A stretch of DNA of 64,000 nt from Psychroserpens damuponensis. GTDB lineage: Bacteria; Bacteroidota; Bacteroidia; Flavobacteriales; Flavobacteriaceae. Shown in pieces: positions 1 through 64,000 of the stretch. The number at the start of each line of letters is the position of its first letter. The first letter of the stretch is position 1. The notes beneath the pieces are model-generated. The model was given only the letters and a program-made list of their open reading frames with translations. It did not search any database and was not told the DNA's origin. The position numbers and the translations under genes were made by a program. The stretch is from NCBI RefSeq assembly GCF_000826655.1, contig NZ_JXJO01000017.1, positions 1-64,000 of the forward strand, given 5' to 3'.

Positions 1-74
1 GTAGAGAAGAAAATTGAGCTCACTATAACTCACCTATCTTTTCTTATCTAAAACAGAAAAAACAACTAGAAACA

Positions 75-1577
75 ATGTCAAATTATTTTAACACATTACC
101 ATTAAGAGAACAATTAGAGCAACTAGGAAAATGCCGTTTTATGGATGCTTCAGAATTTGAAGATGGCGTTACAGCATTAAAAGGTAAAAAAATCGTAATC
201 GTAGGTTGTGGTGCTCAAGGTTTAAATCAAGGTTTAAATATGAGAGATTCTGGGTTAGATATTTCTTACGCATTACGTCAGGTAGCTATAGATCAAAAAC
301 GTGATTCTTACAAAAACGCGACGTCTAACGGATTTACTGTTGGCACCTATCAAGAATTAATTCCTACAGCAGATCTAGTATTAAACTTAACACCAGATAA
401 ACAGCACACTAACGTTGTTAAAGCAGTCATGCCTTTAATGAAAAAAGGAGCCACATTAAGTTATTCTCACGGTTTCAATATTGTTGAAGAAGGCACTAAA
501 ATTAGAGAAGATCTAACTGTTATTATGGTTGCTCCAAAATGTCCAGGAACAGAAGTTCGAGAAGAATACAAACGTGGCTTTGGCGTACCAACACTTACAG
601 CTGTACATCCAGAAAACGATCCCGAAGGCAAAGGCTGGGCTCAAGCAAAAGCTTATGCTGTTGCAACTGGAGGTCATAAAGCTGGTGTTTTAGAATCGTC
701 TTTTATTGCTGAAGTAAAAAGTGATTTGATGGGAGAACAAACCATATTGTGCGGATTACTTCAAACAGGAGCCATCTTAAGTTTTGATAAAATGGTAGAA
801 AAAGACATCAATCCAGGCTATGCTGCTAAATTAATTCAGTTTGGCTGGGAAACCATTACCGAAGCCTTAAAACATGGCGGAATTACCAACATGATGGATC
901 GCTTATCTAATCTGGCAAAAATTAAAGCGTTTAACATTTCCGAAGAATTAAAAACAATTATGCGTCCATTATTTGAAAAACATATGGATGATATTATTTC
1001 TGGCCATTTCTCAAAAACCATGATGGAAGATTGGGCAAACGACGACGTAAACCTATTAAAATGGAGAGAAGCAACAGGAGAAACAGCCTTTGAAAAAACA
1101 GAACTAACTTCAGAGCATATTTCAGAACAAGATTATTTTGACCATGGCCTATTATTAGTTGCTTTTGTAAAATCTGGAGTAGAATTAGCTTTTGAATCTA
1201 TGATTAGCGCAGGTATTATTGAAGATTCAGCATACTATGAATCCTTACATGAGTTACCATTAATAGCAAACACTATTGCTAGAAAAAAATTATTTGAAAT
1301 GAACAGAGTTATATCTGATACCGCAGAATACGGTTGCTATTTATTTGACCATGCCTGCAAACCTTTATTAACCGACTTTATGAAAACGGTGAACACTGAT
1401 ATCATTGGCACTTCTTTTTCTTCGGAAAATGGAGTAGACAATATTGAGTTAATTGCAGTAAATGACGCGATTAGAAACCATCCAATTGAAGCCGTTGGAA
1501 AACGCTTACGAGCGGCAATGACAGCAATGAAAATTATAAAATCTGATGTAACAACTGAAGATTCAGTTCTAGCATAA
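75..1577 (+). CDS. ilvC: Ketol-acid reductoisomerase, long (class II) form
   Basis: Cytosolic enzyme of valine, leucine and isoleucine synthesis that isomerises and reduces acetolactate (or acetohydroxybutyrate) with NADPH and Mg2+. The 500-residue length matches the long class II enzymes rather than the short form of about 330. Visible are the dinucleotide fold GCGAQG at residues 44-49, SHGFNI near 132 and the metal region SDLMGEQ, followed by a duplicated all-helical C-terminal part. The ATG is 74 bases from the window edge; ilvD, ilvB and ilvN, which often precede it, would lie outside. ilvA follows on the same strand, so this is probably the tail of an ilv operon. Identity is very secure. 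Confidence 0.97.
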
Positions 1578-1646
1578 ATAAACTACTGTCACTATGCGAA
1601 TTGATTGAGATAAAATACATTTTACCAAAAGCAATTTACACGATAC

Positions 1647-1662
1647 CCAGATGCAAATCTGG
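1647..1662 (+). other. Stem-loop in the ilvC-ilvA gap
   Basis: CCAGAT and ATCTGG form a perfect 6-bp stem around a GCAA tetraloop in the 147-base gap. No T-run follows, so it is unlikely to be an intrinsic terminator; it may protect or process the ilv transcript. No leader peptide rich in Ile, Leu or Val was seen in this gap. Confidence 0.4.
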
Positions 1663-1700
1663 TCTCAACGACGCTTAATCAGACAGAATAATATAATAGA

Positions 1701-1718
1701 TTCCCTTTTTAACGGGAA
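1701..1718 (+). repeat. Start-proximal stem-loop before ilvA
   Basis: TTCCC and GGGAA enclose an 8-base loop; the ilvA ATG follows six bases later. It belongs to a family of sense-oriented hairpins placed just upstream of start codons across this window (other members at 5397, 8525, 14346, 20476, 26014, 28074, 51278 and 53908). Confidence 0.55.
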
Positions 1719-1724
1719 CTGAAG

Positions 1725-2993
1725 ATGAAAAATACGAAAACCACATATAGACCAACATTAGAAGCTATAGAAGCTGCTGCAGAAAAACTTAGAGGGATTG
1801 CTTCGGTAACACCTTTAGTAAAAAATGCTAGGTATTCTAAAAAGTTTGGCGCAAACATATATTTTAAAAGAGAAGATTTACAAGTAGTGCGCTCGTACAA
1901 AATTAGAGGTGCTTACAATAAAATCTCATCTCTAGATAATGATCACATTACAAATGGAATTGTATGTGCAAGTGCAGGAAATCACGCACAAGGAGTAGCG
2001 ATTTCTTGCAAACTTCTAAAAATAAAAGGCACCATTTTTATGCCCTCACCAACACCCAATCAAAAAATTGAACAGGTAAAAATGTTTGGCGAAGAGTATA
2101 TAGATGTAGTATTAATTGGCGATAGTTTTGATGATGCTTACCACGCAGCAATGCAACAAAGTAATGAGCTCAACAAAACGTTTGTACATCCTTTTAATGA
2201 CGAAAAAGTTATTGAAGGACAAGCAACGGTAGGTTTAGAAATTATAGACCAGGCTCAAGAACATCCTATAGATTATGTTTTTGTTCCTGTTGGAGGTGGC
2301 GGACTCGCAGCTGGTTTATCATCTGTGTTTAAGCTTTTGTCACCGCAAACAAAAATTATTAGTGTAGAGCCAAAAGGTGCGCCAGCAATGCTCACTTCCA
2401 TTAGAGCTAATAAAAATACCGAACTAGAATCCATTGATAATTTTGTAGATGGAGCCGCTGTAAAACGTGTTGGAGATTTAACATTTTCTATCTGCAAAGA
2501 AACATTACATCGCGTAGTTACAGTAGATGAAGGTAAAATTTGTCAAACCATTTTAAGTTTATACAATAAAGATGCAATCGTAGTAGAGCCAGCAGGCGCT
2601 TTAAGTCTTTGCGCTTTAGAACAATTTAAAGATGAAATAAAAGGTAAAAATGTTGTATGTGTAATCAGCGGAAGCAATAACGACATCACTAGAATGGCAG
2701 AAATCAAAGAACGCGCCCTACTTCATGCCAATCTAAAACACTATTTTATAGTTAAATTCCCTCAACGATCTGGCGCTTTAAGGGATTTTGTTGTAGACAT
2801 TTTAGGCCCAACAGATGATATCACACATTTTGAATATACAAAAAAAGCAAATCGAGAAAATGATGTGGCTGTAGTTGGCTTACAATTAAAATCACCAGAC
2901 GACCTAGAACCCTTAATTACCAAAATGAAACTTCATAAATTCTATGGAGATTATTTAAATAACAAGCCTGATTTATTTCAATTCTTAGTTTAA
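1725..2993 (+). CDS. ilvA: Threonine ammonia-lyase, biosynthetic type
   Basis: PLP enzyme that deaminates threonine to 2-oxobutanoate, the first committed step to isoleucine. The PLP lysine is K59 in SYKIRG, with the substrate loop SAGNHAQG near residue 83 and the phosphate-binding glycine run GGGGLAAG near 190. A C-terminal ACT-like regulatory domain starts at about residue 335 (HYFIVKFPQRSGALRDF). The 422-residue length with one ACT-like domain resembles the Bacillus form rather than the 514-residue E. coli enzyme with two; feedback by isoleucine is therefore expected. It follows ilvC on the same strand. The 470 bases after it hold the arginine leader region. Confidence 0.95.
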   Translation: MKNTKTTYRPTLEAIEAAAEKLRGIASVTPLVKNARYSKKFGANIYFKREDLQVVRSYKIRGAYNKISSLDNDHITNGIVCASAGNHAQGVAISCKLLKIKGTIFMPSPTPNQKIEQVKMFGEEYIDVVLIGDSFDDAYHAAMQQSNELNKTFVHPFNDEKVIEGQATVGLEIIDQAQEHPIDYVFVPVGGGGLAAGLSSVFKLLSPQTKIISVEPKGAPAMLTSIRANKNTELESIDNFVDGAAVKRVGDLTFSICKETLHRVVTVDEGKICQTILSLYNKDAIVVEPAGALSLCALEQFKDEIKGKNVVCVISGSNNDITRMAEIKERALLHANLKHYFIVKFPQRSGALRDFVVDILGPTDDITHFEYTKKANRENDVAVVGLQLKSPDDLEPLITKMKLHKFYGDYLNNKPDLFQFLV

Positions 2994-3133
2994 AATCAAT
3001 TCTCATGATAAAAAACAGATTCCAAACTGATTATAAACACATTATAAAGGCTAATTTTTATTAAATTCATAAAAATTAGTCGAAAATTAAACAAAATAGA
3101 CTCAAGTAATAAAATAATTTATAATTTCACAGC

Positions 3134-3199
3134 ATGATTATAATAACAAATAAAAACGAAAGACCCGCAAGTTTGCCTGTACGCAGACGACGTCGCTAA
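3134..3199 (+). CDS. Putative arginine leader peptide 1 (21 aa)
   Basis: An ATG-initiated 21-residue frame whose last residues read SLPVRRRRR before TAA. The five terminal codons are CGC AGA CGA CGT CGC, although AGA is the usual Arg codon nearby. A tract of the pathway's end product placed directly before a stop, in the untranslated leader of the arginine operon, is the signature of a leader peptide: ribosomes would stall there when charged tRNA-Arg is scarce. The first gene of the operon starts 264 bases later. No typical ribosome-binding site is visible, as is normal for this phylum. The peptide is inferred from sequence only. Confidence 0.72.
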   Translation: MIIITNKNERPASLPVRRRRR

Positions 3200-3248
3200 T
3201 GCTACTACTTGAAAAGCTATTTAGTTAATCCGTTTTTATTTTACAATC

Positions 3249-3344
3249 ATGAATTTTTTACCACAAACATTTTTCTTATTAAATAGAGTTATTAAAACTA
3301 ATAACACTGTTTTAGTACGTCCCAATTTTCGCCGTCGCCCTTAG
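3249..3344 (+). CDS. Putative arginine leader peptide 2 (31 aa)
   Basis: A second ATG-initiated small frame, 31 residues, ending VLVRPNFRRRP and TAG. Five of its six arginines sit after residue 20, and the last four Arg codons are CGT, CGC, CGT and CGC. It lies 49 bases after leader peptide 1 and 119 bases before the GNAT gene. Its stop codon overlaps one arm of a stem that can form in two mutually exclusive ways (3339-3385). It could be a second sensing element in tandem, or the part that couples ribosome position to RNA folding. It is less striking than leader 1 and could still be chance, but two Arg-rich frames in one arginine leader make that unlikely. Confidence 0.55.
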   Translation: MNFLPQTFFLLNRVIKTNNTVLVRPNFRRRP

Positions 3345-3385
3345 GGTGTATATCTCTTTATAGAACTAAGGTGAGTCCAGTTCTA
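3339..3385 (+). promoter_or_regulatory. Mutually exclusive stems in the arginine operon leader
   Basis: CCTTAG (3339-3344, overlapping the stop of leader 2) is complementary to CTAAGG (3366-3371). TAGAACT (3361-3367) is complementary to AGTTCTA (3379-3385). CTAAGG overlaps TAGAACT by two bases, so both stems cannot form together, as expected of an attenuator or a start-occluding switch. There is no T-run after the second stem, so the readout may not be transcription termination. A weak TTCC...GGAA inverted repeat follows at 3400-3417. Confidence 0.4.
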
Positions 3386-3463
3386 CCTTCAAAACCAAAT
3401 TCCTATAAATACGGGAAACTCAAATACAAATCATTACATAGTTAATACTAAAACTCAATAACA

Positions 3464-4102
3464 ATGAAAATTGTCATTGCTAATAAATCACATAGCATAT
3501 ACGCAGAAACCATATGCAACACCATTGCAGATGCCGCACAGGTAAGAGGTACTGGTATTGCAAAGCGTAAACCTGGATATATCATTTCTAAGATGGAAAA
3601 TGGCAATGCGGTTATTGCACTAGATGATGACAAGTTTGCTGGATTTTGCTACATCGAACAATGGAGTCACGGCAAATTTGTTGCTAATTCTGGTCTAATC
3701 GTCCATCCAGATTTTAGAAATTTAGGACTAGCAAAAAAAATCAAGAAGGTCATTTTTAAACATTCTAGAAGCAAATTCCCTAACGCTAAAGTATTCAGTA
3801 TCACAACAGGTTTAGCCGTTATGAAAATGAATAGCGATTTAGGCTACAAACCTGTTACGTTTTCAGAATTAACCGATGATCAATCCTTTTGGAACGGTTG
3901 TCAAACCTGTAAAAACTTTGATGTCTTAACAAGAACAGAACAAAAAATGTGCTTATGCACTGGCATGTTATACGATCCTAATAAAAAAGAAAACTTAAAG
4001 CCAAAAGAACACAATTACGACAAAAAAGCATGGACCAGATTGAAAAACCTAAAACAAACTATGTTCCTAAAAAAGGACAAAAAAGATGGACCGAGCACTT
4101 AA
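3464..4102 (+). CDS. GNAT acyltransferase with C-terminal Cys cluster, candidate N-acylglutamate synthase
   Basis: 212 residues. The GNAT acyl-CoA site is visible as HPDFRNLGLAKKI (81-93), preceded by the typical beta strand GLIV. After the fold, C146, C149, C163 and C165 form a CxxC...CxC group (GCQTCKNF...KMCLCTG) that could bind a metal. It is the first gene of the arginine operon, 41 bases before argG. No other glutamate N-acyltransferase (argA or argJ) is present here although every later step is, so I infer that it makes N-acetyl- or N-succinylglutamate. The fold is seen; the substrate is inference from context. Confidence 0.72.
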   Translation: MKIVIANKSHSIYAETICNTIADAAQVRGTGIAKRKPGYIISKMENGNAVIALDDDKFAGFCYIEQWSHGKFVANSGLIVHPDFRNLGLAKKIKKVIFKHSRSKFPNAKVFSITTGLAVMKMNSDLGYKPVTFSELTDDQSFWNGCQTCKNFDVLTRTEQKMCLCTGMLYDPNKKENLKPKEHNYDKKAWTRLKNLKQTMFLKKDKKDGPST

Positions 4103-4143
4103 ATGCGAACACATTTTACAAATGAAAATAATAACAGAGAAAA

Positions 4144-5325
4144 ATGAATAAAAAATTAGTCATAGCATACAGTGGTGGTTTAGACACATCATACTGCGCA
4201 GTAAGTTTAAGTAAAGCTAGTTACGATGTACATGCTGTAAGTGTGAACACTGGTGGTTTTTCTGATGACGAAATTAAAACCATAGAAGACAATGCTTACA
4301 AAATGGGCGTTTCAACATATAAAAATATTGATGCCATTGCATCGTATTACGACAAAGTGATTAAGTATTTAATCTTCGGAAATGTGCTTAAAAACAACAC
4401 CTACCCTTTATCTGTAAGTGCAGAACGAATTATTCAAGCCATTGAGATTATTGAATATGCAAAAAGTATCGATGCCGAATATATAGCTCACGGAAGTACT
4501 GGAGCAGGAAATGACCAAGTGCGTTTCGATATGATTTTTCAAACCTTAGCACCAAACATCAAGATTATTACACCAATTAGAGACGGAAGCCTGAGCAGGC
4601 AACAAGAAATCGATTACTTAAAAGAAAACGGAATCAATATGTCTTGGGAAAAAGCAAAGTATTCTGTAAACAAAGGACTTTGGGGAACTAGTGTTGGTGG
4701 TGAAGAAACATTAACTTCAGAAAAACCTTTACCTGAATCTGCATACCCCTCTCAACTTAAAAACAAAGGAGAAGAAAAAGTCATTTTAACATTTGATAAA
4801 GGAGAACTAGTTGCCGTGAATGGTAAAGAAGATGTTTCAGAAAAAAACATAGAATTATTAAATAACCTAGCATGTGCTTATGCTATCGGAAGAGACTCTC
4901 ACGTTGGAGATACTATTGTTGGCATAAAAGGTCGCGTTGGTTTTGAAGCTGCAGCAGCTTTAATCATCATAAAAGCACACCATCTTTTAGAAAAGCACAC
5001 ACTTACAAAATGGCAATTGCAACACAAGGATTATATGTCTAATTTCTATGGTATGCATTTGCATGAAGGTCAATATTTAGATCCAGTGATGCGAGATATG
5101 GAAGCTTTTTTACAAAGTAGTCAGAGCAAGGTTTCGGGTGACGTATTTGTAACCTTGAAACCTTATCATTTCAATTTAGATGGCATTTCTTCTAAACACG
5201 ATTTAATGAGCACAAAATTTGGCAGCTATGGCGAAGACAACAAAGGCTGGACAGCAGACGAAGCTAAAGGATTTATTAAAATAGTTGGTAATCAGAATAA
5301 GATTTATCAACAAGTAAATAGTTAA
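4144..5325 (+). CDS. argG: Argininosuccinate synthase
   Basis: Joins citrulline and aspartate with ATP to make argininosuccinate. The N-type ATP pyrophosphatase loop AYSGGLDTS lies at residues 8-16, and the family block AIGRDSHVGDTIVGIKGRVGFEAA near residue 248. At 393 residues it is close to the usual 400. It sits second in the operon rather than beside argH, which closes it. The next gene begins 95 bases on, after a short repeat and a start-proximal hairpin. Confidence 0.96.
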   Translation: MNKKLVIAYSGGLDTSYCAVSLSKASYDVHAVSVNTGGFSDDEIKTIEDNAYKMGVSTYKNIDAIASYYDKVIKYLIFGNVLKNNTYPLSVSAERIIQAIEIIEYAKSIDAEYIAHGSTGAGNDQVRFDMIFQTLAPNIKIITPIRDGSLSRQQEIDYLKENGINMSWEKAKYSVNKGLWGTSVGGEETLTSEKPLPESAYPSQLKNKGEEKVILTFDKGELVAVNGKEDVSEKNIELLNNLACAYAIGRDSHVGDTIVGIKGRVGFEAAAALIIIKAHHLLEKHTLTKWQLQHKDYMSNFYGMHLHEGQYLDPVMRDMEAFLQSSQSKVSGDVFVTLKPYHFNLDGISSKHDLMSTKFGSYGEDNKGWTADEAKGFIKIVGNQNKIYQQVNS

Positions 5326-5336
5326 TACATTTTCAT

Positions 5337-5359
5337 CCTGCAAGGTTTCAATAACCTGG
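5337..5359 (+). repeat. CCTGCAAGGTTT-type dispersed repeat
   Basis: CCTGCAAGGTTT followed by AACCTGG, containing an AGGTT/AACCT inverted repeat. The same core occurs in better palindromes between susC and susD (57872-57958). Confidence 0.4.
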
Positions 5360-5396
5360 TAAGCATAAACTAAAAGTTAGGTTGAATTAAAAACGA

Positions 5397-5414
5397 TTCC
5401 TACTTCCGTGGGAA
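5397..5414 (+). repeat. Start-proximal stem-loop before argC
   Basis: TTCCTAC and GTGGGAA pair (one G-T wobble) around the loop TTCC; the argC ATG is six bases downstream. Same family and orientation as the element before argF'. Confidence 0.55.
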
Positions 5415-5420
5415 ATAGAT

Positions 5421-6404
5421 ATGAAAAAATTAGAAATAGGAATCATTGGAGGAGCAGGCTATACAGCAGGAGAGTTAATTAGATTGCTGCTAAATCACCC
5501 AAAAGCAAACTTGAATTTTGTATTCAGCACATCTAATGCAGGCAACAAAATACATAACATACATAAAGATTTAATAGGCTCTACGGATTTAGACTTTACT
5601 AATGACATTAATTCAGATGTAGATGTATTATTTCTATGCTTAGGCCATGGAAATTCAACTGCTTTTTTAGAAAAAAACACATTTTCAAACGCTACTAAAA
5701 TCATTGACTTAAGTAACGACTTTAGATTAGTTGCCGACAAGAATTTTAATGAAAAAGATTTTATTTACGGCTTACCAGAACTAAACAAGACTCCGATTAA
5801 AAACGCAAATCACATCGCTAATCCAGGTTGTTTTGCTACAGCAATACAACTCGCATTATTGCCATTAGCAAATGCAAAAGTTTTACAAAACGATGTTCAT
5901 ATTAATGCTGTAACTGGTGCAACTGGAGCAGGAACATCATTATCTAAAACGACGCATTTTACTTGGAGAGATAATAACTTTTCGCATTATAAAGCTTTTA
6001 CACATCAGCATTTAGGAGAAATTAATCAGACTGTAAATCAGTTGCAGTCTTCTTTTAAATCAGACATCAACTTTATGCCAAATCGCGGTAATTTTTCAAG
6101 AGGAATTTTCGCAACACTTTACACCAAATTTGACGGCACAATTGAAGAAGCAAAAATATTGTATCACAATTATTATAAAGATGCAGCATTTACGTTTGTT
6201 TCAGACGAAGACATTCATTTAAAACAAGTGGTAAACACTAACAAATGCATTCTTCATTTACACAAACACGAAGATAAATTACTAGTAACAAGTATCATTG
6301 ATAATTTACTAAAAGGAGCATCAGGTCAAGCGATTCAAAACATGAATTTAATGCATGAGTTTGAAGAAACCGAAGGGTTAAAATTAAAGGCGAATTACTT
6401 TTAA
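5421..6404 (+). CDS. argC: N-acyl-gamma-glutamyl-phosphate reductase
   Basis: NADPH-dependent reduction of N-acylglutamyl phosphate to the semialdehyde. The N-terminal dinucleotide fold GGAGYTAGEL starts at residue 10 and the catalytic cysteine is C137 in HIANPGCFAT. The 327 residues fit the short (type 2-like) ArgC. A downstream HFTWRDNNFSHYKAF block is typical of the family. Whether the acyl group is acetyl or succinyl cannot be told from this protein. proC follows after 88 bases. Confidence 0.94.
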   Translation: MKKLEIGIIGGAGYTAGELIRLLLNHPKANLNFVFSTSNAGNKIHNIHKDLIGSTDLDFTNDINSDVDVLFLCLGHGNSTAFLEKNTFSNATKIIDLSNDFRLVADKNFNEKDFIYGLPELNKTPIKNANHIANPGCFATAIQLALLPLANAKVLQNDVHINAVTGATGAGTSLSKTTHFTWRDNNFSHYKAFTHQHLGEINQTVNQLQSSFKSDINFMPNRGNFSRGIFATLYTKFDGTIEEAKILYHNYYKDAAFTFVSDEDIHLKQVVNTNKCILHLHKHEDKLLVTSIIDNLLKGASGQAIQNMNLMHEFEETEGLKLKANYF

Positions 6405-6492
6405 TATCCCTCAGGAGAAATAATAAAGACAAACTTTTTTAGACAACAGAAATCACTAATTACTAACATCTAAAAACTAACGACTATAAAGC

Positions 6493-7293
6493 ATGAAAAT
6501 AGCAATCATAGGAACAGGAAATTTAGGAAAGTCCATCGCAAAAGGACTCATCACTAACAACGCTATAACCACATTATACTTAACCAAACGGAATTTGGAC
6601 GACATTCAAGATTTAGAAGGTTATAAAAATGTGCATTTAACAACCGATAATGCCGTAGCAGTTAAAAATTCAGATATTTTAATATTTGCTATTCAACCAA
6701 GACAATTTGAGCAAATTTTAAATGACATAAACCCTTTACTAACAGAAAATCATGTTTTAATTAGCACAATTACTGGCTTTTTAATTCCGAAGATTGAAGA
6801 AATCGTTGGATCTAATCAATTCATCATTAGAGCAATGCCAAACACTGCAATCGCAGTCGGTAAATCCATGACTTGCATGTGTAGCAACGCACAAGGTGCA
6901 AAACGCCTAAAAATCGCAGAAGCCATTTTCAATAGATTAGGACACACATTAGTCATACCAGAATCGCAAATGCAAGCTGCAACGGTGGTTTGTGCTAGCG
7001 GAATTGCATTTTGGATGCGACTGATTCGTGCAACAACACAAGCTGCAATTCAGTTAGGTTTTGATGCTAATGAAGCACAAGAATTAGCGATGTATACAAG
7101 TGAAGGTGCTGCGAGTTTATTAATTACAAACGGCAACCATCCAGAAGAAGAAATCGATAGAGTAACCACACCAAAAGGTTGCACTATTGAAGGTTTAAAT
7201 GAAATGGAACACAAAGGATTGAGTTCGTCTTTAATTCAAGGAATGGTGGCTTCTTTCAATAAGATTAATAACATTAAAAAAGAGCAAATTTAA
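6493..7293 (+). CDS. proC: Pyrroline-5-carboxylate reductase
   Basis: Reduces pyrroline-5-carboxylate to proline. The Rossmann motif GTGNLG is at residues 7-12 and the family signature VTTPKGCTIEGLNEME is near the C terminus, at about the expected 266 residues. It lies between argC and argD on the same strand with short gaps, so it is probably co-transcribed with arginine synthesis. A role on a glutamate-semialdehyde branch is possible, but no proA or proB is present here. Confidence 0.93.
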   Translation: MKIAIIGTGNLGKSIAKGLITNNAITTLYLTKRNLDDIQDLEGYKNVHLTTDNAVAVKNSDILIFAIQPRQFEQILNDINPLLTENHVLISTITGFLIPKIEEIVGSNQFIIRAMPNTAIAVGKSMTCMCSNAQGAKRLKIAEAIFNRLGHTLVIPESQMQAATVVCASGIAFWMRLIRATTQAAIQLGFDANEAQELAMYTSEGAASLLITNGNHPEEEIDRVTTPKGCTIEGLNEMEHKGLSSSLIQGMVASFNKINNIKKEQI

Positions 7294-7296
7294 AAT

Positions 7297-7363
7297 ATCA
7301 TTCAGAGCGAAGCGAAGAATCTATTTCAGATTGAGACTCTTCGGTCATTCTTCCCTCTGAGTA
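7297..7363 (+). repeat. Dispersed imperfect inverted repeat
   Basis: Core TTCAGAGCGAAGCGAAGAAT (from 7301) followed by an imperfect complement (AGACTCTTCG ... CCCTCTGA). It fills most of the proC-argD gap. Related copies occur at 9491, 49695 and (opposite orientation) 51320. Confidence 0.55.
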
Positions 7364-7385
7364 ACAGAAAACAAAAACAAATAAC

Positions 7386-8513
7386 ATGAGTTTATTTAAT
7401 GTTTATCCACTCTTCGACATTACGCCAGTAAGCGCAAAAGGCATTCACGTTTACGATGATAATAATGTTGAATATCTAGATTTATATGGTGGACACGCCG
7501 TAATATCTATTGGACATTCGCATCCAAAATATGTGAGTGCGATTTCTAATCAAGTTGAAAAACTAGGCTTCTATAGCAACGCGATTCAAAATCCGTTGCA
7601 AGTTGAATTAGCAGATAAATTAGAAACACTTTCTGGCTGTAAAGATTATCAATTATTTTTATGTAATTCTGGTGCAGAAGCCAATGAGAATGCTTTAAAA
7701 CTAGCATCATTTCATAATGGCAAAACCAAAGTTTTATCATTTAAAAATTCATTTCATGGTAGAACGTCTGCTGCTGTTGCAGTAACCGACAATCCTAAAA
7801 TTGTTGCACCAATAAACACACAACAAGACGTTGATTTTTTAGAATTAGGTGATTTAGAAGCGGTTGAAATCATTTTAAAACAAGGCGAAACTTGTGCTAT
7901 CATTATTGAATTCATTCAAGGTGTTGGTGGTTTAGACCAAAGCACAACGGAATTCTATCAAGGACTAGGCAAGCTTTGCAAACAACACAACACTGCTTTA
8001 ATTGCTGATGAAGTACAATCGGGATTTGGAAGAACTGGTGACTTTTTCGCTTTTCAAAAACACAATATCACACCAGATATTATTTCTATTGCTAAAGGCA
8101 TGGGAAATGGATTTCCGGTTGGAGGCATTTTAATTCATCCTTCAATTAAAGCGTCTTTTGGATTATTAGGAACAACTTTTGGCGGCAATCATTTAGCATG
8201 TGCTGCCACACTTTCTGTTTTAGAAGTTTTAGAAGAAGAACAGCTAATGGAAAACGCTAAAACTATGTCAGCCTACTTTCAAGACAAAGCAAAGTCTTTA
8301 CCAAATTTAAAATCTATAAAAGGTCGCGGTTTAATGCTAGGCTTAGAGTTTGATTTCCCAATCTCAGACTTACGGAAAAAGTTGATTTTTGACCATCACA
8401 TATTTACAGGAAGCGCAAAGAATCCTAATTTATTAAGAATTCTTCCACCATTAACGATTCAAAAAAAGCACATTGATTTATTTTTTGAGGCGTTAGAAAT
8501 AGAATTAGTTTAA
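7386..8513 (+). CDS. argD: Acylornithine aminotransferase (class III PLP)
   Basis: Transfers an amino group from glutamate to N-acylglutamate semialdehyde. Family motifs are LCNSGAEANENALKLA (near residue 96), FHGRT (near 124), the aspartate in LIADEVQSGFGRTG (near 210) and the PLP lysine in SIAKGMGNGFPVGG (near 238). It has 375 residues, slightly short for the family but complete. Flanked by proC and argF' in the operon, so arginine synthesis rather than ornithine or GABA catabolism is the likely role. Confidence 0.93.
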   Translation: MSLFNVYPLFDITPVSAKGIHVYDDNNVEYLDLYGGHAVISIGHSHPKYVSAISNQVEKLGFYSNAIQNPLQVELADKLETLSGCKDYQLFLCNSGAEANENALKLASFHNGKTKVLSFKNSFHGRTSAAVAVTDNPKIVAPINTQQDVDFLELGDLEAVEIILKQGETCAIIIEFIQGVGGLDQSTTEFYQGLGKLCKQHNTALIADEVQSGFGRTGDFFAFQKHNITPDIISIAKGMGNGFPVGGILIHPSIKASFGLLGTTFGGNHLACAATLSVLEVLEEEQLMENAKTMSAYFQDKAKSLPNLKSIKGRGLMLGLEFDFPISDLRKKLIFDHHIFTGSAKNPNLLRILPPLTIQKKHIDLFFEALEIELV

Positions 8514-8524
8514 TTAAACAGTTA

Positions 8525-8538
8525 CCCACTTTCGTGGG
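8525..8538 (+). repeat. Start-proximal stem-loop before argF'
   Basis: CCCAC-TTTC-GTGGG, a perfect 5-bp stem with a TTTC loop, ending eight bases before the ATG at 8547. Confidence 0.6.
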
Positions 8539-8546
8539 AAGTGAAC

Positions 8547-9482
8547 ATGAAAAATTACACCAAAATAAAGGATATTATCAATCTACCAGAAACGATTAAA
8601 GACGCCATTTTATTAAAAATGAATCCTTTTGAATTTCAAGATTTAGGAAAACACAAAACCTTAGTGATGCTCTTTTTTAATTCGAGTTTAAGAACCCGTT
8701 TAAGTACCGAAAAAGCAGCAAAAAACTTAGGTATGGAAGTCATGATTTTAAACATCAACGACGCTTGGAATCTAGAGTTTGAAGATGGCACCATTATGAA
8801 TATGGACAAATCTGAACACATCAAAGAAGCCGCACAAGTGATTTCTCAATATGCAGATATTATTGCTGTAAGAGCTTTTCCAACGTTACAAGATAAAGCT
8901 AAAGACGAATCGGAATACATTCTCAATAACTTAAAAAAACATGCAACAGTGCCAATTGTAAACATGGAAAGCGCAACAGCGCATCCTTTACAAGCCTTAG
9001 CTGATGCGATTACAATAACTGAACTCACTGAGAAAGCAAAACCAAAAGTCGTATTGTCCTGGGCACCACATCCTAAAGCATTGCCACAAGCGGTTGCAAA
9101 TTCGTTTATAGAAATGATTCAAAATATGGATGTTGATTTAACAATCACACATCCTGAAGGTTATGAGTTAAGTGAAGCAATCACTAAAAACACACCAATT
9201 AATTACAACCAAGAAGAAGCCTTAAAAGATGCCGATTTTGTGTACACCAAAAACTGGAGTAGCTATAATAACTACGGAAAAGTGCTTAGTCAAGATAATA
9301 GCTGGATGGTTACAAAAGCTAAATTAGGACATGCAAAATTTATGCATTGTTTACCAGTAAGAAGAAATGTAGTTGTAGAAGATACTGTTTTAGATAGCGA
9401 CCAATCTGTGGTGATACAACAAGCAAATAATAGAACTTATGCAGCTCAGATTGTGTTGAAGCAGATTTTGGAAGATTTATAA
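8547..9482 (+). CDS. argF': N-acylornithine carbamoyltransferase (ArgF' type)
   Basis: Carbamoylates N-acylornithine to N-acylcitrulline; Bacteroidota use this in place of ordinary ornithine transcarbamylase. The carbamoyl-phosphate site is FFNSSLRTRLST (43-54), with SATAHPLQALAD and the C-terminal MHCLPVRRN block. I chose the ATG at 8547; the GTG two codons upstream adds only GTG-AAC and touches the hairpin. By memory-based alignment the specificity residue (Pro in Bacteroides N-succinyl enzymes, Glu in Xanthomonas N-acetyl enzymes) falls on Ser89 in MDKSEH, so the acyl group is unclear. The length of 311 residues is normal. Confidence 0.93.
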   Translation: MKNYTKIKDIINLPETIKDAILLKMNPFEFQDLGKHKTLVMLFFNSSLRTRLSTEKAAKNLGMEVMILNINDAWNLEFEDGTIMNMDKSEHIKEAAQVISQYADIIAVRAFPTLQDKAKDESEYILNNLKKHATVPIVNMESATAHPLQALADAITITELTEKAKPKVVLSWAPHPKALPQAVANSFIEMIQNMDVDLTITHPEGYELSEAITKNTPINYNQEEALKDADFVYTKNWSSYNNYGKVLSQDNSWMVTKAKLGHAKFMHCLPVRRNVVVEDTVLDSDQSVVIQQANNRTYAAQIVLKQILEDL

Positions 9483-9490
9483 CTTATAAT

Positions 9491-9545
9491 GTCATTTAGA
9501 GCATAGCGAAGCATCTTTTTAAAATGAGATTCCTCGATGCCAATG
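9491..9545 (+). repeat. Dispersed imperfect inverted repeat
   Basis: GTCATTTAGAGCATAGCGAAG at the left and CGATGCCAATGA at the right form imperfect complementary ends across the argF'-argB gap. Same family as 7297-7363. Confidence 0.45.
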
Positions 9546-9558
9546 AAAAAACAATAAG

Positions 9559-10335
9559 ATGAAAACAATAAAAGTCATAAAAATAGGTGGAAACATCATC
9601 GATAACAAAGAGGTCTTAGCTACATTTCTAAAAAGTTTTGCAACTATATCAGGCCCAAAAGTTTTGGTTCATGGAGGCGGAAAATTAGCCTCTAAATTAG
9701 CTAAACAGATGAATATTCCTGTAAAAATGAATGAGGGCAGACGCATCACAGATGCCGAGACTCTAGACATTATCACTATGGTTTATGCAGGCAAAATCAA
9801 TAAAAATATTGTAGCGCAATTACAAGCTAATAATTGCAATGCAATTGGATTTTCTGGAGCAGACGGAAATACTATTGTTTCGATAAAAAGACCTATTAAA
9901 ACCATCGATTACGGTTTTGCTGGTGATGTAAAAAAAGTAAATACAAAAGCTTTAGAGGTTTTATTAAATAATACCATCACACCTGTATTTTGCGCCATTA
10001 CTCATGATACAAACGGACAATTACTAAACACAAATGCAGATACTATTGCTTCGGAATTAGCCATTGGGTTATCATCAATTTTCAACACAGAATTATATTA
10101 TTGCTTCGAAAAAAATGGTGTGCTCAAAGATATAGAGTATGAAGATTCAGTAATTGAAAACATCAACACTAAAAGCTATAAAACACTAAAGGAAAACAAC
10201 ATTATATTCGAAGGTATGCTACCTAAACTAAACAACTGTTTTCATGCTATAAATAAAAACGTTCAAAAAGTTTGTATTGGCAAATCAGATATGCTTTTCA
10301 ACTTCAATAATAAACATACAACCATTACAAAATGA
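9559..10335 (+). CDS. argB: N-acylglutamate kinase
   Basis: Phosphorylates N-acylglutamate, the second step of the pathway. The amino-acid-kinase fold shows KIGGNIID near the start, VHGGGKLASKLAKQM (near residue 38) and the C-terminal NTNADTIASELAIGL block. At 258 residues it is a standard unfused kinase with no N-terminal arginine-sensing extension, so feedback by arginine on this enzyme may be weak. It overlaps argE by four bases (ATGA), implying translational coupling. Confidence 0.93.
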   Translation: MKTIKVIKIGGNIIDNKEVLATFLKSFATISGPKVLVHGGGKLASKLAKQMNIPVKMNEGRRITDAETLDIITMVYAGKINKNIVAQLQANNCNAIGFSGADGNTIVSIKRPIKTIDYGFAGDVKKVNTKALEVLLNNTITPVFCAITHDTNGQLLNTNADTIASELAIGLSSIFNTELYYCFEKNGVLKDIEYEDSVIENINTKSYKTLKENNIIFEGMLPKLNNCFHAINKNVQKVCIGKSDMLFNFNNKHTTITK

Positions 10336-11402
10336 TTAAAAAACTCACAACAGAAGCGATTGCTTTACTAAAGCAACTCATAGAAACACAGTCATTTTCT
10401 TCAGAAGAAAACAATACAGCATTGCTTATTGAAGATTGGTTTACAACACACCATGTGCCATTTAAGAGGAATAATCACAACATTTGGGCAACCAACAAAT
10501 ATTTTGACGAGAGTAGGCCAACACTACTCTTAAACTCACATCACGATACAGTGAAACCAAATAATGGCTACACCAAAGACCCATTTAAAGCCATAGTTGA
10601 AGATGGAAAATTATACGGATTAGGCAGTAATGATGCTGGTGGCTGTTTAGTCTCTTTGATTGCTACGTTCACGTATTTTTATAACAAAAAAGACCTCAAC
10701 TACAACTTAGTGATTGTTGCGTCTGCCGAAGAAGAAAGCAGTGGGCCAAACGGATTAAATAGCATGTTACCAATCATCCCAAAAATTGATGTTGCTATTG
10801 TTGGCGAACCAACTTTAATGAATTTAGCAGTTGCCGAAAAAGGCTTAGTCGTTTTTGATGCCAAAGTAAAAGGAACAGCTAGTCACGCTGCACATCCAAA
10901 TAATGACAATTCAATCTATAACACTATTGATGTTTTAAAATGGTTTCAAGAGTATAAATTTGAAAGGAAGTCACCAGTTTTAGGCGATGTAAAAATGACG
11001 GTTACGCAAATTAATGCAGGCAGACAACACAATGCTGTTCCTGCAGAAGTAGATTTAGTGATTGATGTACGTGTAAATGACAAATATTCAAATCAGGAAA
11101 TTTCAGAAATACTAACAAAAAAATCACATTGCACTAGTATTACAGCTCGTAGCCTACGATTAAATTCATCGTCAATTTCTAATAATCATGAACTCGTAAA
11201 GGCAGGAATTGAATTAGGAAGAGAAACTTACGGATCGCCAACACTTTCAGACCAATCTGTTCTAACTTGTCAGTCGTTAAAATTAGGACCTGGAGATAGC
11301 ACGCGTTCGCATACAGCAGATGAGTTTATTTATTTAGCTGAAATTGAGGAAGGTGTTGATTTGTATATTAAGTTACTAGAGAAGGTATTGTTAAAAAGAT
11401 AA
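10332..11402 (+). CDS. argE: M20 deacylase, N-acylornithine/N-acylcitrulline type
   Basis: Zinc aminoacylase removing the acyl group in arginine synthesis. M20 metal and catalytic motifs are LLNSHHDTVKP (about 70-80), GSNDAGG (about 98), ASAEEESSG (about 131) and the late histidine in RSHTADEF. The start overlaps argB's stop. In organisms with ArgF', the real substrate is N-acylcitrulline, since carbamoylation precedes deacylation; that is inference from context. At 356 residues it is typical. A 142-base gap with an inverted repeat separates it from argH. Confidence 0.9.
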   Translation: MIKKLTTEAIALLKQLIETQSFSSEENNTALLIEDWFTTHHVPFKRNNHNIWATNKYFDESRPTLLLNSHHDTVKPNNGYTKDPFKAIVEDGKLYGLGSNDAGGCLVSLIATFTYFYNKKDLNYNLVIVASAEEESSGPNGLNSMLPIIPKIDVAIVGEPTLMNLAVAEKGLVVFDAKVKGTASHAAHPNNDNSIYNTIDVLKWFQEYKFERKSPVLGDVKMTVTQINAGRQHNAVPAEVDLVIDVRVNDKYSNQEISEILTKKSHCTSITARSLRLNSSSISNNHELVKAGIELGRETYGSPTLSDQSVLTCQSLKLGPGDSTRSHTADEFIYLAEIEEGVDLYIKLLEKVLLKR

Positions 11403-11461
11403 AAACAGAGAAAAGATTATAGAATAAAGACACAAAAGCTAAGAATCAAGACTTAAATGCT

Positions 11462-11525
11462 TATGTATGAGAAAGCAGTCTATTTTCTATCAGCGAAGCG
11501 GTCTTATTTCTATTCTCTATACATA
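11462..11525 (+). repeat. Inverted repeat in the argE-argH gap
   Basis: TATGTATGAGAA (11462-11473) is nearly complementary to TTCTCTATACATA (11513-11525), with GCGAAGCGG in the loop, which recalls the other dispersed repeats. No promoter box is evident. Confidence 0.35.
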
Positions 11526-11544
11526 AAAATTAAAATTTGGAACT

Positions 11545-12819
11545 ATGAAATTATGGGACAAAGGGTTTTCAATAGATAAAAAAATAGAATTATTTACCGT
11601 TGGTAACGACAGAGAAATAGACATGCATATCGCAAAACATGACGTACAAGCGTCTTTAGCACATGCTATAATGCTAGAGTCAATTGGTATTATTTCTTCG
11701 GAAGAATTAACTCAACTAAAATCAGGATTAAAAATTTTAGCAGAATCTATAGAAGCTAGAACATTTATAATTGAAGATACTTTTGAAGATGTACATTCTA
11801 AAATTGAACACGAGCTTACAAAAACTCTAGGTGACGTTGGAAAGAAAATCCACACGGCACGTTCTAGAAATGACCAAGTTTTAGTGGCACTTCAACTTTA
11901 CTATAAAGAGAACCTTCAAATCATAAACGACAAAACGAAGACGTTTTTTGATACACTTTTAGGTCTTTCTGAAACTCACAAAAGCAAACTTCTACCTGGT
12001 TACACACATTTACAAGTTGCTATGCCATCATCCTTCGGATTATGGTTTTCTGCCTATGCCGAATTATTAATTGATGATGTTTATGTATTAAATGCTGTAT
12101 CAAAAATCACAGACCAAAATGTTTTAGGTTCGGCTGCTGGTTACGGAAGCTCATTTCCTATTGATAGAGCTATTACGACTAAAGAATTAGGCTTCTCGAC
12201 TTTAAAATACAATGTAGTTGCTGCTCAATTGAGTAGAGGAAAAAGTGAACGTGCAATTGCAAGTGCATTAGGCGGCTTATGTAATACCATGGCACGTTTT
12301 GCGATGGATATTTGCTTATATATGAGTCAGAATTTTGCATTTATTACGTTTCCTGACGAATTAACAACCGGAAGTAGTATTATGCCACACAAAAAGAATC
12401 CTGATGTGTTTGAATTAATTAGAGGCAAGTGTAATAAAATTCAAGCTTTACATTCTGAAATGTTACTCATCACCAACAATTTACCAAGTGGTTACCATAG
12501 AGATTTTCAATTATTGAAAGAGAATATTATCAATGCTTTTGAAGATGTTAAAGATATTTTAGATATTTTTAATTATTCCATCCAACAAATCATTGTGAAA
12601 GATATTGACCTCAACGATGAAAAATATCAATACTTATTTACGGTTGACAGCATAAACAATTTGGTAGTTGATGGCATGAGTTTTAGAGACGCCTATCAAA
12701 AAATTGGAAATCAAGTACAAACCGGAACATATCAACCCGATTTAGGCAAAGAACATTCACATATTGGAAGTATTCATAATTTATGTTTGGATGATATTCG
12801 AGCTAAGTTTCCGAAGTAA
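11545..12819 (+). CDS. argH: Argininosuccinate lyase
   Basis: Splits argininosuccinate to arginine and fumarate, closing the pathway. The fumarase/aspartase superfamily signature GSSIMPHKKNPDVFELIRGK is near residue 279 and TARSRNDQV near 107. It has 424 residues, within the family range, although the C-terminal domain is short. It is the last gene of the operon and converges with gltD; a shared hairpin and an A17 tract begin at its stop codon. Confidence 0.95.
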   Translation: MKLWDKGFSIDKKIELFTVGNDREIDMHIAKHDVQASLAHAIMLESIGIISSEELTQLKSGLKILAESIEARTFIIEDTFEDVHSKIEHELTKTLGDVGKKIHTARSRNDQVLVALQLYYKENLQIINDKTKTFFDTLLGLSETHKSKLLPGYTHLQVAMPSSFGLWFSAYAELLIDDVYVLNAVSKITDQNVLGSAAGYGSSFPIDRAITTKELGFSTLKYNVVAAQLSRGKSERAIASALGGLCNTMARFAMDICLYMSQNFAFITFPDELTTGSSIMPHKKNPDVFELIRGKCNKIQALHSEMLLITNNLPSGYHRDFQLLKENIINAFEDVKDILDIFNYSIQQIIVKDIDLNDEKYQYLFTVDSINNLVVDGMSFRDAYQKIGNQVQTGTYQPDLGKEHSHIGSIHNLCLDDIRAKFPK

Positions 12820-12857
12820 AAAAAAAAAAAAAAAGCATCTCTTACCAGATGCTTTTT
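12818..12857. terminator. Bidirectional terminator between argH and gltD
   Basis: A run of 17 A's beginning in the argH stop codon, then GCATCT-CTTACC-AGATGC and TTTTT. On the + strand the stem is followed by five T's; on the minus strand, serving gltD, by a 17-base T-run. The two genes converge here. Confidence 0.85.
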
Positions 12858-12878
12858 AAACATAAATTAGTTTCAAAA

Positions 12879-14342
12879 TTATAGTCCTACCAAATCGCCT
12901 TCTTCATTTTTAGTAGCCAAATCTGATTTACCCATTAAGTAAATATCAACTTGTCTGGCTGCTTCTCTACCTTCAGAAATTGCCCAAACGATTAAAGATT
13001 GCCCTCTTCGCATATCGCCTGCTGTGAATATATTTGGTATGTTAGTTTGGTATTTTCCATAACTCGCTTTGTAGTTAGAACGTGCATCTCTATCTAAACC
13101 TAGCTTATCTGCTATTGTAGATTCCGGACCAGTGAAACCAAGTGCCAACAATGCTAAATCACACTTCCAAGTTTTCTCTGTACCAGGAATTTCAATTAAT
13201 TTTGGACGCTCGCCAGGCACCATTTCCCATTCTACATTTACAGTTTTTAAGGCTGTTAATTTTCCTTTAGCATTAGTAACAAACTCTTTAGTATTGATTA
13301 ACCAGTTACGCTCTACTCCTTCTTTATGAGACGACGATGTTTTTAATTGTAATGGCCAATACGGCCAAGGAGTTGATGACGAACGATGTCCTGGTGGCTT
13401 TGGCATAATTTCAAAATTTACTACCGATTTTGCACCTTGACGATTTGATGTCCCAATACAATCAGATCCTGTATCACCACCTCCAATGACAATCACATTT
13501 TTACCAGTTGCTAAAACTTGATCTTTTATTTTCTGTCCGAAAACAGTTTTTGTCTGCTGCGTTAAAAAGTCCATAGCTTGCACTACGTCATCTGCATCGA
13601 TACCTGGCGTTGGTAGACTTCGTCTTTCAGTTGCTCCTCCACAAAGTACTACAGCATCAAACTTTTTCAACTCTTCAACATCGTAATTCACACCAACATT
13701 TACATTGGTTTTAAATACAATGCCTTCTGCTTCAAGAATCGCTAAACGACGATCTATGATGCCTTTTTCCATTTTAAAATTCGGAATTCCGTAGCGTAAT
13801 AATCCACCAATAGCATCATCACGTTCAAAAACAGTTACGGTGTGACCAGCTCTATTTAATTGTTGTGCAGCTGCTAATCCTGCAGGACCAGAACCAACTA
13901 CTGCAATCGTTTTTCCTGTTCTTACTTTTGGTGGTTGTGGTTTAATCCAACCTTCTTTAAAAGCGCGTTCAACTATATTTTTCTCGATATTTTCTATTGA
14001 TACTGGATCTTCAATAATTCCTAAAACGCATGCTTGCTCACAAGGTGCAGAACACAAACGACCTGTAAATTCAGGGAAATTATTTGTAGAATGCAAAATC
14101 CAAGAGGCTTTTTGCCACTCACCTTGATGCACCATGTGGTTAAAATCTGGAATGAGATTTCCAAGTGGACACCCACTATGACAAAATGGAATTCCACAAT
14201 CCATACAACGCGACCCTTGTTCGGTCATCTCTTTATCCTTTAAAGGAACCGTAAATTCATTATAATGTTTTACACGATCCTTTACGGGTTTGTATGACTC
14301 ATCTTTTCTTTCGAATTCTTTAAAACCTGTTACTTTTCCCAT
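12879..14342 (-). CDS. gltD: Glutamate synthase, small (beta) subunit
   Basis: Passes electrons from NADPH to the large subunit of glutamate synthase. The N-terminal Fe-S ligands are CMDCGIPFCHSGCPLGN (near residue 47) with CSAPCEQACV (near 97); the FAD fold GSGPAGLAAAQQ is near 151 and the NADPH fold VIGGGDTGSDC near 286. It has 487 residues, a standard length. The gene lies 88 bases downstream of gltB on the minus strand, with a perfect 8-bp hairpin four bases before its ATG. The two form the GOGAT operon, and its neighbours are the ammonium-uptake genes. Confidence 0.96.
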   Translation of the reverse strand: MGKVTGFKEFERKDESYKPVKDRVKHYNEFTVPLKDKEMTEQGSRCMDCGIPFCHSGCPLGNLIPDFNHMVHQGEWQKASWILHSTNNFPEFTGRLCSAPCEQACVLGIIEDPVSIENIEKNIVERAFKEGWIKPQPPKVRTGKTIAVVGSGPAGLAAAQQLNRAGHTVTVFERDDAIGGLLRYGIPNFKMEKGIIDRRLAILEAEGIVFKTNVNVGVNYDVEELKKFDAVVLCGGATERRSLPTPGIDADDVVQAMDFLTQQTKTVFGQKIKDQVLATGKNVIVIGGGDTGSDCIGTSNRQGAKSVVNFEIMPKPPGHRSSSTPWPYWPLQLKTSSSHKEGVERNWLINTKEFVTNAKGKLTALKTVNVEWEMVPGERPKLIEIPGTEKTWKCDLALLALGFTGPESTIADKLGLDRDARSNYKASYGKYQTNIPNIFTAGDMRRGQSLIVWAISEGREAARQVDIYLMGKSDLATKNEEGDLVGL

Positions 14343-14345
14343 TTT

Positions 14346-14365
14346 ATTCCTGCGAAAGCAGGAAT
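14346..14365 (-). repeat. Start-proximal stem-loop before gltD
   Basis: Read in the gene's sense, ATTCCTGC-TTTC-GCAGGAAT: a perfect 8-bp stem with a TTTC loop, three bases upstream of the ATG. It is the strongest member of the family. Confidence 0.7.
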
Positions 14366-14430
14366 CTCTTCCATACTTTCTAAATTTAAATTCCTATTCT
14401 TTAACTCTTCAAAACAGCGTAACACTATGA

Positions 14431-17400
14431 CTATGCTATTTCTAATTCTTCAACCATTTGTTCTTCTGTCTCTAAACGCTTCAATGCACGTTTGTATTCC
14501 GTAGGCATGACGCGTACAAAATGCTTCAAGCTTGTTTCCCAATCATCTAATAGCGATTTTCCTAAATCACTGTTTGTATATTTTACGTGCTTCTCTATCA
14601 TTGCTTTTAAATCGTTCGCATCTTTCTTCAGAATCTTTTCAAACTCTATAGTTTCGGTATTACACAAACCATTTTTAAACTTGTTTTCTGGATCGTATAC
14701 ATAAGCGATTCCCCCACTCATACCTGCAGCAAAGTTTCGTCCTGTTTTACCAAGAACTACTACTTTTCCACCAGTCATGTACTCACAACAGTGATCTCCT
14801 ACACCTTCTACAACCGCAGTTGCACCAGAGTTTCTTACTGCAAAACGCTCGCCTGCAATTCCGTTAATGTAAGCCTGACCCTCAACAGCTCCAAACAAGC
14901 ACACATTACCAATAATGATATTGTTCTCTGCTTTGAAATCTGCCTTTTCAGGTTTCTTTACAATTAATTTGGCTCCAGACAAACCTTTACCTAAATAATC
15001 ATTGGTATTTCCTTGAAGGTTAAATGTTAATCCGTGAGCTCCAAAAGCTCCGAAACTTTGTCCGGCTGAACCTTCAAAATGGATATTTAAGGTATCTTCA
15101 GGTAATCCTAAATGACCATATATTTTCGAAATTTCGTTACTTACAATTGCTCCAACAGTTCTATTAGTATTCTTAATAGGATACGATAATGTCATTTGCT
15201 CTTTTCGGTATAAAGCACGATGTGAATCTTTCAAAATTCTGAAATCTAAAACACTATCTAAGTTGTGTTCTTGCTTCTCAGTATTTTTAACCGTCATTTG
15301 CTTATAGACTTCTGGTCTGTGTAAAATTGAAGATAAATCTAGGCCTTTAGCTTTGTAATGCTTGATGGCTTTATTGGCATTAATTTTATGCGTTTGACCA
15401 ACCATTTCTGCCATTGATCTAAATCCAAGTTCTGCCATAATTGCTCTTAATTCTTCTGCGATATAATAGAAGAAATTAATAACGTGCTCTGGTGTGCCTT
15501 TAAAGTTTTTACGCAATTCTTTGTCTTGTGTTGCGATACCAACAGGACAGGTATTTAAATGACATTTACGCATCATAATACAACCTGAAGCGACCAAAGG
15601 TGCCGTGGCGAAACCAAATTCCTCAGCTCCTAATAAAGCTGCAATAGCAACATCACGACCAGTTTTTAATTGTCCGTCACACTCTACAACAATTCTACTT
15701 CTTAAATTATTAAGTACTAAAGTTTGTTGCGCTTCTGCTAAACCAAGTTCCCATGGTAAACCAGCATGCTTTAACGATGTTAAAGGTGATGCTCCTGTTC
15801 CACCATCGTAACCTGCGATGAGTACAACATCTGCTTTTGCTTTTGCAACACCAGCTGCGATGGTACCAACACCAACCTCAGAGACTAATTTTACATTAAT
15901 TCTAGCATCTCGATTTGCATTTTTAAGATCGTAAATTAATTGTGCTAAATCTTCAATAGAATAAATATCGTGATGTGGTGGTGGCGAAATTAATCCCACG
16001 AATGGTGTTGAGTTACGAGCCGCAGCAATCCAAGGTAGTACCTTTTCGCCTGGCAACTGACCGCCTTCTCCAGGTTTTGCACCTTGAGCCATTTTAATTT
16101 GAATCTCTTTCGCATTGGTTAAATAATGCGACGTTACACCAAAACGACCAGAAGCTACTTGCTTAATTGCAGAGTTTCTGCTATCTCCATTCACATCTGG
16201 CTGAAAACGTCTTCTGTCTTCTCCACCTTCTCCAGAATTAGATTTTCCTCCAATTCTATTCATGGCAATGGCTAAATTCTCATGTGCTTCACGAGAAATT
16301 GAACCATAAGACATGGCTCCTGTTTTGAAACGTTTTACAATTTCTGTCCAAGGCTCTACTTCTTCAATTGGAATAGGATCGATATTATTAAATTCGAATA
16401 AGCCTCGAATGGTCATTAAATTTTTTGATTGCTCATTGATGTTTTTTGCATACACATCATAACTCGCTTGATCGCTTAAACGAACCGCTTGTTGTAATTT
16501 GGCAACCGTTGTTGGATTAAATAAATGTTTTTCTCCATTTCGTCTCCATCGGTAATCGCCACCAATATTTAACCCTAAACGTTTATCTAAAACATTACTT
16601 GGATACGCATGTTTGTATCGTTTATCAATTTCTTTTTCGATTTCATACAACCCAATACCTTCAATTCTTGATGCTGTATATGGGAAATATTTTTCTACAA
16701 ATTGTGAATTAAAACCAACGATTTCGAAAATTTGAGAACCTCTATACGAACGTAACGTCGAAATTCCAATTTTGTTCATTACTTTCAGAATTCCTTTTCC
16801 GATGGCTTTATTGAAATTATCAACTGCTTTCTGCTCGTCCATATTCGTTATGAAACCATCTGTCACTTGCATTCTGATAATTTCGTTAACCATATAGGGA
16901 TTTACAGCAGATGCGCCATAACCAAATAAGGTTGCGAAATGATGTGGCTCACGTGGTTCTGCAGATTCGATTATAATATCGAAATAGGAACGCTTACGTA
17001 AACGGTTCATTTGATGACTCACATAGGAACACGCTAACAGCGAAGGAATTGGCGCCATGACCTTACTTACGCCTCTATCTGATAAAATGATGATATTGGT
17101 TTTTCGAGTCAGCGCTTTTTCAATTTGAATAATAATATTATCTAAAGCATCTTCCAACCCGTTAAGTCCTTTATCTTTTTGATAAAGTAATTCCACTGTT
17201 TCAGCTTTAAAACCTTCCACTTGAATATTTCTAATTTTTGCTAAATCGTCATTTGATATTACTGGATTCTGAATTTTCAACTTTCGACATTGTCTTTCTG
17301 TAATGCTGAAAATATTTCTATCCTTTCCTAAAGAGAGACTAATATCTGTTACAATTTCTTCTCTAATTCCGTCTAAAGGCGGATTAGTTACTTGCGCGAA

Positions 17401-18945
17401 TAATTGCTTAAAGTAGTTTGAAATTAACTGTGGTTTGTTTGATAACACAGCTAAAGGCGTATCGATTCCCATGGAACCTAAAGCTTCTTTGGCTTTTTGC
17501 GCCATTGGTGTGATGACCTCTTGAATATCTTCGTACGTATAATTAAACAGACGTTGTCTTGTTTTAATATCTAACAACTCTACAGGACAAGTTTCGCCTG
17601 TGTATGGAATATCTTTTAAATGCAATCTCGTCTTATCTAACCACTCTTGATATGGTCTCTCCTTAACGATTTTACTTTTTATTTCTTCGTCATTAATAAT
17701 ACGACCTTGGTTCATGTCTACTAAAAACATTTTACCTGGCTCTAAACGACCATGACTTTGTACATCTTCAGGATCGATATCAACAACTCCAATTTCCGAA
17801 GACATTATTAGTTTACCACTTTTGGTAACCGTATAACGCGATGGCCTTAAACCATTTCTATCTAAAAGTGCACCTATATAATTACCATCTGTAAATGGTA
17901 CAGAAGCTGGACCATCCCAAGGCTCCATAATACATGCGTTGTAATCGTAAAACGCTTTACGCTCTGGCGACATGGTTTTATGTTTTTCCCATGCTTCAGG
18001 AATCATCATCATCATGACTTCTGGTAGAGATCTTCCGGTATGCGTTAGCAATTCTACCACCATATCCATAGATGCCGAATCTGACTTTCCTGGCAAAATG
18101 ATTGGGAATAATTTATCGATTTGCGGACCGAAGACATCACTTTTCATGATTTCTTCACGAACACGCATTCTACTCACGTTTCCACGAAGGGTGTTAATTT
18201 CTCCATTCTGACACATAAATCGAAATGGTTGCGCTAACTCCCAAGTTGGCATTGTATTGGTAGAAAAACGTTGGTGCACCAAAGCTAATCTTGTTACCAA
18301 ATCATCTTCTTGTAAATCTTTATAATAAGAACCTATATCTTCTGGCATAATGATACCTTTATATATAAGTGTATTGATTGATAAACTAGACACATAGAAA
18401 TAAGTACTTTGCGACATTTTTGATTGTCGTACAATATGCTCAGTAATTTTACGTGCAGCATAGAGTTTTGCTTTAAAGTCTTCTTCGGAAACTTCATTTG
18501 ATTTACCAACGAATAGTTGTTCAATATTTGGCTCTGAAGCCAAAGCGATTTCTCCTAGTTGCGTAGAATCTACAGGCACCTCTCTCCAACCTATAACCGT
18601 TAGACCTTGAGCGAGAATTTCTTTCTCAAAATGATCCTTACAAAACTTGTATTGATTTCTATTTTTTGGCAAGAACACCATACCTACAGCATACTTCCCT
18701 TTAACAGGAACTTTAAAACCACAAACACGCTTAAAATAGGCATGTGGAATATCTATTAACAAACCTGCTCCATCACCCGTTTTCCCATCAGCACTTACAC
18801 CTCCTCGATGCTCTAATTTCACTAATATTTCTAGTGCATCATGTATAATTTGGTTTGTCTTTTCTCCCTTTAGATTACAGATAAATCCTGCTCCACAATT
18901 TTCGTGTTCAAATTCTGGCAAATAGAGTCCTTGTTTTTTAAACAT
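14431..18945 (-). CDS. gltB: Glutamate synthase, large (alpha) subunit
   Basis: Makes two glutamates from glutamine and 2-oxoglutarate. The N-terminal amidotransferase nucleophile is expected at the Cys in HENCGAGF (residue 17) after propeptide removal. The central and FMN domains include [20 protein letters not shown], and the [3Fe-4S] ligands are [12 protein letters not shown]. The C-terminal GXGXG-rich beta-helix ends near [19 protein letters not shown]. Its 1504 residues match full-length bacterial GltB. It is the first gene of the operon, and a possible -7 box lies about 130 bases upstream (19074-19081). Confidence 0.97.
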
Positions 18946-19073
18946 AAATAAAATATTTAAAGGTATTTCACACCTTATTACTCCTCTAATATAGATTCAA
19001 AAAATAGATAAAAAAAAATAGTTGAAAATTTTTCTCATATCGATAGTATAGTGCTTTTTGAATGAAAATTTTG

Positions 19074-19081
19074 CAAAAATA
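19074..19081 (-). promoter_or_regulatory. Candidate -7 box for gltB
   Basis: The minus strand reads TATTTTTG followed by CA, matching the Bacteroidota TAnnTTTG element. No good -33 TTTG is at the ideal distance (an ATTG lies a little further up). It would give a leader of about 120 bases for gltB. Confidence 0.35.
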
Positions 19082-19251
19082 ATGATTTATACTGCCGAAA
19101 AGACAATATTAAATCACCAATAAATATGACTAATATTTGCGAAAACATTTTCGAAAACTACTAAATATTAAAAATATATTACTAAATAAGCTTTTTTTAT
19201 GAAAAATTAAGAATTTAAGATTATTGATACAGTAAAAAAATAGGTTAAATT

Positions 19252-19314
19252 AATTTTAACCCTAAAAATTATAGGGTTTAAAATTAAATATTCATAAAAA
19301 TTAACTTTAAACCC
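19252..19314 (+). promoter_or_regulatory. Three-segment inverted repeat upstream of the porin-PII-amt operon
   Basis: AATTTTAACCCTA (19252-19264) pairs, with one bulge, with TAGGGTTTAAAATT (19272-19285). The GGGTTTAAA inside that second arm (19274-19282) is also a perfect complement of TTTAAACCC (19306-19314). Only one pairing can form at a time. It lies in the 441-base gltB-porin divergent gap; it could be an operator array or, if transcribed, an RNA switch for nitrogen genes. The rest of the gap (18946-19250) is very AT-rich and shows no gene. Confidence 0.45.
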
Positions 19315-19346
19315 CCTTTTTTAATAGGTTACAACCAAAGTTTATA

Positions 19347-19354
19347 TAGATTTG
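19347..19354 (+). promoter_or_regulatory. Candidate -7 box for the porin-PII-amt operon
   Basis: TAGATTTG fits the TAnnTTTG consensus, 32 bases before the porin ATG. A clear -33 element is missing. If correct, the three-segment inverted repeat is upstream of the start site and acts on DNA rather than RNA. Confidence 0.4.
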
Positions 19355-19386
19355 ACTAGAACCAATATATTTTAAATTTCATAATC

Positions 19387-20448
19387 ATGAAGAAAATCTA
19401 TACTCTAACATTTCTATTAACATCAATAGTTTTGACTGCTCAAGATTCTACCGAAGTAGCCACAAATAAAAAATTCACATTAAGTGGTAGCATTGACACT
19501 TACTACCAAACCTATCTAACAGCCTCTGACGATTCAGGGCAATCTTTTGGAACCGCTTTCGCTAACCAAACAGGTTTTGCCTTAGGCATGGGTAACATTA
19601 TTGCCAGTTACGAAAATGGCAAAGTTGGTGCTGTTCTTGACTTAGTCACAGGACCAAGAGGAGCAGGTGCCACGTTTAGCGATGATATCGTTGACGGCAT
19701 AGTTAACCAAGCTTACGCTTACTGGAATATTTCTGAAAGTACCACATTAACATTTGGTCGTTTTAATACATTTTTAGGATATGAAGTTATAGCACCTGCC
19801 TCTAATTTTAATTACAGTACATCTTATCTATTCTCTAGCGGACCATTTTCGCATGTTGGATTAAAAGCTGATTTCGCATTATCTGATGATTTTAGCTTAA
19901 TGCTTGCCGTCATGAATCCATGGGACACAAATGACACTTCTACAACTGGTGAATATTCTTTTGGTGCTCAATTAGGGTATAAAGGACAATTCTTAAACTT
20001 ATACTATGACAGTGGCGCCAATAACGGCCTAGGTTTTGAAGTTGATTACACAGGTGGTTTTGATATTTCTAATGAATTCTTCTTAGGAATAAATGCAGCT
20101 TACGAAACAAGTTCCTATCTATACGATGAGGATGGCGTAGAATTAACCGATGATTTCTCTAATGGATTTTACGGTATTGCTCTATATCCTCAATATACAT
20201 TATCAGATGAATTATCAATTGGTTTAAGAGGTGAGTATTTTGGCTATCACGCGGAAGACGGTGAAGATTTACCAAGTGTAATAGGAGCAACGCTAACGGG
20301 AAGCTATATTGTAGATAGCAACTTAATTATAAAGCCAGAAATAAGACTAGACTCTTGGAGCAACAATGATGCCGCTTTCTTTGATGCAGATGGTGAAGAC
20401 TCTAGTAGCCTTGCAGCATTTACAATAGCAGCGATCTACACATTTTAA
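19387..20448 (+). CDS. Outer-membrane beta-barrel porin
   Basis: 353 residues with a signal peptide (MKKIYTLTFLLTSIVLTAQ, cleavage probably after TAQ) followed by alternating strands with aromatic girdles and a final strand ending AAIYTF, the terminal aromatic residue typical of outer-membrane barrels. Surface loops are rich in acidic residues (DDSG, EDGEDLP, DADGEDSS). It is followed by a PII protein and an ammonium transporter, so I infer that it admits a small nitrogenous solute, or ammonium, across the outer membrane. Substrate is unproven. It diverges from gltB. Confidence 0.8.
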   Translation: MKKIYTLTFLLTSIVLTAQDSTEVATNKKFTLSGSIDTYYQTYLTASDDSGQSFGTAFANQTGFALGMGNIIASYENGKVGAVLDLVTGPRGAGATFSDDIVDGIVNQAYAYWNISESTTLTFGRFNTFLGYEVIAPASNFNYSTSYLFSSGPFSHVGLKADFALSDDFSLMLAVMNPWDTNDTSTTGEYSFGAQLGYKGQFLNLYYDSGANNGLGFEVDYTGGFDISNEFFLGINAAYETSSYLYDEDGVELTDDFSNGFYGIALYPQYTLSDELSIGLRGEYFGYHAEDGEDLPSVIGATLTGSYIVDSNLIIKPEIRLDSWSNNDAAFFDADGEDSSSLAAFTIAAIYTF

Positions 20449-20475
20449 AATTTACCTACTAAACATTAATTAAGA

Positions 20476-20493
20476 TTTCCACTTTCGTGGAAA
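20476..20493 (+). repeat. Start-proximal stem-loop before the PII gene
   Basis: TTTCCAC-TTTC-GTGGAAA, a perfect 7-bp stem with a TTTC loop, 17 bases before the ATG at 20511. It contains a GTG that would otherwise be a possible start; that start is rejected. Confidence 0.65.
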
Positions 20494-20510
20494 ATAAAAA
20501 ACCAGTTTTT

Positions 20511-20849
20511 ATGAAAAAAATCGAAGCAATAATTAGAAAATCCAAATTTTCTATAGTAAAAAAGGCACTCCATGAAGTAGGTGTGAATTTTTTCTCTTAT
20601 TGGGATGTCACAGGACTTGGCAACGAAAAAGAAGGCCATGTCTACAGAGGTGTTTCTTATAGCACGAGCGATATCCAACGACGATACCTATCCATTGTTG
20701 TAAATGACGACTACGAAGAAGTTACCATAAAAGCCATTCTTGAAGCAGCTTCAACAGGAGATGTTGGTGATGGCAAAATCTTCGTTTCTAATATCGAAGA
20801 ATGCTACAGAATAAGAACAAGAGAAAAAGGAGAACAAACTTTAAAATAA
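20511..20849 (+). CDS. PII-family nitrogen regulator (GlnB/GlnK type)
   Basis: 112 residues, the standard PII length, from the ATG at 20511. It starts MKKIEAIIRKSKFS, shows the T-loop tyrosine at the expected place (YRGVSYSTSDIQ), the B-loop TGDVGDGKIF and a C-terminal ECYRIRTREKGEQTL. The T-loop sequence is unlike the enterobacterial one but Tyr51 appears kept. Directly upstream of the ammonium transporter (gap of five bases), so it most likely acts as GlnK, plugging the channel when nitrogen is ample. Senses ATP/ADP and 2-oxoglutarate in known homologues. Confidence 0.92.
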   Translation: MKKIEAIIRKSKFSIVKKALHEVGVNFFSYWDVTGLGNEKEGHVYRGVSYSTSDIQRRYLSIVVNDDYEEVTIKAILEAASTGDVGDGKIFVSNIEECYRIRTREKGEQTLK

Positions 20850-20854
20850 CACAC

Positions 20855-22084
20855 ATGGAATTACTTACAATAAATAATGTATGGATGATGATCTGTACAG
20901 CACTTGTTTTCTTTATGCACTTAGGATTTGCATTTTTAGAAATTGGATTAACTCGACAAAAAAATACGCTTAATATTTTATTTAAAAACATTTTTATAAT
21001 CACTGTTGGACTACTTCTTTATTGCCTAGTTGGCTTTAACCTCATGTATCCTGGAGATTTTAATGGATTTATTGGATTTGCAGGACTAGGTTTAGATGCA
21101 CCAATGGTTGAAGGCGCCTTAGACCTTACCTATAACGAAGGTTACACTTACTGGACCGACTTCTTATTTCAAGGTATGTTTGCCGCAACCGCAGCAACCA
21201 TTGTATCAGGAGCCGTAGCTGAACGTATGAAAATTGGACCATTTATGGTGTTTACAATATTTTATGTTGGCTTAATTTACCCAATTGCTGGTTCTTGGAA
21301 ATGGGGTGGCGGATTCTTACAAACCCTAGAAACACCGTTCTATGATTTTGCAGGCTCCACATTAGTACATTCTGTTGGCGGATGGGCTGCCTTGGTAGCC
21401 GTATTTCTTTTAGGATCTAGAATTGGCAAATTTAAAGATGGTAAACCTAGAGCAATACCTGGACACAACATACCAATAGCTACTGCTGGTGTATTAATTT
21501 TATGGTTAGGCTGGTTTGGTTTTAATGGAGGTTCAGTTTTATCTGCAGACCCAGGATTAACATCGTTAACACTTGTAACAACCTGTTTAGCTGCTGCAGC
21601 CGGTGGAGTTGTTGCAGCCCTAGTATCTACAATTCGATATAAAAATTTAGATTTAACAATGTTTCTTAACGGTATTTTAGGAGGCCTCGTTGGCATCACC
21701 GCTGGAGCCGACCAAATGAGTCCTACTGATGCCATTTTAATTGGAGCAATTGCAGGTGCAATTATTGTATTTGCGGTATCTCTTATCGACAAAATAAAAT
21801 TAGATGACCCAGTTGGTGCCATTGCTGTTCATTTAGCCTGTGGTATTTGGGGAACTTTAGCTGTTGGTATCTTCGGAAATTTAGCTAGTGTAGCACAATT
21901 TATAAGTCAGCTTATAGGTGTCGCTTCATATGCGGTTATCTGTATTATTTCTTCATTCTTAATCATTTATATTATGAAGAAAACAGTAGGGATTAGAGTT
22001 TCTGAAAAAGAAGAATTAGAAGGCCTTGATGCGCATGAACATGGTATGGATGCATATCCAGACTTTAGATTAAATGAGCATTAA
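20855..22084 (+). CDS. amt: Ammonium transporter
   Basis: Inner-membrane ammonium channel, 409 residues with about eleven hydrophobic spans. The pore twin histidines appear in LVHSVGGWAAL and in AVHLACGIWGTLAVG, and the family block GWFGFNGGS is present. The ATG at 20855 is chosen because an 18-residue lysine/arginine-rich extension to an upstream start would overlap the PII gene and place charges before the first span. Third gene of the porin-PII-amt operon; a strong terminator follows. Confidence 0.95.
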   Translation: MELLTINNVWMMICTALVFFMHLGFAFLEIGLTRQKNTLNILFKNIFIITVGLLLYCLVGFNLMYPGDFNGFIGFAGLGLDAPMVEGALDLTYNEGYTYWTDFLFQGMFAATAATIVSGAVAERMKIGPFMVFTIFYVGLIYPIAGSWKWGGGFLQTLETPFYDFAGSTLVHSVGGWAALVAVFLLGSRIGKFKDGKPRAIPGHNIPIATAGVLILWLGWFGFNGGSVLSADPGLTSLTLVTTCLAAAAGGVVAALVSTIRYKNLDLTMFLNGILGGLVGITAGADQMSPTDAILIGAIAGAIIVFAVSLIDKIKLDDPVGAIAVHLACGIWGTLAVGIFGNLASVAQFISQLIGVASYAVICIISSFLIIYIMKKTVGIRVSEKEELEGLDAHEHGMDAYPDFRLNEH

Positions 22085-22115
22085 TTTTTGATTGATTAGT
22101 TTAGTTATCTTAAAA

Positions 22116-22149
22116 AAATCCCGAAGACTCATAGCTTCGGGATTTTTGT
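22116..22149 (+). terminator. Intrinsic terminator after amt
   Basis: AAATCCCGAAG-N8-CTTCGGGATTT, an 11-bp stem running into TTTT, 32 bases after the amt stop. Confidence 0.9.
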
Positions 22150-22192
22150 GTTTTATAATCTCATCTGAAATTAAAAACACCTCTAGCTTTCA

Positions 22193-22232
22193 ACCAAAAA
22201 AAAATATCCTGAAGCATCTAACTTCAGGATAT
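22193..22232 (-). terminator. Intrinsic terminator after ppc
   Basis: On the minus strand ATATCCTGAAG-N7-CTTCAGGATAT forms an 11-bp stem followed by a run of T's (A's at 22193-22204 on the + strand). It ends the leu-ppc operon. Confidence 0.88.
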
Positions 22233-22298
22233 ATCTACAATTGATAAGTTAACATCAAGACTAACATATCCAGATCATCTCGTAATTAACAATTTGTT

Positions 22299-24878
22299 TT
22301 AAGCAGAATTTCTACTTGCATTAATATTTCCGAAGAGAGAACGTGTTACCATTTTTTGATAAACCTCAATCTCTTCTCCTTCAGTTACTCCATTTTTTTC
22401 TAACTCCTGGATTTTTTTCAAAGCATATTGCTGAATGGTCAACAGTGGCAAAACTATCGATTCCCTAACAGCAACAGACGCCTTACCTGCTGGCTCCTCT
22501 TCCATTAATTCCTTATAACCTGTAAGCTTTAAAAGCAATCGTTTTGAGGTTTGATATTCTTCAAAAATCAGATTCCAAAAAGCGCCATATTCTGGATCTT
22601 CACTCATATATTTTGTGAGATCAAAAAATGATTTGGATAAAGACATCATACTATTTTGAATGAGTGTTTTAAAGAAATCTGATGTTTGAAACAGCAATTG
22701 CGCTTTTTCAAATTGATTAGTATCTTCATAATGCTTTAAGGCTGTTCCTACTCCAAAAAACCCTGGGACATTTTGCTTTAATTGACTCCATGACCCTACA
22801 AATGGTATCGCTCTCAAGTCTTCAAAAATCAAACCTTCTGACTTTCCTCTTTTTGACGGTCGACTTCCAATATTTGTTTTAGCATAATACTTTAAGGTAC
22901 TCATATGTTCTAAATACGAAATGAATTTAGGATGCGCTTTAAAGTTTTTATAAGCTTCATAACTTAATTTAGACAAGTCATCCATTACAGCTCTATTATC
23001 TGGATGCATGCTTAAATCTTTATCACTTAAACTATTGTAAATCCCAGAACTAATTAACTGTTCTAAGTTATATTGTGACGAATCTAACGTACCAAAATTT
23101 GATGAAATGGTTTGACCTTGTATTGTTAGTTGCACTTCTTTATCTTCAATCGTTGGGCCTAAAGACGCATAAAAATTATGCGTTTTCCCTCCTCCTCTTG
23201 CTGGTGGACCTCCACGTCCATCAAAGAAAATAACAGTAATACCATATTTTCGCGACACAGCAGTTAAGCGCTCTTTAGCGTTATAAATTGCCCAATTTGC
23301 CATTAAATAACCACCATCTTTAGTGCCATCACTAAAACCTAGCATAATGGTTTGCTTATTCCCTCTAGATTTTAAATGTGCGATGTATTCAGGGTTTGTA
23401 TATAAATCCTCCATCACTTGTGGAGCATTTTCTAGATCTGTAATTGTTTCAAATAAAGGCCCAATATCAACCGATAATTTATCCTGAAACGCAACCAACT
23501 TAAGCATAGCAAACAACTGCATGACGTGCAATGTTGTTTGGTTATTACTTATGATATAACGATTTGCTGCAACTTCTCCGTTTGTAGTTTGAATCGTTTT
23601 TATGGCTTTCATGGTTTTTAAAGCCTTTAAGGTTTCTTCATCTTTAATTAAAGACAAATCAACTTCGCCTTGAACTTTAGACAAGATTTGAATTTGCTCT
23701 ATTTCTGACAATTCATGATAATTCTTCGGAAATATCTCACTACCACTTTCAATACATACATTAACCATATCGTTAAAATATTGCGCATGTTTTCTACTAT
23801 CTTGACGAATATCTAGATTGGCAAAATGGAAACCAAACAAATGTATTTTGTTTAATAGACTATTAACTTCAGTCACGTAAAGCGATTGATGTTTATCTAT
23901 TATTATTTGTTTTATATCTTTTAACTCTGATGTCAAAAACTCTAAAGTTAATGATGACTTTTCGTGAGTAATTATTTTATAAAGCTCTGCTTCTAAAGCA
24001 ACTATTCGCTGCTCTACACCTTCAAAGGTTAGCTTTCGCCTTAAACGTCGTACATCTCTGTAATAATTTTTTATTACAGTTTCTCGTAATCTATTGGCCA
24101 CTTTAAGTGTGATTTCTGGAGTTACAAAAGGGTTCCCATCTCGATCACCTCCTGGCCAAAAACCAATATTAATAATGTCATTATTGATATGTTGGCCGTC
24201 AAAAATATTTTGTTGGATATAATCATAAATAGTTCCGAAGGATTTATAAAACACATTTTCCAAATACCAAATTAAACTAACTGCTTCATCATAAGGCGTT
24301 GGTTTTTTATGCTTAAAAAATGGTGTTTTACCAAGTTGAGCCAACAGGTCGTTAATTCTTAACAAATCATTTTCTCTTACAGCCTCAGTTAAATCTGTTA
24401 TAATACCCAAAACAGAACCTGGATAAAATTGAGTTGGATGTGCAGTAAGCACAATTCGCACTTTAAATTCTTCTAAATATTTTTTAAGTGTTTCTAGTTT
24501 GTTTTCGGCAGTTACCGCTTCTTTTAAACTACGCAATGTACCAATCCCATCCATATTATTAACAACAGGAAAAGCTGCGTCTTCAACCGCATCGAACAAA
24601 ACAACTTGCCGCTCAATATATTGAATAAAACGAAATAATAAATCTGTTTGACTTTTTACCGAACGTCTTGCTTGATACTTTTTAAAGAAGGATTCTACAA
24701 TAGTTGTAGGATTGTTTCCTGCAGCAAACCCCTTACTACACGTTTCGTGAAACAAAGGTAAAAGCGCTCCTGTTTTTGTAATCGTATCAAAAGGCAATGT
24801 CATGAAAATACTGTTATAAATTTGATATTTAGACAGTACGTTTTGATTAAACCTGGTAAGCTTAGGCTGTGTAGGCAT
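22299..24878 (-). CDS. ppc: Phosphoenolpyruvate carboxylase
   Basis: Carboxylates phosphoenolpyruvate to oxaloacetate. The catalytic His is in VLTAHPTQFYPG, with GFSDGTKDGGYLMANW, the mobile glycine loop FFDGRGGPPARGGGKTH, GSRPSKRG and RAIPFVGSWSQ all present. Its 859 residues are within the bacterial range. The ATG at 24878 gives a leader of about 25 residues before the second Met (near LPFDTITKTG); either could be used. Only three bases separate it from leuB, so it is co-transcribed with the leucine genes, an arrangement I find notable. Confidence 0.95.
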   Translation of the reverse strand: MPTQPKLTRFNQNVLSKYQIYNSIFMTLPFDTITKTGALLPLFHETCSKGFAAGNNPTTIVESFFKKYQARRSVKSQTDLLFRFIQYIERQVVLFDAVEDAAFPVVNNMDGIGTLRSLKEAVTAENKLETLKKYLEEFKVRIVLTAHPTQFYPGSVLGIITDLTEAVRENDLLRINDLLAQLGKTPFFKHKKPTPYDEAVSLIWYLENVFYKSFGTIYDYIQQNIFDGQHINNDIINIGFWPGGDRDGNPFVTPEITLKVANRLRETVIKNYYRDVRRLRRKLTFEGVEQRIVALEAELYKIITHEKSSLTLEFLTSELKDIKQIIIDKHQSLYVTEVNSLLNKIHLFGFHFANLDIRQDSRKHAQYFNDMVNVCIESGSEIFPKNYHELSEIEQIQILSKVQGEVDLSLIKDEETLKALKTMKAIKTIQTTNGEVAANRYIISNNQTTLHVMQLFAMLKLVAFQDKLSVDIGPLFETITDLENAPQVMEDLYTNPEYIAHLKSRGNKQTIMLGFSDGTKDGGYLMANWAIYNAKERLTAVSRKYGITVIFFDGRGGPPARGGGKTHNFYASLGPTIEDKEVQLTIQGQTISSNFGTLDSSQYNLEQLISSGIYNSLSDKDLSMHPDNRAVMDDLSKLSYEAYKNFKAHPKFISYLEHMSTLKYYAKTNIGSRPSKRGKSEGLIFEDLRAIPFVGSWSQLKQNVPGFFGVGTALKHYEDTNQFEKAQLLFQTSDFFKTLIQNSMMSLSKSFFDLTKYMSEDPEYGAFWNLIFEEYQTSKRLLLKLTGYKELMEEEPAGKASVAVRESIVLPLLTIQQYALKKIQELEKNGVTEGEEIEVYQKMVTRSLFGNINASRNSA

Positions 24879-24881
24879 ATT

Positions 24882-26000
24882 TTATATTATTGTTGATTGA
24901 CCTAAATGTATATTTGTAAAATTCATATTAGTATCACCTGGATTATTAATAAAATCTTCAATAAAATCTCCCACTTTAGAAGTGGTAATAGCATCGTATT
25001 TTGTATTGATATCTGGAGTTGAAATATTTAATTTCAATGATTTATCAACCGCTATCCTAATCATTTGAGCTTCATTAAATAATTCAAAATGCTCTAACAA
25101 CATAGCTGCAGACAAAATTGAAGCTACTGGGTTTGCAATTCCTTTATTAGTTGCCTGCGGAAATGAGCCATGAATAGGTTCAAACATGGCATGTTTTTTC
25201 CCTACCGAAGCCGAAGCTAACAAACCAATAGAACCTCCAATAACGCTAGCTTCATCACTTATAATATCTCCAAACATATTCTCAGTTAAAATCACATCAA
25301 ACTGTTTTGGATTTAAAATCATTTGCATTGCTGCATTATCAACAAACAAAAAATCTAATTCTACATCACTATATTGTTTAGCAACTTCTGTCACAACGCT
25401 TCGCCAAAGTCTTGATGTTTCAAGCACATTAGCCTTATCTACCAAAGTGACCTTATGGTTTCTGTTTTGAGCTGCATCAAATGCCAAATGAGCGATGCGC
25501 TCTATTTCTTCTCGTGAATATTCGCATAAATCTGATGCTCTGTTACCATCTTCACTCAATTCCTTTTTTCCGAAGTAAGAACCACCAGTTAATTCTCTAT
25601 AAATGCTAATATCTACACCTTCTATAATATGTTGTTTTAAAGGCGATTGCTCCAAAAGTGAATCATACGCTTTTACAGGTCTGATATTAGCAAATAACCC
25701 AAGTTCTTTTCTCAATTTAAGCAAACCTTGCTCAGGACGAACTTTAGCCGAAGGATCATTATCATATTTAGGATGACCAATAGCTCCAAACAAAATAGCA
25801 TCACTTGATTTACATAAATTTAATGTTGCTTCTGGCAAGGGATCGTTGTGATTATCTATAGCAACAGCTCCAACATCTGCTGTTTTAAATTTAAATGAAT
25901 GGTCAAACTCCGAAGCAATAGCTTTCAACACTTTTATAGCCTGATCTGTAACTTCTGGACCAATGCCATCTCCTGGCAATACTGCAATTTGTAATTTCAT
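24882..26000 (-). CDS. leuB: 3-isopropylmalate dehydrogenase
   Basis: NAD-dependent oxidative decarboxylation in leucine synthesis. Starts MKLQIAVLPGDGIGPEV; later DGISIYRELTGGSYFGKKE-like and NMFGDIISDEAS blocks define the family. I chose the ATG at 26000 (372 residues). An ATG five codons upstream (26015) lies inside the arm of a perfect hairpin, and other genes with this hairpin start outside it, so I regard that start as less likely. Fourth gene of the leuACDB-ppc operon. Confidence 0.94.
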   Translation of the reverse strand: MKLQIAVLPGDGIGPEVTDQAIKVLKAIASEFDHSFKFKTADVGAVAIDNHNDPLPEATLNLCKSSDAILFGAIGHPKYDNDPSAKVRPEQGLLKLRKELGLFANIRPVKAYDSLLEQSPLKQHIIEGVDISIYRELTGGSYFGKKELSEDGNRASDLCEYSREEIERIAHLAFDAAQNRNHKVTLVDKANVLETSRLWRSVVTEVAKQYSDVELDFLFVDNAAMQMILNPKQFDVILTENMFGDIISDEASVIGGSIGLLASASVGKKHAMFEPIHGSFPQATNKGIANPVASILSAAMLLEHFELFNEAQMIRIAVDKSLKLNISTPDINTKYDAITTSKVGDFIEDFINNPGDTNMNFTNIHLGQSTII

Positions 26001-26013
26001 CGAATATGTTTTC

Positions 26014-26033
26014 ATTTCCGTAGAAACGGAAAT
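26014..26033 (-). repeat. Start-proximal stem-loop before leuB
   Basis: In the gene's sense ATTTCCGT-TTCT-ACGGAAAT, a perfect 8-bp stem, 13 bases before the preferred leuB ATG. Same pyrimidine-loop family. Confidence 0.65.
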
Positions 26034-26045
26034 ATAAATTAGTTA

Positions 26046-26636
26046 TTAATATGTTTTTTGAGACTCAAAAGCTTCAATTAGTTTAATATTATTTACAAGA
26101 TAATCAATATCATCATAACCATTAATCAAACATGTTTTTTTGTAAGGATCTATTTCGAAATGTGATGATAAACCTAAATCTTTAGCCTCAATAGTTTGAT
26201 TTTCTAGATTCACCTCAATTATCGTTTCTGGATGTTTTTCAATTTGAGTTAATAGCGTTTCTAAAAAAGTTTCAGTAACCTGTATAGGTAACAACCCATT
26301 ATTTAACGCATTACCTTTAAAAATATCTGCAAAAAAACTAGACACAACTACTTTAAATCCAAAATCAGTTATCGCCCAAGCTGCATGCTCTCTACTTGAT
26401 CCGCAACCAAAATTATCTCCAGCAACCAATATACTACCTGTAAATTTTGGATCATTTAAAACAAAATCATGGTTTATGGTACCATCTTTATGATATCTCC
26501 AATCCCTAAACACATTATCACCAAAGCCTTTTCGATCTGTAGCTTTTAAAAATCGAGCAGGTATAATTTGGTCTGTGTCTACATTCTCTATATGTAACGG
26601 AATGGCTCTAGATTGTAATGTTGTAAACTTTTCCAT
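26046..26636 (-). CDS. leuD: 3-isopropylmalate dehydratase, small subunit
   Basis: Swivel subunit of isopropylmalate isomerase. The family blocks [16 protein letters not shown] (near residue 17), [17 protein letters not shown] (near 73) and [17 protein letters not shown] (near 102) are all seen. The 196 residues are typical. It begins ten bases after the leuC stop and leads to leuB. Works with the iron-sulfur large subunit encoded just upstream. Confidence 0.96.
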
Positions 26637-26646
26637 TTTTTTTATA

Positions 26647-28053
26647 TTAATTTATTAAGGCCGAACTTGCAGAAGCCAATTGCTTAGCAATATCAATTAT
26701 CTTGCCTTCAACTGCTGTTGCCGCAGCAACTAAAGGACTTGCTAAAATAGTTCTAGAGCCTTGACCTTGTCTACCTTCAAAATTTCTATTAGAAGTGGAC
26801 ACACAATATTCACCTTGCGGAATTTTATCATCATTCATAGCTAAACACGCTGAGCATCCAGGTTGACGCAATTCAAAACCTGCATCTTCAAAAACAGTTT
26901 TTAAACCTTCTTGTATTATTTGAGCTTCCACCTGTTTACTTCCTGGCACCAACCAAGCTGTAACATTATCGGCTTTTTTCTTTCCTTTTATATAATTTGC
27001 TGCGACTCTAAAATCTTCAATTCTAGAATTGGTACAACTCCCAATAAACACAAAATTGATAGGTTTATTAATAAGGGATTCTCCTTTTTTGAAGTTCATG
27101 TACTTTAATGATTTCTCAAAAGAAGCATCACTAACTTCTGGTATATATTCTGAAATTTTAATTCCCATTCCTGGATTGGTTCCATAGGTAACCATTGGTT
27201 CAATATCTTGAGCATCAAAATGGTATTCTTTATCAAATTGAGCGTCGGCATCGGTAGGTAAGGTTTTCCAATAAGCTACTTTTTCATCAAAAGCATCCCC
27301 TTTAGGCGCAAATTCTCTTCCTTCTACATAATCAAATGTGGTTTGATCTGGTGCAATCATTCCTCCTCTTGCTCCCATTTCAATACTCATATTACAAACC
27401 GTCATACGACCTTCCATACTCATCTCTTCAAACACATTACCTGCGTATTCACAAAAATAACCTGTACCTGAGTTTGTGCCGAGTTTAGAAATAATATAAA
27501 GAATGACATCCTTTGGTAGGACACCATAATTAAGATTGCCATTAACCGTAACCCTTAAACTTTTTGGTTTTTTAAGCAACAAACATTGACTCGCAAAAAC
27601 CTGAGCCACTTGACTTGTTCCTATACCAAATGCAATGGCTCCGAACGCTCCATGTGTTGAGGTGTGACTATCTCCACAAACCATGGTCATACCTGGCTGT
27701 GTAACACCCAACTCTGGAGCCATTACATGGACTATTCCATTATATTGGTGACCTAACTCGTATAATGTAATATTATTTTTTTTACAATTTTCTGAAAGTT
27801 GAGCCAACTGTTTTCTCGATAACTCATCCTTAATGGGCTGATCTTGATCTTGGGTTGGCGTATTATGATCTGCAGTTGCAACAATTTGATCTGGTCTTAA
27901 AATCGGAATTCCGCGATCTTCCAACTCATTAAAAGCTTGCGGACTTGTTACCTCATGAATCAAATGCTTATCTATATATAAAATCTGCGGACCATTTTCT
28001 ATCGTATTGACCACATGTGAATCCCAGACTTTATCAAATAATGTTTTTCCCAT
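26647..28053 (-). CDS. leuC: 3-isopropylmalate dehydratase, large subunit
   Basis: Aconitase-like [4Fe-4S] enzyme. Cluster ligands appear in [15 protein letters not shown] and in GCSACLAMN, with [13 protein letters not shown] and the later [16 protein letters not shown] block. At 468 residues it is a normal bacterial LeuC. It lies between leuA (43-base gap, holding a small CCGC/GCGG hairpin) and leuD. Confidence 0.96.
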
Positions 28054-28073
28054 TAAAAATTTTATTTTCTTTT

Positions 28074-28085
28074 CCGCGAAAGCGG
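28074..28085 (-). repeat. Start-proximal stem-loop before leuC
   Basis: In the gene's sense CCGC-TTTC-GCGG, a short GC-only stem with the same TTTC loop, 20 bases before the leuC ATG. Confidence 0.5.
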
Positions 28086-28096
28086 TAATCTTATAT

Positions 28097-29272
28097 TTAT
28101 GCTGAAATTATCTGACTGAAAGCTTTACTAGTTTCAATGATTTGATGAATATCGTTATCATTAATCTCTTTCTTTTTATCTGCAAAACTCAAAAAGTTAG
28201 CATACACATCATCTAACTGTAGTTTTGTTAATTCATAACCTACATTTTTGGCTCTATAAGCTAAAGCTGCTCTTCCACTTCTTGCTGTCAACACAATCGC
28301 AGACTCTGTTACACCAACATCTTTAGGATTAATTATTTCATAAGTTTCACGATTTTTAATCACACCATCTTGGTGAATCCCAGAGCTATGAGCAAATGCA
28401 TTTGCACCAACAATGGCTTTATTGGGCTGTGTATAGATTCCCATACTATCACTCACTAATTGGCTCATTCCAAAAAGCATTGATGTATTCACATTTGTAT
28501 CCAAATTAAGATATGGATGTTGCTTCAACACCATCACGACCTCTTCTAAAGCCGTGTTACCTGCACGTTCGCCAATACCATTAATTGTACACTCAATTTG
28601 TCGTGCACCATTAATAACACCTTCAATAGAATTTGCAGTTGCCAATCCTAAATCATTATGACAATGACATGATAAAATAGCGTTCTCTATACCCTTTACA
28701 TTTTCTTTTAAATATTTAATTTTAGCGCCATATTCGCTAGGCAAACAATACCCTGTAGTATCAGGAATATTTAAAACGGTTGCTCCTGCTCTAATTGCTG
28801 CTTCACATACTCTAGCTAAATAGTCGTTATCTGTTCTACCAGCATCTTCAGCATAAAACTCAACATCTTCAACAAATGACTTTGCGTATTTTACAGCATC
28901 AAAAGCGCGTTGTATGATTGTATTTCTATCACTTTTAAATTTATGAAGAATATGAGAGTCAGAAGTACCTATTCCTGTATGAATTCTTGGTTTAGCAGCA
29001 TACTTTAATGCTTCAGCCGCTACTTTTATGTCGTTTTCTACAGCTCGTGTTAATCCGCAAACCGTAGCATTTTTAACGATTTTTGAAATAGCTTGAACAG
29101 ATTTAAAATCTCCAGGACTAGACACCGGAAAACCAGCTTCTATCACATCAACACCTAAAATATCTAGCCGCTCAGCAATGATAACTTTTTGTTCTGTGTT
29201 TAATTTACATCCTGGAACTTGTTCTCCATCACGCAACGTTGTATCGAAGATTTGTATGTTATTATCTGACAT
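28097..29272 (-). CDS. leuA: 2-isopropylmalate synthase, short form
   Basis: Condenses acetyl-CoA with 2-oxoisovalerate. The HMGL-type barrel begins [14 protein letters not shown], with metal ligands in the [14 protein letters not shown] block and [14 protein letters not shown] following. At 391 residues it ends soon after the linker, so the C-terminal leucine-binding regulatory domain of about 120 residues found in long LeuA appears absent. Citramalate or homocitrate synthase activity is conceivable for this form, but position at the head of leuCDB supports leucine synthesis. No leucine-rich leader peptide is visible upstream. Confidence 0.9.
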
Positions 29273-29419
29273 TTATCAAAATATATTTTCGTATTGTCTA
29301 ACGAATGTATATTTTCAATTTGTAAATTCACGCTACGATAATCTATGTTTTACGATGTTCAAAAGACAAAACAACACATTAAACACTGATTAACAATTAG
29401 TTACATTAAAAACCTATTG

Positions 29420-30967
29420 ATGACGAAGGGTCAAAAAGATAATTTATTTCTATTAGTTAAGTCTTTAACAAAATCTGAAAAACGACAATTTAAACTGTAT
29501 GTTGGACGTCTTGATGTTAATTCTGATTCTAAATTTTTAAATCTTTTTAACTTACTAGATAAGACTAATGTGTATGACGAATCTGTTATTTTAAAAAGCG
29601 GCATTGTTAAAAAACAACAATTAGCTAATGTAAAAGCACATCTTTACAAACAAATTTTAATTAGCTTAAAACTTAACCCTTCACACCAAAACATACGCTC
29701 ACAAATTAGAGAACAACTCGATTTCGCTTCCATTTTATACCATAAGGGTTTATACAAACAAAGTTTAAGAATTTTAGATAAAGCCAAAGATGTCGCCATT
29801 CAAAATGAAGAAAAAAATCTAGCTTTTGAAATTGTTGAACTCGAAAAAATAATTGAAGCTCAATACATTACAAGAAGTATAAGCACTAGAGCAGACGAAC
29901 TCACCATACAAGCCAAAGAGCTCAGTGCTCAAAATGTAATTGCAAGCAAATTATCTAACTTATCCTTACAACTCTACAGTATAATTTTAAAAACAGGTTA
30001 TGTAAAAAGCGAAGATGAAAGTAAACAAGTAACCGCTTACTTTAAAGCAAGACTTCCCAAATACAAAATTCAAAATCTAGGTTTTAGAGAAAAACTCTGG
30101 CTGTATAATGCTTATTTATGGTATAGTTTTTTACTTCAGGATTTTAAAAATTGCTACAAATATGCTTCAAAATGGGTTGATTTATTTGAAGAATACCCAA
30201 ATATGATTCAATTAAATCCCGTTTTCTTCTTAAAAGGCACAAATTATTTACTAGAGTCTATTTTCTTTATTAGAAACAAACCAAAATTTGTAGAGATACT
30301 CTCTAATCTCAAATTAAAAGTTGAAGACAAATCGTTTCCAAAGGATGAAAACGTACAAACATTAACATTTTTATACTCTAACTTTCATGATATAAATAAG
30401 CACTTTATTGATGGAAGTTTCAAAGAAGGATTAGAGTTAATTCCGAAGATAGAAAAAAGCCTAAAACGCTTTGACAACAAAATAGACGATCATCATAAAA
30501 TGGTATTCTATTATAAGTTTGCAAGTTTACATTTTGGCACTGGAAACAACAAAGCATGTATAAAATACTTAGATAAAATCATATCTAACAAATCGTTATC
30601 TATGCGTGAAGATTTACTGTGCTTTTCTAGAGTACTAAACCTTGTAGCACATTATGAAGCAGGATTAGACTACCATTTAGACACCTTACTTCGTAGCACA
30701 TACAAGTTCTTAATTAAAATGAATGATCTTCACGAAGTGCAAAAAGAAATGATCAAATTTATTAGAGGTTTACAAGATATTTATCCGCATGATCTTAAAA
30801 ATGCGTTTAAAGAATTACATGCCACACTTAAAACTTTTGAAAACCATCCGTTTGAAAGGCGTGCATTTTTATATCTCGATATCATTTCTTGGTTAGAAAG
30901 TAAAATTAGCAATACACCTGTTGATAACATCATTCAAACTAAATATTTAGAAAACCAAACTACCTAA
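29420..30967 (+). CDS. Unrecognised helical-repeat (TPR-like) protein
   Basis: 515 residues from the ATG at 29420 (a TTG one codon earlier is discounted). No signal peptide and no membrane span, so it should be cytosolic. The sequence is almost entirely amphipathic helices with repeated A/G/Y patterns such as ASILYHKGLYKQSLRILDKAKDVA (about 110-135), ALSACLEQ-like spacing later, and KFASLHFGTGNNKACIKYLDKII, which resemble tetratricopeptide units. The N terminus (SLTKSEKRQFKLYVG) is basic. The adjacent MocA-like gene starts four bases after its stop, so they may be co-transcribed. Function unknown; a scaffold role is a guess. Confidence 0.75.
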   Translation: MTKGQKDNLFLLVKSLTKSEKRQFKLYVGRLDVNSDSKFLNLFNLLDKTNVYDESVILKSGIVKKQQLANVKAHLYKQILISLKLNPSHQNIRSQIREQLDFASILYHKGLYKQSLRILDKAKDVAIQNEEKNLAFEIVELEKIIEAQYITRSISTRADELTIQAKELSAQNVIASKLSNLSLQLYSIILKTGYVKSEDESKQVTAYFKARLPKYKIQNLGFREKLWLYNAYLWYSFLLQDFKNCYKYASKWVDLFEEYPNMIQLNPVFFLKGTNYLLESIFFIRNKPKFVEILSNLKLKVEDKSFPKDENVQTLTFLYSNFHDINKHFIDGSFKEGLELIPKIEKSLKRFDNKIDDHHKMVFYYKFASLHFGTGNNKACIKYLDKIISNKSLSMREDLLCFSRVLNLVAHYEAGLDYHLDTLLRSTYKFLIKMNDLHEVQKEMIKFIRGLQDIYPHDLKNAFKELHATLKTFENHPFERRAFLYLDIISWLESKISNTPVDNIIQTKYLENQTT

Positions 30968-30971
30968 ATTG

Positions 30972-31553
30972 ATGAATGTTGCCATATTAATGCTATGCGC
31001 AGGACACTCGACAAGAATGGGCACGCCAAAACAACTACTCCCAATTGGCAACAAAACCCTTTTAGGTTTAAGCATTGAAAATGCAATCCACTCTAAAGCT
31101 AATCGCGTATTTTGTGTATTAGGATCACAAGCTGACGTCATTCAAAAATCAATATCGCATTATGATGTCAACATTATAATAAATCCCCATTTTAATGATG
31201 GATTAAGCTCTAGTATTATTGCAGGTATCACCTATTTAAAAGACAAAAATTTCGATTCCGTATTGATACTTCTTGGCGACCAACCTAAAGTAGACTCAAA
31301 TTATATTAACGCCTTAATTCTTTCTTCGGAAAATTGCCCAACTCAAATTATAGCATCTCAATACAATAAGACGCTTGGTGTACCAGCTATTTTTCCGAAG
31401 TCATACTTCAACCAATTACTACAACTAAAAGGCGATAAAGGCGCAAAAAACTTTTTAAATACTCAAAGAACACAAGCCATTGCCATAGAAAGTGATAAAT
31501 TAATTGATATTGACACGCAGGACGATTATCTTAATTTTTTGAATTCGCTATAA
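30972..31553 (+). CDS. MocA-like molybdenum cofactor nucleotidyltransferase
   Basis: 193 residues. The N-terminal signature LCAGHSTRMGTPKQLLPIG and ILLGDQPKVDSNYI match the MobA/MocA family that attaches a nucleotide (usually CMP) to molybdopterin. The ATG at 30972 is preferred over the adjacent TTG. It precedes a two-subunit molybdenum hydroxylase of a group that generally uses the cytosine dinucleotide cofactor, which supports a MocA role. Its exact nucleotide is inference. Confidence 0.82.
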   Translation: MNVAILMLCAGHSTRMGTPKQLLPIGNKTLLGLSIENAIHSKANRVFCVLGSQADVIQKSISHYDVNIIINPHFNDGLSSSIIAGITYLKDKNFDSVLILLGDQPKVDSNYINALILSSENCPTQIIASQYNKTLGVPAIFPKSYFNQLLQLKGDKGAKNFLNTQRTQAIAIESDKLIDIDTQDDYLNFLNSL

Positions 31554-31617
31554 AAAGCTAACACACAACCTATTTAATACAATTAATGGTTAACTTTAGC
31601 TAAATATTTTTTTAACT

Positions 31618-32079
31618 ATGGCAAGTTATAATTTAAAAATTAACGGAAAAACAGTTTCTGTAAACGTAGAAGAAGACACGCCTTTACTTTGGGTACTTCG
31701 TGACGAACTCAATTTAGTAGGCACCAAATTTGGATGCGGAATTGCACAATGTGGTGCTTGTACAGTACATCTTGATGGCACAGCAATTAGAAGTTGCTCC
31801 ATCCCAATTTCTAGTATGGAAGGTGCAAATATCACAACTATTGAAGGACTTGCCGATGAAAAACTAAATCCCGTACAAGAAGCTTGGAAAGAATTAGACG
31901 TACCTCAATGTGGCTATTGTCAAGCTGGCCAAATTATGACAGCAACGTCATTTTTGAGCCAAAATCCAAACCCTAATCACAAAGACATTAGAAATGCCAT
32001 GAATGGAAATTTGTGCAGATGCGCTAGTTATAACAGAATAGAAAAAGCAGTGGCTCTCGCTGCTAAAAAAATGTCTTAA
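31618..32079 (+). CDS. Molybdenum hydroxylase iron-sulfur subunit (IorA type)
   Basis: 153 residues carrying two [2Fe-2S] clusters. The plant-type cluster shows CGIAQCGACTVHLDG (near 40), and the second uses QCGYCQAG (near 100) and GNLCRCASY (near 133). It carries electrons for the molybdopterin subunit encoded 11 bases downstream. This two-gene layout without a FAD subunit is that of isoquinoline 1-oxidoreductase-like or aldehyde-oxidising enzymes; substrate unknown. Confidence 0.9.
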   Translation: MASYNLKINGKTVSVNVEEDTPLLWVLRDELNLVGTKFGCGIAQCGACTVHLDGTAIRSCSIPISSMEGANITTIEGLADEKLNPVQEAWKELDVPQCGYCQAGQIMTATSFLSQNPNPNHKDIRNAMNGNLCRCASYNRIEKAVALAAKKMS

Positions 32080-32090
32080 GCTAAGAAATC

Positions 32091-34325
32091 ATGGAACATA
32101 AAAACAAAATCACTTTTAGCAGACGTAATTTTCTACGCACTTCTGCTCTTGCCTCTGGCGGACTTTTAATTGGGTTTAATTTTCTAACATCTTGTGAAGA
32201 AGCTATTGTTCCTCCTGTTGATATTTCAAAATTAAACTTCAAAGATTTTAATGCTTTTATTAAGATTGCCGAAAACGGCTACGTTACCATTTTCTCGCCA
32301 AATCCAGAAATTGGTCAAGGTGTAAAAACGGCAATGCCAATGATTATTGCTGAAGAATTAGATGTACCATGGACGCATGTTTCTGTGTCTCAAGGTGCCT
32401 TAGATACAAAAAATTTTAGCAGGCAAGTGGCTGGCGGAAGTCAGTCCATACGTTTTGGTTGGGATGCACTTCGTCAAACAGGAGCTACGGCAAAACAAAT
32501 GCTTATTAATGCAGCAGCTATTAAATGGAATGTAGATGCAGCAACTTGCTCAGCTTCCGAAGGAATTATTAAAAACACAAATGGAGATACACTAGGCTAT
32601 GGCGATGTTGTTAACGAAGCTGCACATCTCGAGGTTCCAGAAAATGTCAACTTAAAAGAAACCAAAGACTATAAAATTATTGGTAAAGACGCTATCAATG
32701 TTGATATTGACAAAATTATCACTGGCAAACCCTTATTTGGCTTAGACTACAAGGAAGACGGTATGTTATATGCCTCTGTGCTGAGACCTCCTGCTTTTGG
32801 TCAAATTTTAACATCTTATGATGCCTCTAAAGCTAAAGCTCTACCTGGCGTTATTGACGTTATTACGATTGGAGAAAAGGCAAGACGCTATTTAAGTCAA
32901 GATAAGCTTGACCCTTCTGCGCATTGGAGTGTACGCTTAAGCAACACAGATAAAGTGGTTGTGATTGGAAAAACCACATGGGATGTAATAAAAGGTAAAA
33001 AAGCGATAAAAGCGACATGGAAAGAAGATTCTTTGGTTGAAAGCACTGCACTACATGATAACGAACTCCTAAAAATTCTAGATGGTAAAAACCTAGAGAC
33101 TAGACGTGAAGATGGCAATATTGACAAAGCATTTGCTGAAGCTGACAACATTTTAGAGCGCACCTACGAGTCCCCTTTTTTACCTCATAATTGTATGGAA
33201 CCCATGAATTTTTTCGCTAATGTTACTAATGAGAAAGTACACCTAGTTGGTCCTGTACAAACTCCAGAAGCAGCAGCTAAAGTTGTGGCTTCATTATTAA
33301 GTAGAAATCTTGAAGACGTACATGTAGATATGACACGAATGGGTGGAGGATTTGGAAGGCGTCTTTATGGTGATTTTGTTTACGAAGCTGCAGAAATTGC
33401 AGATAAGATGAAACAACCTATTAAATTGATTTCTACAAGAGAAGACGACATGTCATTGGGTGTGTATCGTCCAGCAATTACATACAGAATTGCCGCATCT
33501 ATTAAAGATGGAAAAGTTACTGGTTATAGCCTAAAGGAAGCTGCGATTAACTCTAATATGTATGGCTTGATACCACATTTCTTTCCTGCAGGAGCGATTA
33601 AAAATTACAAAGTAGAATCTGGAAACTACCAAAGTAATATTACAACAGGAGCTTGGCGAGCACCATACACTAATTTTTTAGCGTTTGCAGAACAAAGTTT
33701 TTTTGATGAATTGGCAGGTGTACTAGACATAGATACTGTGCAATTACGATTAGACTTGCTTAAAAATGTGAAAGATGGCGAAGATTCTAATATACAATAT
33801 TCCGCAAAGCGAATGACAGACACGATAAAACTGGCTGTTGAAAAAAGTAATTGGGGAAACACAAAAGATGGAGTATATCAAGGATTTTCGGCCTATTATA
33901 GTCACAATACTCACGTTGCAGAAGTTATTGATATCACCTTAAAAAACGGGTTACCAATGGTTGAAAAAGTGACTGTTGCTGTAGATTGCGGCATCGTAGT
34001 TAACCCAACAGGCGCTAAAAATCAAATTGAAGGTGGTGTTATTGATGGTATTGGTCATGCGATGTATGGAGATTTTTCATTTAAAAATGGAACACCTCAA
34101 GATGTCAACTTCAACACCTATCGTTTAATTAGAATGAAAGAAACTCCAATTGTTAATACCTTTTTTGTAGAGAATGATTTATCGCCAACCGGTTTGGGAG
34201 AACCAGGATTACCTCCTGCTGGAGGCGCTTTAGCAAATGCTATAAAAGCCGCAACAGGTCAAATATTAACAAAACAACCGTTTGCTAAATTTTTAATTAA
34301 ACATGATGCAGGCTTGAAGGTTTAA
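32091..34325 (+). CDS. Molybdopterin-binding subunit of an exported hydroxylase (IorB type)
   Basis: 744 residues. A twin-arginine motif SRRNFLRTS begins at residue 10, followed by a hydrophobic stretch ending FNFLTSC, so the protein is probably folded with cofactor and exported by Tat, perhaps as a lipoprotein. Molybdenum-cofactor loops are GQGVKTAMPMI, GGGFGRRLYGDFVYEAA and the active-site glutamate region GLGEPGLPPAGGAL. The gene partners the small subunit just upstream and a MocA-like gene. Electron acceptor and substrate cannot be told; an N-heterocycle or aldehyde is likely. Confidence 0.88.
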   Translation: MEHKNKITFSRRNFLRTSALASGGLLIGFNFLTSCEEAIVPPVDISKLNFKDFNAFIKIAENGYVTIFSPNPEIGQGVKTAMPMIIAEELDVPWTHVSVSQGALDTKNFSRQVAGGSQSIRFGWDALRQTGATAKQMLINAAAIKWNVDAATCSASEGIIKNTNGDTLGYGDVVNEAAHLEVPENVNLKETKDYKIIGKDAINVDIDKIITGKPLFGLDYKEDGMLYASVLRPPAFGQILTSYDASKAKALPGVIDVITIGEKARRYLSQDKLDPSAHWSVRLSNTDKVVVIGKTTWDVIKGKKAIKATWKEDSLVESTALHDNELLKILDGKNLETRREDGNIDKAFAEADNILERTYESPFLPHNCMEPMNFFANVTNEKVHLVGPVQTPEAAAKVVASLLSRNLEDVHVDMTRMGGGFGRRLYGDFVYEAAEIADKMKQPIKLISTREDDMSLGVYRPAITYRIAASIKDGKVTGYSLKEAAINSNMYGLIPHFFPAGAIKNYKVESGNYQSNITTGAWRAPYTNFLAFAEQSFFDELAGVLDIDTVQLRLDLLKNVKDGEDSNIQYSAKRMTDTIKLAVEKSNWGNTKDGVYQGFSAYYSHNTHVAEVIDITLKNGLPMVEKVTVAVDCGIVVNPTGAKNQIEGGVIDGIGHAMYGDFSFKNGTPQDVNFNTYRLIRMKETPIVNTFFVENDLSPTGLGEPGLPPAGGALANAIKAATGQILTKQPFAKFLIKHDAGLKV

Positions 34326-34338
34326 AATTTCCGAAGCA

Positions 34339-35106
34339 CTAAAATTTCACCCTAAAACACTCAGCCATCATCTTGAATAATTCAGGATGCTTGCGCTTCA
34401 TTAGTTTTGGTCGCTCAAAAAAATACTCTGAAGCTACGGCAAAAAACTCAGCTTGTTTTGTGCCACCATAGGCTCTAATATCTGAGGCATCATTATTTAT
34501 AGCTTCCATTTTATCATGCACTAATTTTAACCAAGGGATGGCATTCATGTTTTGCATCAACACCTCTGGAATACCATCAATATTATCGTCCATTTTATCA
34601 ATGAGATGCACAAATTCATGAATAGCAGTATTGCTTTTGTCGGTTTTATTATTAAAGCCATGATACAAGGCTTTTCTAGATAAAATCATTTTACCCTCTA
34701 AGCGACCTGAACCTACAACACCTGCAATTCGTTTGGTTTTACTTTGGTCTGCAAATTCAAAATCTTCGTTAAAATTGTTAGGATACACAAGTATACCTGT
34801 TACGGTTGGATAATGCCATTCTTTAAACGAAAACACAGGAATTACAGCACTCGAAGCGATTAAAATTTCATCTAGTTCTTCAATTTTAAAATCAACACTA
34901 TCAATGTAAACTTCTCCTAAAAACTGCATCATTCTATCTTGAAAACGTTTTTGTTCACTAGGTTCTAACTTTTTATAAAAAGCAACCTCTTTAAGTAAAA
35001 TAGTATGCCAATGTGGTGGAAAAACTTTCACCTTTTTTGAATACATTTTGTAAAATACATAAATAACAAAACAAAAAAGTGCAATAAAAATTAGGTTATA
35101 TAACAT
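34339..35106 (-). CDS. MtfA-like zinc metallopeptidase
   Basis: 255 residues. An N-terminal membrane span (LIFIALFCFVIYVFY, 5-19) is followed by a soluble domain with the zinc motif HEFVH (163-167) and a downstream acidic FFAVASEYFFE, as in MtfA, which in E. coli cleaves and also titrates the Mlc repressor. No Mlc homologue is visible here, so only the peptidase fold is claimed. It converges with the hydroxylase and diverges from the dipeptidase gene. Confidence 0.82.
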   Translation of the reverse strand: MLYNLIFIALFCFVIYVFYKMYSKKVKVFPPHWHTILLKEVAFYKKLEPSEQKRFQDRMMQFLGEVYIDSVDFKIEELDEILIASSAVIPVFSFKEWHYPTVTGILVYPNNFNEDFEFADQSKTKRIAGVVGSGRLEGKMILSRKALYHGFNNKTDKSNTAIHEFVHLIDKMDDNIDGIPEVLMQNMNAIPWLKLVHDKMEAINNDASDIRAYGGTKQAEFFAVASEYFFERPKLMKRKHPELFKMMAECFRVKF

Positions 35107-35216
35107 TAATTGATGGTTAGAAATTTGAGATGTCTAATCTAATGATTTTCAATGATATTAACTTTAAATTTCATAAAAATGAATATCTTTAAATGCGAAC
35201 TCTACCAACTTAAAAA

Positions 35217-36671
35217 ATGAATAAATCATACATCGACATCCATTGTCATCCATCCTTAAAACCTTACGGTAAGAGTTTTAAGTACGAACCTACAAAGCAA
35301 AATAATCTCAATAGCGGACGAAAAAACTCTATTTGGCATTATAGTCCGCCAAATTTCTTAGAGCGACAATTCAATAAAATATTAACACTTACAAAATTTA
35401 CGCAAACAGATTTAACTGCGCTTGCCAAAGCCGAATGTAATATCGTTGTCATTTCACTGTATCCTTTTGAAAAGCATTTTCTTAAAGACCAAATGCTAGG
35501 TGTTAAATTTATTCCAGATTTATTAGTCAATTTAGCAGCAGGAGTTAGCCACAAACGCATAGATAATTTAAGAAGTCACAATAGTTATTTTCAAGATTTA
35601 AATGATGAATATGATTATTACAAGCAGCTGCACAATTTCGCTCAAGTTATTGATGGTATAACGTTCACCTACCGTTTAGTTAATAATTACACGGAAATAT
35701 CAACCAATATAAGCACCTCAACTGCTACACGCAAAATAATAAGTCTTGTACCATCTATTGAAGGTGGCCATGCCTTTGAAACAGGTTTAAAAAAAGATGA
35801 AAACACAGCCGATGAAACCACTGTATTACATAATTTAGAAACTGTAAAAAACTGGGAACACAAACCTTTTTTTTTAACACTTGCGCACCACTTTTACAAT
35901 GAAATTTGCGGTCATGCACGAAGCATAAGTATTGGTTTAATTAAGGAGAATCAAAATCGCGGTCTTGATACAGACATTACAGACTTAGGCCTAAAAGTCA
36001 TTGATAAATTACTAGACAATACCGAAGGCAAACGCATTCTCATAGACGTTAAACATATGAGTAGAGCGTCTAGAACAACATATTACACATTATTAGAAAC
36101 GACGTATCAACATGAAAATATTCCAATAATAGTAAGTCATGGCGCAGCAAATGGCAAACGATCTATCGCTGAACCTACTATTGCAGATGGCGAACAAAGT
36201 CAGTACTTTAGAGAAGACGACATCAATTTCTATGATGATGAAATCATACGTATTGCAAAATCAAACGGCATTTTTGGTTTACAATTAGATGAGCGTCGTA
36301 TTGCGAATCAAAAAGCGATAAATGCATCACGTATTTATTGGCCAAGTAAAAAGAGACGCTATAAAAACAAATCTGATTTAATATGGAGGCAAATTCGTCA
36401 TATTGGTGAATTATTAAACAAAAACGGATTGCCAGCATGGGAAACCGTAGCTATAGGTTCAGATTTTGATGGCATCGTCAACCCAATTAAAGGCCTTTGG
36501 ACCGCAGAAAACGTCAAAGACATCAAACCCTATTTAATTGAAAAAGCCAACGATTATCTCAATGAACATAAATCGCAATTGCTTCAACAAAATCAAATTT
36601 CCGCAGAAAACATTATAGATCGCGTATTATTTATAAATGCTGACACCTTTTTAAAACAAAATTTTAAATAA
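35217..36671 (+). CDS. Membrane dipeptidase-like amidohydrolase (peptidase M19 type)
   Basis: 484 residues. TIM-barrel metal motifs are YIDIHCHP (5-12), a Glu in SIEGGHAFE (near 182), LAHHFYN, ILIDVKHMS, IIVSHGAANGKR and IGSDFDGI near the C terminus, matching M19 renal-dipeptidase-like enzymes. It is longer than classical members owing to inserts around residues 60-170. No signal peptide, so probably cytosolic. Orientation and a 97-base gap to tamB suggest a separate transcript. Substrate unknown. Confidence 0.78.
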   Translation: MNKSYIDIHCHPSLKPYGKSFKYEPTKQNNLNSGRKNSIWHYSPPNFLERQFNKILTLTKFTQTDLTALAKAECNIVVISLYPFEKHFLKDQMLGVKFIPDLLVNLAAGVSHKRIDNLRSHNSYFQDLNDEYDYYKQLHNFAQVIDGITFTYRLVNNYTEISTNISTSTATRKIISLVPSIEGGHAFETGLKKDENTADETTVLHNLETVKNWEHKPFFLTLAHHFYNEICGHARSISIGLIKENQNRGLDTDITDLGLKVIDKLLDNTEGKRILIDVKHMSRASRTTYYTLLETTYQHENIPIIVSHGAANGKRSIAEPTIADGEQSQYFREDDINFYDDEIIRIAKSNGIFGLQLDERRIANQKAINASRIYWPSKKRRYKNKSDLIWRQIRHIGELLNKNGLPAWETVAIGSDFDGIVNPIKGLWTAENVKDIKPYLIEKANDYLNEHKSQLLQQNQISAENIIDRVLFINADTFLKQNFK

Positions 36672-36721
36672 GACATGTAATCAAATGCGTTAATTTTTAA
36701 TACCATGAGCGTTAATAAAAA

Positions 36722-36750
36722 TTGTAATAGTGACAATTATAATATCTTTG
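36722..36750 (+). promoter_or_regulatory. Promoter of tamB-tamL
   Basis: TTG (36722-36724), 18 bases, then TATCTTTG (36743-36750) followed by CA, which is close to the Bacteroidota -33/-7 consensus and the best promoter in this window. Transcription would start near 36757, leaving only about a dozen untranslated bases before the TTG start codon at 36769. An AATTGT...ACAATT inverted repeat (36719-36737) overlaps it. Confidence 0.65.
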
Positions 36751-36768
36751 CATCGTTATATTTGATGC

Positions 36769-39700
36769 TTGGAAAACCCTGAAACCATAGAGACTTCATC
36801 TCCTAAAAAAAGGCCATATCGCTGGTTGCGCAGAACCTTGCGAGTGCTCTTAGGTATGTTACTTTTTTTATTTTTAACGATAGTCTTTGTGAGAAGTCCT
36901 TGGGGACAAAATATTATTGTTAGCAAAGCGGTAAATTATGTCTCAAACAAAACCAATACTAAAGTTGCTATAGACAAGTTATTCATCACTTTTGATGGCG
37001 ATTTACAGCTAGATGGCTTGTATTTAGAAGACAAAACTGGAGACACATTAGTGTACTCTAAATCTTTGGAAGCCAACATTCCACTATGGAAGATGATTAA
37101 TGGAGAAGCCGTTGGTGTTGATGCTCTAGATTGGGATGGTTTGAGAGCCAATGTGATTAGAAAAGATACCGTTTCTGGTTATAATTTTCAATTTTTAATA
37201 GATGCTTTTGCCACAACAGATACCACAACTGTTGCAGTAGACACAACTGCAACGCCTTTAAATTTGGTTATTGGCAATTTAAACCTAAACAATATTGATA
37301 TCGTGTTTGATGATGCCGTTGCTGGTATTGATAGTCGGTTTAAAATTGGTCAATTAAAAGCCAGCATGAATACCACAAACATTGAAAACATGGTTTTTGA
37401 TGCTTCGGAAATTGAACTCAATAACTCTAATATTAAATTCATTCAAAAACCTATAGCCATTGATACCACAACATCAAACGTGGCTTTACCTCAATTTTCT
37501 TCGGAAAGCTTAACACTTCAAAACGTTGTAGCTTATTACGAATCTCAACCAGATAGAATCATCGCAGATCTTACACTCAATGAATTTTCGATAGAAACAC
37601 CAACAGTAAACCTAACCGAAAACAACTTAAAGCTACAACGCATCTCACTCAAAAACTCTAAGATAAAACTCATCACTGATGCTAAAATTAATGGGTTAAC
37701 TCAAAAAATAGTAGACACAAAAGAAACTGCTCAAACTGAGACCCAAACATTCGATTGGCCGCAAATAAAAATTAATATTGCTGAAATTGACATAGAAAAC
37801 AACCTAATTGATTATCGTGTTGGCAATGCATTACCTAAAAAAAATCTTTTTAATCCAAATGCGATTGCACTGAAAAACCTAACAATAAAAGCTCAAAACA
37901 TTGTTTTAAAAGACAAACGAGCAGGATTGCGATTAAATGCATTTAAATTTAATGAAACATCAGGTCTTAATCTCAAACAATTAGCTTTAGATATTGAGGT
38001 TACAGATCAAAAAATGATGCTAGATGATTTAGATTTTAAACTTAATAACAATGCCATTTCTGGTTACGCACACTTAGATTACAAATCGATAGCTCAATTA
38101 ATTGATGCTCCAGAGTATACAAAAGTTGATACTAATTTACCATCATTTAGCATCTCTTTAAATGAACTTTCTAAATTTCAACCCGATTTAAAAAACAACC
38201 CTTACCTCAATACTTTAAGCAAAAGGCAACTCACTGGAAACCTCAACGCAATTGGTAATTTAGCTCAAATTAACTTACGAGAAGCAAACATAAATTGGGG
38301 AAATACAACGCAAATTTCTGCAAAGGGTCAACTTAAAAATGTGACTAATCCTGAGACGCTTGGGTTTGATATTTCACAGTTTTCTGCAGTGACAAAACGT
38401 TCAGATATTATTCAATTTATAAACGAAGAAAATTTAGGTGTTCGTTTGCCAGTTGCTGTAACTCTCACAGGTCAACTTAATGGAAATGCACAAGATATTT
38501 CCGCGAAAGCGACATTATCAACCACACAAGGTATTGCAACGCTAAAGGGTAGTTTTAGAAACTCAAATACTATCGCTTATGATGCAGCCATAGAAATTAA
38601 AGACTATAAAGTAAACGAATTACTTAATAACCCTCAGTTTGGATCTCTTAGTTTAAATATAAAAACTGAAGGTAACGGAACAGCAATCAACACACTCAAC
38701 GTCTCTTTAGATGCAACAATTTCTAAATTCGGATTAAACAATTATAAAATTAAAAATCTCAATATCAACGGAAAAATCAAGAATGGCACAGGTAATATCC
38801 TCTCAAATTATAAAGACGAAAATCTAAATATTAATCTAGATGCTTTTGTTGTTTTAGACTCTATTGCTCCCGAAGCCACAGTAGAACTCGATGTGATTGG
38901 CGCTAATTTACAAGCGCTTGGTTTAATGCAACGTAACGTTAAAACAGGAATGAAGATCTTCGCAGATTTTAAAGGTAATGGAGAACGTTATGATGCAACA
39001 GCAATTATTGATGATGGTGTAATTGTTTATGATAATAAAACATATTTGCTTGGTAATTTTAATGCATTAGCTCATGTAGAACAAGACACAACCTCTATAT
39101 CTGTAAAAAATAAAATTATAAATCTTAATTTGAAATCTAATGCCGATCCGCAAACCTTTAGCAAGGCTCTACAACGTCATGTTTTCAGTTATTTTTATCG
39201 AGATGAGAAAATATCAGACACCATCACGAATCCGGTAAATCTAAAACTAGAAGGTAAAATTACTCAATCCCCTTTATTAAACGATGTCTTTTTAGTTAAC
39301 GTAAAAGACTTAGATACTATTGATATTGCGGTTAATTTTAATGAAGCTGAGCGCCAATTAAAAGCAAATATTGCAGCACCTCACATCAATTATAGCGGAA
39401 GCGAGTTAGATAGTTTGGCATTTTCAATGAACACAGATAAAGAGAATTTTAATTTTAACCTAGGCTTTAAAAATATAACTACTGGACCACTAGATGTACC
39501 TCAAACAATCATAACAGGAACTCAAACCAACAACGAGTTATCTCTTAATTTCTTAGGGTTTCACGACAATGAACAACTAATGAATGTGAATACCAAAATC
39601 ACTGGTAATCGAGAGCGTTTAGAGTTTACTGTAAATCCAGATAGTTTAATATTAAACAAAGAAAAATGGACCATCCCAACAACCAACAATGCCATCTTAA

Positions 39701-41865
39701 CAGCTAATAATCTAGAGTTTCAAGATTTTAAAATTTCAAAAAACAACCAATCTATTGAAATTACCGACAAGCTCGCTAATATTACAAAATCACATATTGC
39801 AATTGATTTTAACAACTTTAAAATTAGCGAAATTTTCAACTATTTAAATCCAGATGCTCAACTAGCCACTGGAGAACTTAATGGTGATTTTGTATTAGAA
39901 CAACCCTTTGCTCAAACAGGTCTCATTGCAGATTTGAGCATAGAAAAATTCACCATTTTAAAAACAGATTTAGGCGTTTTAAGCCTTCAAGGACATTCAC
40001 TTTCTAATAATAATTACGCCTTTAACGCTGGATTAAAAGGAGGCGATATAGATCTAGACCTCATTGGAGATTACACGGCAACAACCACTGCAGCAAATCT
40101 AGATTTAAATTTAAACATCAACACATTTAAAATGGAAGCCTTAAATACATTGGCTCTAGGAGAAATTAAAGATGGCACTGGTAGTTTTAATGGCAAATTT
40201 AAAGTCACAGGCACAACAACCAATCCTATTTACGATGGTTACTTAAATTTTGTTGATGCAAGTATAAATGCTAGCAAACTTAACACGAAGTTTACTATGC
40301 AAAACGAAACTCTAAACGTTAATAACGAAGGCTTATCAATGTCTAATTTTACAGTTTTAGATGAAAACAATAACGCTTTAGTATTATCTGGAGAGGTTGG
40401 AACCGAGAGTTTTATTAACCCAACATTTAACCTAGATTTAAAAGCAGACAACTTCCAAATACTCAATGCTACCCAAGAAGATAATGAGGATTTCTACGGA
40501 AAAGCAACGTTTAACGCCAATGCGAAATTAACAGGAGATTTACAAATTCCTAAATTAGATGCCGAGTTAACTTTAGGTTCTCAAACAGATATCACTTACG
40601 TCATGCCAACCACCTATGCTAATATTGAAGAACGAGATGGAGTTGTAGCGTTTGTAAACAGAGAAAATCCTGATGCAATCCTCACCCAAACCGAAGAACA
40701 AACCGCAACCATTAAAGGGTTTGATATTTCTACACTTATAAAAATTGGTAAAGAAGCTGCTGTGACCGTAATTATAGATAAAGAAACAGGAGATAATTTT
40801 AGAGCTTCAGGTGAAGGAGAACTCATATTTAACATGGTGCCAAACGGCAGAATATCACTAACCGGAGCTTATGAAATTATAGATGGACATTATGAACTCA
40901 ACCTATATAACCTTGTCAATAGAAAATTTTTAATTGCGCCTGGCAGTCGTGTAAGTTGGTCTGGAGATCCTTTTGATGCCAATTTAGATGTAAGTGCAAT
41001 TTACAACCTAGAAACCTCAGCATCGTCTTTAATGGCTTCTCAAATTTCTGGAGCTGATACATCTGTACAAAACACCTACAAACAAGTGCTGCCTTTTAAT
41101 GTGTACCTTAATATTGATGGCGAATTGTTATCACCTAAAATATCATTTGCCTTAGATATGCCAGAAGAGGAACAAGGTGCAATTAACGGACAAGTATATT
41201 CTCGTGTACAAGAAGTAAATGCTCAAGAAGCAGAACTTAACAAACAAGTATTCTCACTGTTGGTGCTTAATCGTTTTTATCCAGACTCTGGGAGCGATGG
41301 TAGCTCAGGTGGATTTGCAACCATTGCTAGAGATAATCTTAATGACGCAGTTTCTGGGCAACTTAATGCATTTTCAGATAAATTACTAGGCAACTCTGGG
41401 ATTGAGTTAGATTTTGGCCTTAATAGCTACACAGATTATCAAGGCGAAAGCGCTACCGAAAGAACCCAACTCGATGTCGCAGCACAAAAAAAATTATTTG
41501 ATGATCGTTTAATAGTTAGTGTTGGTAGCGAAGTTGATATCCAAGGTAGTAATTCTAATGGAGAATCAACACCACTTATTGGTAATGTAAGCCTAGAATA
41601 TATTGTCTCAGAAGATGGTAGATATCGTCTCAAAGGCTTTAGAAAAAGTGAATTTGAAAATGTCATTGACGGTCAAACAATAGTGAGCGGAATTGCCTTA
41701 ATTTTCACACAAGAGTTTAATGAGTTTGACGAACTTTGGGATGCTATTTTTAAATCACAAAGCGAAAAGAAAGCAAAATTAGAAGCCCAACAAAAAGCGG
41801 CAGAAGACAAACTAAAAGCAAAAGAAGAAGCAACCAATAAAAGTATAGAACAAAAAAAGAACTAG
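36769..41865 (+). CDS. tamB: Translocation and assembly module protein TamB
   Basis: 1698 residues. A basic N terminus and single membrane span (about 27-45) are followed by a very long beta-rich body with repeated VxLDxxxxN units and a C-terminal DUF490-type domain near residue 1300-1600 (GSRVSWSGDPFDANLDVSA). Such proteins bridge the inner and outer membranes and help lipid transport or outer-membrane assembly. A TTG start is forced, since TGA lies two codons upstream and the next Met is inside the span. The protein ends in an unusual charged helix rich in Lys, Glu and Ala (about 1665-1698). tamL follows directly. Confidence 0.92.
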   Translation: MENPETIETSSPKKRPYRWLRRTLRVLLGMLLFLFLTIVFVRSPWGQNIIVSKAVNYVSNKTNTKVAIDKLFITFDGDLQLDGLYLEDKTGDTLVYSKSLEANIPLWKMINGEAVGVDALDWDGLRANVIRKDTVSGYNFQFLIDAFATTDTTTVAVDTTATPLNLVIGNLNLNNIDIVFDDAVAGIDSRFKIGQLKASMNTTNIENMVFDASEIELNNSNIKFIQKPIAIDTTTSNVALPQFSSESLTLQNVVAYYESQPDRIIADLTLNEFSIETPTVNLTENNLKLQRISLKNSKIKLITDAKINGLTQKIVDTKETAQTETQTFDWPQIKINIAEIDIENNLIDYRVGNALPKKNLFNPNAIALKNLTIKAQNIVLKDKRAGLRLNAFKFNETSGLNLKQLALDIEVTDQKMMLDDLDFKLNNNAISGYAHLDYKSIAQLIDAPEYTKVDTNLPSFSISLNELSKFQPDLKNNPYLNTLSKRQLTGNLNAIGNLAQINLREANINWGNTTQISAKGQLKNVTNPETLGFDISQFSAVTKRSDIIQFINEENLGVRLPVAVTLTGQLNGNAQDISAKATLSTTQGIATLKGSFRNSNTIAYDAAIEIKDYKVNELLNNPQFGSLSLNIKTEGNGTAINTLNVSLDATISKFGLNNYKIKNLNINGKIKNGTGNILSNYKDENLNINLDAFVVLDSIAPEATVELDVIGANLQALGLMQRNVKTGMKIFADFKGNGERYDATAIIDDGVIVYDNKTYLLGNFNALAHVEQDTTSISVKNKIINLNLKSNADPQTFSKALQRHVFSYFYRDEKISDTITNPVNLKLEGKITQSPLLNDVFLVNVKDLDTIDIAVNFNEAERQLKANIAAPHINYSGSELDSLAFSMNTDKENFNFNLGFKNITTGPLDVPQTIITGTQTNNELSLNFLGFHDNEQLMNVNTKITGNRERLEFTVNPDSLILNKEKWTIPTTNNAILTANNLEFQDFKISKNNQSIEITDKLANITKSHIAIDFNNFKISEIFNYLNPDAQLATGELNGDFVLEQPFAQTGLIADLSIEKFTILKTDLGVLSLQGHSLSNNNYAFNAGLKGGDIDLDLIGDYTATTTAANLDLNLNINTFKMEALNTLALGEIKDGTGSFNGKFKVTGTTTNPIYDGYLNFVDASINASKLNTKFTMQNETLNVNNEGLSMSNFTVLDENNNALVLSGEVGTESFINPTFNLDLKADNFQILNATQEDNEDFYGKATFNANAKLTGDLQIPKLDAELTLGSQTDITYVMPTTYANIEERDGVVAFVNRENPDAILTQTEEQTATIKGFDISTLIKIGKEAAVTVIIDKETGDNFRASGEGELIFNMVPNGRISLTGAYEIIDGHYELNLYNLVNRKFLIAPGSRVSWSGDPFDANLDVSAIYNLETSASSLMASQISGADTSVQNTYKQVLPFNVYLNIDGELLSPKISFALDMPEEEQGAINGQVYSRVQEVNAQEAELNKQVFSLLVLNRFYPDSGSDGSSGGFATIARDNLNDAVSGQLNAFSDKLLGNSGIELDFGLNSYTDYQGESATERTQLDVAAQKKLFDDRLIVSVGSEVDIQGSNSNGESTPLIGNVSLEYIVSEDGRYRLKGFRKSEFENVIDGQTIVSGIALIFTQEFNEFDELWDAIFKSQSEKKAKLEAQQKAAEDKLKAKEEATNKSIEQKKN

Positions 41866-41868
41866 ATT

Positions 41869-44154
41869 TTGAACACGACCTATAAACATAGTATCTATAT
41901 TTTTTTCTTCGGAATTATATTGCAGTCATGCAGTATCAAAAAGTACATACCAGAGGGAGAACGGTTATATACAGGTGCTAAAATCGAAATTAAATCTGAC
42001 ACAACGGTTAAAAATATTGATGATTTAAAACTAGAGCTAGAAACAGTTTTGAGACCAACTCCCAACTCTAAATTTTTAGGAATGCGACCTGGTTTATATT
42101 ATTACTATAAAAACCAAAAAGAACATCCTGGATTTTTAAATCGATGGCTCTATAAGCAAATTGGAGAAAAACCAGTATACCAATCAAATGTTGAAACTTT
42201 TGAAGTTCAAGAAATTTTACGCAATAGACTAGAAAACAATGGCTTTTTCTACAGTAGCGCCTCATCATCTTTTGAAGAAAAAGAACTAGAAGCCTTTGCA
42301 ACGTACAATCTAAATGTTCCTTCTCCATATAAAATGGAAAGTTTTCAATTAGACTCAATGCCTTCGCCTTTATATGAAGATGTAAAAATAGCTACAACCA
42401 ATTCGCCACTTTCAAAAGATATGCGTTTTGATTTATCTAACTTAAAGCTAGAACGCCTGAGAATAGATTCTGAATTAAAAAACAAAGGGTATTATAATAT
42501 CAATTCTGAATTTTTCATTTTTGAAGCAGATACCAATCAGTACAATAACAAACGTTTCGATTTATTCTTAAAGCTCAAGGCACAGGTTCCGAAGAAATCA
42601 ACGGTACCGTATCAAATAAAGCGAGTCAATGTGTATCCAAATTACAATTTAAAAGACACACTAACCGCTACAGTAGAGCGCTATAATGAAAAGAGTTATC
42701 ATCAAGATTCGTTGTTTTTCAAACTCAAACATTTAGACAAGTTTATCACAATAAAAGAAGGTGATTATTACAATCCGCAAACCTCAAAAAACACATCCAG
42801 ACGGTTATCTACAATTGGCGCATACAAATACATAAATATTCAATATAAAGAAATAGACTCTTTATTATCCGATAGTCTTGGCACCTTAGAAGCCAATATA
42901 TTTTTATCACCTTTAACCAAAAGAGCCTTTAGAGCCGAGCTGCAAGCCGTCACAAAATCTAGTAATTTTACAGGACCCAATTTAGCATTTACTTACAGTA
43001 ACAGAAACTTATTTAAAGGCGGTGAAACCTTAAATTTAAGTGCAAATATTGGTTACGAAACACAGTTTTCTAGTGGTCAATCTGCTGGATTAAGTAGTTT
43101 GGAATATGGTGTAAAAGGAGAAGTAATTTTCCCGAGAGTGATCTCACCTTTTACTATTAATGACGATTTTTTTGAGTATTCTATTCCAAAAACAAAAACG
43201 AGTTTAGGTATAAGTTATTTAAAACGAAGCCAATTATACACCTTAATCACAGGTAGCGCTTTGTTTGGTTACACCTGGAATGCCAATCGTTATATCTCAT
43301 ATGAAATAAATCCTATTTCTGTAAATTATACCAGCTTAGGCAGTACGAGTGACGAATTTGAAGCAATTTTAGAAGACAATCCGTTTTTAGAGCTCAGTTT
43401 TGAACAACAATTTATTTCTGGACTCACATTTTCATTCACTTATAATGAGATCGGTAAAAGTTCAAAAAACATTCAATCCTTTTTAAATGGAACTTTAGAT
43501 GTGGCAGGAAATTCTATCAGCTTATTAGCTAAAGAAGAAACTGCTGGTGCTGCCAAAACATTTTTAGGATTAGAGTATGCCCAATATGCAAAAGCCGATA
43601 TTGATGCTCGTTTTCATTATAACTTCGGAAAAGATAAACAACAAACCATTGCTACAAGAATTTTTGCAGGCTACGGATTAGCATACGGAAACTCAGATGT
43701 AGTACCATATGTAAAACAATATTTCTCTGGAGGACCATATAGCGTTCGTGCATTTAGAACGCGCTCAATAGGACCAGGAACCTACAATGCCGACAATGAT
43801 GCAAATAGCGATAGTACCTTTTTTGATCAAACAGGAAACATAAGACTAGAAGCCAATATTGAATACCGTTTTCCTATCTTTTCATTTTTTAAAGGCGCTC
43901 TTTTCATAGATGCAGGAAATGTATGGAACTCTGAATCCAACCCAACATTTAACGGAGAAGACAAATTCTCATCTAACTTCATCAATGAACTAGGCATGGG
44001 AACTGGCTTTGGCTTGCGAGTTGACCTACAAGGCTTTGTTATTCGTTTTGATTTAGCAGCACCTTTTCATGATCCATCATTACCCAAAGAAGAACGTTTT
44101 GATTTTAGACTTGACGAGCCAGTGCTAAATTTTGCTATTGGATATTCATTTTAA
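41869..44154 (+). CDS. tamL: TamL, BamA/TamA-family outer-membrane lipoprotein
   Basis: 761 residues. The N terminus is a lipoprotein signal ending LQSC with the lipidated Cys at residue 21, then POTRA-like domains, and a C-terminal 16-strand barrel (from about 380) with the family signature YFSGGPYSVRAFRTRSIGPG and a final strand ending AIGYSF. The lipobox version of TamA is what Bacteroidota carry. The TTG at 41869 is the only start that keeps the signal sequence; it lies three bases after the tamB stop, so the two are surely translated together. Confidence 0.92.
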   Translation: MNTTYKHSIYIFFFGIILQSCSIKKYIPEGERLYTGAKIEIKSDTTVKNIDDLKLELETVLRPTPNSKFLGMRPGLYYYYKNQKEHPGFLNRWLYKQIGEKPVYQSNVETFEVQEILRNRLENNGFFYSSASSSFEEKELEAFATYNLNVPSPYKMESFQLDSMPSPLYEDVKIATTNSPLSKDMRFDLSNLKLERLRIDSELKNKGYYNINSEFFIFEADTNQYNNKRFDLFLKLKAQVPKKSTVPYQIKRVNVYPNYNLKDTLTATVERYNEKSYHQDSLFFKLKHLDKFITIKEGDYYNPQTSKNTSRRLSTIGAYKYINIQYKEIDSLLSDSLGTLEANIFLSPLTKRAFRAELQAVTKSSNFTGPNLAFTYSNRNLFKGGETLNLSANIGYETQFSSGQSAGLSSLEYGVKGEVIFPRVISPFTINDDFFEYSIPKTKTSLGISYLKRSQLYTLITGSALFGYTWNANRYISYEINPISVNYTSLGSTSDEFEAILEDNPFLELSFEQQFISGLTFSFTYNEIGKSSKNIQSFLNGTLDVAGNSISLLAKEETAGAAKTFLGLEYAQYAKADIDARFHYNFGKDKQQTIATRIFAGYGLAYGNSDVVPYVKQYFSGGPYSVRAFRTRSIGPGTYNADNDANSDSTFFDQTGNIRLEANIEYRFPIFSFFKGALFIDAGNVWNSESNPTFNGEDKFSSNFINELGMGTGFGLRVDLQGFVIRFDLAAPFHDPSLPKEERFDFRLDEPVLNFAIGYSF

Positions 44155-44266
44155 ACAATATTACTTTAAACCAAATTAAAAAATAACGCCTATACTCACG
44201 AGAAAGGTTGCGTAACTACTCTACCTTAGTCTCAAACTTTAAACACAACATATTAAATCACATTAT

Positions 44267-44274
44267 TAGATTTG
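44267..44274 (+). promoter_or_regulatory. Candidate -7 box for guaD
   Basis: TAGATTTG, 48 bases before the guaD ATG, matches TAnnTTTG; no good -33 element is apparent. The 168-base gap shows no recognisable purine riboswitch core. Confidence 0.35.
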
Positions 44275-44322
44275 AATTTAATATCTTGTAATTAATTACA
44301 AACAAAATTTCAACACATATAC

Positions 44323-44796
44323 ATGACAGATAAAGACAAATTCATGAAAGAAGCAGTAAATGCTGCGCTTAAAGGAATGAATAATAACGAAGGTGGACCA
44401 TTTGGTTGCGTCATCGTAAAAGACGGGAAAATTGTAGGTCGAGGTAATAATAAAGTGACCTCAACAAACGATCCAACAGCACATGCCGAAGTTACAGCCA
44501 TTAGAGATGCTTGTAAAAATTTAGACTCTTTTCAATTAGAGGGTTGCGAAATTTACACCTCTTGTGAACCTTGTCCAATGTGCTTAGGTGCTATTTATTG
44601 GGCTAGACCTGATAAGGTTTACTACGGAAGCAATCAAGTAGATGCAGCAAACATAGGTTTTGATGATGAATTTATTTACAAAGAAATCCCATTACCTTAC
44701 GAAAAACGAAGCATCCCATTTGAGCAATTAGCTCGCGAGATTGCTTTAGAGCCGTTTCAAGAATGGACTAAAAAAGTAGATAAAACTGAGTATTAA
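44323..44796 (+). CDS. guaD: Guanine deaminase
   Basis: Cytosolic zinc enzyme turning guanine into xanthine. The cytidine-deaminase fold motif is AHAEV (H54, E56) and CEPCPMC (zinc ligands C84 and C87). The C-terminal segment IPFEQLAREIALEPFQEWTKK is what distinguishes Bacillus-type guanine deaminase from tRNA adenosine deaminases of the same fold. Its product, xanthine, is the substrate of the xanthine dehydrogenase encoded downstream. 157 residues, typical length. Confidence 0.9.
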   Translation: MTDKDKFMKEAVNAALKGMNNNEGGPFGCVIVKDGKIVGRGNNKVTSTNDPTAHAEVTAIRDACKNLDSFQLEGCEIYTSCEPCPMCLGAIYWARPDKVYYGSNQVDAANIGFDDEFIYKEIPLPYEKRSIPFEQLAREIALEPFQEWTKKVDKTEY

Positions 44797-44811
44797 TGTA
44801 AATCTCGAAAT

Positions 44812-45225
44812 TTGGCGAATGGATTTATAACACTTGAGCATGGAGAAGTTTTCCTTACGAGATGGACAGGATATGAAATGATTATTGAAATAGCAATTCG
44901 TGAAACATCTAAAATAGAGGATGGAATTGAATTTTCAAGTTGGTTACAAACAATGTTACCTAGTTACCCAGGTGAATCTCGAAATTTAGACTTAAGAGGA
45001 CTAACAAAATTAAACAGAGAGTTGTTTTGGAAGGGAATTGAACAAGGAGTAGAAAAAATTGCTGAATTAGGAAAAGCGTACTCACACTTGAAAAAGGAAC
45101 GTATTTTCTCACTTTTTTATATGCACAAAACCAATCCTATTGAACTGAAATTTCTAGAAGAGGATAATGATTTTCTAATAACGAAAGATGAATATATAGA
45201 AAAAATAGGTCCTGGATGGAAATAA
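44812..45225 (+). CDS. Hypothetical protein between guaD and xdhA
   Basis: 137 residues if read from the TTG at 44812; the first in-frame ATG is residue 23, inside what looks like the first strand-helix unit, so TTG is favoured. The N-terminal part is beta-rich (GFITLEHGEVFLTRWTGYEMIIEIAIRE), followed by an amphipathic helix containing SWLQTMLPSYPGES and a C-terminal KEEDN-like acidic tail ending GPGWK. No signal, membrane span or metal motif. The frame keeps coding-like composition throughout. I do not recognise the family; the position inside the purine island suggests, but does not show, a related role. Confidence 0.6.
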   Translation: MANGFITLEHGEVFLTRWTGYEMIIEIAIRETSKIEDGIEFSSWLQTMLPSYPGESRNLDLRGLTKLNRELFWKGIEQGVEKIAELGKAYSHLKKERIFSLFYMHKTNPIELKFLEEDNDFLITKDEYIEKIGPGWK

Positions 45226-45290
45226 ACATAACACCTAAATTCTCTTTATTTATTATCTTGATATTTTAATACTAAAAACAAAAAAAACCA

Positions 45291-46703
45291 TTGATCACCT
45301 TCATACTAAACAACAAAACCATTAAAACACCAGCAAACTCTGGGATGACTTTATTGGATTTTGTGCGCTACGAGCAACGTCTCACAGGCACCAAAATTGG
45401 TTGTCGCGAAGGCGATTGTGGTGCATGCACAGTTCTCGTTGGCACATTGCAAAATGACAGCATCAACTACCAAAGCATCACCTCTTGTATTTCTCCCCTC
45501 GGAAATGCGCATGGCAAGCACATTGTAACCGTTGAAGGCACAAATCTCAAAAACAAACTCACTGCACAGCAGGAAGCCATGAAAGCAAACTACGCAACAC
45601 AATGCGGATTTTGCACACCAGGTTTCGTGGTATCATTAACTGGTTTTGCTTTATCAAATTCTGAAAACAATTACAATAATGCACTTGATGCCATTAGCGG
45701 AAATATTTGTAGATGCACAGGATACAAATCCATAGAAAAGGCAGCGCATCAAGTTGTAACACACTTAAAAAATAAAGAAAATCATCAATCCTTAAATTGG
45801 CTTATTGAAAACGATTTTATTCCTAAATATTTTGCCACAATACCTGAACGATTACAAGATTTAGAAACAAAAAACTTACATCAACCAAAAGGAAAACACG
45901 TATCTGGTGGCACCGATTTGTATGTACAACAAGCCGATCATTTAACAGATAGCGATGTGCATCTTATTACCGAAAAAGACTATTTAAAAGGCATAATCAT
46001 TAAAAACGGAATTTGTACCATTGGAACCAATACAACCGTTTCAGACTTATGGAACCACAGTGAAATTAACAACTATTTCCCTAATTTAAAAAAGCATTTA
46101 AAATTAGTATCATCTGAGCAAATTAGGAATATGGCTTCCTTTGGCGGAAACCTCGTTAATGCCTCGCCAATTGGTGATATGACTATATTTTTTCTTGCAC
46201 TAAACAGCACGCTCACTATCACTAATAACAACGAAACCGAACGTAAAAAAGCACTTAAAGACTTTTACCAAGATTACAAAACCTTTGATTTAAACGATGG
46301 AGAACTCTTAAAATCTATAAGTTTTAATTTACCATCAAAACAGTCGTTTTTTAATTTCGAGAAAGTTTGTAAACGTACGCACTTGGATATAGCAAGCGTT
46401 AACTCTGCCATTCACATTTCCGTAGAAAACAACACCATTAGCGAGGCTCATGTTTCCATTGGAGGTGTTGCGGCAATTCCAAAATACCTGCACGAGACTT
46501 CGACCTTTTTAACAGGAAAAACGCTCAATTCAAATACGATATTAGATGCTAATGAGATTCTTCAAAACGAGATTTCACCCATTAGCGATGTTCGTGGCAC
46601 GAATGATTATAAAAGAGTATTAGCTAGACAATTGTTTTTTGCTCATTTTACTGAGATATTTCCAGAGCAATTCACCTTAAACGATTTTATTCAACATGCA
46701 TAA
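45291..46703 (+). CDS. xdhA: Xanthine dehydrogenase, Fe-S/FAD subunit
   Basis: 470 residues combining two [2Fe-2S] domains and a FAD domain. Cluster ligands are CREGDCGACTVLVG (near 38), QCGFCTPG (near 103) and GNICRCTGY (near 137); FAD binding shows SGGTDLYVQ (near 205) and MASFGGNLVNASPIGD (near 281). It passes electrons from the molybdenum subunit to NAD. The start is TTG at 45291 (LITFILNNKTI), since the next Met would remove the first strand. It overlaps xdhB by eight bases. Confidence 0.93.
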   Translation: MITFILNNKTIKTPANSGMTLLDFVRYEQRLTGTKIGCREGDCGACTVLVGTLQNDSINYQSITSCISPLGNAHGKHIVTVEGTNLKNKLTAQQEAMKANYATQCGFCTPGFVVSLTGFALSNSENNYNNALDAISGNICRCTGYKSIEKAAHQVVTHLKNKENHQSLNWLIENDFIPKYFATIPERLQDLETKNLHQPKGKHVSGGTDLYVQQADHLTDSDVHLITEKDYLKGIIIKNGICTIGTNTTVSDLWNHSEINNYFPNLKKHLKLVSSEQIRNMASFGGNLVNASPIGDMTIFFLALNSTLTITNNNETERKKALKDFYQDYKTFDLNDGELLKSISFNLPSKQSFFNFEKVCKRTHLDIASVNSAIHISVENNTISEAHVSIGGVAAIPKYLHETSTFLTGKTLNSNTILDANEILQNEISPISDVRGTNDYKRVLARQLFFAHFTEIFPEQFTLNDFIQHA

Positions 46704-49020
46704 CAACACCAACAATAAAATCTTAGACACCAAATTAAATGCGGTCTCAAAGTCTATAAAAAAGAGTATTAAAAACTTAGATTCGTACACGCATGTTCGC
46801 GGAGAATCATTGTACGTAGATGATGTTAATATTAGACAAGGCACATTTCATGCAGTGGTTTTTGATTCACCAAAAGGACACGGAATCATCAAAAACATAG
46901 ACTACTCAAAAGCAAGAGCCTTAGAAGGTGTAGAACGCATTTTTACTTACAAAGATGTGCCTGGTAAAAATGAAATTGGTGGTATTATTGCAGATGAACC
47001 TTTATTTGCAGAAAACGAGGTTCATTTTTGGGGAATGCCAATTGCTTTAATTGTCGCAGAAACCGAATTTATTGCCAGAAAAGCTAGAGCATTAATTGAG
47101 ATTGATATAGAAGAACTTCCAGTAATTATAACTGCAAAAGAAGCTAAAGCTAAAGGAAGTTTTATAAATGCACCTAGATCTTTTAGTTTAGGTGATAGTG
47201 ATAAAGCATTTAACAAGTGTGACTATATTTTTGAAGGCGAAACCTTTTCTAATGGGCAAGAGCACCTGTACATAGAAGCACAAGGCGCTTACGCTGAACC
47301 TTTAGAAAATGGTAATATAAAAATCACCTCATCAACACAAGGACCAACTGCGGTACAAAAAACAGTGGCTCAAGTTTTAGATGTTGCAATGCATAAAATT
47401 GAAGTGGATGTTACGCGTCTTGGTGGAGGATTTGGCGGCAAAGAAGATCAAGCAACACCTTGGGCTGTTATGGCTGCTTTAGCGACGTTTCATTTAAACC
47501 AATCGGTTAAATTAATATTAAATCGTCACGACGATTTACGTATGACAGGAAAACGTCATCCTTATGAAAGCACCTATAAAATTGGACTAACCAAAGACTT
47601 AAAAATTCTAGCTTACCAATGTGAGTTTTTACAAAATTCTGGTGCTGCTGCAGATTTATCTCCTGCCATTGCAGAGCGTACATTATTTCATGCTACTAAT
47701 AGTTATTATGTACCTAACGTAACCACAAAAGTACTAAGCTGTAAAACCAATTTACCACCAAATACTGCATTTAGAGGCTTTGGTGGACCACAAGGTATGT
47801 TTGTTATAGAATCTGCTATTGCGAAAGCTGCGCATCACATTGGTGTGCCACCAAGAGACATTCAAGAAGCAAACTTACTAGATGAAAATGATACGTTTTC
47901 ATACGGACAAATAGCCAAGAAAGTAGAAGCTAAAAACACATGGAGCACTGCCAAAAGTGTATACAACATAGAGGCTTTGGAGCGAGACATTTCAGAATTT
48001 AATAATAACAACAGCGCCTTTAAAAAAGGACTGTCATTTATGCCAATTACGTTCGGGATTTCATTTACAAATACACCAATGAATCATGCGCGCGCATTGG
48101 TACATATTTATCTAGATGGTAGTGTTGGTATTAGCACTGCAGCTGTAGAAATGGGTCAAGGCGTGAACACTAAAATGATGCAAATTGCTGCAAATGTGTT
48201 TTCGATACCTATAGAACATATTAAAATTGAAACCACCAATACAACACGTGTTGCCAACACCTCGCCTTCTGCTGCGAGCTCTACGGCAGATTTAAACGGA
48301 AAAGCAACACTAATGGCTTGCAATAGTTTGGTGGAACGTTTAAAAATTGTGGCTTCGGAAATTTTAAATGCTCAAGAAAATGATCTAAAATTAAAAGATG
48401 AATCTGTTTACATTAATGATAAAAAATCAGATTTAACTTGGACAGAACTTATTAGTGCAGCCATGTTAAGACGCGTTGCGCTTACCGAAAATGCTCATTA
48501 TGCGACACCAGAAATTCACTTTGATAAAACCAAAGAAAAAGGACATCCTTTTGCATACCATGTTTATGGAACTGCAATTACAACTACAACTGTAGATTGT
48601 ACGCGTGGTACTTATGAATTTGATAGCGTTAAAATTGTTCATGACTACGGAAAAAGCATGAGTAAGGGTATTGATTTAGGCCAAGTAGAAGGTGCATTAA
48701 TTCAAGGTATTGGTTGGATGACTATGGAAGAGATTGCCTACAATAAAGATGGACGACTATTATCTAACGCGTTATCAACTTATAAGGTTCCTGATATATT
48801 TTCGGTTCCAAAACGTGTAGAAGTTATTCCTGTTGAAACAGATGGTAATGAAATGGCAATTTTAAAATCTAAAGCCGTTGGAGAACCACCTTTAATGTAT
48901 GGTATTGGTGCTTATTTTGCACTCCAAAATGCAATTAAAGCCTTTAACTCAAAATATGACATGAAATTTCATGCACCAATGACTCCAGAAAAAGTTTTAA
49001 TGGGATTGTATGAAAACTAA
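46696..49020 (+). CDS. xdhB: Xanthine dehydrogenase, molybdopterin-binding subunit
   Basis: 774 residues oxidising hypoxanthine and xanthine to urate. Visible are the substrate-channel motif GQEHLYIEAQGAYAEP, TQGPTAVQ, the cofactor loop RLGGGFGGKEDQATPWA, RGFGGPQGMF, and the active-site glutamate region AVGEPPLMYGIGAYFA. No Tat signal, unlike the IorB-type subunit at 32 kb, so this enzyme stays in the cytosol. Its start lies within the end of xdhA, and guaD upstream supplies substrate. No uricase or allantoinase gene is seen here. Confidence 0.94.
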   Translation: MHNNTNNKILDTKLNAVSKSIKKSIKNLDSYTHVRGESLYVDDVNIRQGTFHAVVFDSPKGHGIIKNIDYSKARALEGVERIFTYKDVPGKNEIGGIIADEPLFAENEVHFWGMPIALIVAETEFIARKARALIEIDIEELPVIITAKEAKAKGSFINAPRSFSLGDSDKAFNKCDYIFEGETFSNGQEHLYIEAQGAYAEPLENGNIKITSSTQGPTAVQKTVAQVLDVAMHKIEVDVTRLGGGFGGKEDQATPWAVMAALATFHLNQSVKLILNRHDDLRMTGKRHPYESTYKIGLTKDLKILAYQCEFLQNSGAAADLSPAIAERTLFHATNSYYVPNVTTKVLSCKTNLPPNTAFRGFGGPQGMFVIESAIAKAAHHIGVPPRDIQEANLLDENDTFSYGQIAKKVEAKNTWSTAKSVYNIEALERDISEFNNNNSAFKKGLSFMPITFGISFTNTPMNHARALVHIYLDGSVGISTAAVEMGQGVNTKMMQIAANVFSIPIEHIKIETTNTTRVANTSPSAASSTADLNGKATLMACNSLVERLKIVASEILNAQENDLKLKDESVYINDKKSDLTWTELISAAMLRRVALTENAHYATPEIHFDKTKEKGHPFAYHVYGTAITTTTVDCTRGTYEFDSVKIVHDYGKSMSKGIDLGQVEGALIQGIGWMTMEEIAYNKDGRLLSNALSTYKVPDIFSVPKRVEVIPVETDGNEMAILKSKAVGEPPLMYGIGAYFALQNAIKAFNSKYDMKFHAPMTPEKVLMGLYEN

Positions 49021-49170
49021 CTAAAACATTTATTATTGCTGCCTGTAACATTGAGAGACGTCGAAATACAGGTTTAAACAAAGTTCAAACTGTTAAATTA
49101 TCATACAAGGTTTTTAAAACTTTTAGGTATCAACTAACATCAATCAAGCACCTGCAACGTTCTAAAAAAC

Positions 49171-49680
49171 TTGCAGTATAAAAAGAGTACCATCGCACTA
49201 CATTATACAAAATCAAACATTTTAAAAGGCGCACTCATTTACAGTGCTGGTGATACTATTGCTGCAATTTTACTCCATGAATTTTCGTGGTATCGCTTAT
49301 TAGGCATGATGCTCATTGGTGCTACATTTTATGCTTTTGAAATCCCTAATTATTTTGATTGGATTGTAAAAAAAACTCAGTTTTTAAAAGGTATCAAAGC
49401 CACATTAACTAAAACTGTTTTAGCGATTGGGTATTTCAATCCGTTGTGGATTGCCAGACATTTACTATTTATCAAACTCTTTTCAGGGCAGTTTGAAGCG
49501 ATTGGATTCAATTTGATCGAAATAGCTTTTTGGTCATTTTTAGTTAATATACCAATATCATTTATTGCCAATTATATCATACAAAATAGATTTAAACTTA
49601 AATGGCGCTTTTTGGGAAGTGCTGTTTTTTCGGCCTTGATGGCAATTTATTACGCGTTGAGTGAGACCATTTTTAGTTGA
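49171..49680 (+). CDS. Small multi-pass membrane protein, faintly Mpv17-like
   Basis: 169 residues from a TTG at 49171. About four hydrophobic spans: ALIYSAGDTIAAILL, LLGMMLIGATFYAFEI, SFLVNIPISFIANYI and FLGSAVFSALMAIYYAL. The pattern KGALIYSAGDTIAA followed by a WYRLLGMMLIGA turn recalls the Mpv17/PMP22 family, a weak similarity judged by eye. It follows xdhB after 150 bases holding fragments of a CTTGCAG-type repeat. Role unknown; it could move a purine or urate but nothing shows that. Confidence 0.55.
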   Translation: MQYKKSTIALHYTKSNILKGALIYSAGDTIAAILLHEFSWYRLLGMMLIGATFYAFEIPNYFDWIVKKTQFLKGIKATLTKTVLAIGYFNPLWIARHLLFIKLFSGQFEAIGFNLIEIAFWSFLVNIPISFIANYIIQNRFKLKWRFLGSAVFSALMAIYYALSETIFS

Positions 49681-49694
49681 TTAATCGTTTTTTT

Positions 49695-49740
49695 TCATTC
49701 CGAACGAAGTATGAGGAGGAATCTCAATGAGAAAAGATCT
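49695..49740 (+). repeat. Dispersed repeat, GAACGAAG-type
   Basis: TCATTCCGAACGAAGTATGA followed by GGAGGAATCTCAATGAGA; divergent copy of the family seen at 7297 and 9491. It lies between convergent genes. Confidence 0.4.
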
Positions 49741-49783
49741 TATCGTTACATCAACATATTCAGCAAAATGCTACCGTTTATCC

Positions 49784-50272
49784 CTACATAAGTACCCTCA
49801 AATTCTCTTTACTTAATAGTTTATAATCTGAAATATTATAATGCATAACAATGTCATCTAATAAATAATCACGAACCACCAAGATTAAATGTGCATTCAC
49901 ATGTGATATATATTGAGGAATTAAAATTTCAGCAGATTGATGCAAACCTTGGCTTTTAAGTTCTAATTTTCCTAATTCATCTATAATGAGGTATCGCTTT
50001 TCGTTTTCCGAAGCAAAAGACATTAAAAAATCATTGGCTTTTTTAAATGCAGATTTTAAGAATTTAAAAGGTCCAATTGATAGGGTTTCTTCAGATTCCA
50101 TTTCAACTTCAAGTTCAAATGGTTCTTGAGATTCAACTTTCAGAAAAAAACGTGTTCCATCCTCTCCATCGGGACATAGCAATCCGTCTGCCATTGTTTT
50201 GGATTTAGCCCATTTTAACAAAGTTGTAGTTTTACCTGATCGAATAGGTCCTGTGAGTATATAAATCATCAA
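49784..50272 (-). CDS. P-loop nucleoside-triphosphatase
   Basis: 162 residues. Walker A is TGPIRSGKTTTLLKW near the start and Walker B with a following glycine is YLIIDELGKLELKSQG, as in THEP1-like small NTPases that often accompany molybdenum or purine genes. It overlaps the membrane-protein gene by four bases (ATGA), so the two are translationally coupled and may act together as an ATP-driven device. Substrate unknown. Confidence 0.72.
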   Translation of the reverse strand: MMIYILTGPIRSGKTTTLLKWAKSKTMADGLLCPDGEDGTRFFLKVESQEPFELEVEMESEETLSIGPFKFLKSAFKKANDFLMSFASENEKRYLIIDELGKLELKSQGLHQSAEILIPQYISHVNAHLILVVRDYLLDDIVMHYNISDYKLLSKENLRVLM

Positions 50273-51273
50273 GTAGGCATTTTAAAATGAATGCAATTTG
50301 AGATACTATTTGCCATAAAATGTTTAAATCTTGTATAGCCTTTTAAGTGCTTTGTCTCTTTCCAAGTATATGAAATTATCTGCCTGAAATACGGAAACAA
50401 GTCCATTGCATTTGTAATATCGTCCTTGTATTGAGATTCTTTTTTATGCAAGTATTTTTTTACGAGTTTTAAAAGCAAGGGTCCAATAACCAAATACCAA
50501 AGCATTAAAATTAAAAAGCTACGCAACATGATATAAATACCTTTTTGCCATCCAAATAAATGGCCTCCAAATACCGTAAATGCCAAAACAATGATGGCAA
50601 CAGTGATTAACCAAACCCATATAATTTTTGTTTTAATAGATACTTTTGAGGTTTTGATTTTCACCGCTATATCATCTGGCTCTAGATAGAAATCTGCTTT
50701 TGGGCTACTTGAAATTATTTTAATTAAGCTTTTAATAAAAAAACCTGCCAAAATACCGCACACTCCATAAACTAAGAGGTAAATGGTCACCAAAAGTGAT
50801 GATGTTGATGTCTCTGAAACAAACTCTAATTTTTTTTGCACCCAAGCACCATAAATATTAATAGCTTCCCATAGTTCGGTGCCGTAAACAATGGTAAGAA
50901 TTAATAATTTTTGCAATGCAGACTCTAGAAAGGTAACCATACCTAACATCATTAATGTGGCACCTTTCCAAGAGAAATTAGAAAACAATAAAGCTCCAAA
51001 AAGTGCTTGAAAACTCACTGCAACATAAGCTCCAAAAGGAGAGTATGGACTCACAGCCATTTTTATAATTAAAACAATGAGTAAAGCTTTTAATATAGCT
51101 TGCCATTTGTTTTCGGCATAAAAAGCAATTAAGCTAATGAGTAAAATAGAAATTCCGCCAACAATCAAACCTGTAAAAGGCGTATTAAAAACATGTAAAA
51201 AACCACCAAGACCAGACTCATTTAAAGCCCAAAGTGCCGTTAATTTATCTATTATGGATTTATTATTTTTCAT
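50269..51273 (-). CDS. Unrecognised seven-span membrane protein coupled to an NTPase
   Basis: 334 residues with about seven hydrophobic spans (roughly 35-52, 57-75, 78-97, 100-125, 155-178, 207-228 and 238-260) and a basic C-terminal cytosolic tail. Between spans 2 and 4 lies SPYSPFGAYVAVSFQALFGALLF, a small-residue, proline-rich segment resembling substrate-binding (S) subunits of energy-coupling transporters; that is only an impression. It overlaps the P-loop NTPase gene and lies between xdhC and the purine genes. Function unknown. Confidence 0.65.
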   Translation of the reverse strand: MKNNKSIIDKLTALWALNESGLGGFLHVFNTPFTGLIVGGISILLISLIAFYAENKWQAILKALLIVLIIKMAVSPYSPFGAYVAVSFQALFGALLFSNFSWKGATLMMLGMVTFLESALQKLLILTIVYGTELWEAINIYGAWVQKKLEFVSETSTSSLLVTIYLLVYGVCGILAGFFIKSLIKIISSSPKADFYLEPDDIAVKIKTSKVSIKTKIIWVWLITVAIIVLAFTVFGGHLFGWQKGIYIMLRSFLILMLWYLVIGPLLLKLVKKYLHKKESQYKDDITNAMDLFPYFRQIISYTWKETKHLKGYTRFKHFMANSISNCIHFKMPT

Positions 51274-51277
51274 AGTA

Positions 51278-51297
51278 TTTCCCGTGAAAATAGGAAA
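51278..51297 (-). repeat. Start-proximal stem-loop before the membrane-protein gene
   Basis: In the gene's sense TTTCC-N10-GGAAA, with TTTTC in the loop, four bases before the ATG. A looser member of the family. Confidence 0.45.
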
Positions 51298-51319
51298 CTT
51301 ATTTATAATTTTATTTGAA

Positions 51320-51348
51320 AGAGATTGTTCGCTTCACTCTGAATGATA
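51320..51348 (-). repeat. Dispersed repeat, inverted orientation
   Basis: On the minus strand TCATTCAGAGTGAAGCGAAC, matching the repeat at 7297. It lies immediately after xdhC. Confidence 0.5.
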
Positions 51349-51351
51349 ACT

Positions 51352-52122
51352 TTATTTATTATAATGAACCTGTAGCAATTGTGCAACCACGCTTATTGCA
51401 ATTTCTTTTGGTGTATCGCCTCCAATAGGCAATCCAATTGGGCACACTACATTAGTCATACCTTCTTCAATATTCATCTCATTAATGAGCATATTGTTAA
51501 AACGCACCTTTTTAGTTTTACTTCCTATTAAACCTAAAAATTTAGTCTCTTCTTTTAGTGCCATTGAAATGATATCAAAATCTATGGCATGATTATGAGT
51601 CATAACCAAAACATAACACTGTCGTCCCCAACGCACAGCATCTCTAAAGGTTTTAAAATCTATTTCACTCACCTCACATTGGTTAACACTTTCATCTACA
51701 TTTTTTTCATCAAACCATTGTGGTCTAGAGTCTATAAGATTGACTTTAAATGGTGTATCGATGAGTAGCTTCACGATTTCTTGTCCGATGTGGCCTGCTC
51801 CAAATAAAAATAATTCTGGTGATTGATTCATAGGTTCTATAATAAATTCTACTTTTCCTCCACAGCATTGTTCAAACTCAGGTCCTAGAGTATATCCAGA
51901 TTCAATAATTCTGTTTTCATTTAAAGCAATCATAGCTTGCTCAATCGCTAAAAACTCTAACTTACCTCCTCCAATAGTCCCAAAGAGCTCTTTAGCTTCA
52001 GTTATAACCATTCTAGAGCCAAGCACACAAGGTGTTGACCCAAAGCATTTTGTCACTGTAACGAGTGCTACAGGTTGTTGCTTGATTTTAAAATTTGATA
52101 ATACTTCAATCCAATTCATCAT
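51352..52122 (-). CDS. xdhC: XdhC/CoxI-family molybdoenzyme maturation factor
   Basis: 256 residues. XdhC binds molybdenum cofactor, promotes its sulfuration and delivers it to xanthine dehydrogenase. Motifs are GTIGGGKLEF (near 50), FEQCCGGKVEF (near 85), the Rossmann LFGAGHIGQEIVKLL (near 109), MTHNHAID, and the C-terminal CPIGLPIGGDTPKEIAISV. I start at the ATG at 52122, because the frame further up begins with a TTG. It is first in a minus-strand set with the membrane protein and the NTPase, and faces xdhAB only a few kilobases away. Confidence 0.9.
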   Translation of the reverse strand: MMNWIEVLSNFKIKQQPVALVTVTKCFGSTPCVLGSRMVITEAKELFGTIGGGKLEFLAIEQAMIALNENRIIESGYTLGPEFEQCCGGKVEFIIEPMNQSPELFLFGAGHIGQEIVKLLIDTPFKVNLIDSRPQWFDEKNVDESVNQCEVSEIDFKTFRDAVRWGRQCYVLVMTHNHAIDFDIISMALKEETKFLGLIGSKTKKVRFNNMLINEMNIEEGMTNVVCPIGLPIGGDTPKEIAISVVAQLLQVHYNK

Positions 52123-52219
52123 TCTTTCCAAAAAGAGAATTTAAATGTAAGGCTTTTTTAGTGTAAACCATATTTCATTTAAGTGATATAAAATAAATTA
52201 GCATTCGGCTAAATTTTCT

Positions 52220-52275
52220 GTTAAGTTTGATACTTGATACCGACTTAAAACTTAACATCTACTTTTTACGTAGAT
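52220..52275 (+). promoter_or_regulatory. Promoter/operator region of the arsenosugar-type cluster
   Basis: GTTAAGTTT (52220-52228) and AAACTTAAC (52248-52256) form a perfect 9-bp inverted repeat with a 19-base spacer, directly followed by ATCTAC-N7-GTAGAT (52257-52275). A -7-like TAAGTTTG (52222-52229) sits inside the first arm, so a repressor or an RNA hairpin at this site would control the operon. The first gene starts at 52301. No ArsR-type regulator is encoded in the window. Confidence 0.5.
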
Positions 52276-52300
52276 AATGCAACCATAGAAAACTTTAAAC

Positions 52301-52636
52301 ATGTCAAAAACATATTATGATCCAGCAGACCTTAGAAAGTTTGGAAACATCACAGAATGGAATGAAGAATTAGGAAATAAATTCTTTGAATATTACGGGA
52401 AAGTTTTTGAAGAAGGCGCACTCACAGCTCGCGAAAAATCACTCATAGCCTTAGCTGTTGCTCATACAGAGCAATGTCCTTACTGCATTGATGCTTATAC
52501 AAAAGATGGTTTACAAAAAGGCGTTACTAAAGAAGAAATGATGGAAGCCATTCATGTTGGTGCTGCAATAAAAAGTGGTGCAACCTTGGTTCATGGTGTA
52601 CAAATGATGAATAAAGTAAATAAATTAGACGGTTAA
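52301..52636 (+). CDS. AhpD-like peroxidase-family protein of the arsenosugar cluster
   Basis: 111 residues of the carboxymuconolactone decarboxylase/AhpD fold. The redox CxxC is C59-P-Y-C62 preceded by H55, with the conserved GVTKEEMMEAIHVGAAIKSG helix after it. A similar small protein regularly accompanies the ArsS radical SAM enzyme, which is encoded 114 bases downstream. Plausibly it keeps arsenic or thiol intermediates reduced; activity is inferred from the fold. Confidence 0.82.
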   Translation: MSKTYYDPADLRKFGNITEWNEELGNKFFEYYGKVFEEGALTAREKSLIALAVAHTEQCPYCIDAYTKDGLQKGVTKEEMMEAIHVGAAIKSGATLVHGVQMMNKVNKLDG

Positions 52637-52642
52637 AATTTT

Positions 52643-52717
52643 GGCGTTACCACAAGGGTCAGGCTCTCGGCAGTCGCTCTCTTTGAGGAGCTCCAACAAA
52701 GCCTCCATCCCTAACGC
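52643..52717. repeat. GGCGTTAC...TAACGC dispersed repeat
   Basis: A 75-base element with terminal GGCGTTAC and CTAACGC inverted ends and a markedly higher G+C interior (AAGGGTCAGGCTCTCGGC; GAGGAGCTCC; GCCTCCATCCC). I recognise it as a repeat common in intergenic regions of flavobacteria and relatives. It occupies most of the gap before arsS. Confidence 0.6.
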
Positions 52718-52750
52718 AGTTAGCCTTAAAAAGAAACCTCAGTCTTAAAA

Positions 52751-53821
52751 ATGAATATGACGAAAGTAAAGACACAATCCCTACAAAAAAAAGGAAGCGA
52801 TTTAGCACAAAGCAATAGACAGCTAGAAATCTTATCAAACGGAATTTTCAAAAGCGGAGAATTACCTACTTTTAAAGATAAAATTTCGGAGACTAGCCAA
52901 TTTCCGCTTAAAGCAAAAAAACTTGAAATACTTCAAATAAACGTGGGTTACATGTGTAACCAAGTGTGTGATCATTGTCATGTAGATGCAGGTCCAGACC
53001 GAAAAGAAATCATGACGCGTGAAACCATGAGACAATGTTTAGACGTTATTAAAAATTCTGGTGCGCATACTTTAGATTTAACAGGAGGCGCTCCTGAGAT
53101 GAATCCAGATTTTAGATGGTTTGTTGAAGAAGCTGCCAAAGTTGGGATTAAAGATTTTATTGTTCGTTCTAACTTAACAATTATTCGTGCCAACAAAAAA
53201 TATTACGATTTACCCGAATTTTTCAAAAAACACAATGTGCATGTCGTGAGCTCAATGCCACACTGGACAAAAGGAAAAACTGATAAACAAAGAGGTGATG
53301 GTGTTTTTGCTAAATCTATAAAAGCGCTACAAGAACTTAACGCAGTTGGCTACGGAATGCCAGGTAGTGCTTTAAAATTAGATTTGGTTTATAATCCATC
53401 TGGTGCTTTTTTACCAGGAGATCAGGCTGCTATGGAGAAAGATTTCAAAAAAGCACTAATGGAAGATTTTGGTATCGAATTTCACAATTTATTTGCGATT
53501 ACCAATTTACCAATTGCACGTTTTTTAGATTTTTTAATCGCTTCAGAAAATTATGAAGACTACATGTATCAATTGGTAGAAGCCTATAACCCGTCTGCGG
53601 TAACAAATGTTATGTGTACCAACACATTGTCTATTAGTTGGGATGGATACTTGTTTGATTGTGATTTTAATCAAATGCTAGAATTACCAGTAAATAGTAA
53701 GTCTAAGCATATATCAAAATTTAACGAAGAACTTTTAGAAGGACGAAATATTGTCATTTCACAACATTGCTATGGTTGTACTGCTGGAGCAGGAAGTAGT
53801 TGTCAAGGTGTTGTTGCGTAA
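52751..53821 (+). CDS. arsS: Arsenosugar-type radical SAM protein ArsS
   Basis: 356 residues. The radical SAM cluster motif is C69-x3-C73-x2-C76 in GYMCNQVCDHCH, with SAM-binding LDLTGGAPEMNPDF. The C-terminal Cys group HCYGCTAGAGSSC (C340, C343, C351) is characteristic of the family. ArsS is known to add a 5'-deoxyadenosyl group to dimethylarsenite, the first step of arsenosugar formation. Neighbours that fit this are two DUF2064 transferases and a nucleoside phosphorylase. No arsM methyltransferase is present in the window. Confidence 0.9.
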   Translation: MNMTKVKTQSLQKKGSDLAQSNRQLEILSNGIFKSGELPTFKDKISETSQFPLKAKKLEILQINVGYMCNQVCDHCHVDAGPDRKEIMTRETMRQCLDVIKNSGAHTLDLTGGAPEMNPDFRWFVEEAAKVGIKDFIVRSNLTIIRANKKYYDLPEFFKKHNVHVVSSMPHWTKGKTDKQRGDGVFAKSIKALQELNAVGYGMPGSALKLDLVYNPSGAFLPGDQAAMEKDFKKALMEDFGIEFHNLFAITNLPIARFLDFLIASENYEDYMYQLVEAYNPSAVTNVMCTNTLSISWDGYLFDCDFNQMLELPVNSKSKHISKFNEELLEGRNIVISQHCYGCTAGAGSSCQGVVA

Positions 53822-53907
53822 TAGCCTGCATAGCTCATATCCTTTTTAATAAAAAATAATAACACTTGCAAAGCTTTAAACTTTGTAACAAATAATAAAA
53901 AATGTGA

Positions 53908-53925
53908 TTTCCACTCTTGTGGAGG
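53908..53925 (+). repeat. Start-proximal stem-loop before the first DUF2064 gene
   Basis: TTTCCAC-TCTT-GTGGAGG pairs over seven positions with two terminal T-G wobbles; the ATG is six bases on. Confidence 0.5.
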
Positions 53926-53931
53926 TTTAAG

Positions 53932-54615
53932 ATGAACAACAAAACGGCCATACTAATATTTGCAAACTCAGCAGAGTTTGAAGCGTCTCAAAAACCGTTT
54001 CAATCGTCTAAGCCATTGTTTGACGCATTAAATAAGCAAACCATAAAAGTTGTTTCAAAAACTGGACTGCCGTATTTTTTATGTTCGGAAAAAAACCAAA
54101 CAGGATCTACCTTTGGTACACGTTTTACCAATGCCATACAATCTATTTATGATAAAGGTTTTGAAAATGTTGTAACTATTGGTAACGACACACCTCATCT
54201 ACAAACTAAGCACATTTTAAAAGCAGTCACTCAATTACAAGAACAAAATGTGGTCTTAGGACCTTCAAAGGATGGTGGCTTTTATTTAATGGGATTAAAA
54301 AAGGCTCATTTTAATCCAGAAACATTTATAAAATTACCTTGGCAAACTTCAATTTTAAGTAGAAGTATTTCTAATATATTGAGGTCCAAAAATATCAAAT
54401 TATCATTTTTAGAGATCTTATCAGATATTGATACTATTTCAGATGTTAATGCTATTATTGATAGTTTTAAATCTATTTCTACAACGTTAAAAAAACACCT
54501 ACAAGGTTACATTTCCGTAGAAAAAGAAATTCTCACATCTCAAATTAATGCTATAGATTCTTTTTTACTAAAGCTTTCATTTAATAAGGGCTCTCCTTTA
54601 CATCTTCATTTATAG
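53932..54615 (+). CDS. DUF2064 glycosyltransferase paralogue lacking the KTR motif
   Basis: 227 residues from the ATG at 53932 (a TTG five codons upstream lies in the hairpin). The fold markers GNDTPHL (84-90) and GPSKDGGFYLMGL (110-122) place it with the arsenosugar-associated DUF2064 transferases. The usual N-terminal nucleotide-binding PxxGxxKTRL is not there; residues 12-30 read NSAEFEASQKPF instead. The C-terminal 55 residues are an extra helical segment. Its paralogue at 62118 keeps the motif, so this copy may be a regulatory or non-catalytic partner. Confidence 0.78.
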   Translation: MNNKTAILIFANSAEFEASQKPFQSSKPLFDALNKQTIKVVSKTGLPYFLCSEKNQTGSTFGTRFTNAIQSIYDKGFENVVTIGNDTPHLQTKHILKAVTQLQEQNVVLGPSKDGGFYLMGLKKAHFNPETFIKLPWQTSILSRSISNILRSKNIKLSFLEILSDIDTISDVNAIIDSFKSISTTLKKHLQGYISVEKEILTSQINAIDSFLLKLSFNKGSPLHLHL

Positions 54616-54673
54616 AGCTCTTAAAATTCTGATAATAATCAGATAATCAATTTCACGTTACTAATTCAATTAA

Positions 54674-57600
54674 ATGAAGCAAATTTACATTTGCATTATG
54701 TTGTTGCTATCTAGCTACAGCTATGCACAAATTACAATTACAGGTACAGTTACTAGTGATATAGACAACCAACCATTAGCCTACGTTAATATTACATCGA
54801 CTTCTGGCAACGGAACAATTACTAACGAAAATGGAATATACTCCATAGATGTAACCTCTACCCAAGATCAACTACGATTTTCTTATTTGGGCTACAACAC
54901 CTCTATTATTAGTGTTGGAAACCAAACCGTTATTAATATTAAATTAACTGAAGACACCTCTTCTCTAAATGAAGTAGTCATTACCGCCTTAGGTTTAGAA
55001 AGAGAAACTAAAGAATTGGGTTATGTTGTACAAGAACTTAACTCAAAAAACTTAACCGAAGTTAAAACGGTAAACTTTCTAGATAACATCTCTGGTAAAC
55101 TAGCTGGTGTAACCATATCTCAAGGGGCAACTGGTGTTGGTTCATCATCAAAAATCACGATTCGTGGTGAGTCTTCGTTTTCTAACAACAACCCTTTATT
55201 TATTGTTGATGGCACGCCTATTAATAATGAAACTGTTTTTAATTTCACAAATGAAGCTGCTGCAGGTTTTCAAGAAATAGACTTTGGTAATGGTGCCATG
55301 GAGGTTAATCCAGATGATATTGAATCTGTCACTGTATTAAAAGGAGCCAATGCTGCTGCACTTTATGGAACTCGCGCCTCTAATGGTGTTATTGTGATAA
55401 AAACAAAAGATGGTCGTAACAAAAAAGGATTAGGCATTAGTTTTAATACCTCTTTATTTGTCGATTCTGCTTTTCGTTTACCAGATTTTCAAAATCAATA
55501 TGGTCAAGGTCAAGCTGGATTATTTGAGTATGTTGACGGTCTTGGAGGTGGTATTAGCGATAATATCACGTATTCTTGGGGACCACGTTTAGATGCAGGG
55601 ATTTTAATTCCGCAATTTGATAGCCCTGTCGATTTAGGGAATGGCGTATTTGTAAGAGGTGGTGATACCTCATTGTATTCAGGAATACCTATTACAGCTA
55701 CAGAGTTTAGGTCTAACCCAAACAATCTTAAGGATTTTTATGAAACAGGTGTAACCACAATTAATAATTTATCTATTTCTAACGGTTTTGATACAGGCAA
55801 TTATCGCCTGTCATTTACAGATTTACGAAGCGAATCAATTATACCAGGTGTTAATCTCGATAGGCAAACCATTGCTACAAAATTGAATTTCAACCCAAGT
55901 GACAAGACTGAAATTAACACCTCAATAAGCTATATTAATTCTAGCAGTGATAATAGACCATCTAATGGTTATGGCAGTGAAAACGCTAATTATTCACTTG
56001 TAGCTTGGGGACCACGATCCTTAAACATTAATAGTTTAAGAAATTATTGGCAACCAGGATTAGAAGGTCTACAGCAATACTCTTTTAACTACACATTTTT
56101 TGACAACCCATTTTTTATTCTTGAAGAAAACAGAAACTCATTTGAGCGCGATCGTATCTTCGGAAACATTAGAGTACAACACCATATCACAGATAATCTA
56201 AGCATTGCTTTTAGAACAGGAATGGATTATAGCAGTGAAACTAGAGAACTACGTAGAAATTTTAGCAGCAATCGTTTTCAAAATGGAGGTTATGCAGAGC
56301 ATGATGTTAGTTTTAGAGAAGTGAACACCGATTTTTTAGTAAATTACAATAATCAATTTGGAGAATTCTCTTTTGATGTGTCTCTCGGCGGAAATCGTCT
56401 AGATCAAAATGCAGCAACCAAACAATTGCAAACCGTTAACCTTGCGCAGCCTGGTATTTTTAACTTAAACAATGCAGCATCGCCAATTGAGGCATTTCAA
56501 TTTGAAAGCAGAAAACGAATTAATTCGCTCTACGGTATTGCAAAATTTGGGTACAAAAATTATCTCTATTTAGATATCACAGGTCGTAACGATTGGTCTA
56601 GCGCATTAGCGACACCTTTTTCTGTTAATGGGACTTCGTTTTTCTACCCATCGGTTTCTACAAGTTTTATACTATCTAATGTAACGGAGTTGCCAGAGGT
56701 TTTTTCATTTGCTAAACTACGAGCAAGTGTTGCTCAGGTTGGTAATGATACTGGAGCCTACCAAACCTCTGGCGCATTTGTATCTCAAACACCATTTAAT
56801 GGTCAGCCAACATTTAGCGATCAAAATTTTATACCAAACTCAAATTTAAAACCAGAGCAAACCACCTCTTTTGAAGTTGGTACAGATTTACGTTTCTTTA
56901 AAGACCGTTTAAAAATTGATGCCACTTATTATAACGCAACTACCAAAGATCAAATTATTTCTTTACCCATTGCAGTATCATCTGGTTACAACCAGCAAGT
57001 TGTAAATGGTGGTAAAGTAAATACGCAAGGCGTAGAGCTTATATTAGGTATAACACCAATTAAAACACAAGATTTTAGATGGAATACACTTTTTAATTTT
57101 GCATCAAGTCGTTCAACAATTAAAGAATTACCTCAAGCAGATGGCAGATTAACTCTAGCCTACAGTAGAATTTATGACAGCGCCAACCAAACAGTTTGGT
57201 TTCAAGTAGAAGAAGGTGGACGCATTGGTGATATTTATGGTACAGGATATTCTCGCAGTCCTGACGGAGAATTTCTTATTGATGACAACGGTAGATTTAT
57301 TGCAAATAATACACTCCAAAAACTAGGAAATTACAACCCAGATTTCACCTTAGGCTGGAACAATAATTTTAGCTACAAAAACTGGAATTTAAGTTTCTTA
57401 TTTGACTGGAGACAAGGTGGTGAAGTTGTATCAAGAACCAGAGCTCTAGGTAATGTTGGTGGTCAATTAGCAGAAACTGGATACAGACCAGAAGACGGTA
57501 TCGTTGCTCAAGGTGTAAATGTAAATACAGGCTTACCAAATACGGTAGCTGTTTCTGCAGAAAGCTATTACAGACAATTCTATGATAGAAACCATGAAGA

Positions 57601-57868
57601 GAATAATATTTATGATGCATCATTTTTAAAACTTCGTCAATTTTCTATTGGTTATGATTTTCAATTAAAAAATGGGTTTCTTGGCTTAAAGGAAGGTGCC
57701 GATTTAAGTCTATCCATAATAGGAAACAACTTATTTGTAATTACCGAAAATCCGCATTTTGATCCAGAACAACTCGCAGTGCAAGGCAATGGTTTTGTAA
57801 GTGGTATTGAAGACATGAGCTATGCTACAACACGTAGTATTGGCTTTAAAGCTGGATTTAATTTCTAG
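54674..57868 (+). CDS. SusC/RagA-type TonB-dependent outer-membrane receptor
   Basis: 1064 residues. Signal peptide to about residue 19 (ending YAQ), a carboxypeptidase-like domain with the N-terminal ITGTVTSDIDNQPLAYVN (20-95), then the plug with FLDNISGKLAGVTISQG and the SusC signature NNPLFIVDGTPINNE and RASNGVIVIKTK, and a 22-strand barrel ending with FKAGFNF. It imports a ligand with the SusD lipoprotein encoded next. Its position within an arsenosugar-type operon is unusual and suggests uptake of an organoarsenic, nucleoside or sugar substrate; that is inference. Confidence 0.93.
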   Translation: MKQIYICIMLLLSSYSYAQITITGTVTSDIDNQPLAYVNITSTSGNGTITNENGIYSIDVTSTQDQLRFSYLGYNTSIISVGNQTVINIKLTEDTSSLNEVVITALGLERETKELGYVVQELNSKNLTEVKTVNFLDNISGKLAGVTISQGATGVGSSSKITIRGESSFSNNNPLFIVDGTPINNETVFNFTNEAAAGFQEIDFGNGAMEVNPDDIESVTVLKGANAAALYGTRASNGVIVIKTKDGRNKKGLGISFNTSLFVDSAFRLPDFQNQYGQGQAGLFEYVDGLGGGISDNITYSWGPRLDAGILIPQFDSPVDLGNGVFVRGGDTSLYSGIPITATEFRSNPNNLKDFYETGVTTINNLSISNGFDTGNYRLSFTDLRSESIIPGVNLDRQTIATKLNFNPSDKTEINTSISYINSSSDNRPSNGYGSENANYSLVAWGPRSLNINSLRNYWQPGLEGLQQYSFNYTFFDNPFFILEENRNSFERDRIFGNIRVQHHITDNLSIAFRTGMDYSSETRELRRNFSSNRFQNGGYAEHDVSFREVNTDFLVNYNNQFGEFSFDVSLGGNRLDQNAATKQLQTVNLAQPGIFNLNNAASPIEAFQFESRKRINSLYGIAKFGYKNYLYLDITGRNDWSSALATPFSVNGTSFFYPSVSTSFILSNVTELPEVFSFAKLRASVAQVGNDTGAYQTSGAFVSQTPFNGQPTFSDQNFIPNSNLKPEQTTSFEVGTDLRFFKDRLKIDATYYNATTKDQIISLPIAVSSGYNQQVVNGGKVNTQGVELILGITPIKTQDFRWNTLFNFASSRSTIKELPQADGRLTLAYSRIYDSANQTVWFQVEEGGRIGDIYGTGYSRSPDGEFLIDDNGRFIANNTLQKLGNYNPDFTLGWNNNFSYKNWNLSFLFDWRQGGEVVSRTRALGNVGGQLAETGYRPEDGIVAQGVNVNTGLPNTVAVSAESYYRQFYDRNHEENNIYDASFLKLRQFSIGYDFQLKNGFLGLKEGADLSLSIIGNNLFVITENPHFDPEQLAVQGNGFVSGIEDMSYATTRSIGFKAGFNF

Positions 57869-57871
57869 CTT

Positions 57872-57903
57872 AACCTGCAAAGAATGAGGGTTCCTTGCAG
57901 GTT
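57872..57903 (+). repeat. CCTGCAA hairpin after susC
   Basis: AACCTGCAA (57872-57880) pairs perfectly with TTGCAGGTT (57895-57903). Together with the next element it fills the susC-susD gap. Confidence 0.65.
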
Positions 57904-57932
57904 TTAAAACAACGAGTAGGAAAATTTACATA

Positions 57933-57958
57933 CCTACAAGGTTTAGAAACCTTGCAGG
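57933..57958 (+). repeat. CCTACAAGGTTT palindrome before susD
   Basis: CCTACAAGGTTT-AG-AAACCTTGCAGG, a 12-base inverted repeat with one mismatch. Same core as 5337-5359. The susD ATG is 14 bases on. Confidence 0.6.
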
Positions 57959-57972
57959 ATAAAATAAAAACA

Positions 57973-59415
57973 ATGAAAAACATTATATACATATTTACAA
58001 TAGTTGGTCTTTTAGCAACGGTAAGTTGCACTAAAGATTTTGAAGAGATCAACACTAACCCTAATGCACCAAGTAGCGTTCAACCTAGTTTATTATTACG
58101 CCAAGTTATTTACGATTTTGGAGAGAACATGAGTTACGAAGGTTTTGTGGCTGGAGATCTATTATCACAACATAGAACTGCTTTAGACTTTAATCTTTTT
58201 GATCGTCATGCGTTAAAATCACCACAATTAGGAGGAAATCCTTGGCCAATTTTTTACACCAACCTAAGGGATAATGAAATTATTTTAAACCAATCAAAAA
58301 CCATAGAGACATTTAGAGTTTACGAAGGTCCTGCACTAATTTTAAAAGCATATATGGCTGCAGGTTTAACCGATTTGTTTGGAGACGTGCCTTATTTTGA
58401 GGCTTTTAATGGTGTCAACGGCACAGTAACACCTGGTTACGATTTACAAGAAGACATTTACTTAAATGAAAACGGAATTTTAGACAACCTTGATAAAGGC
58501 ATTGCTGCTATTAATGCATATAGTGATGTCATTCCCTTAGAAGGAGACATCTTATTTAATGGCGATCTAGACGCTTGGGTACGTTTTGCAAATTCCCTGA
58601 AAATTAAACATTTGCTCCGCATTTCTGGTCAAGTTGATGTTTCCGCAGCATTACAAAACATATTTAATGAAGGGAATTATATTAGCTTTAATGCTCAAAA
58701 TGCTGTTTTTAATTTTACAAACACAGATCCAAACAGTTTTAGACTCGCACAATTGCGTGTTGGTGATTTTAATAATTTTGTCATGTCTGAAACGATGGAT
58801 GACATTCTAACCAATTTAAATGATACGAGAATCGAAACTTTATTTAGGCCATTTTCAAACTCAACTACTGGAGAATTCAATGGGTTAATAAATGGTATTG
58901 ACCCTTCGGAAACATCTGTTGCATTGGCCGATTACTCCTTGGCAGGAACGGCTTTTAGAGAAGACACCTCTACCCTAGATGCTAATTTTATAACTGCTTG
59001 GGAAGTTCATTTTGCACTAGCCGAAGCTGCAGCAAATAACCTCATCACAGCCGACGCTCAAAACTTGTATGAAACAGGAATCACATTAGCTTTTGAGTAT
59101 TGGAATACAGATTTACCGGCAAATTACCTCTCTGGAAACGCAGCATATAATGCTCCAGGAACCACACCAACACAACAAATAATTACACAAAAATGGATTG
59201 CCAATGTCATTAATGGTTACGAAGGTTGGGTAGAATTTAGAAGAACTGGATTTCCAGAATTTCAAACTATTTCGGCAAGTTTTAATAATGATATCATTCC
59301 TGTTCGTATGCCTTATCCTGCAGAAGAAGAAGCCTTAAATAATGAAAATTATACAGCTGCTGCCGCAACAACTAATGATAATAGTATTAATGTTCCTGTG
59401 TGGTGGAATGAGTAA
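57973..59415 (+). CDS. SusD-like surface lipoprotein
   Basis: 480 residues from the ATG at 57973, which starts the lipoprotein signal MKNIIYIFTIVGLLATVSC (Cys 19 lipidated). The mature protein is helical, with DFEEINTNPNAPSS and PYFEAFNGVNG early on and a C-terminal GYEGWVEFRRTGFPEF block, as in SusD-like proteins of the smaller type. Starting earlier would put 26 residues before the signal and read through a repeat, so it was rejected. It caps the SusC receptor on the cell surface. Confidence 0.92.
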   Translation: MKNIIYIFTIVGLLATVSCTKDFEEINTNPNAPSSVQPSLLLRQVIYDFGENMSYEGFVAGDLLSQHRTALDFNLFDRHALKSPQLGGNPWPIFYTNLRDNEIILNQSKTIETFRVYEGPALILKAYMAAGLTDLFGDVPYFEAFNGVNGTVTPGYDLQEDIYLNENGILDNLDKGIAAINAYSDVIPLEGDILFNGDLDAWVRFANSLKIKHLLRISGQVDVSAALQNIFNEGNYISFNAQNAVFNFTNTDPNSFRLAQLRVGDFNNFVMSETMDDILTNLNDTRIETLFRPFSNSTTGEFNGLINGIDPSETSVALADYSLAGTAFREDTSTLDANFITAWEVHFALAEAAANNLITADAQNLYETGITLAFEYWNTDLPANYLSGNAAYNAPGTTPTQQIITQKWIANVINGYEGWVEFRRTGFPEFQTISASFNNDIIPVRMPYPAEEEALNNENYTAAAATTNDNSINVPVWWNE

Positions 59416-59420
59416 ATAAT

Positions 59421-60755
59421 ATGGAAACAATACAATGGCAATGGACATTAATTATCGTATCAAGTTTGATACTATTTTTCTTGTCACCTATAGCAAAAAC
59501 AAAAGATCAATTTTTTAAAGCGGTGAGTAAACGTAAGGCTCCAAATACTTTGGTCCTAACTGGTAGCTTAATTATCTCATGGATTTTTGCTAAAAGCATT
59601 ACCAACGCTGCTAATTTAGGCTTAAACTTTGGTATTGTTGGAGGTGTTGCATATGCTGGTTATTATGTATCATTTGCAGTTGCTGGTGTTTTAATTTACC
59701 AAATGCGTACCAAAGGTGGTTTTAAAAGTATACATCAATTTTTAACCTCTAAATTTGGAAAAGGTGCCATGCTCCTATTTTCTGTTTTAATTGCTATTAG
59801 ACTTTTTAATGAGGTATGGAGTAATACTATGGTTATTGGTAGTTACTTTGGTAGCGCAGGAAGTCAACCTTATTATTTAGCCATCATTGTATTTACGTTA
59901 TTAACGCTAGCCTATGCTATAAAAGGCGGATTGAGTAGTTCTATTTTTACAGATGTGATACAAATGGTATTATTCTCTGTATTATTAGTGGTTATTTTAG
60001 GCACTATTTTTTCTTCGGAAAATGTCTCGACCATAGAAATTGCAACCTCAGGAACATGGAGTTTTGAACTGGGTTTAAACCTCTTTTTTGCAGCCATTAT
60101 TCAATCGTTTAGTTATCCTTTTCATGATCCTGTGTTAACCGATAGAGCATTTATAAGTTCTCCAAAAGTTACACGGCAAAGTTTTTTATGGGCAAGTGTA
60201 TTAGGTGCTATTTGCATTATACTTTTTAGTATAATTGGTGTTTATGCTCAAACCCAAGGAATGAAAGGTCAAGCTGCAGTTGAGGTTGGCAAGGCCTTTG
60301 GCGTTATCATTTTATTGGTTATAAATTTTATAATGATAACTTCTGCAGCGTCTACTCTAGACTCTACATTTTCATCGTTTTCAAAATTGCTTTCTATAGA
60401 TTTAGGCGTTGTAAAAGATATCACTTTTGGTAGAGTTTCAATGGCAGTCATTGCTATTCTTGGAACTTTACCTGTATTTCTAGATGCCGAAATATTATCG
60501 GCTACCACAATATCTGGAACCATGGTGATTGGACTAACTCCTTTATTTCTTTTTTGGCAAATTAAAGTACCAAAAATCAGTTTTTATCTTAGTGTGATTA
60601 CTGGATTATTGTTTGGCTTTGTTTTGCTTTTTAATGTATTTCCTAAAGCTTTAATATTTACCAATGGTAAATATGCAGACTTGCTTTGGGTTAATGTTTG
60701 GGGAATATTAACTTGTAATCTTATATACTTCATACCGAAATGGATAAAAAAATAA
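59421..60755 (+). CDS. Sodium:solute symporter family protein
   Basis: 444 residues with about twelve membrane spans. The first is LIIVSSLILFFLS, and the sequence includes SKSITNAANLGLNFG and the helix 8-9 ATTSAASTLDSTFSSFSKL-type segment IMITSAASTLDSTFSSF, a Na+-site pattern of the SSS family. It starts five bases after susD and overlaps the metallophosphoesterase gene by 16 bases, so it is part of the same operon. It likely carries into the cytosol what SusC/SusD admits. Substrate unknown. Confidence 0.85.
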   Translation: METIQWQWTLIIVSSLILFFLSPIAKTKDQFFKAVSKRKAPNTLVLTGSLIISWIFAKSITNAANLGLNFGIVGGVAYAGYYVSFAVAGVLIYQMRTKGGFKSIHQFLTSKFGKGAMLLFSVLIAIRLFNEVWSNTMVIGSYFGSAGSQPYYLAIIVFTLLTLAYAIKGGLSSSIFTDVIQMVLFSVLLVVILGTIFSSENVSTIEIATSGTWSFELGLNLFFAAIIQSFSYPFHDPVLTDRAFISSPKVTRQSFLWASVLGAICIILFSIIGVYAQTQGMKGQAAVEVGKAFGVIILLVINFIMITSAASTLDSTFSSFSKLLSIDLGVVKDITFGRVSMAVIAILGTLPVFLDAEILSATTISGTMVIGLTPLFLFWQIKVPKISFYLSVITGLLFGFVLLFNVFPKALIFTNGKYADLLWVNVWGILTCNLIYFIPKWIKK

Positions 60756-61573
60756 AAGCTTTAAACTTAGGCTCCATAACAGGCAAAGTACTACTATTTG
60801 GTGGTGTTTACAGTAATCTTCAAGCCTTAGAAGCATTAATCGCATATGCTGTAAAAGAAGGCATTCCTCCAGAAAACTGTATTTGTACAGGTGATATTGT
60901 TGGGTATTGCGCACAACCAGAAGAAACCATTCAAACTTTTAAAAATTGGAATGCTAAAAGTATTCTTGGCAATGTAGAAATACAATTACGAGATGACCAA
61001 GACCATTGTGGCTGTGATTTCAAAGCAGGTTCACAATGTGATAATTTATCACAACAATGGTATCCTTATGCGAAAAGCAAACTTTCTAAAGATTCACTTA
61101 GTTACCTAAACTCTATTCCTGATTATATCACATTCACCTTAGGACAGCAAAAGGTAACAGTTTTACATGGCTCGTATTTTAATATTTCCGAATTTATATT
61201 TAAATCAACACCATGGGAGAAAAAGCGTCCAAATTTTGAAATAACTCAAAGTGATATTATTATAGCTGGTCATTCTGGGCTTCCTTTTTATAATAAGGTA
61301 GACAACAACTATTGGATAAATCCAGGAGTAATTGGTATGCCTGCTAATGATGGAAATTCTAAGGTTTGGTTTACTGTCATAGACGACTCTATAAAACCTA
61401 TTGATATTCAATTTCGTAAATTAGATTATAATCATAAATTAACACACACATTAATGATTAATGCGCCATTACCCGAAGCTTACGCCAAAACGATACTTTC
61501 TGGCATTTGGGACAACATGGACATATTACCAGAAACAGAAAAGAAACAACAAGGGCAACCTATACAACTGTAA
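60740..61573 (+). CDS. Degenerate, Cys-rich metallophosphoesterase-like protein
   Basis: 277 residues of the calcineurin-like fold. Retained are D52 (GDIVGY), N78 (GN), H143 (VLHGS) and H178 (GHSG). The first metal motif, normally DxHGN, is GGVYSN (21-26), and the last GHxH has Gly in place of the second His, so one metal site should be lost. It also has C47, C49, C57 and the run C90, C92, C100 (CGCDFKAGSQC), an unusual cysteine load for this family. It sits in the arsenosugar-type operon, where thiols could bind arsenic. Catalysis is doubtful. Confidence 0.78.
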   Translation: MDKKIKALNLGSITGKVLLFGGVYSNLQALEALIAYAVKEGIPPENCICTGDIVGYCAQPEETIQTFKNWNAKSILGNVEIQLRDDQDHCGCDFKAGSQCDNLSQQWYPYAKSKLSKDSLSYLNSIPDYITFTLGQQKVTVLHGSYFNISEFIFKSTPWEKKRPNFEITQSDIIIAGHSGLPFYNKVDNNYWINPGVIGMPANDGNSKVWFTVIDDSIKPIDIQFRKLDYNHKLTHTLMINAPLPEAYAKTILSGIWDNMDILPETEKKQQGQPIQL

Positions 61574-61603
61574 GTTCGACCTTATTATAAAGACCAAACA
61601 CGT

Positions 61604-62164
61604 ATGCATAAACTCTTTTTTTTAGTAATAGTATGCTCAGGTTTTTCGGTAAATAGCCAAGAAACACTGTCGCGATTATTGAGCAAGCATAACACGAACA
61701 ATATTCCTTATATTTCGGTTCAAGAGTTAGCAATGCCAAAAACTGATGTTACCCTATTTGATGCTAGAGAACTATCGGAATATAATGTGAGTCATCTTAA
61801 AGACGCTCTATATGTTGGATATAATGATTTTAACCTGAATCATACTTTACAAAATATTAAAACTAAAGATCAAGCTATCGTTGTGTATTGTTCATTAGGA
61901 ATTAGATCTGAAACCATCGCAAATCAATTAAAAAAAGCGGGTTATACAAATGTGAGAAACTTGTATGGTGGTATATTTGAATGGCGAAATAATGATTTTG
62001 AAGTTTATAAGGCTAAAAACATAAAAACTGATAGTGTTCATGTCTTTTCAAAAGCTTGGAGTAAATGGCTTTTAAAAGGCATCAAAGTATATCCCGAAAC
62101 AAAAAAAATAACTAGAATTGAAAACCGCATTAATAATTTTTACGAGAAATCCAGAATTGGGTAA
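61604..62164 (+). CDS. Exported rhodanese-like protein
   Basis: 186 residues. Signal peptide MHKLFFLVIVCSGFSVNS (cleavage near SQ-ET), then a rhodanese domain with active-site C96 in VYCSLGIRSE and the LFDAREL element near 51. The short CH2A/B motifs and GGIFEWRNN end are standard. It would act in the periplasm, moving sulfur or possibly thiolating arsenicals. Its last 47 bases overlap the next gene in another frame. Confidence 0.85.
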   Translation: MHKLFFLVIVCSGFSVNSQETLSRLLSKHNTNNIPYISVQELAMPKTDVTLFDARELSEYNVSHLKDALYVGYNDFNLNHTLQNIKTKDQAIVVYCSLGIRSETIANQLKKAGYTNVRNLYGGIFEWRNNDFEVYKAKNIKTDSVHVFSKAWSKWLLKGIKVYPETKKITRIENRINNFYEKSRIG

Positions 62165-62726
62165 ATGCAAAACCCGTTTAGCAAAAACGATAGGAGACCA
62201 AGCTGCTTTAGATATTTATAAATATCTATTACAACATACTGCTAACGTTGCTAAAAAAGTCAATGCAGATCGTTTTGTGTTTTATTCTGAAGCCTTAATA
62301 ATTGATGATATTTGGGGTGCAGCACATTTCAGAAAAAAACTACAAAAAGGAAAAAATTTAGGAGAACGTATGCATAATGCCTTTGATGACTTGTTTCATT
62401 TGGGTTATGAAAAAGTTATTATTTTGGGTAGTGATTTGCTAGATTTAAATAAGGACATTATCGAAAATGCCATAGATAGATTACATAAAAACGATGTTGT
62501 TATTGGTCCTGCTGAAGATGGTGGTTATTATCTTTTAGGAATGAAAGAATTACATCCAGCCATTTTTATCAATAAAGCTTGGGGAACCGAAACTGTTAGA
62601 GAAGATACCATTGCAGATTTAAAAAACAAGGATGTATCTTTGTTACAACCGCTAAACGATATCGATACGTTTGACGATATGAAACATTATAACCAACTCA
62701 AACAATTTTACGACACACATGATTAA
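62118..62726 (+). CDS. DUF2064 glycosyltransferase of arsenosugar clusters
   Basis: 202 residues from a TTG at 62118, which lies 47 bases inside the rhodanese gene. The start is required because FTRNPELGKCKTRLA (8-22) is the family's nucleotide-binding motif. Also seen are LGSDLLDL (usual GSDxPDL) and GPAEDGGYYLLGM. Family members occur beside ArsS and probably extend the arsenoribose with a sugar. It overlaps pnp by eight bases. Confidence 0.88.
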   Translation: MKTALIIFTRNPELGKCKTRLAKTIGDQAALDIYKYLLQHTANVAKKVNADRFVFYSEALIIDDIWGAAHFRKKLQKGKNLGERMHNAFDDLFHLGYEKVIILGSDLLDLNKDIIENAIDRLHKNDVVIGPAEDGGYYLLGMKELHPAIFINKAWGTETVREDTIADLKNKDVSLLQPLNDIDTFDDMKHYNQLKQFYDTHD

Positions 62727-63531
62727 ATTTATAACAGAAACGGCAGACTATTTAAAAACCAAAGGTTTCGACAAACCAGAAATTGGTATCATTTTAGGTA
62801 CAGGTTTAGGCAAATTAATTGACGAGGTCGAAATTCTTTCAGAAGTTAGCTATAATCATATTCCAAACTTCCCAACAGCTACGGTTGAGTTCCACAAAGG
62901 CAAATTAATTTATGGACTTTTATCTGGCAAAAAAGTTATTGTTATGCAAGGACGCTTTCATGTGTATGAAGGTTATTCTTTACAAGATGTCACCTATCCT
63001 GTTCGTGTAATGAAACAATTAGGTATTGAAACTTTGTTGGTGTCAAATGCTTCTGGTGCCATAAATTTAGATTTCAAAAAAGGAGAATTAATGTTGATAG
63101 ATGATCATATTAATCTCCAAGGAAGTTCTCCTCTAGCTTTTAGAGGTGTTGAAGAATTAGGCGAACGGTTTACAGATATGAGCGCACCTTACAACTTAGA
63201 CTTAAATACTAAGTTTAAAGCTATTGCAAAAGCGCATGATATTAAATTACACGAAGGTGTGTATGCGAGTGTTGTTGGTCCGCAATTAGAAACTCGTGCA
63301 GAATACAGAATGCTTAAAATTATTGGTGCAGATGCTGTAGGTATGAGCACTGTTCCTGAAATTATAGTGGCTAATCACTTAAATTTAAAAGTAGCAGCAG
63401 TGTCAGTTTTAACTGATGAATGCGACCCAAACAATCTAAAACCTGTAGATATTAGTGAAATCATAGCAATGGCAGGAAAAGCAGAACCGCATATGATTAC
63501 ACTTTTTAAAGAATTGATAACTAATTTATAG
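62719..63531 (+). CDS. Purine-nucleoside phosphorylase
   Basis: 270 residues of the trimeric PNP family: GIILGTGLGKL, VMQGRFHVYEGYSLQDVTYPVRV, SNASGAIN, GVYASVVGPQLETRAEY and GMSTVPEI with TDECDP near the end. It splits (deoxy)nucleosides with phosphate. In this operon a specific function is suggested: removing adenine from the 5'-arsenoadenosine produced by ArsS to leave a phosphorylated arsenosugar. An ordinary purine-salvage role is also possible. Confidence 0.9.
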   Translation: MIKFITETADYLKTKGFDKPEIGIILGTGLGKLIDEVEILSEVSYNHIPNFPTATVEFHKGKLIYGLLSGKKVIVMQGRFHVYEGYSLQDVTYPVRVMKQLGIETLLVSNASGAINLDFKKGELMLIDDHINLQGSSPLAFRGVEELGERFTDMSAPYNLDLNTKFKAIAKAHDIKLHEGVYASVVGPQLETRAEYRMLKIIGADAVGMSTVPEIIVANHLNLKVAAVSVLTDECDPNNLKPVDISEIIAMAGKAEPHMITLFKELITNL

Positions 63532-63532
63532 T

Positions 63533-64000
63533 TTGGAAAAATATTTAGACCTCATAAAAAACTCGTATTCTGGTTACTGGAATTATCTAAAGAACGAAAT
63601 TCTACTTCAAAATAATTGGGATAACTATTTTTATGGACTCATCGCTATATCTCTAGTGGTTTGGTTGCTAGAAGCCCTATTTCCTTGGCGAAAACAACAA
63701 GGTTTGTTTAGAAAAGATTTTTGGTTAGACACCTTTTATATGTTCTTTAATTTTTTTCTTCTCAATTTAATTGTACTTATCGCATTATCAAATACGGTTG
63801 CAGAGTTTTTAAATGATGGCTTAGCATGGGTTGGACTTTCACTCTCAAGTTTTCAACTTTTTGATTCTACCGACTTGCCAAAATGGTTAGGTCTATTTAT
63901 TTTCTTTTTAGTTAATGACTTTGTACAGTGGAACACTCATCGTTTATTACATCGGTTTCCGTTTTTATGGAATTTCCATAAAGTACATCACAGCGTGAAA
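63533..64000 (+). CDS. Sterol desaturase/fatty acid hydroxylase family protein (truncated by window end)
   Basis: An open frame from TTG at 63533, one base after the PNP stop, running off the end (156 codons seen). It has two or three membrane spans (YGLIAISLVVWLLEALFP; FFNFFLLNLIVLIALS; LGLFIFFLVNDFVQ) and the first two histidine boxes HRLLH and HKVHH. These place it in the di-iron membrane hydroxylase superfamily. Being one base from pnp, it belongs to the arsenosugar-type operon and could act on a lipid, including an arsenolipid. The third histidine box would lie outside. Confidence 0.85.
   Translation, partial: MEKYLDLIKNSYSGYWNYLKNEILLQNNWDNYFYGLIAISLVVWLLEALFPWRKQQGLFRKDFWLDTFYMFFNFFLLNLIVLIALSNTVAEFLNDGLAWVGLSLSSFQLFDSTDLPKWLGLFIFFLVNDFVQWNTHRLLHRFPFLWNFHKVHHSVK

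Follow-up and report, generated by a model that had tools for sequence, protein, structure and literature searches.

The usual assumption is that ArgR/AhrC controls arginine synthesis. The closest described systems to the arginine leader reported here are leader peptides. In his-type attenuators, including those of the his genes of Flavobacteriaceae, a short frame that repeats the regulated codon several times in succession stands directly before its own operon, as it does here. Alike too is orf34/speFL before speF of Salmonella, where consecutive Arg codons sense arginine and decide the fate of the mRNA, with a hairpin at and just after the stop codon and with Rho involved in the speF case (PMC6386406). 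The leader peptide rbfL of Staphylococcus aureus is likewise reported to sense arginine through its Arg codons (PMC13009471). ErmBL and ErmBL2 form a pair of leader peptides ahead of a single regulated gene (PMC8274638). The Cys leader peptides of Mycobacterium place a codon run before an amino-acid operon with no obvious terminator, and Rho is discussed by the authors (PMC1262725). Within the same family, leader-peptide attenuation has been proposed before amino-acid operons in a study of 5' cis-regulatory elements of Flavobacterium psychrophilum, the section concerned in its main text naming hisG and pheA among others and not arg (PMC9723704). Within the same phylum, small ORFs in long 5'-UTRs of Bacteroides thetaiotaomicron were likened by the authors to leader peptides, in a main text from which the word 'arginine' is absent (PMC7366714). 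In the main texts of the open-access literature, none of the matches listed concerned an arginine leader before a Bacteroidota arg operon.

In the window, that is, the whole 64 kb stretch of DNA that was analysed, the arg operon leader is the 470-base gap between ilvA, which ends at 2993, and the gene of a GNAT-family acyltransferase, which starts at 3464. The genes after the leader are in the order GNAT-argG-argC-proC-argD-argF'-argB-argE-argH (Table 1), and these matches agree with the preliminary description, which had placed an arginine-rich frame, here called LP1, before a GNAT-argG-...-argH operon. The same description had taken the leader to be otherwise gene-free, which does not stand given that a second Arg frame, LP2, and conserved hairpins are present. 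The GNAT protein matches no NCBIfam model at E <= 1e-10, and its nearest named relatives are Winogradskyella records with 90-93% identity; its role may be that of the N-acylglutamate synthase missing from the arginine pathway. It carries a Cys-rich C-terminal stretch, CQTCKNF...KMCLCTGMLYDP. The gene proC, which belongs to proline synthesis, sits within the arginine operon.

Table 1. Features of the arg leader and operon, with positions counted from the first letter of the window.
Feature	Position	Strand	Remarks
Putative promoter -7 box TAATTTCA	3122..3129	+	ends 4 nt before the LP1 ATG
LP1, leader peptide MIIITNKNERPASLPVRRRRR, then stop	3134..3199	+	ATG frame; called in relatives
Possible long-range stem, 5' arm AAATAAAAACG	3148..3158	+	inside LP1; 11 bp, perfect complement to 3231-3241
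Possible long-range stem, 3' arm CGTTTTTATTT	3231..3241	+	just 5' of the LP2 start
LP2, leader peptide MNFLPQTFFLLNRVIKTNNTVLVRPNFRRRP, then stop	3249..3344	+	ends ...VLVRPNFRRRP-stop; called in relatives
LP2, further Arg codon AGA	3285..3287	+	
H0, hairpin GTTATTA-AAAC-TAATAAC	3288..3305	+	within LP2, 5' of its C-terminal Arg codons
LP2, C-terminal Arg codon CGT	3318..3320	+	
LP2, C-terminal Arg codons CGC CGT CGC	3330..3338	+	
H1, hairpin CGCCC-TTA-GGGTG	3336..3348	+	encloses the LP2 stop codon; U-rich stretch follows
LP2 stop codon TAG	3342..3344	+	
U-rich linker, H1 to H2	3349..3360	+	56% T across Flavobacteriaceae leaders
H2, hairpin TAGAACT-AA-GG-TGAGT-CC-AGTTCTA	3361..3385	+	bulged A, loop UGNGU
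GNAT-family acyltransferase, first gene of the operon	3464..4102	+	Pfam PF00583
argG	4144..5325	+	best match, under curated cut-off
argC	5421..6404	+	TIGR01850, over cut-off
proC	6493..7293	+	TIGR00112, over cut-off
argD-type acetyl/succinylornithine transaminase	7386..8513	+	under cut-off
argF', N-acetylornithine carbamoyltransferase type	8541..9482	+	NF003384, score 284.7 vs cut-off 288
argB	9559..10335	+	TIGR00761, over cut-off
argE/dapE-type deacylase	10332..11402	+	under cut-off
argH	11545..12819	+	TIGR00838, over cut-off

A relative of the GNAT protein was found in 98 of 149 Flavobacteriaceae genomes, and for each of the 98 the DNA 5' of the gene was retrieved; this sample shares 8 loci with a set of 80 named relatives. 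LP1 is exactly the ATG frame of 21 codons that had been flagged, ending CGC AGA CGA CGT CGC TAA, and it stops 264 bases before the GNAT gene. Five Arg codons before a stop had been judged unlikely by chance, and a Met-containing frame ending in RRRRR-stop indeed occurred in 0 of 20,000 mononucleotide shuffles of the 470-base gap (RRR-stop in 3 of 5,000). Across all six frames of the window, RRR+(P)-stop tails are found only at 3182 (RRRRR-stop) and 3330 (RRRP-stop), both in this leader. LP1 was called in 43 of the 98 Flavobacteriaceae leaders, with an RR pair in 41 of these, and was uncalled in 55; among the named relatives it was called in 68 of 80. Upstream of its stop the frame has a median open length of 26 codons, compared with 14 and 18 in the other frames, and its mean open length is 29.3, to which the mean of one wrong frame, 26.5, comes close.

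Drift was followed in the window and 14 hand-picked close relatives from the set of 80, all sharing the LP1 type. The preliminary description had proposed to look for an Arg frame that persists while its surroundings drift, and this is what was found: pairwise identity is 0.95 for RRRRR-stop, 0.55 for the 5' flank and 0.47 for the spacer between H2 and GNAT. The values are also high for RRRP-stop with H1 (0.94), H2 (0.90), the start of GNAT (0.88) and the H1-H2 linker (0.87), and lower for the rest of LP1 (0.80-0.81), the first part of LP2 (0.74), and the promoter and spacer parts (0.69-0.73). The LP1 frame is real and appears functional.

LP2 is kept more widely than LP1. It was called in 88 of the 98 Flavobacteriaceae leaders, 70 of which end in RRP-stop and 73 in RP-stop, the 15 calls with other ends resting on a looser pattern, and in 67 of the 80 named relatives. 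The median length over which the LP2 frame stays open upstream of its stop is 42.5 codons, versus 15 and 16 in the other frames. Strong conservation is limited to the terminal RRP, for which H1 accounts in part; at positions -5 to -12 no residue is shared by more than 31 of 73 sequences. As far as the compared leaders tell, LP2 with the H1/H2 RNA element is the nearly universal part of the leader.

The Arg codons of the two frames differ from those of the genes. Overall, about 90% of the leader Arg codons are CGC or CGU, while genes favour AGA. In the last 9 codons of LP1, CGC and CGT make up 157 of 177 Arg codons, CGC alone contributing 133 (75%), and in the last 14 codons of LP2 they make up 339 of 368 (186 CGC, 153 CGT). 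The corresponding counts are 113 of 521 in the GNAT genes (39 CGC, with 258 AGA), 219 of 650 in upstream ORFs (76 CGC, 212 AGA) and, for long window ORFs, 207 of 548 (51 CGC, 235 AGA). The last of these bears out the earlier remark that several Arg codons of LP1 are not the locally preferred AGA, although the LP1 of the window is itself less pure, with CGC/CGU in 3 of its 5 Arg codons. The tRNA-Arg species found in this genome by ARAGORN, in a scan of 30 of 33 tRNA loci, have the anticodons ACG, TCG and TCT. By standard decoding CGC and CGU are both read by tRNA-Arg(ACG) and, given the species found, it follows that the ACG species reads these codons.

No match to ArgR (PF01316) was found in the genome itself or in the 149 Flavobacteriaceae genomes, while 9 of 14 control genomes match. 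The best reading of these comparisons is that ribosome-mediated control through Arg codons stands in place of ArgR. In a sample of the class Bacteroidia, ArgR was matched in 7 of 109 genomes, 6 of them over the cut-off. In all three class genomes with both ArgR and GNAT (loci L151, L152 and L155; genomes G328, G357 and G291) argR lies directly before GNAT, as if exchanged for the leader. Flavobacteriaceae genus g127 (L120, L121) has a GNAT-argG operon, with no Arg leader called and no R1 (see below) or ArgR match.

The consensus of the Bacteroidota promoter -7 box is TAnnTTTG. The box of the window has only 4 of 6 consensus letters, yet it is in register with its relatives. A TAnnTTTG-like box with at least 5 of 6 letters precedes the start codon of LP1 at 34 of 40 loci (the LP1 calls other than L048, L057 and L069), compared with 15% in a shuffled control, and the gap is 4-5 nt in 28 of these 34; a logo of 69 LP1 starts was taken as a further basis for the box. 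At LP2-only loci, at least 5 of 6 letters are found in 43 of 52 and the gap is 7 nt in 16 of 18 full matches, the chance rate there being above the 15% of the control because several starts in frame were considered. Where LP1 is present, a box with at least 5 of 6 letters precedes the internal LP2 in 17 of 36 loci and a full 6 of 6 in none. From the placement of the box across loci, the first leader peptide probably begins at, or a few bases from, the 5' end of the transcript. Given that the box lies only 4 nt from the LP1 ATG, the mRNA from which LP1 is translated may be leaderless.

The hairpins H0, H1 and H2 come out on top of a covariation scan of 152 distinct rows from 178 partly overlapping leaders, with the largest excess for H0. 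H0 appears in the fold of the window's leader, the overall energy of which is no better than that of shuffles (z -0.36). Its stem of at least 6 bp is present in 89% of 35 LP1-bearing loci versus 19% of shuffles, and it is weak in LP2-only loci (26% versus 11% of shuffles, n=50). In H1, 92.8% of cells are paired and a double change is seen in 3 of 5 pairs, in 1 or 2 sequences each, while the outermost pair is open in 27 of 93 leaders. An unbroken run of at least 5 pairs forms the outer stem of H2 in 86 of 89 leaders versus 5.4% of shuffles, and the inner GG/CC of H2 is 99.5% paired, with 5 double-changed cells. The tip of H2 is exactly AGGTGAGTCC in 59 of 98 leaders and GGTGNGTCC, summarised as GGUGNGUCC, in 84 of 98; the regular expression for H2 misses 8 of the 98 loci, and a looser motif is found in 78 of the 80 named relatives. 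By itself the tip AGGTGWGTCC occurs at three sites in the genome, one of which is this leader. That the Arg codons might pair with the tip of H2 was considered and dropped, given that L125, L132 and L158, judged by eye, did not fit.

Over the 13 pairs of H1 and H2 the covariation score is 0.273, in a covariance-model alignment of 93 leaders that is itself fitted to the model, compared with 0.137 in shuffles; 0 of 500 shuffles reach 0.273, and slid versions of the pairing give at most 0.151. RNAalifold on a 90-row MAFFT alignment returned only 2 pairs, probably because two registers of H2, with a bulge of 1 or 2 nt, blur the columns. Trained on 31 leaders, the covariance model R1 detects 93 of the 98 homologous leaders, the training rows included, from genomes under about 97 genus labels. 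In its own genome it has one strong site, with the next three at E values between 0.4 and 9.5. When 119 genomes sampled across the order were scanned, every one of the 9 strong matches, its own included, fell in Flavobacteriaceae; the weak matches of that sample are five in other families and one second site in a Flavobacteriaceae genome. None of the nine weak R1 matches has, in the roughly 1.5 kb around it, any gene of the window's arg operon. Six listed Flavobacteriaceae genomes, all of genus g127, gave no R1 match with the stricter filters that the order scan applied. Rfam gave no match in the window at the gathering score, either to a T-box or to another known element, and, at E up to 10 in 8 of the 98 leaders, four matches to eukaryote-type snoRNAs, all under the gathering score.

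A possible long-range stem would connect LP1 with the region just before LP2 (Table 1). In 38 loci, namely the LP1 calls other than L048, L057, L069, L011 and L022, its mean energy is -14.2 kcal/mol with the own partner, -11.6 with foreign partners and -8.8 in shuffles, and the own partner beats the median foreign partner in 32 of the 38. This stem could hide the initiation region of LP2.

Likeness to the his, thr and leu leaders had also been proposed. It holds insofar as a leader frame with Arg codons stands before the operon, and it breaks down at the terminator: over the whole leader, an intrinsic terminator was found in 6 of 98 arg leaders, compared with 29 of 30 hisG leaders with the same finder and the same span. 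From the LP2 stop to GNAT one was found in 3 of 88 leaders, all at H1 (shuffles 0.9%). No clear competing antiterminator, nor a helix hiding the GNAT start, emerged from the covariation scan of the 152 distinct leaders, and anchored folds of 79 of the 98 leaders, with a stalled or terminating ribosome masked, revealed no competing helix. Two marks of the trp/his attenuators are thus found, an Arg-rich leader frame and its place directly 5' of the arg operon, with the translation of LP1 and LP2 read from their conservation; an intrinsic terminator is mostly lacking, and no mutually exclusive antiterminator helix stood out. Given the few terminators and the absence of a clear competing helix, the leader may act like an amino-acid attenuator but lacks a defining feature of the trp/his type. 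In the his loci of the same family (L163-L192, 30 of 37 found loci read) His-rich leader frames were called in 21 of 30 hisG leaders, and classical his attenuation looks common in Flavobacteriaceae. The region after H2 is G-poor, with 6% G versus 13% before hisG; it was considered as a Rho site and, although it fits Rho loading, it is not counted as evidence.

The wider class was surveyed in 43 leaders from the 45 class genomes with a GNAT match (the own genome and one weak match being excluded), two of which are from Flavobacteriaceae genus g127. A frame no shorter than 14 codons that has at least 4 Arg among its last 12 is present in 14 of the 43, compared with 3.3% of shuffles and 5 of 43 on the reverse strand, and a terminator was found in 8 of the 43. 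L145 and L148, of one other Bacteroidia family, have a strong arg terminator, AGGCTTGCC...GGCAGGCCTTTTTT, and a stretch 3' of their Arg codons can pair alternatively with its 5' arm, so that by sequence these two are textbook attenuator layouts with a predicted terminator and antiterminator. In 8 of the 43 class leaders two G-C pairs close a URNGY loop, versus 2.7% of shuffles and 1 of 43 on the reverse strand; all eight have CC/GG instead of GG/CC, and among 120 permuted loop patterns URNGY tied for first place with a near-identical one. In L130, L144 and L158 a hairpin CTATTCC...GGAATAG or GGAGTAG, then TTTTT, lies 5' of the presumed Arg codons, perhaps within the leader frame.

Taken together, we consider it quite likely that the arg leader is a ribosome-mediated sensor of charged tRNA-Arg, made of the tandem LP1-LP2 and the hairpins H0, H1 and H2. 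The preliminary description had already ascribed control of the operon to Arg codons in a leader; the drift pattern, the choice of CGC/CGU and the lack of an ArgR match give this part comparative support, while LP2 and H1/H2 had been overlooked. From these features we infer the stall, its polarity, the output step and the roles of LP1 and H2. Transcription would begin at or beside the LP1 AUG, so that a ribosome could load at once. With tRNA-Arg(ACG) poorly charged, ribosomes would stall at the Arg codons of LP2, which are located between H0 and H1, and the stalled ribosome would hold both hairpins open and the operon would be expressed. With ample arginine the ribosome would reach the stop inside H1 and depart, the hairpins would form and expression would drop. 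LP1 would probably tune LP2 through the long-range stem, which would close or open LP2 initiation. Given that 85 of 88 leaders are without an intrinsic terminator, premature termination aided by Rho or by an H2-binding factor would be the likelier output, and regulation of translation or of mRNA stability would come next.

A more far-reaching version is put forward only tentatively, and we would sooner doubt it than rely on it. The tandem and probably leaderless Arg peptides would read one tRNA isoacceptor and be coupled to H2 in place of a terminator. A trans-acting factor would recognise H2 and decide the survival of the polymerase or the mRNA. The whole would serve Flavobacteriaceae generally instead of ArgR, and its loop type would be shared with some other Bacteroidia. 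In outline H2, where a bulged A and two G-C pairs lead up to a URNGY pentaloop, may resemble a phage coat-protein operator.

Other explanations make different use of the same features. If H1 and its U-rich tail were a weak intrinsic terminator, the leader would be an attenuator of the ordinary kind, except that its hairpin would be unusually short. H1 is scored as terminator-like by one finder (1 found versus 0.2 expected in shuffles), the linker is 56% T, and the three Flavobacteriaceae loci that pass the stricter finder all do so at H1; these are, however, only 3 of 88, with shuffles at 0.9% and the his leaders at 29 of 30, and the conservation of H2 would be left unexplained. We regard this as doubtful, with perhaps a minor chance of being right. 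The signal could also be inverted, with free arginine making the nascent LP2 (...RRP) arrest the ribosome at its stop, so that high arginine would be the stall signal. Proline before a stop is a slow context, and 70 of the 88 LP2 calls end in RRP-stop with the stop codon fixed in H1. The fungal arginine attenuator peptide is a precedent for arrest by arginine (PMC11550727). Such arrest seems unlikely here, given that LP2 drifts outside its terminal RRP, that the Pro and last Arg codons overlap the 5' arm of H1, that some loci without Pro-stop retain Arg and the hairpin (RRTFVRA-stop, RRTSVRV-stop), and that the strong preference for CGC/CGU points to a tRNA rather than to residues.

The covariation of H1 and H2, the H2 tip GGTGNGTCC in 84 of 98 leaders and the URNGY pentaloop with two G-C pairs in 8 of 43 class leaders would suit an RNA element that regulates alone, H1/H2 binding arginine or a protein and the frames being mere passengers. 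LP1, however, lies outside H1/H2 and has retained ends of the RRR type in which 75% of the Arg codons are CGC. The open stretch of the LP2 frame far exceeds that of the other frames, and class loci without an H2-like hairpin still carry Arg-rich frames. All this makes a lone RNA regulator very unlikely. That the whole is chance or an artefact of a single genome has only the shortness of the frame in its favour and can be practically dismissed, given the 0 of 20,000 shuffles and the recovery of the R1 element in 93 of 98 leaders, whose genomes carry about 97 genus labels.

In a Flavobacteriaceae sample of 149 genomes without an ArgR match, the arg operon has a conserved two- or one-peptide leader instead, which offers a clear test case for leader-peptide regulation without an intrinsic terminator. 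It raises the questions of why leaders choose the codons of one isoacceptor, which are largely avoided by genes, and of what reads a hairpin tip that is conserved over many genera. The model R1 is, in addition, a ready annotation tool for Flavobacteriaceae, a common marine family.

Compared with the known systems, the his leaders of Flavobacteriaceae have a terminator where the arg leaders carry H1/H2 instead. In Salmonella, orf34/speFL is one peptide, likened to the present LP1 and LP2 by description, that controls ornithine decarboxylase and so polyamines, whereas the arg leader precedes arginine synthesis; it senses with two consecutive rare codons, AGG and CGG at positions 12-13, in place of a terminal CGC/CGU run (PMC6386406). 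The peptide rbfL differs in that it acts on translation of a biofilm regulator, with AGA and AGG codons and stalling that represses (PMC13009471), and ErmBL/ErmBL2 in that they serve translational attenuation in response to erythromycin and not an amino-acid operon (PMC8274638). For the Cys leaders of Mycobacterium the authors report no conserved hairpins, while H1 and H2 are highly conserved here (PMC1262725). The arg leader is larger than the frame first flagged, and appears to be a two-peptide, terminator-poor variant of leader-peptide control.
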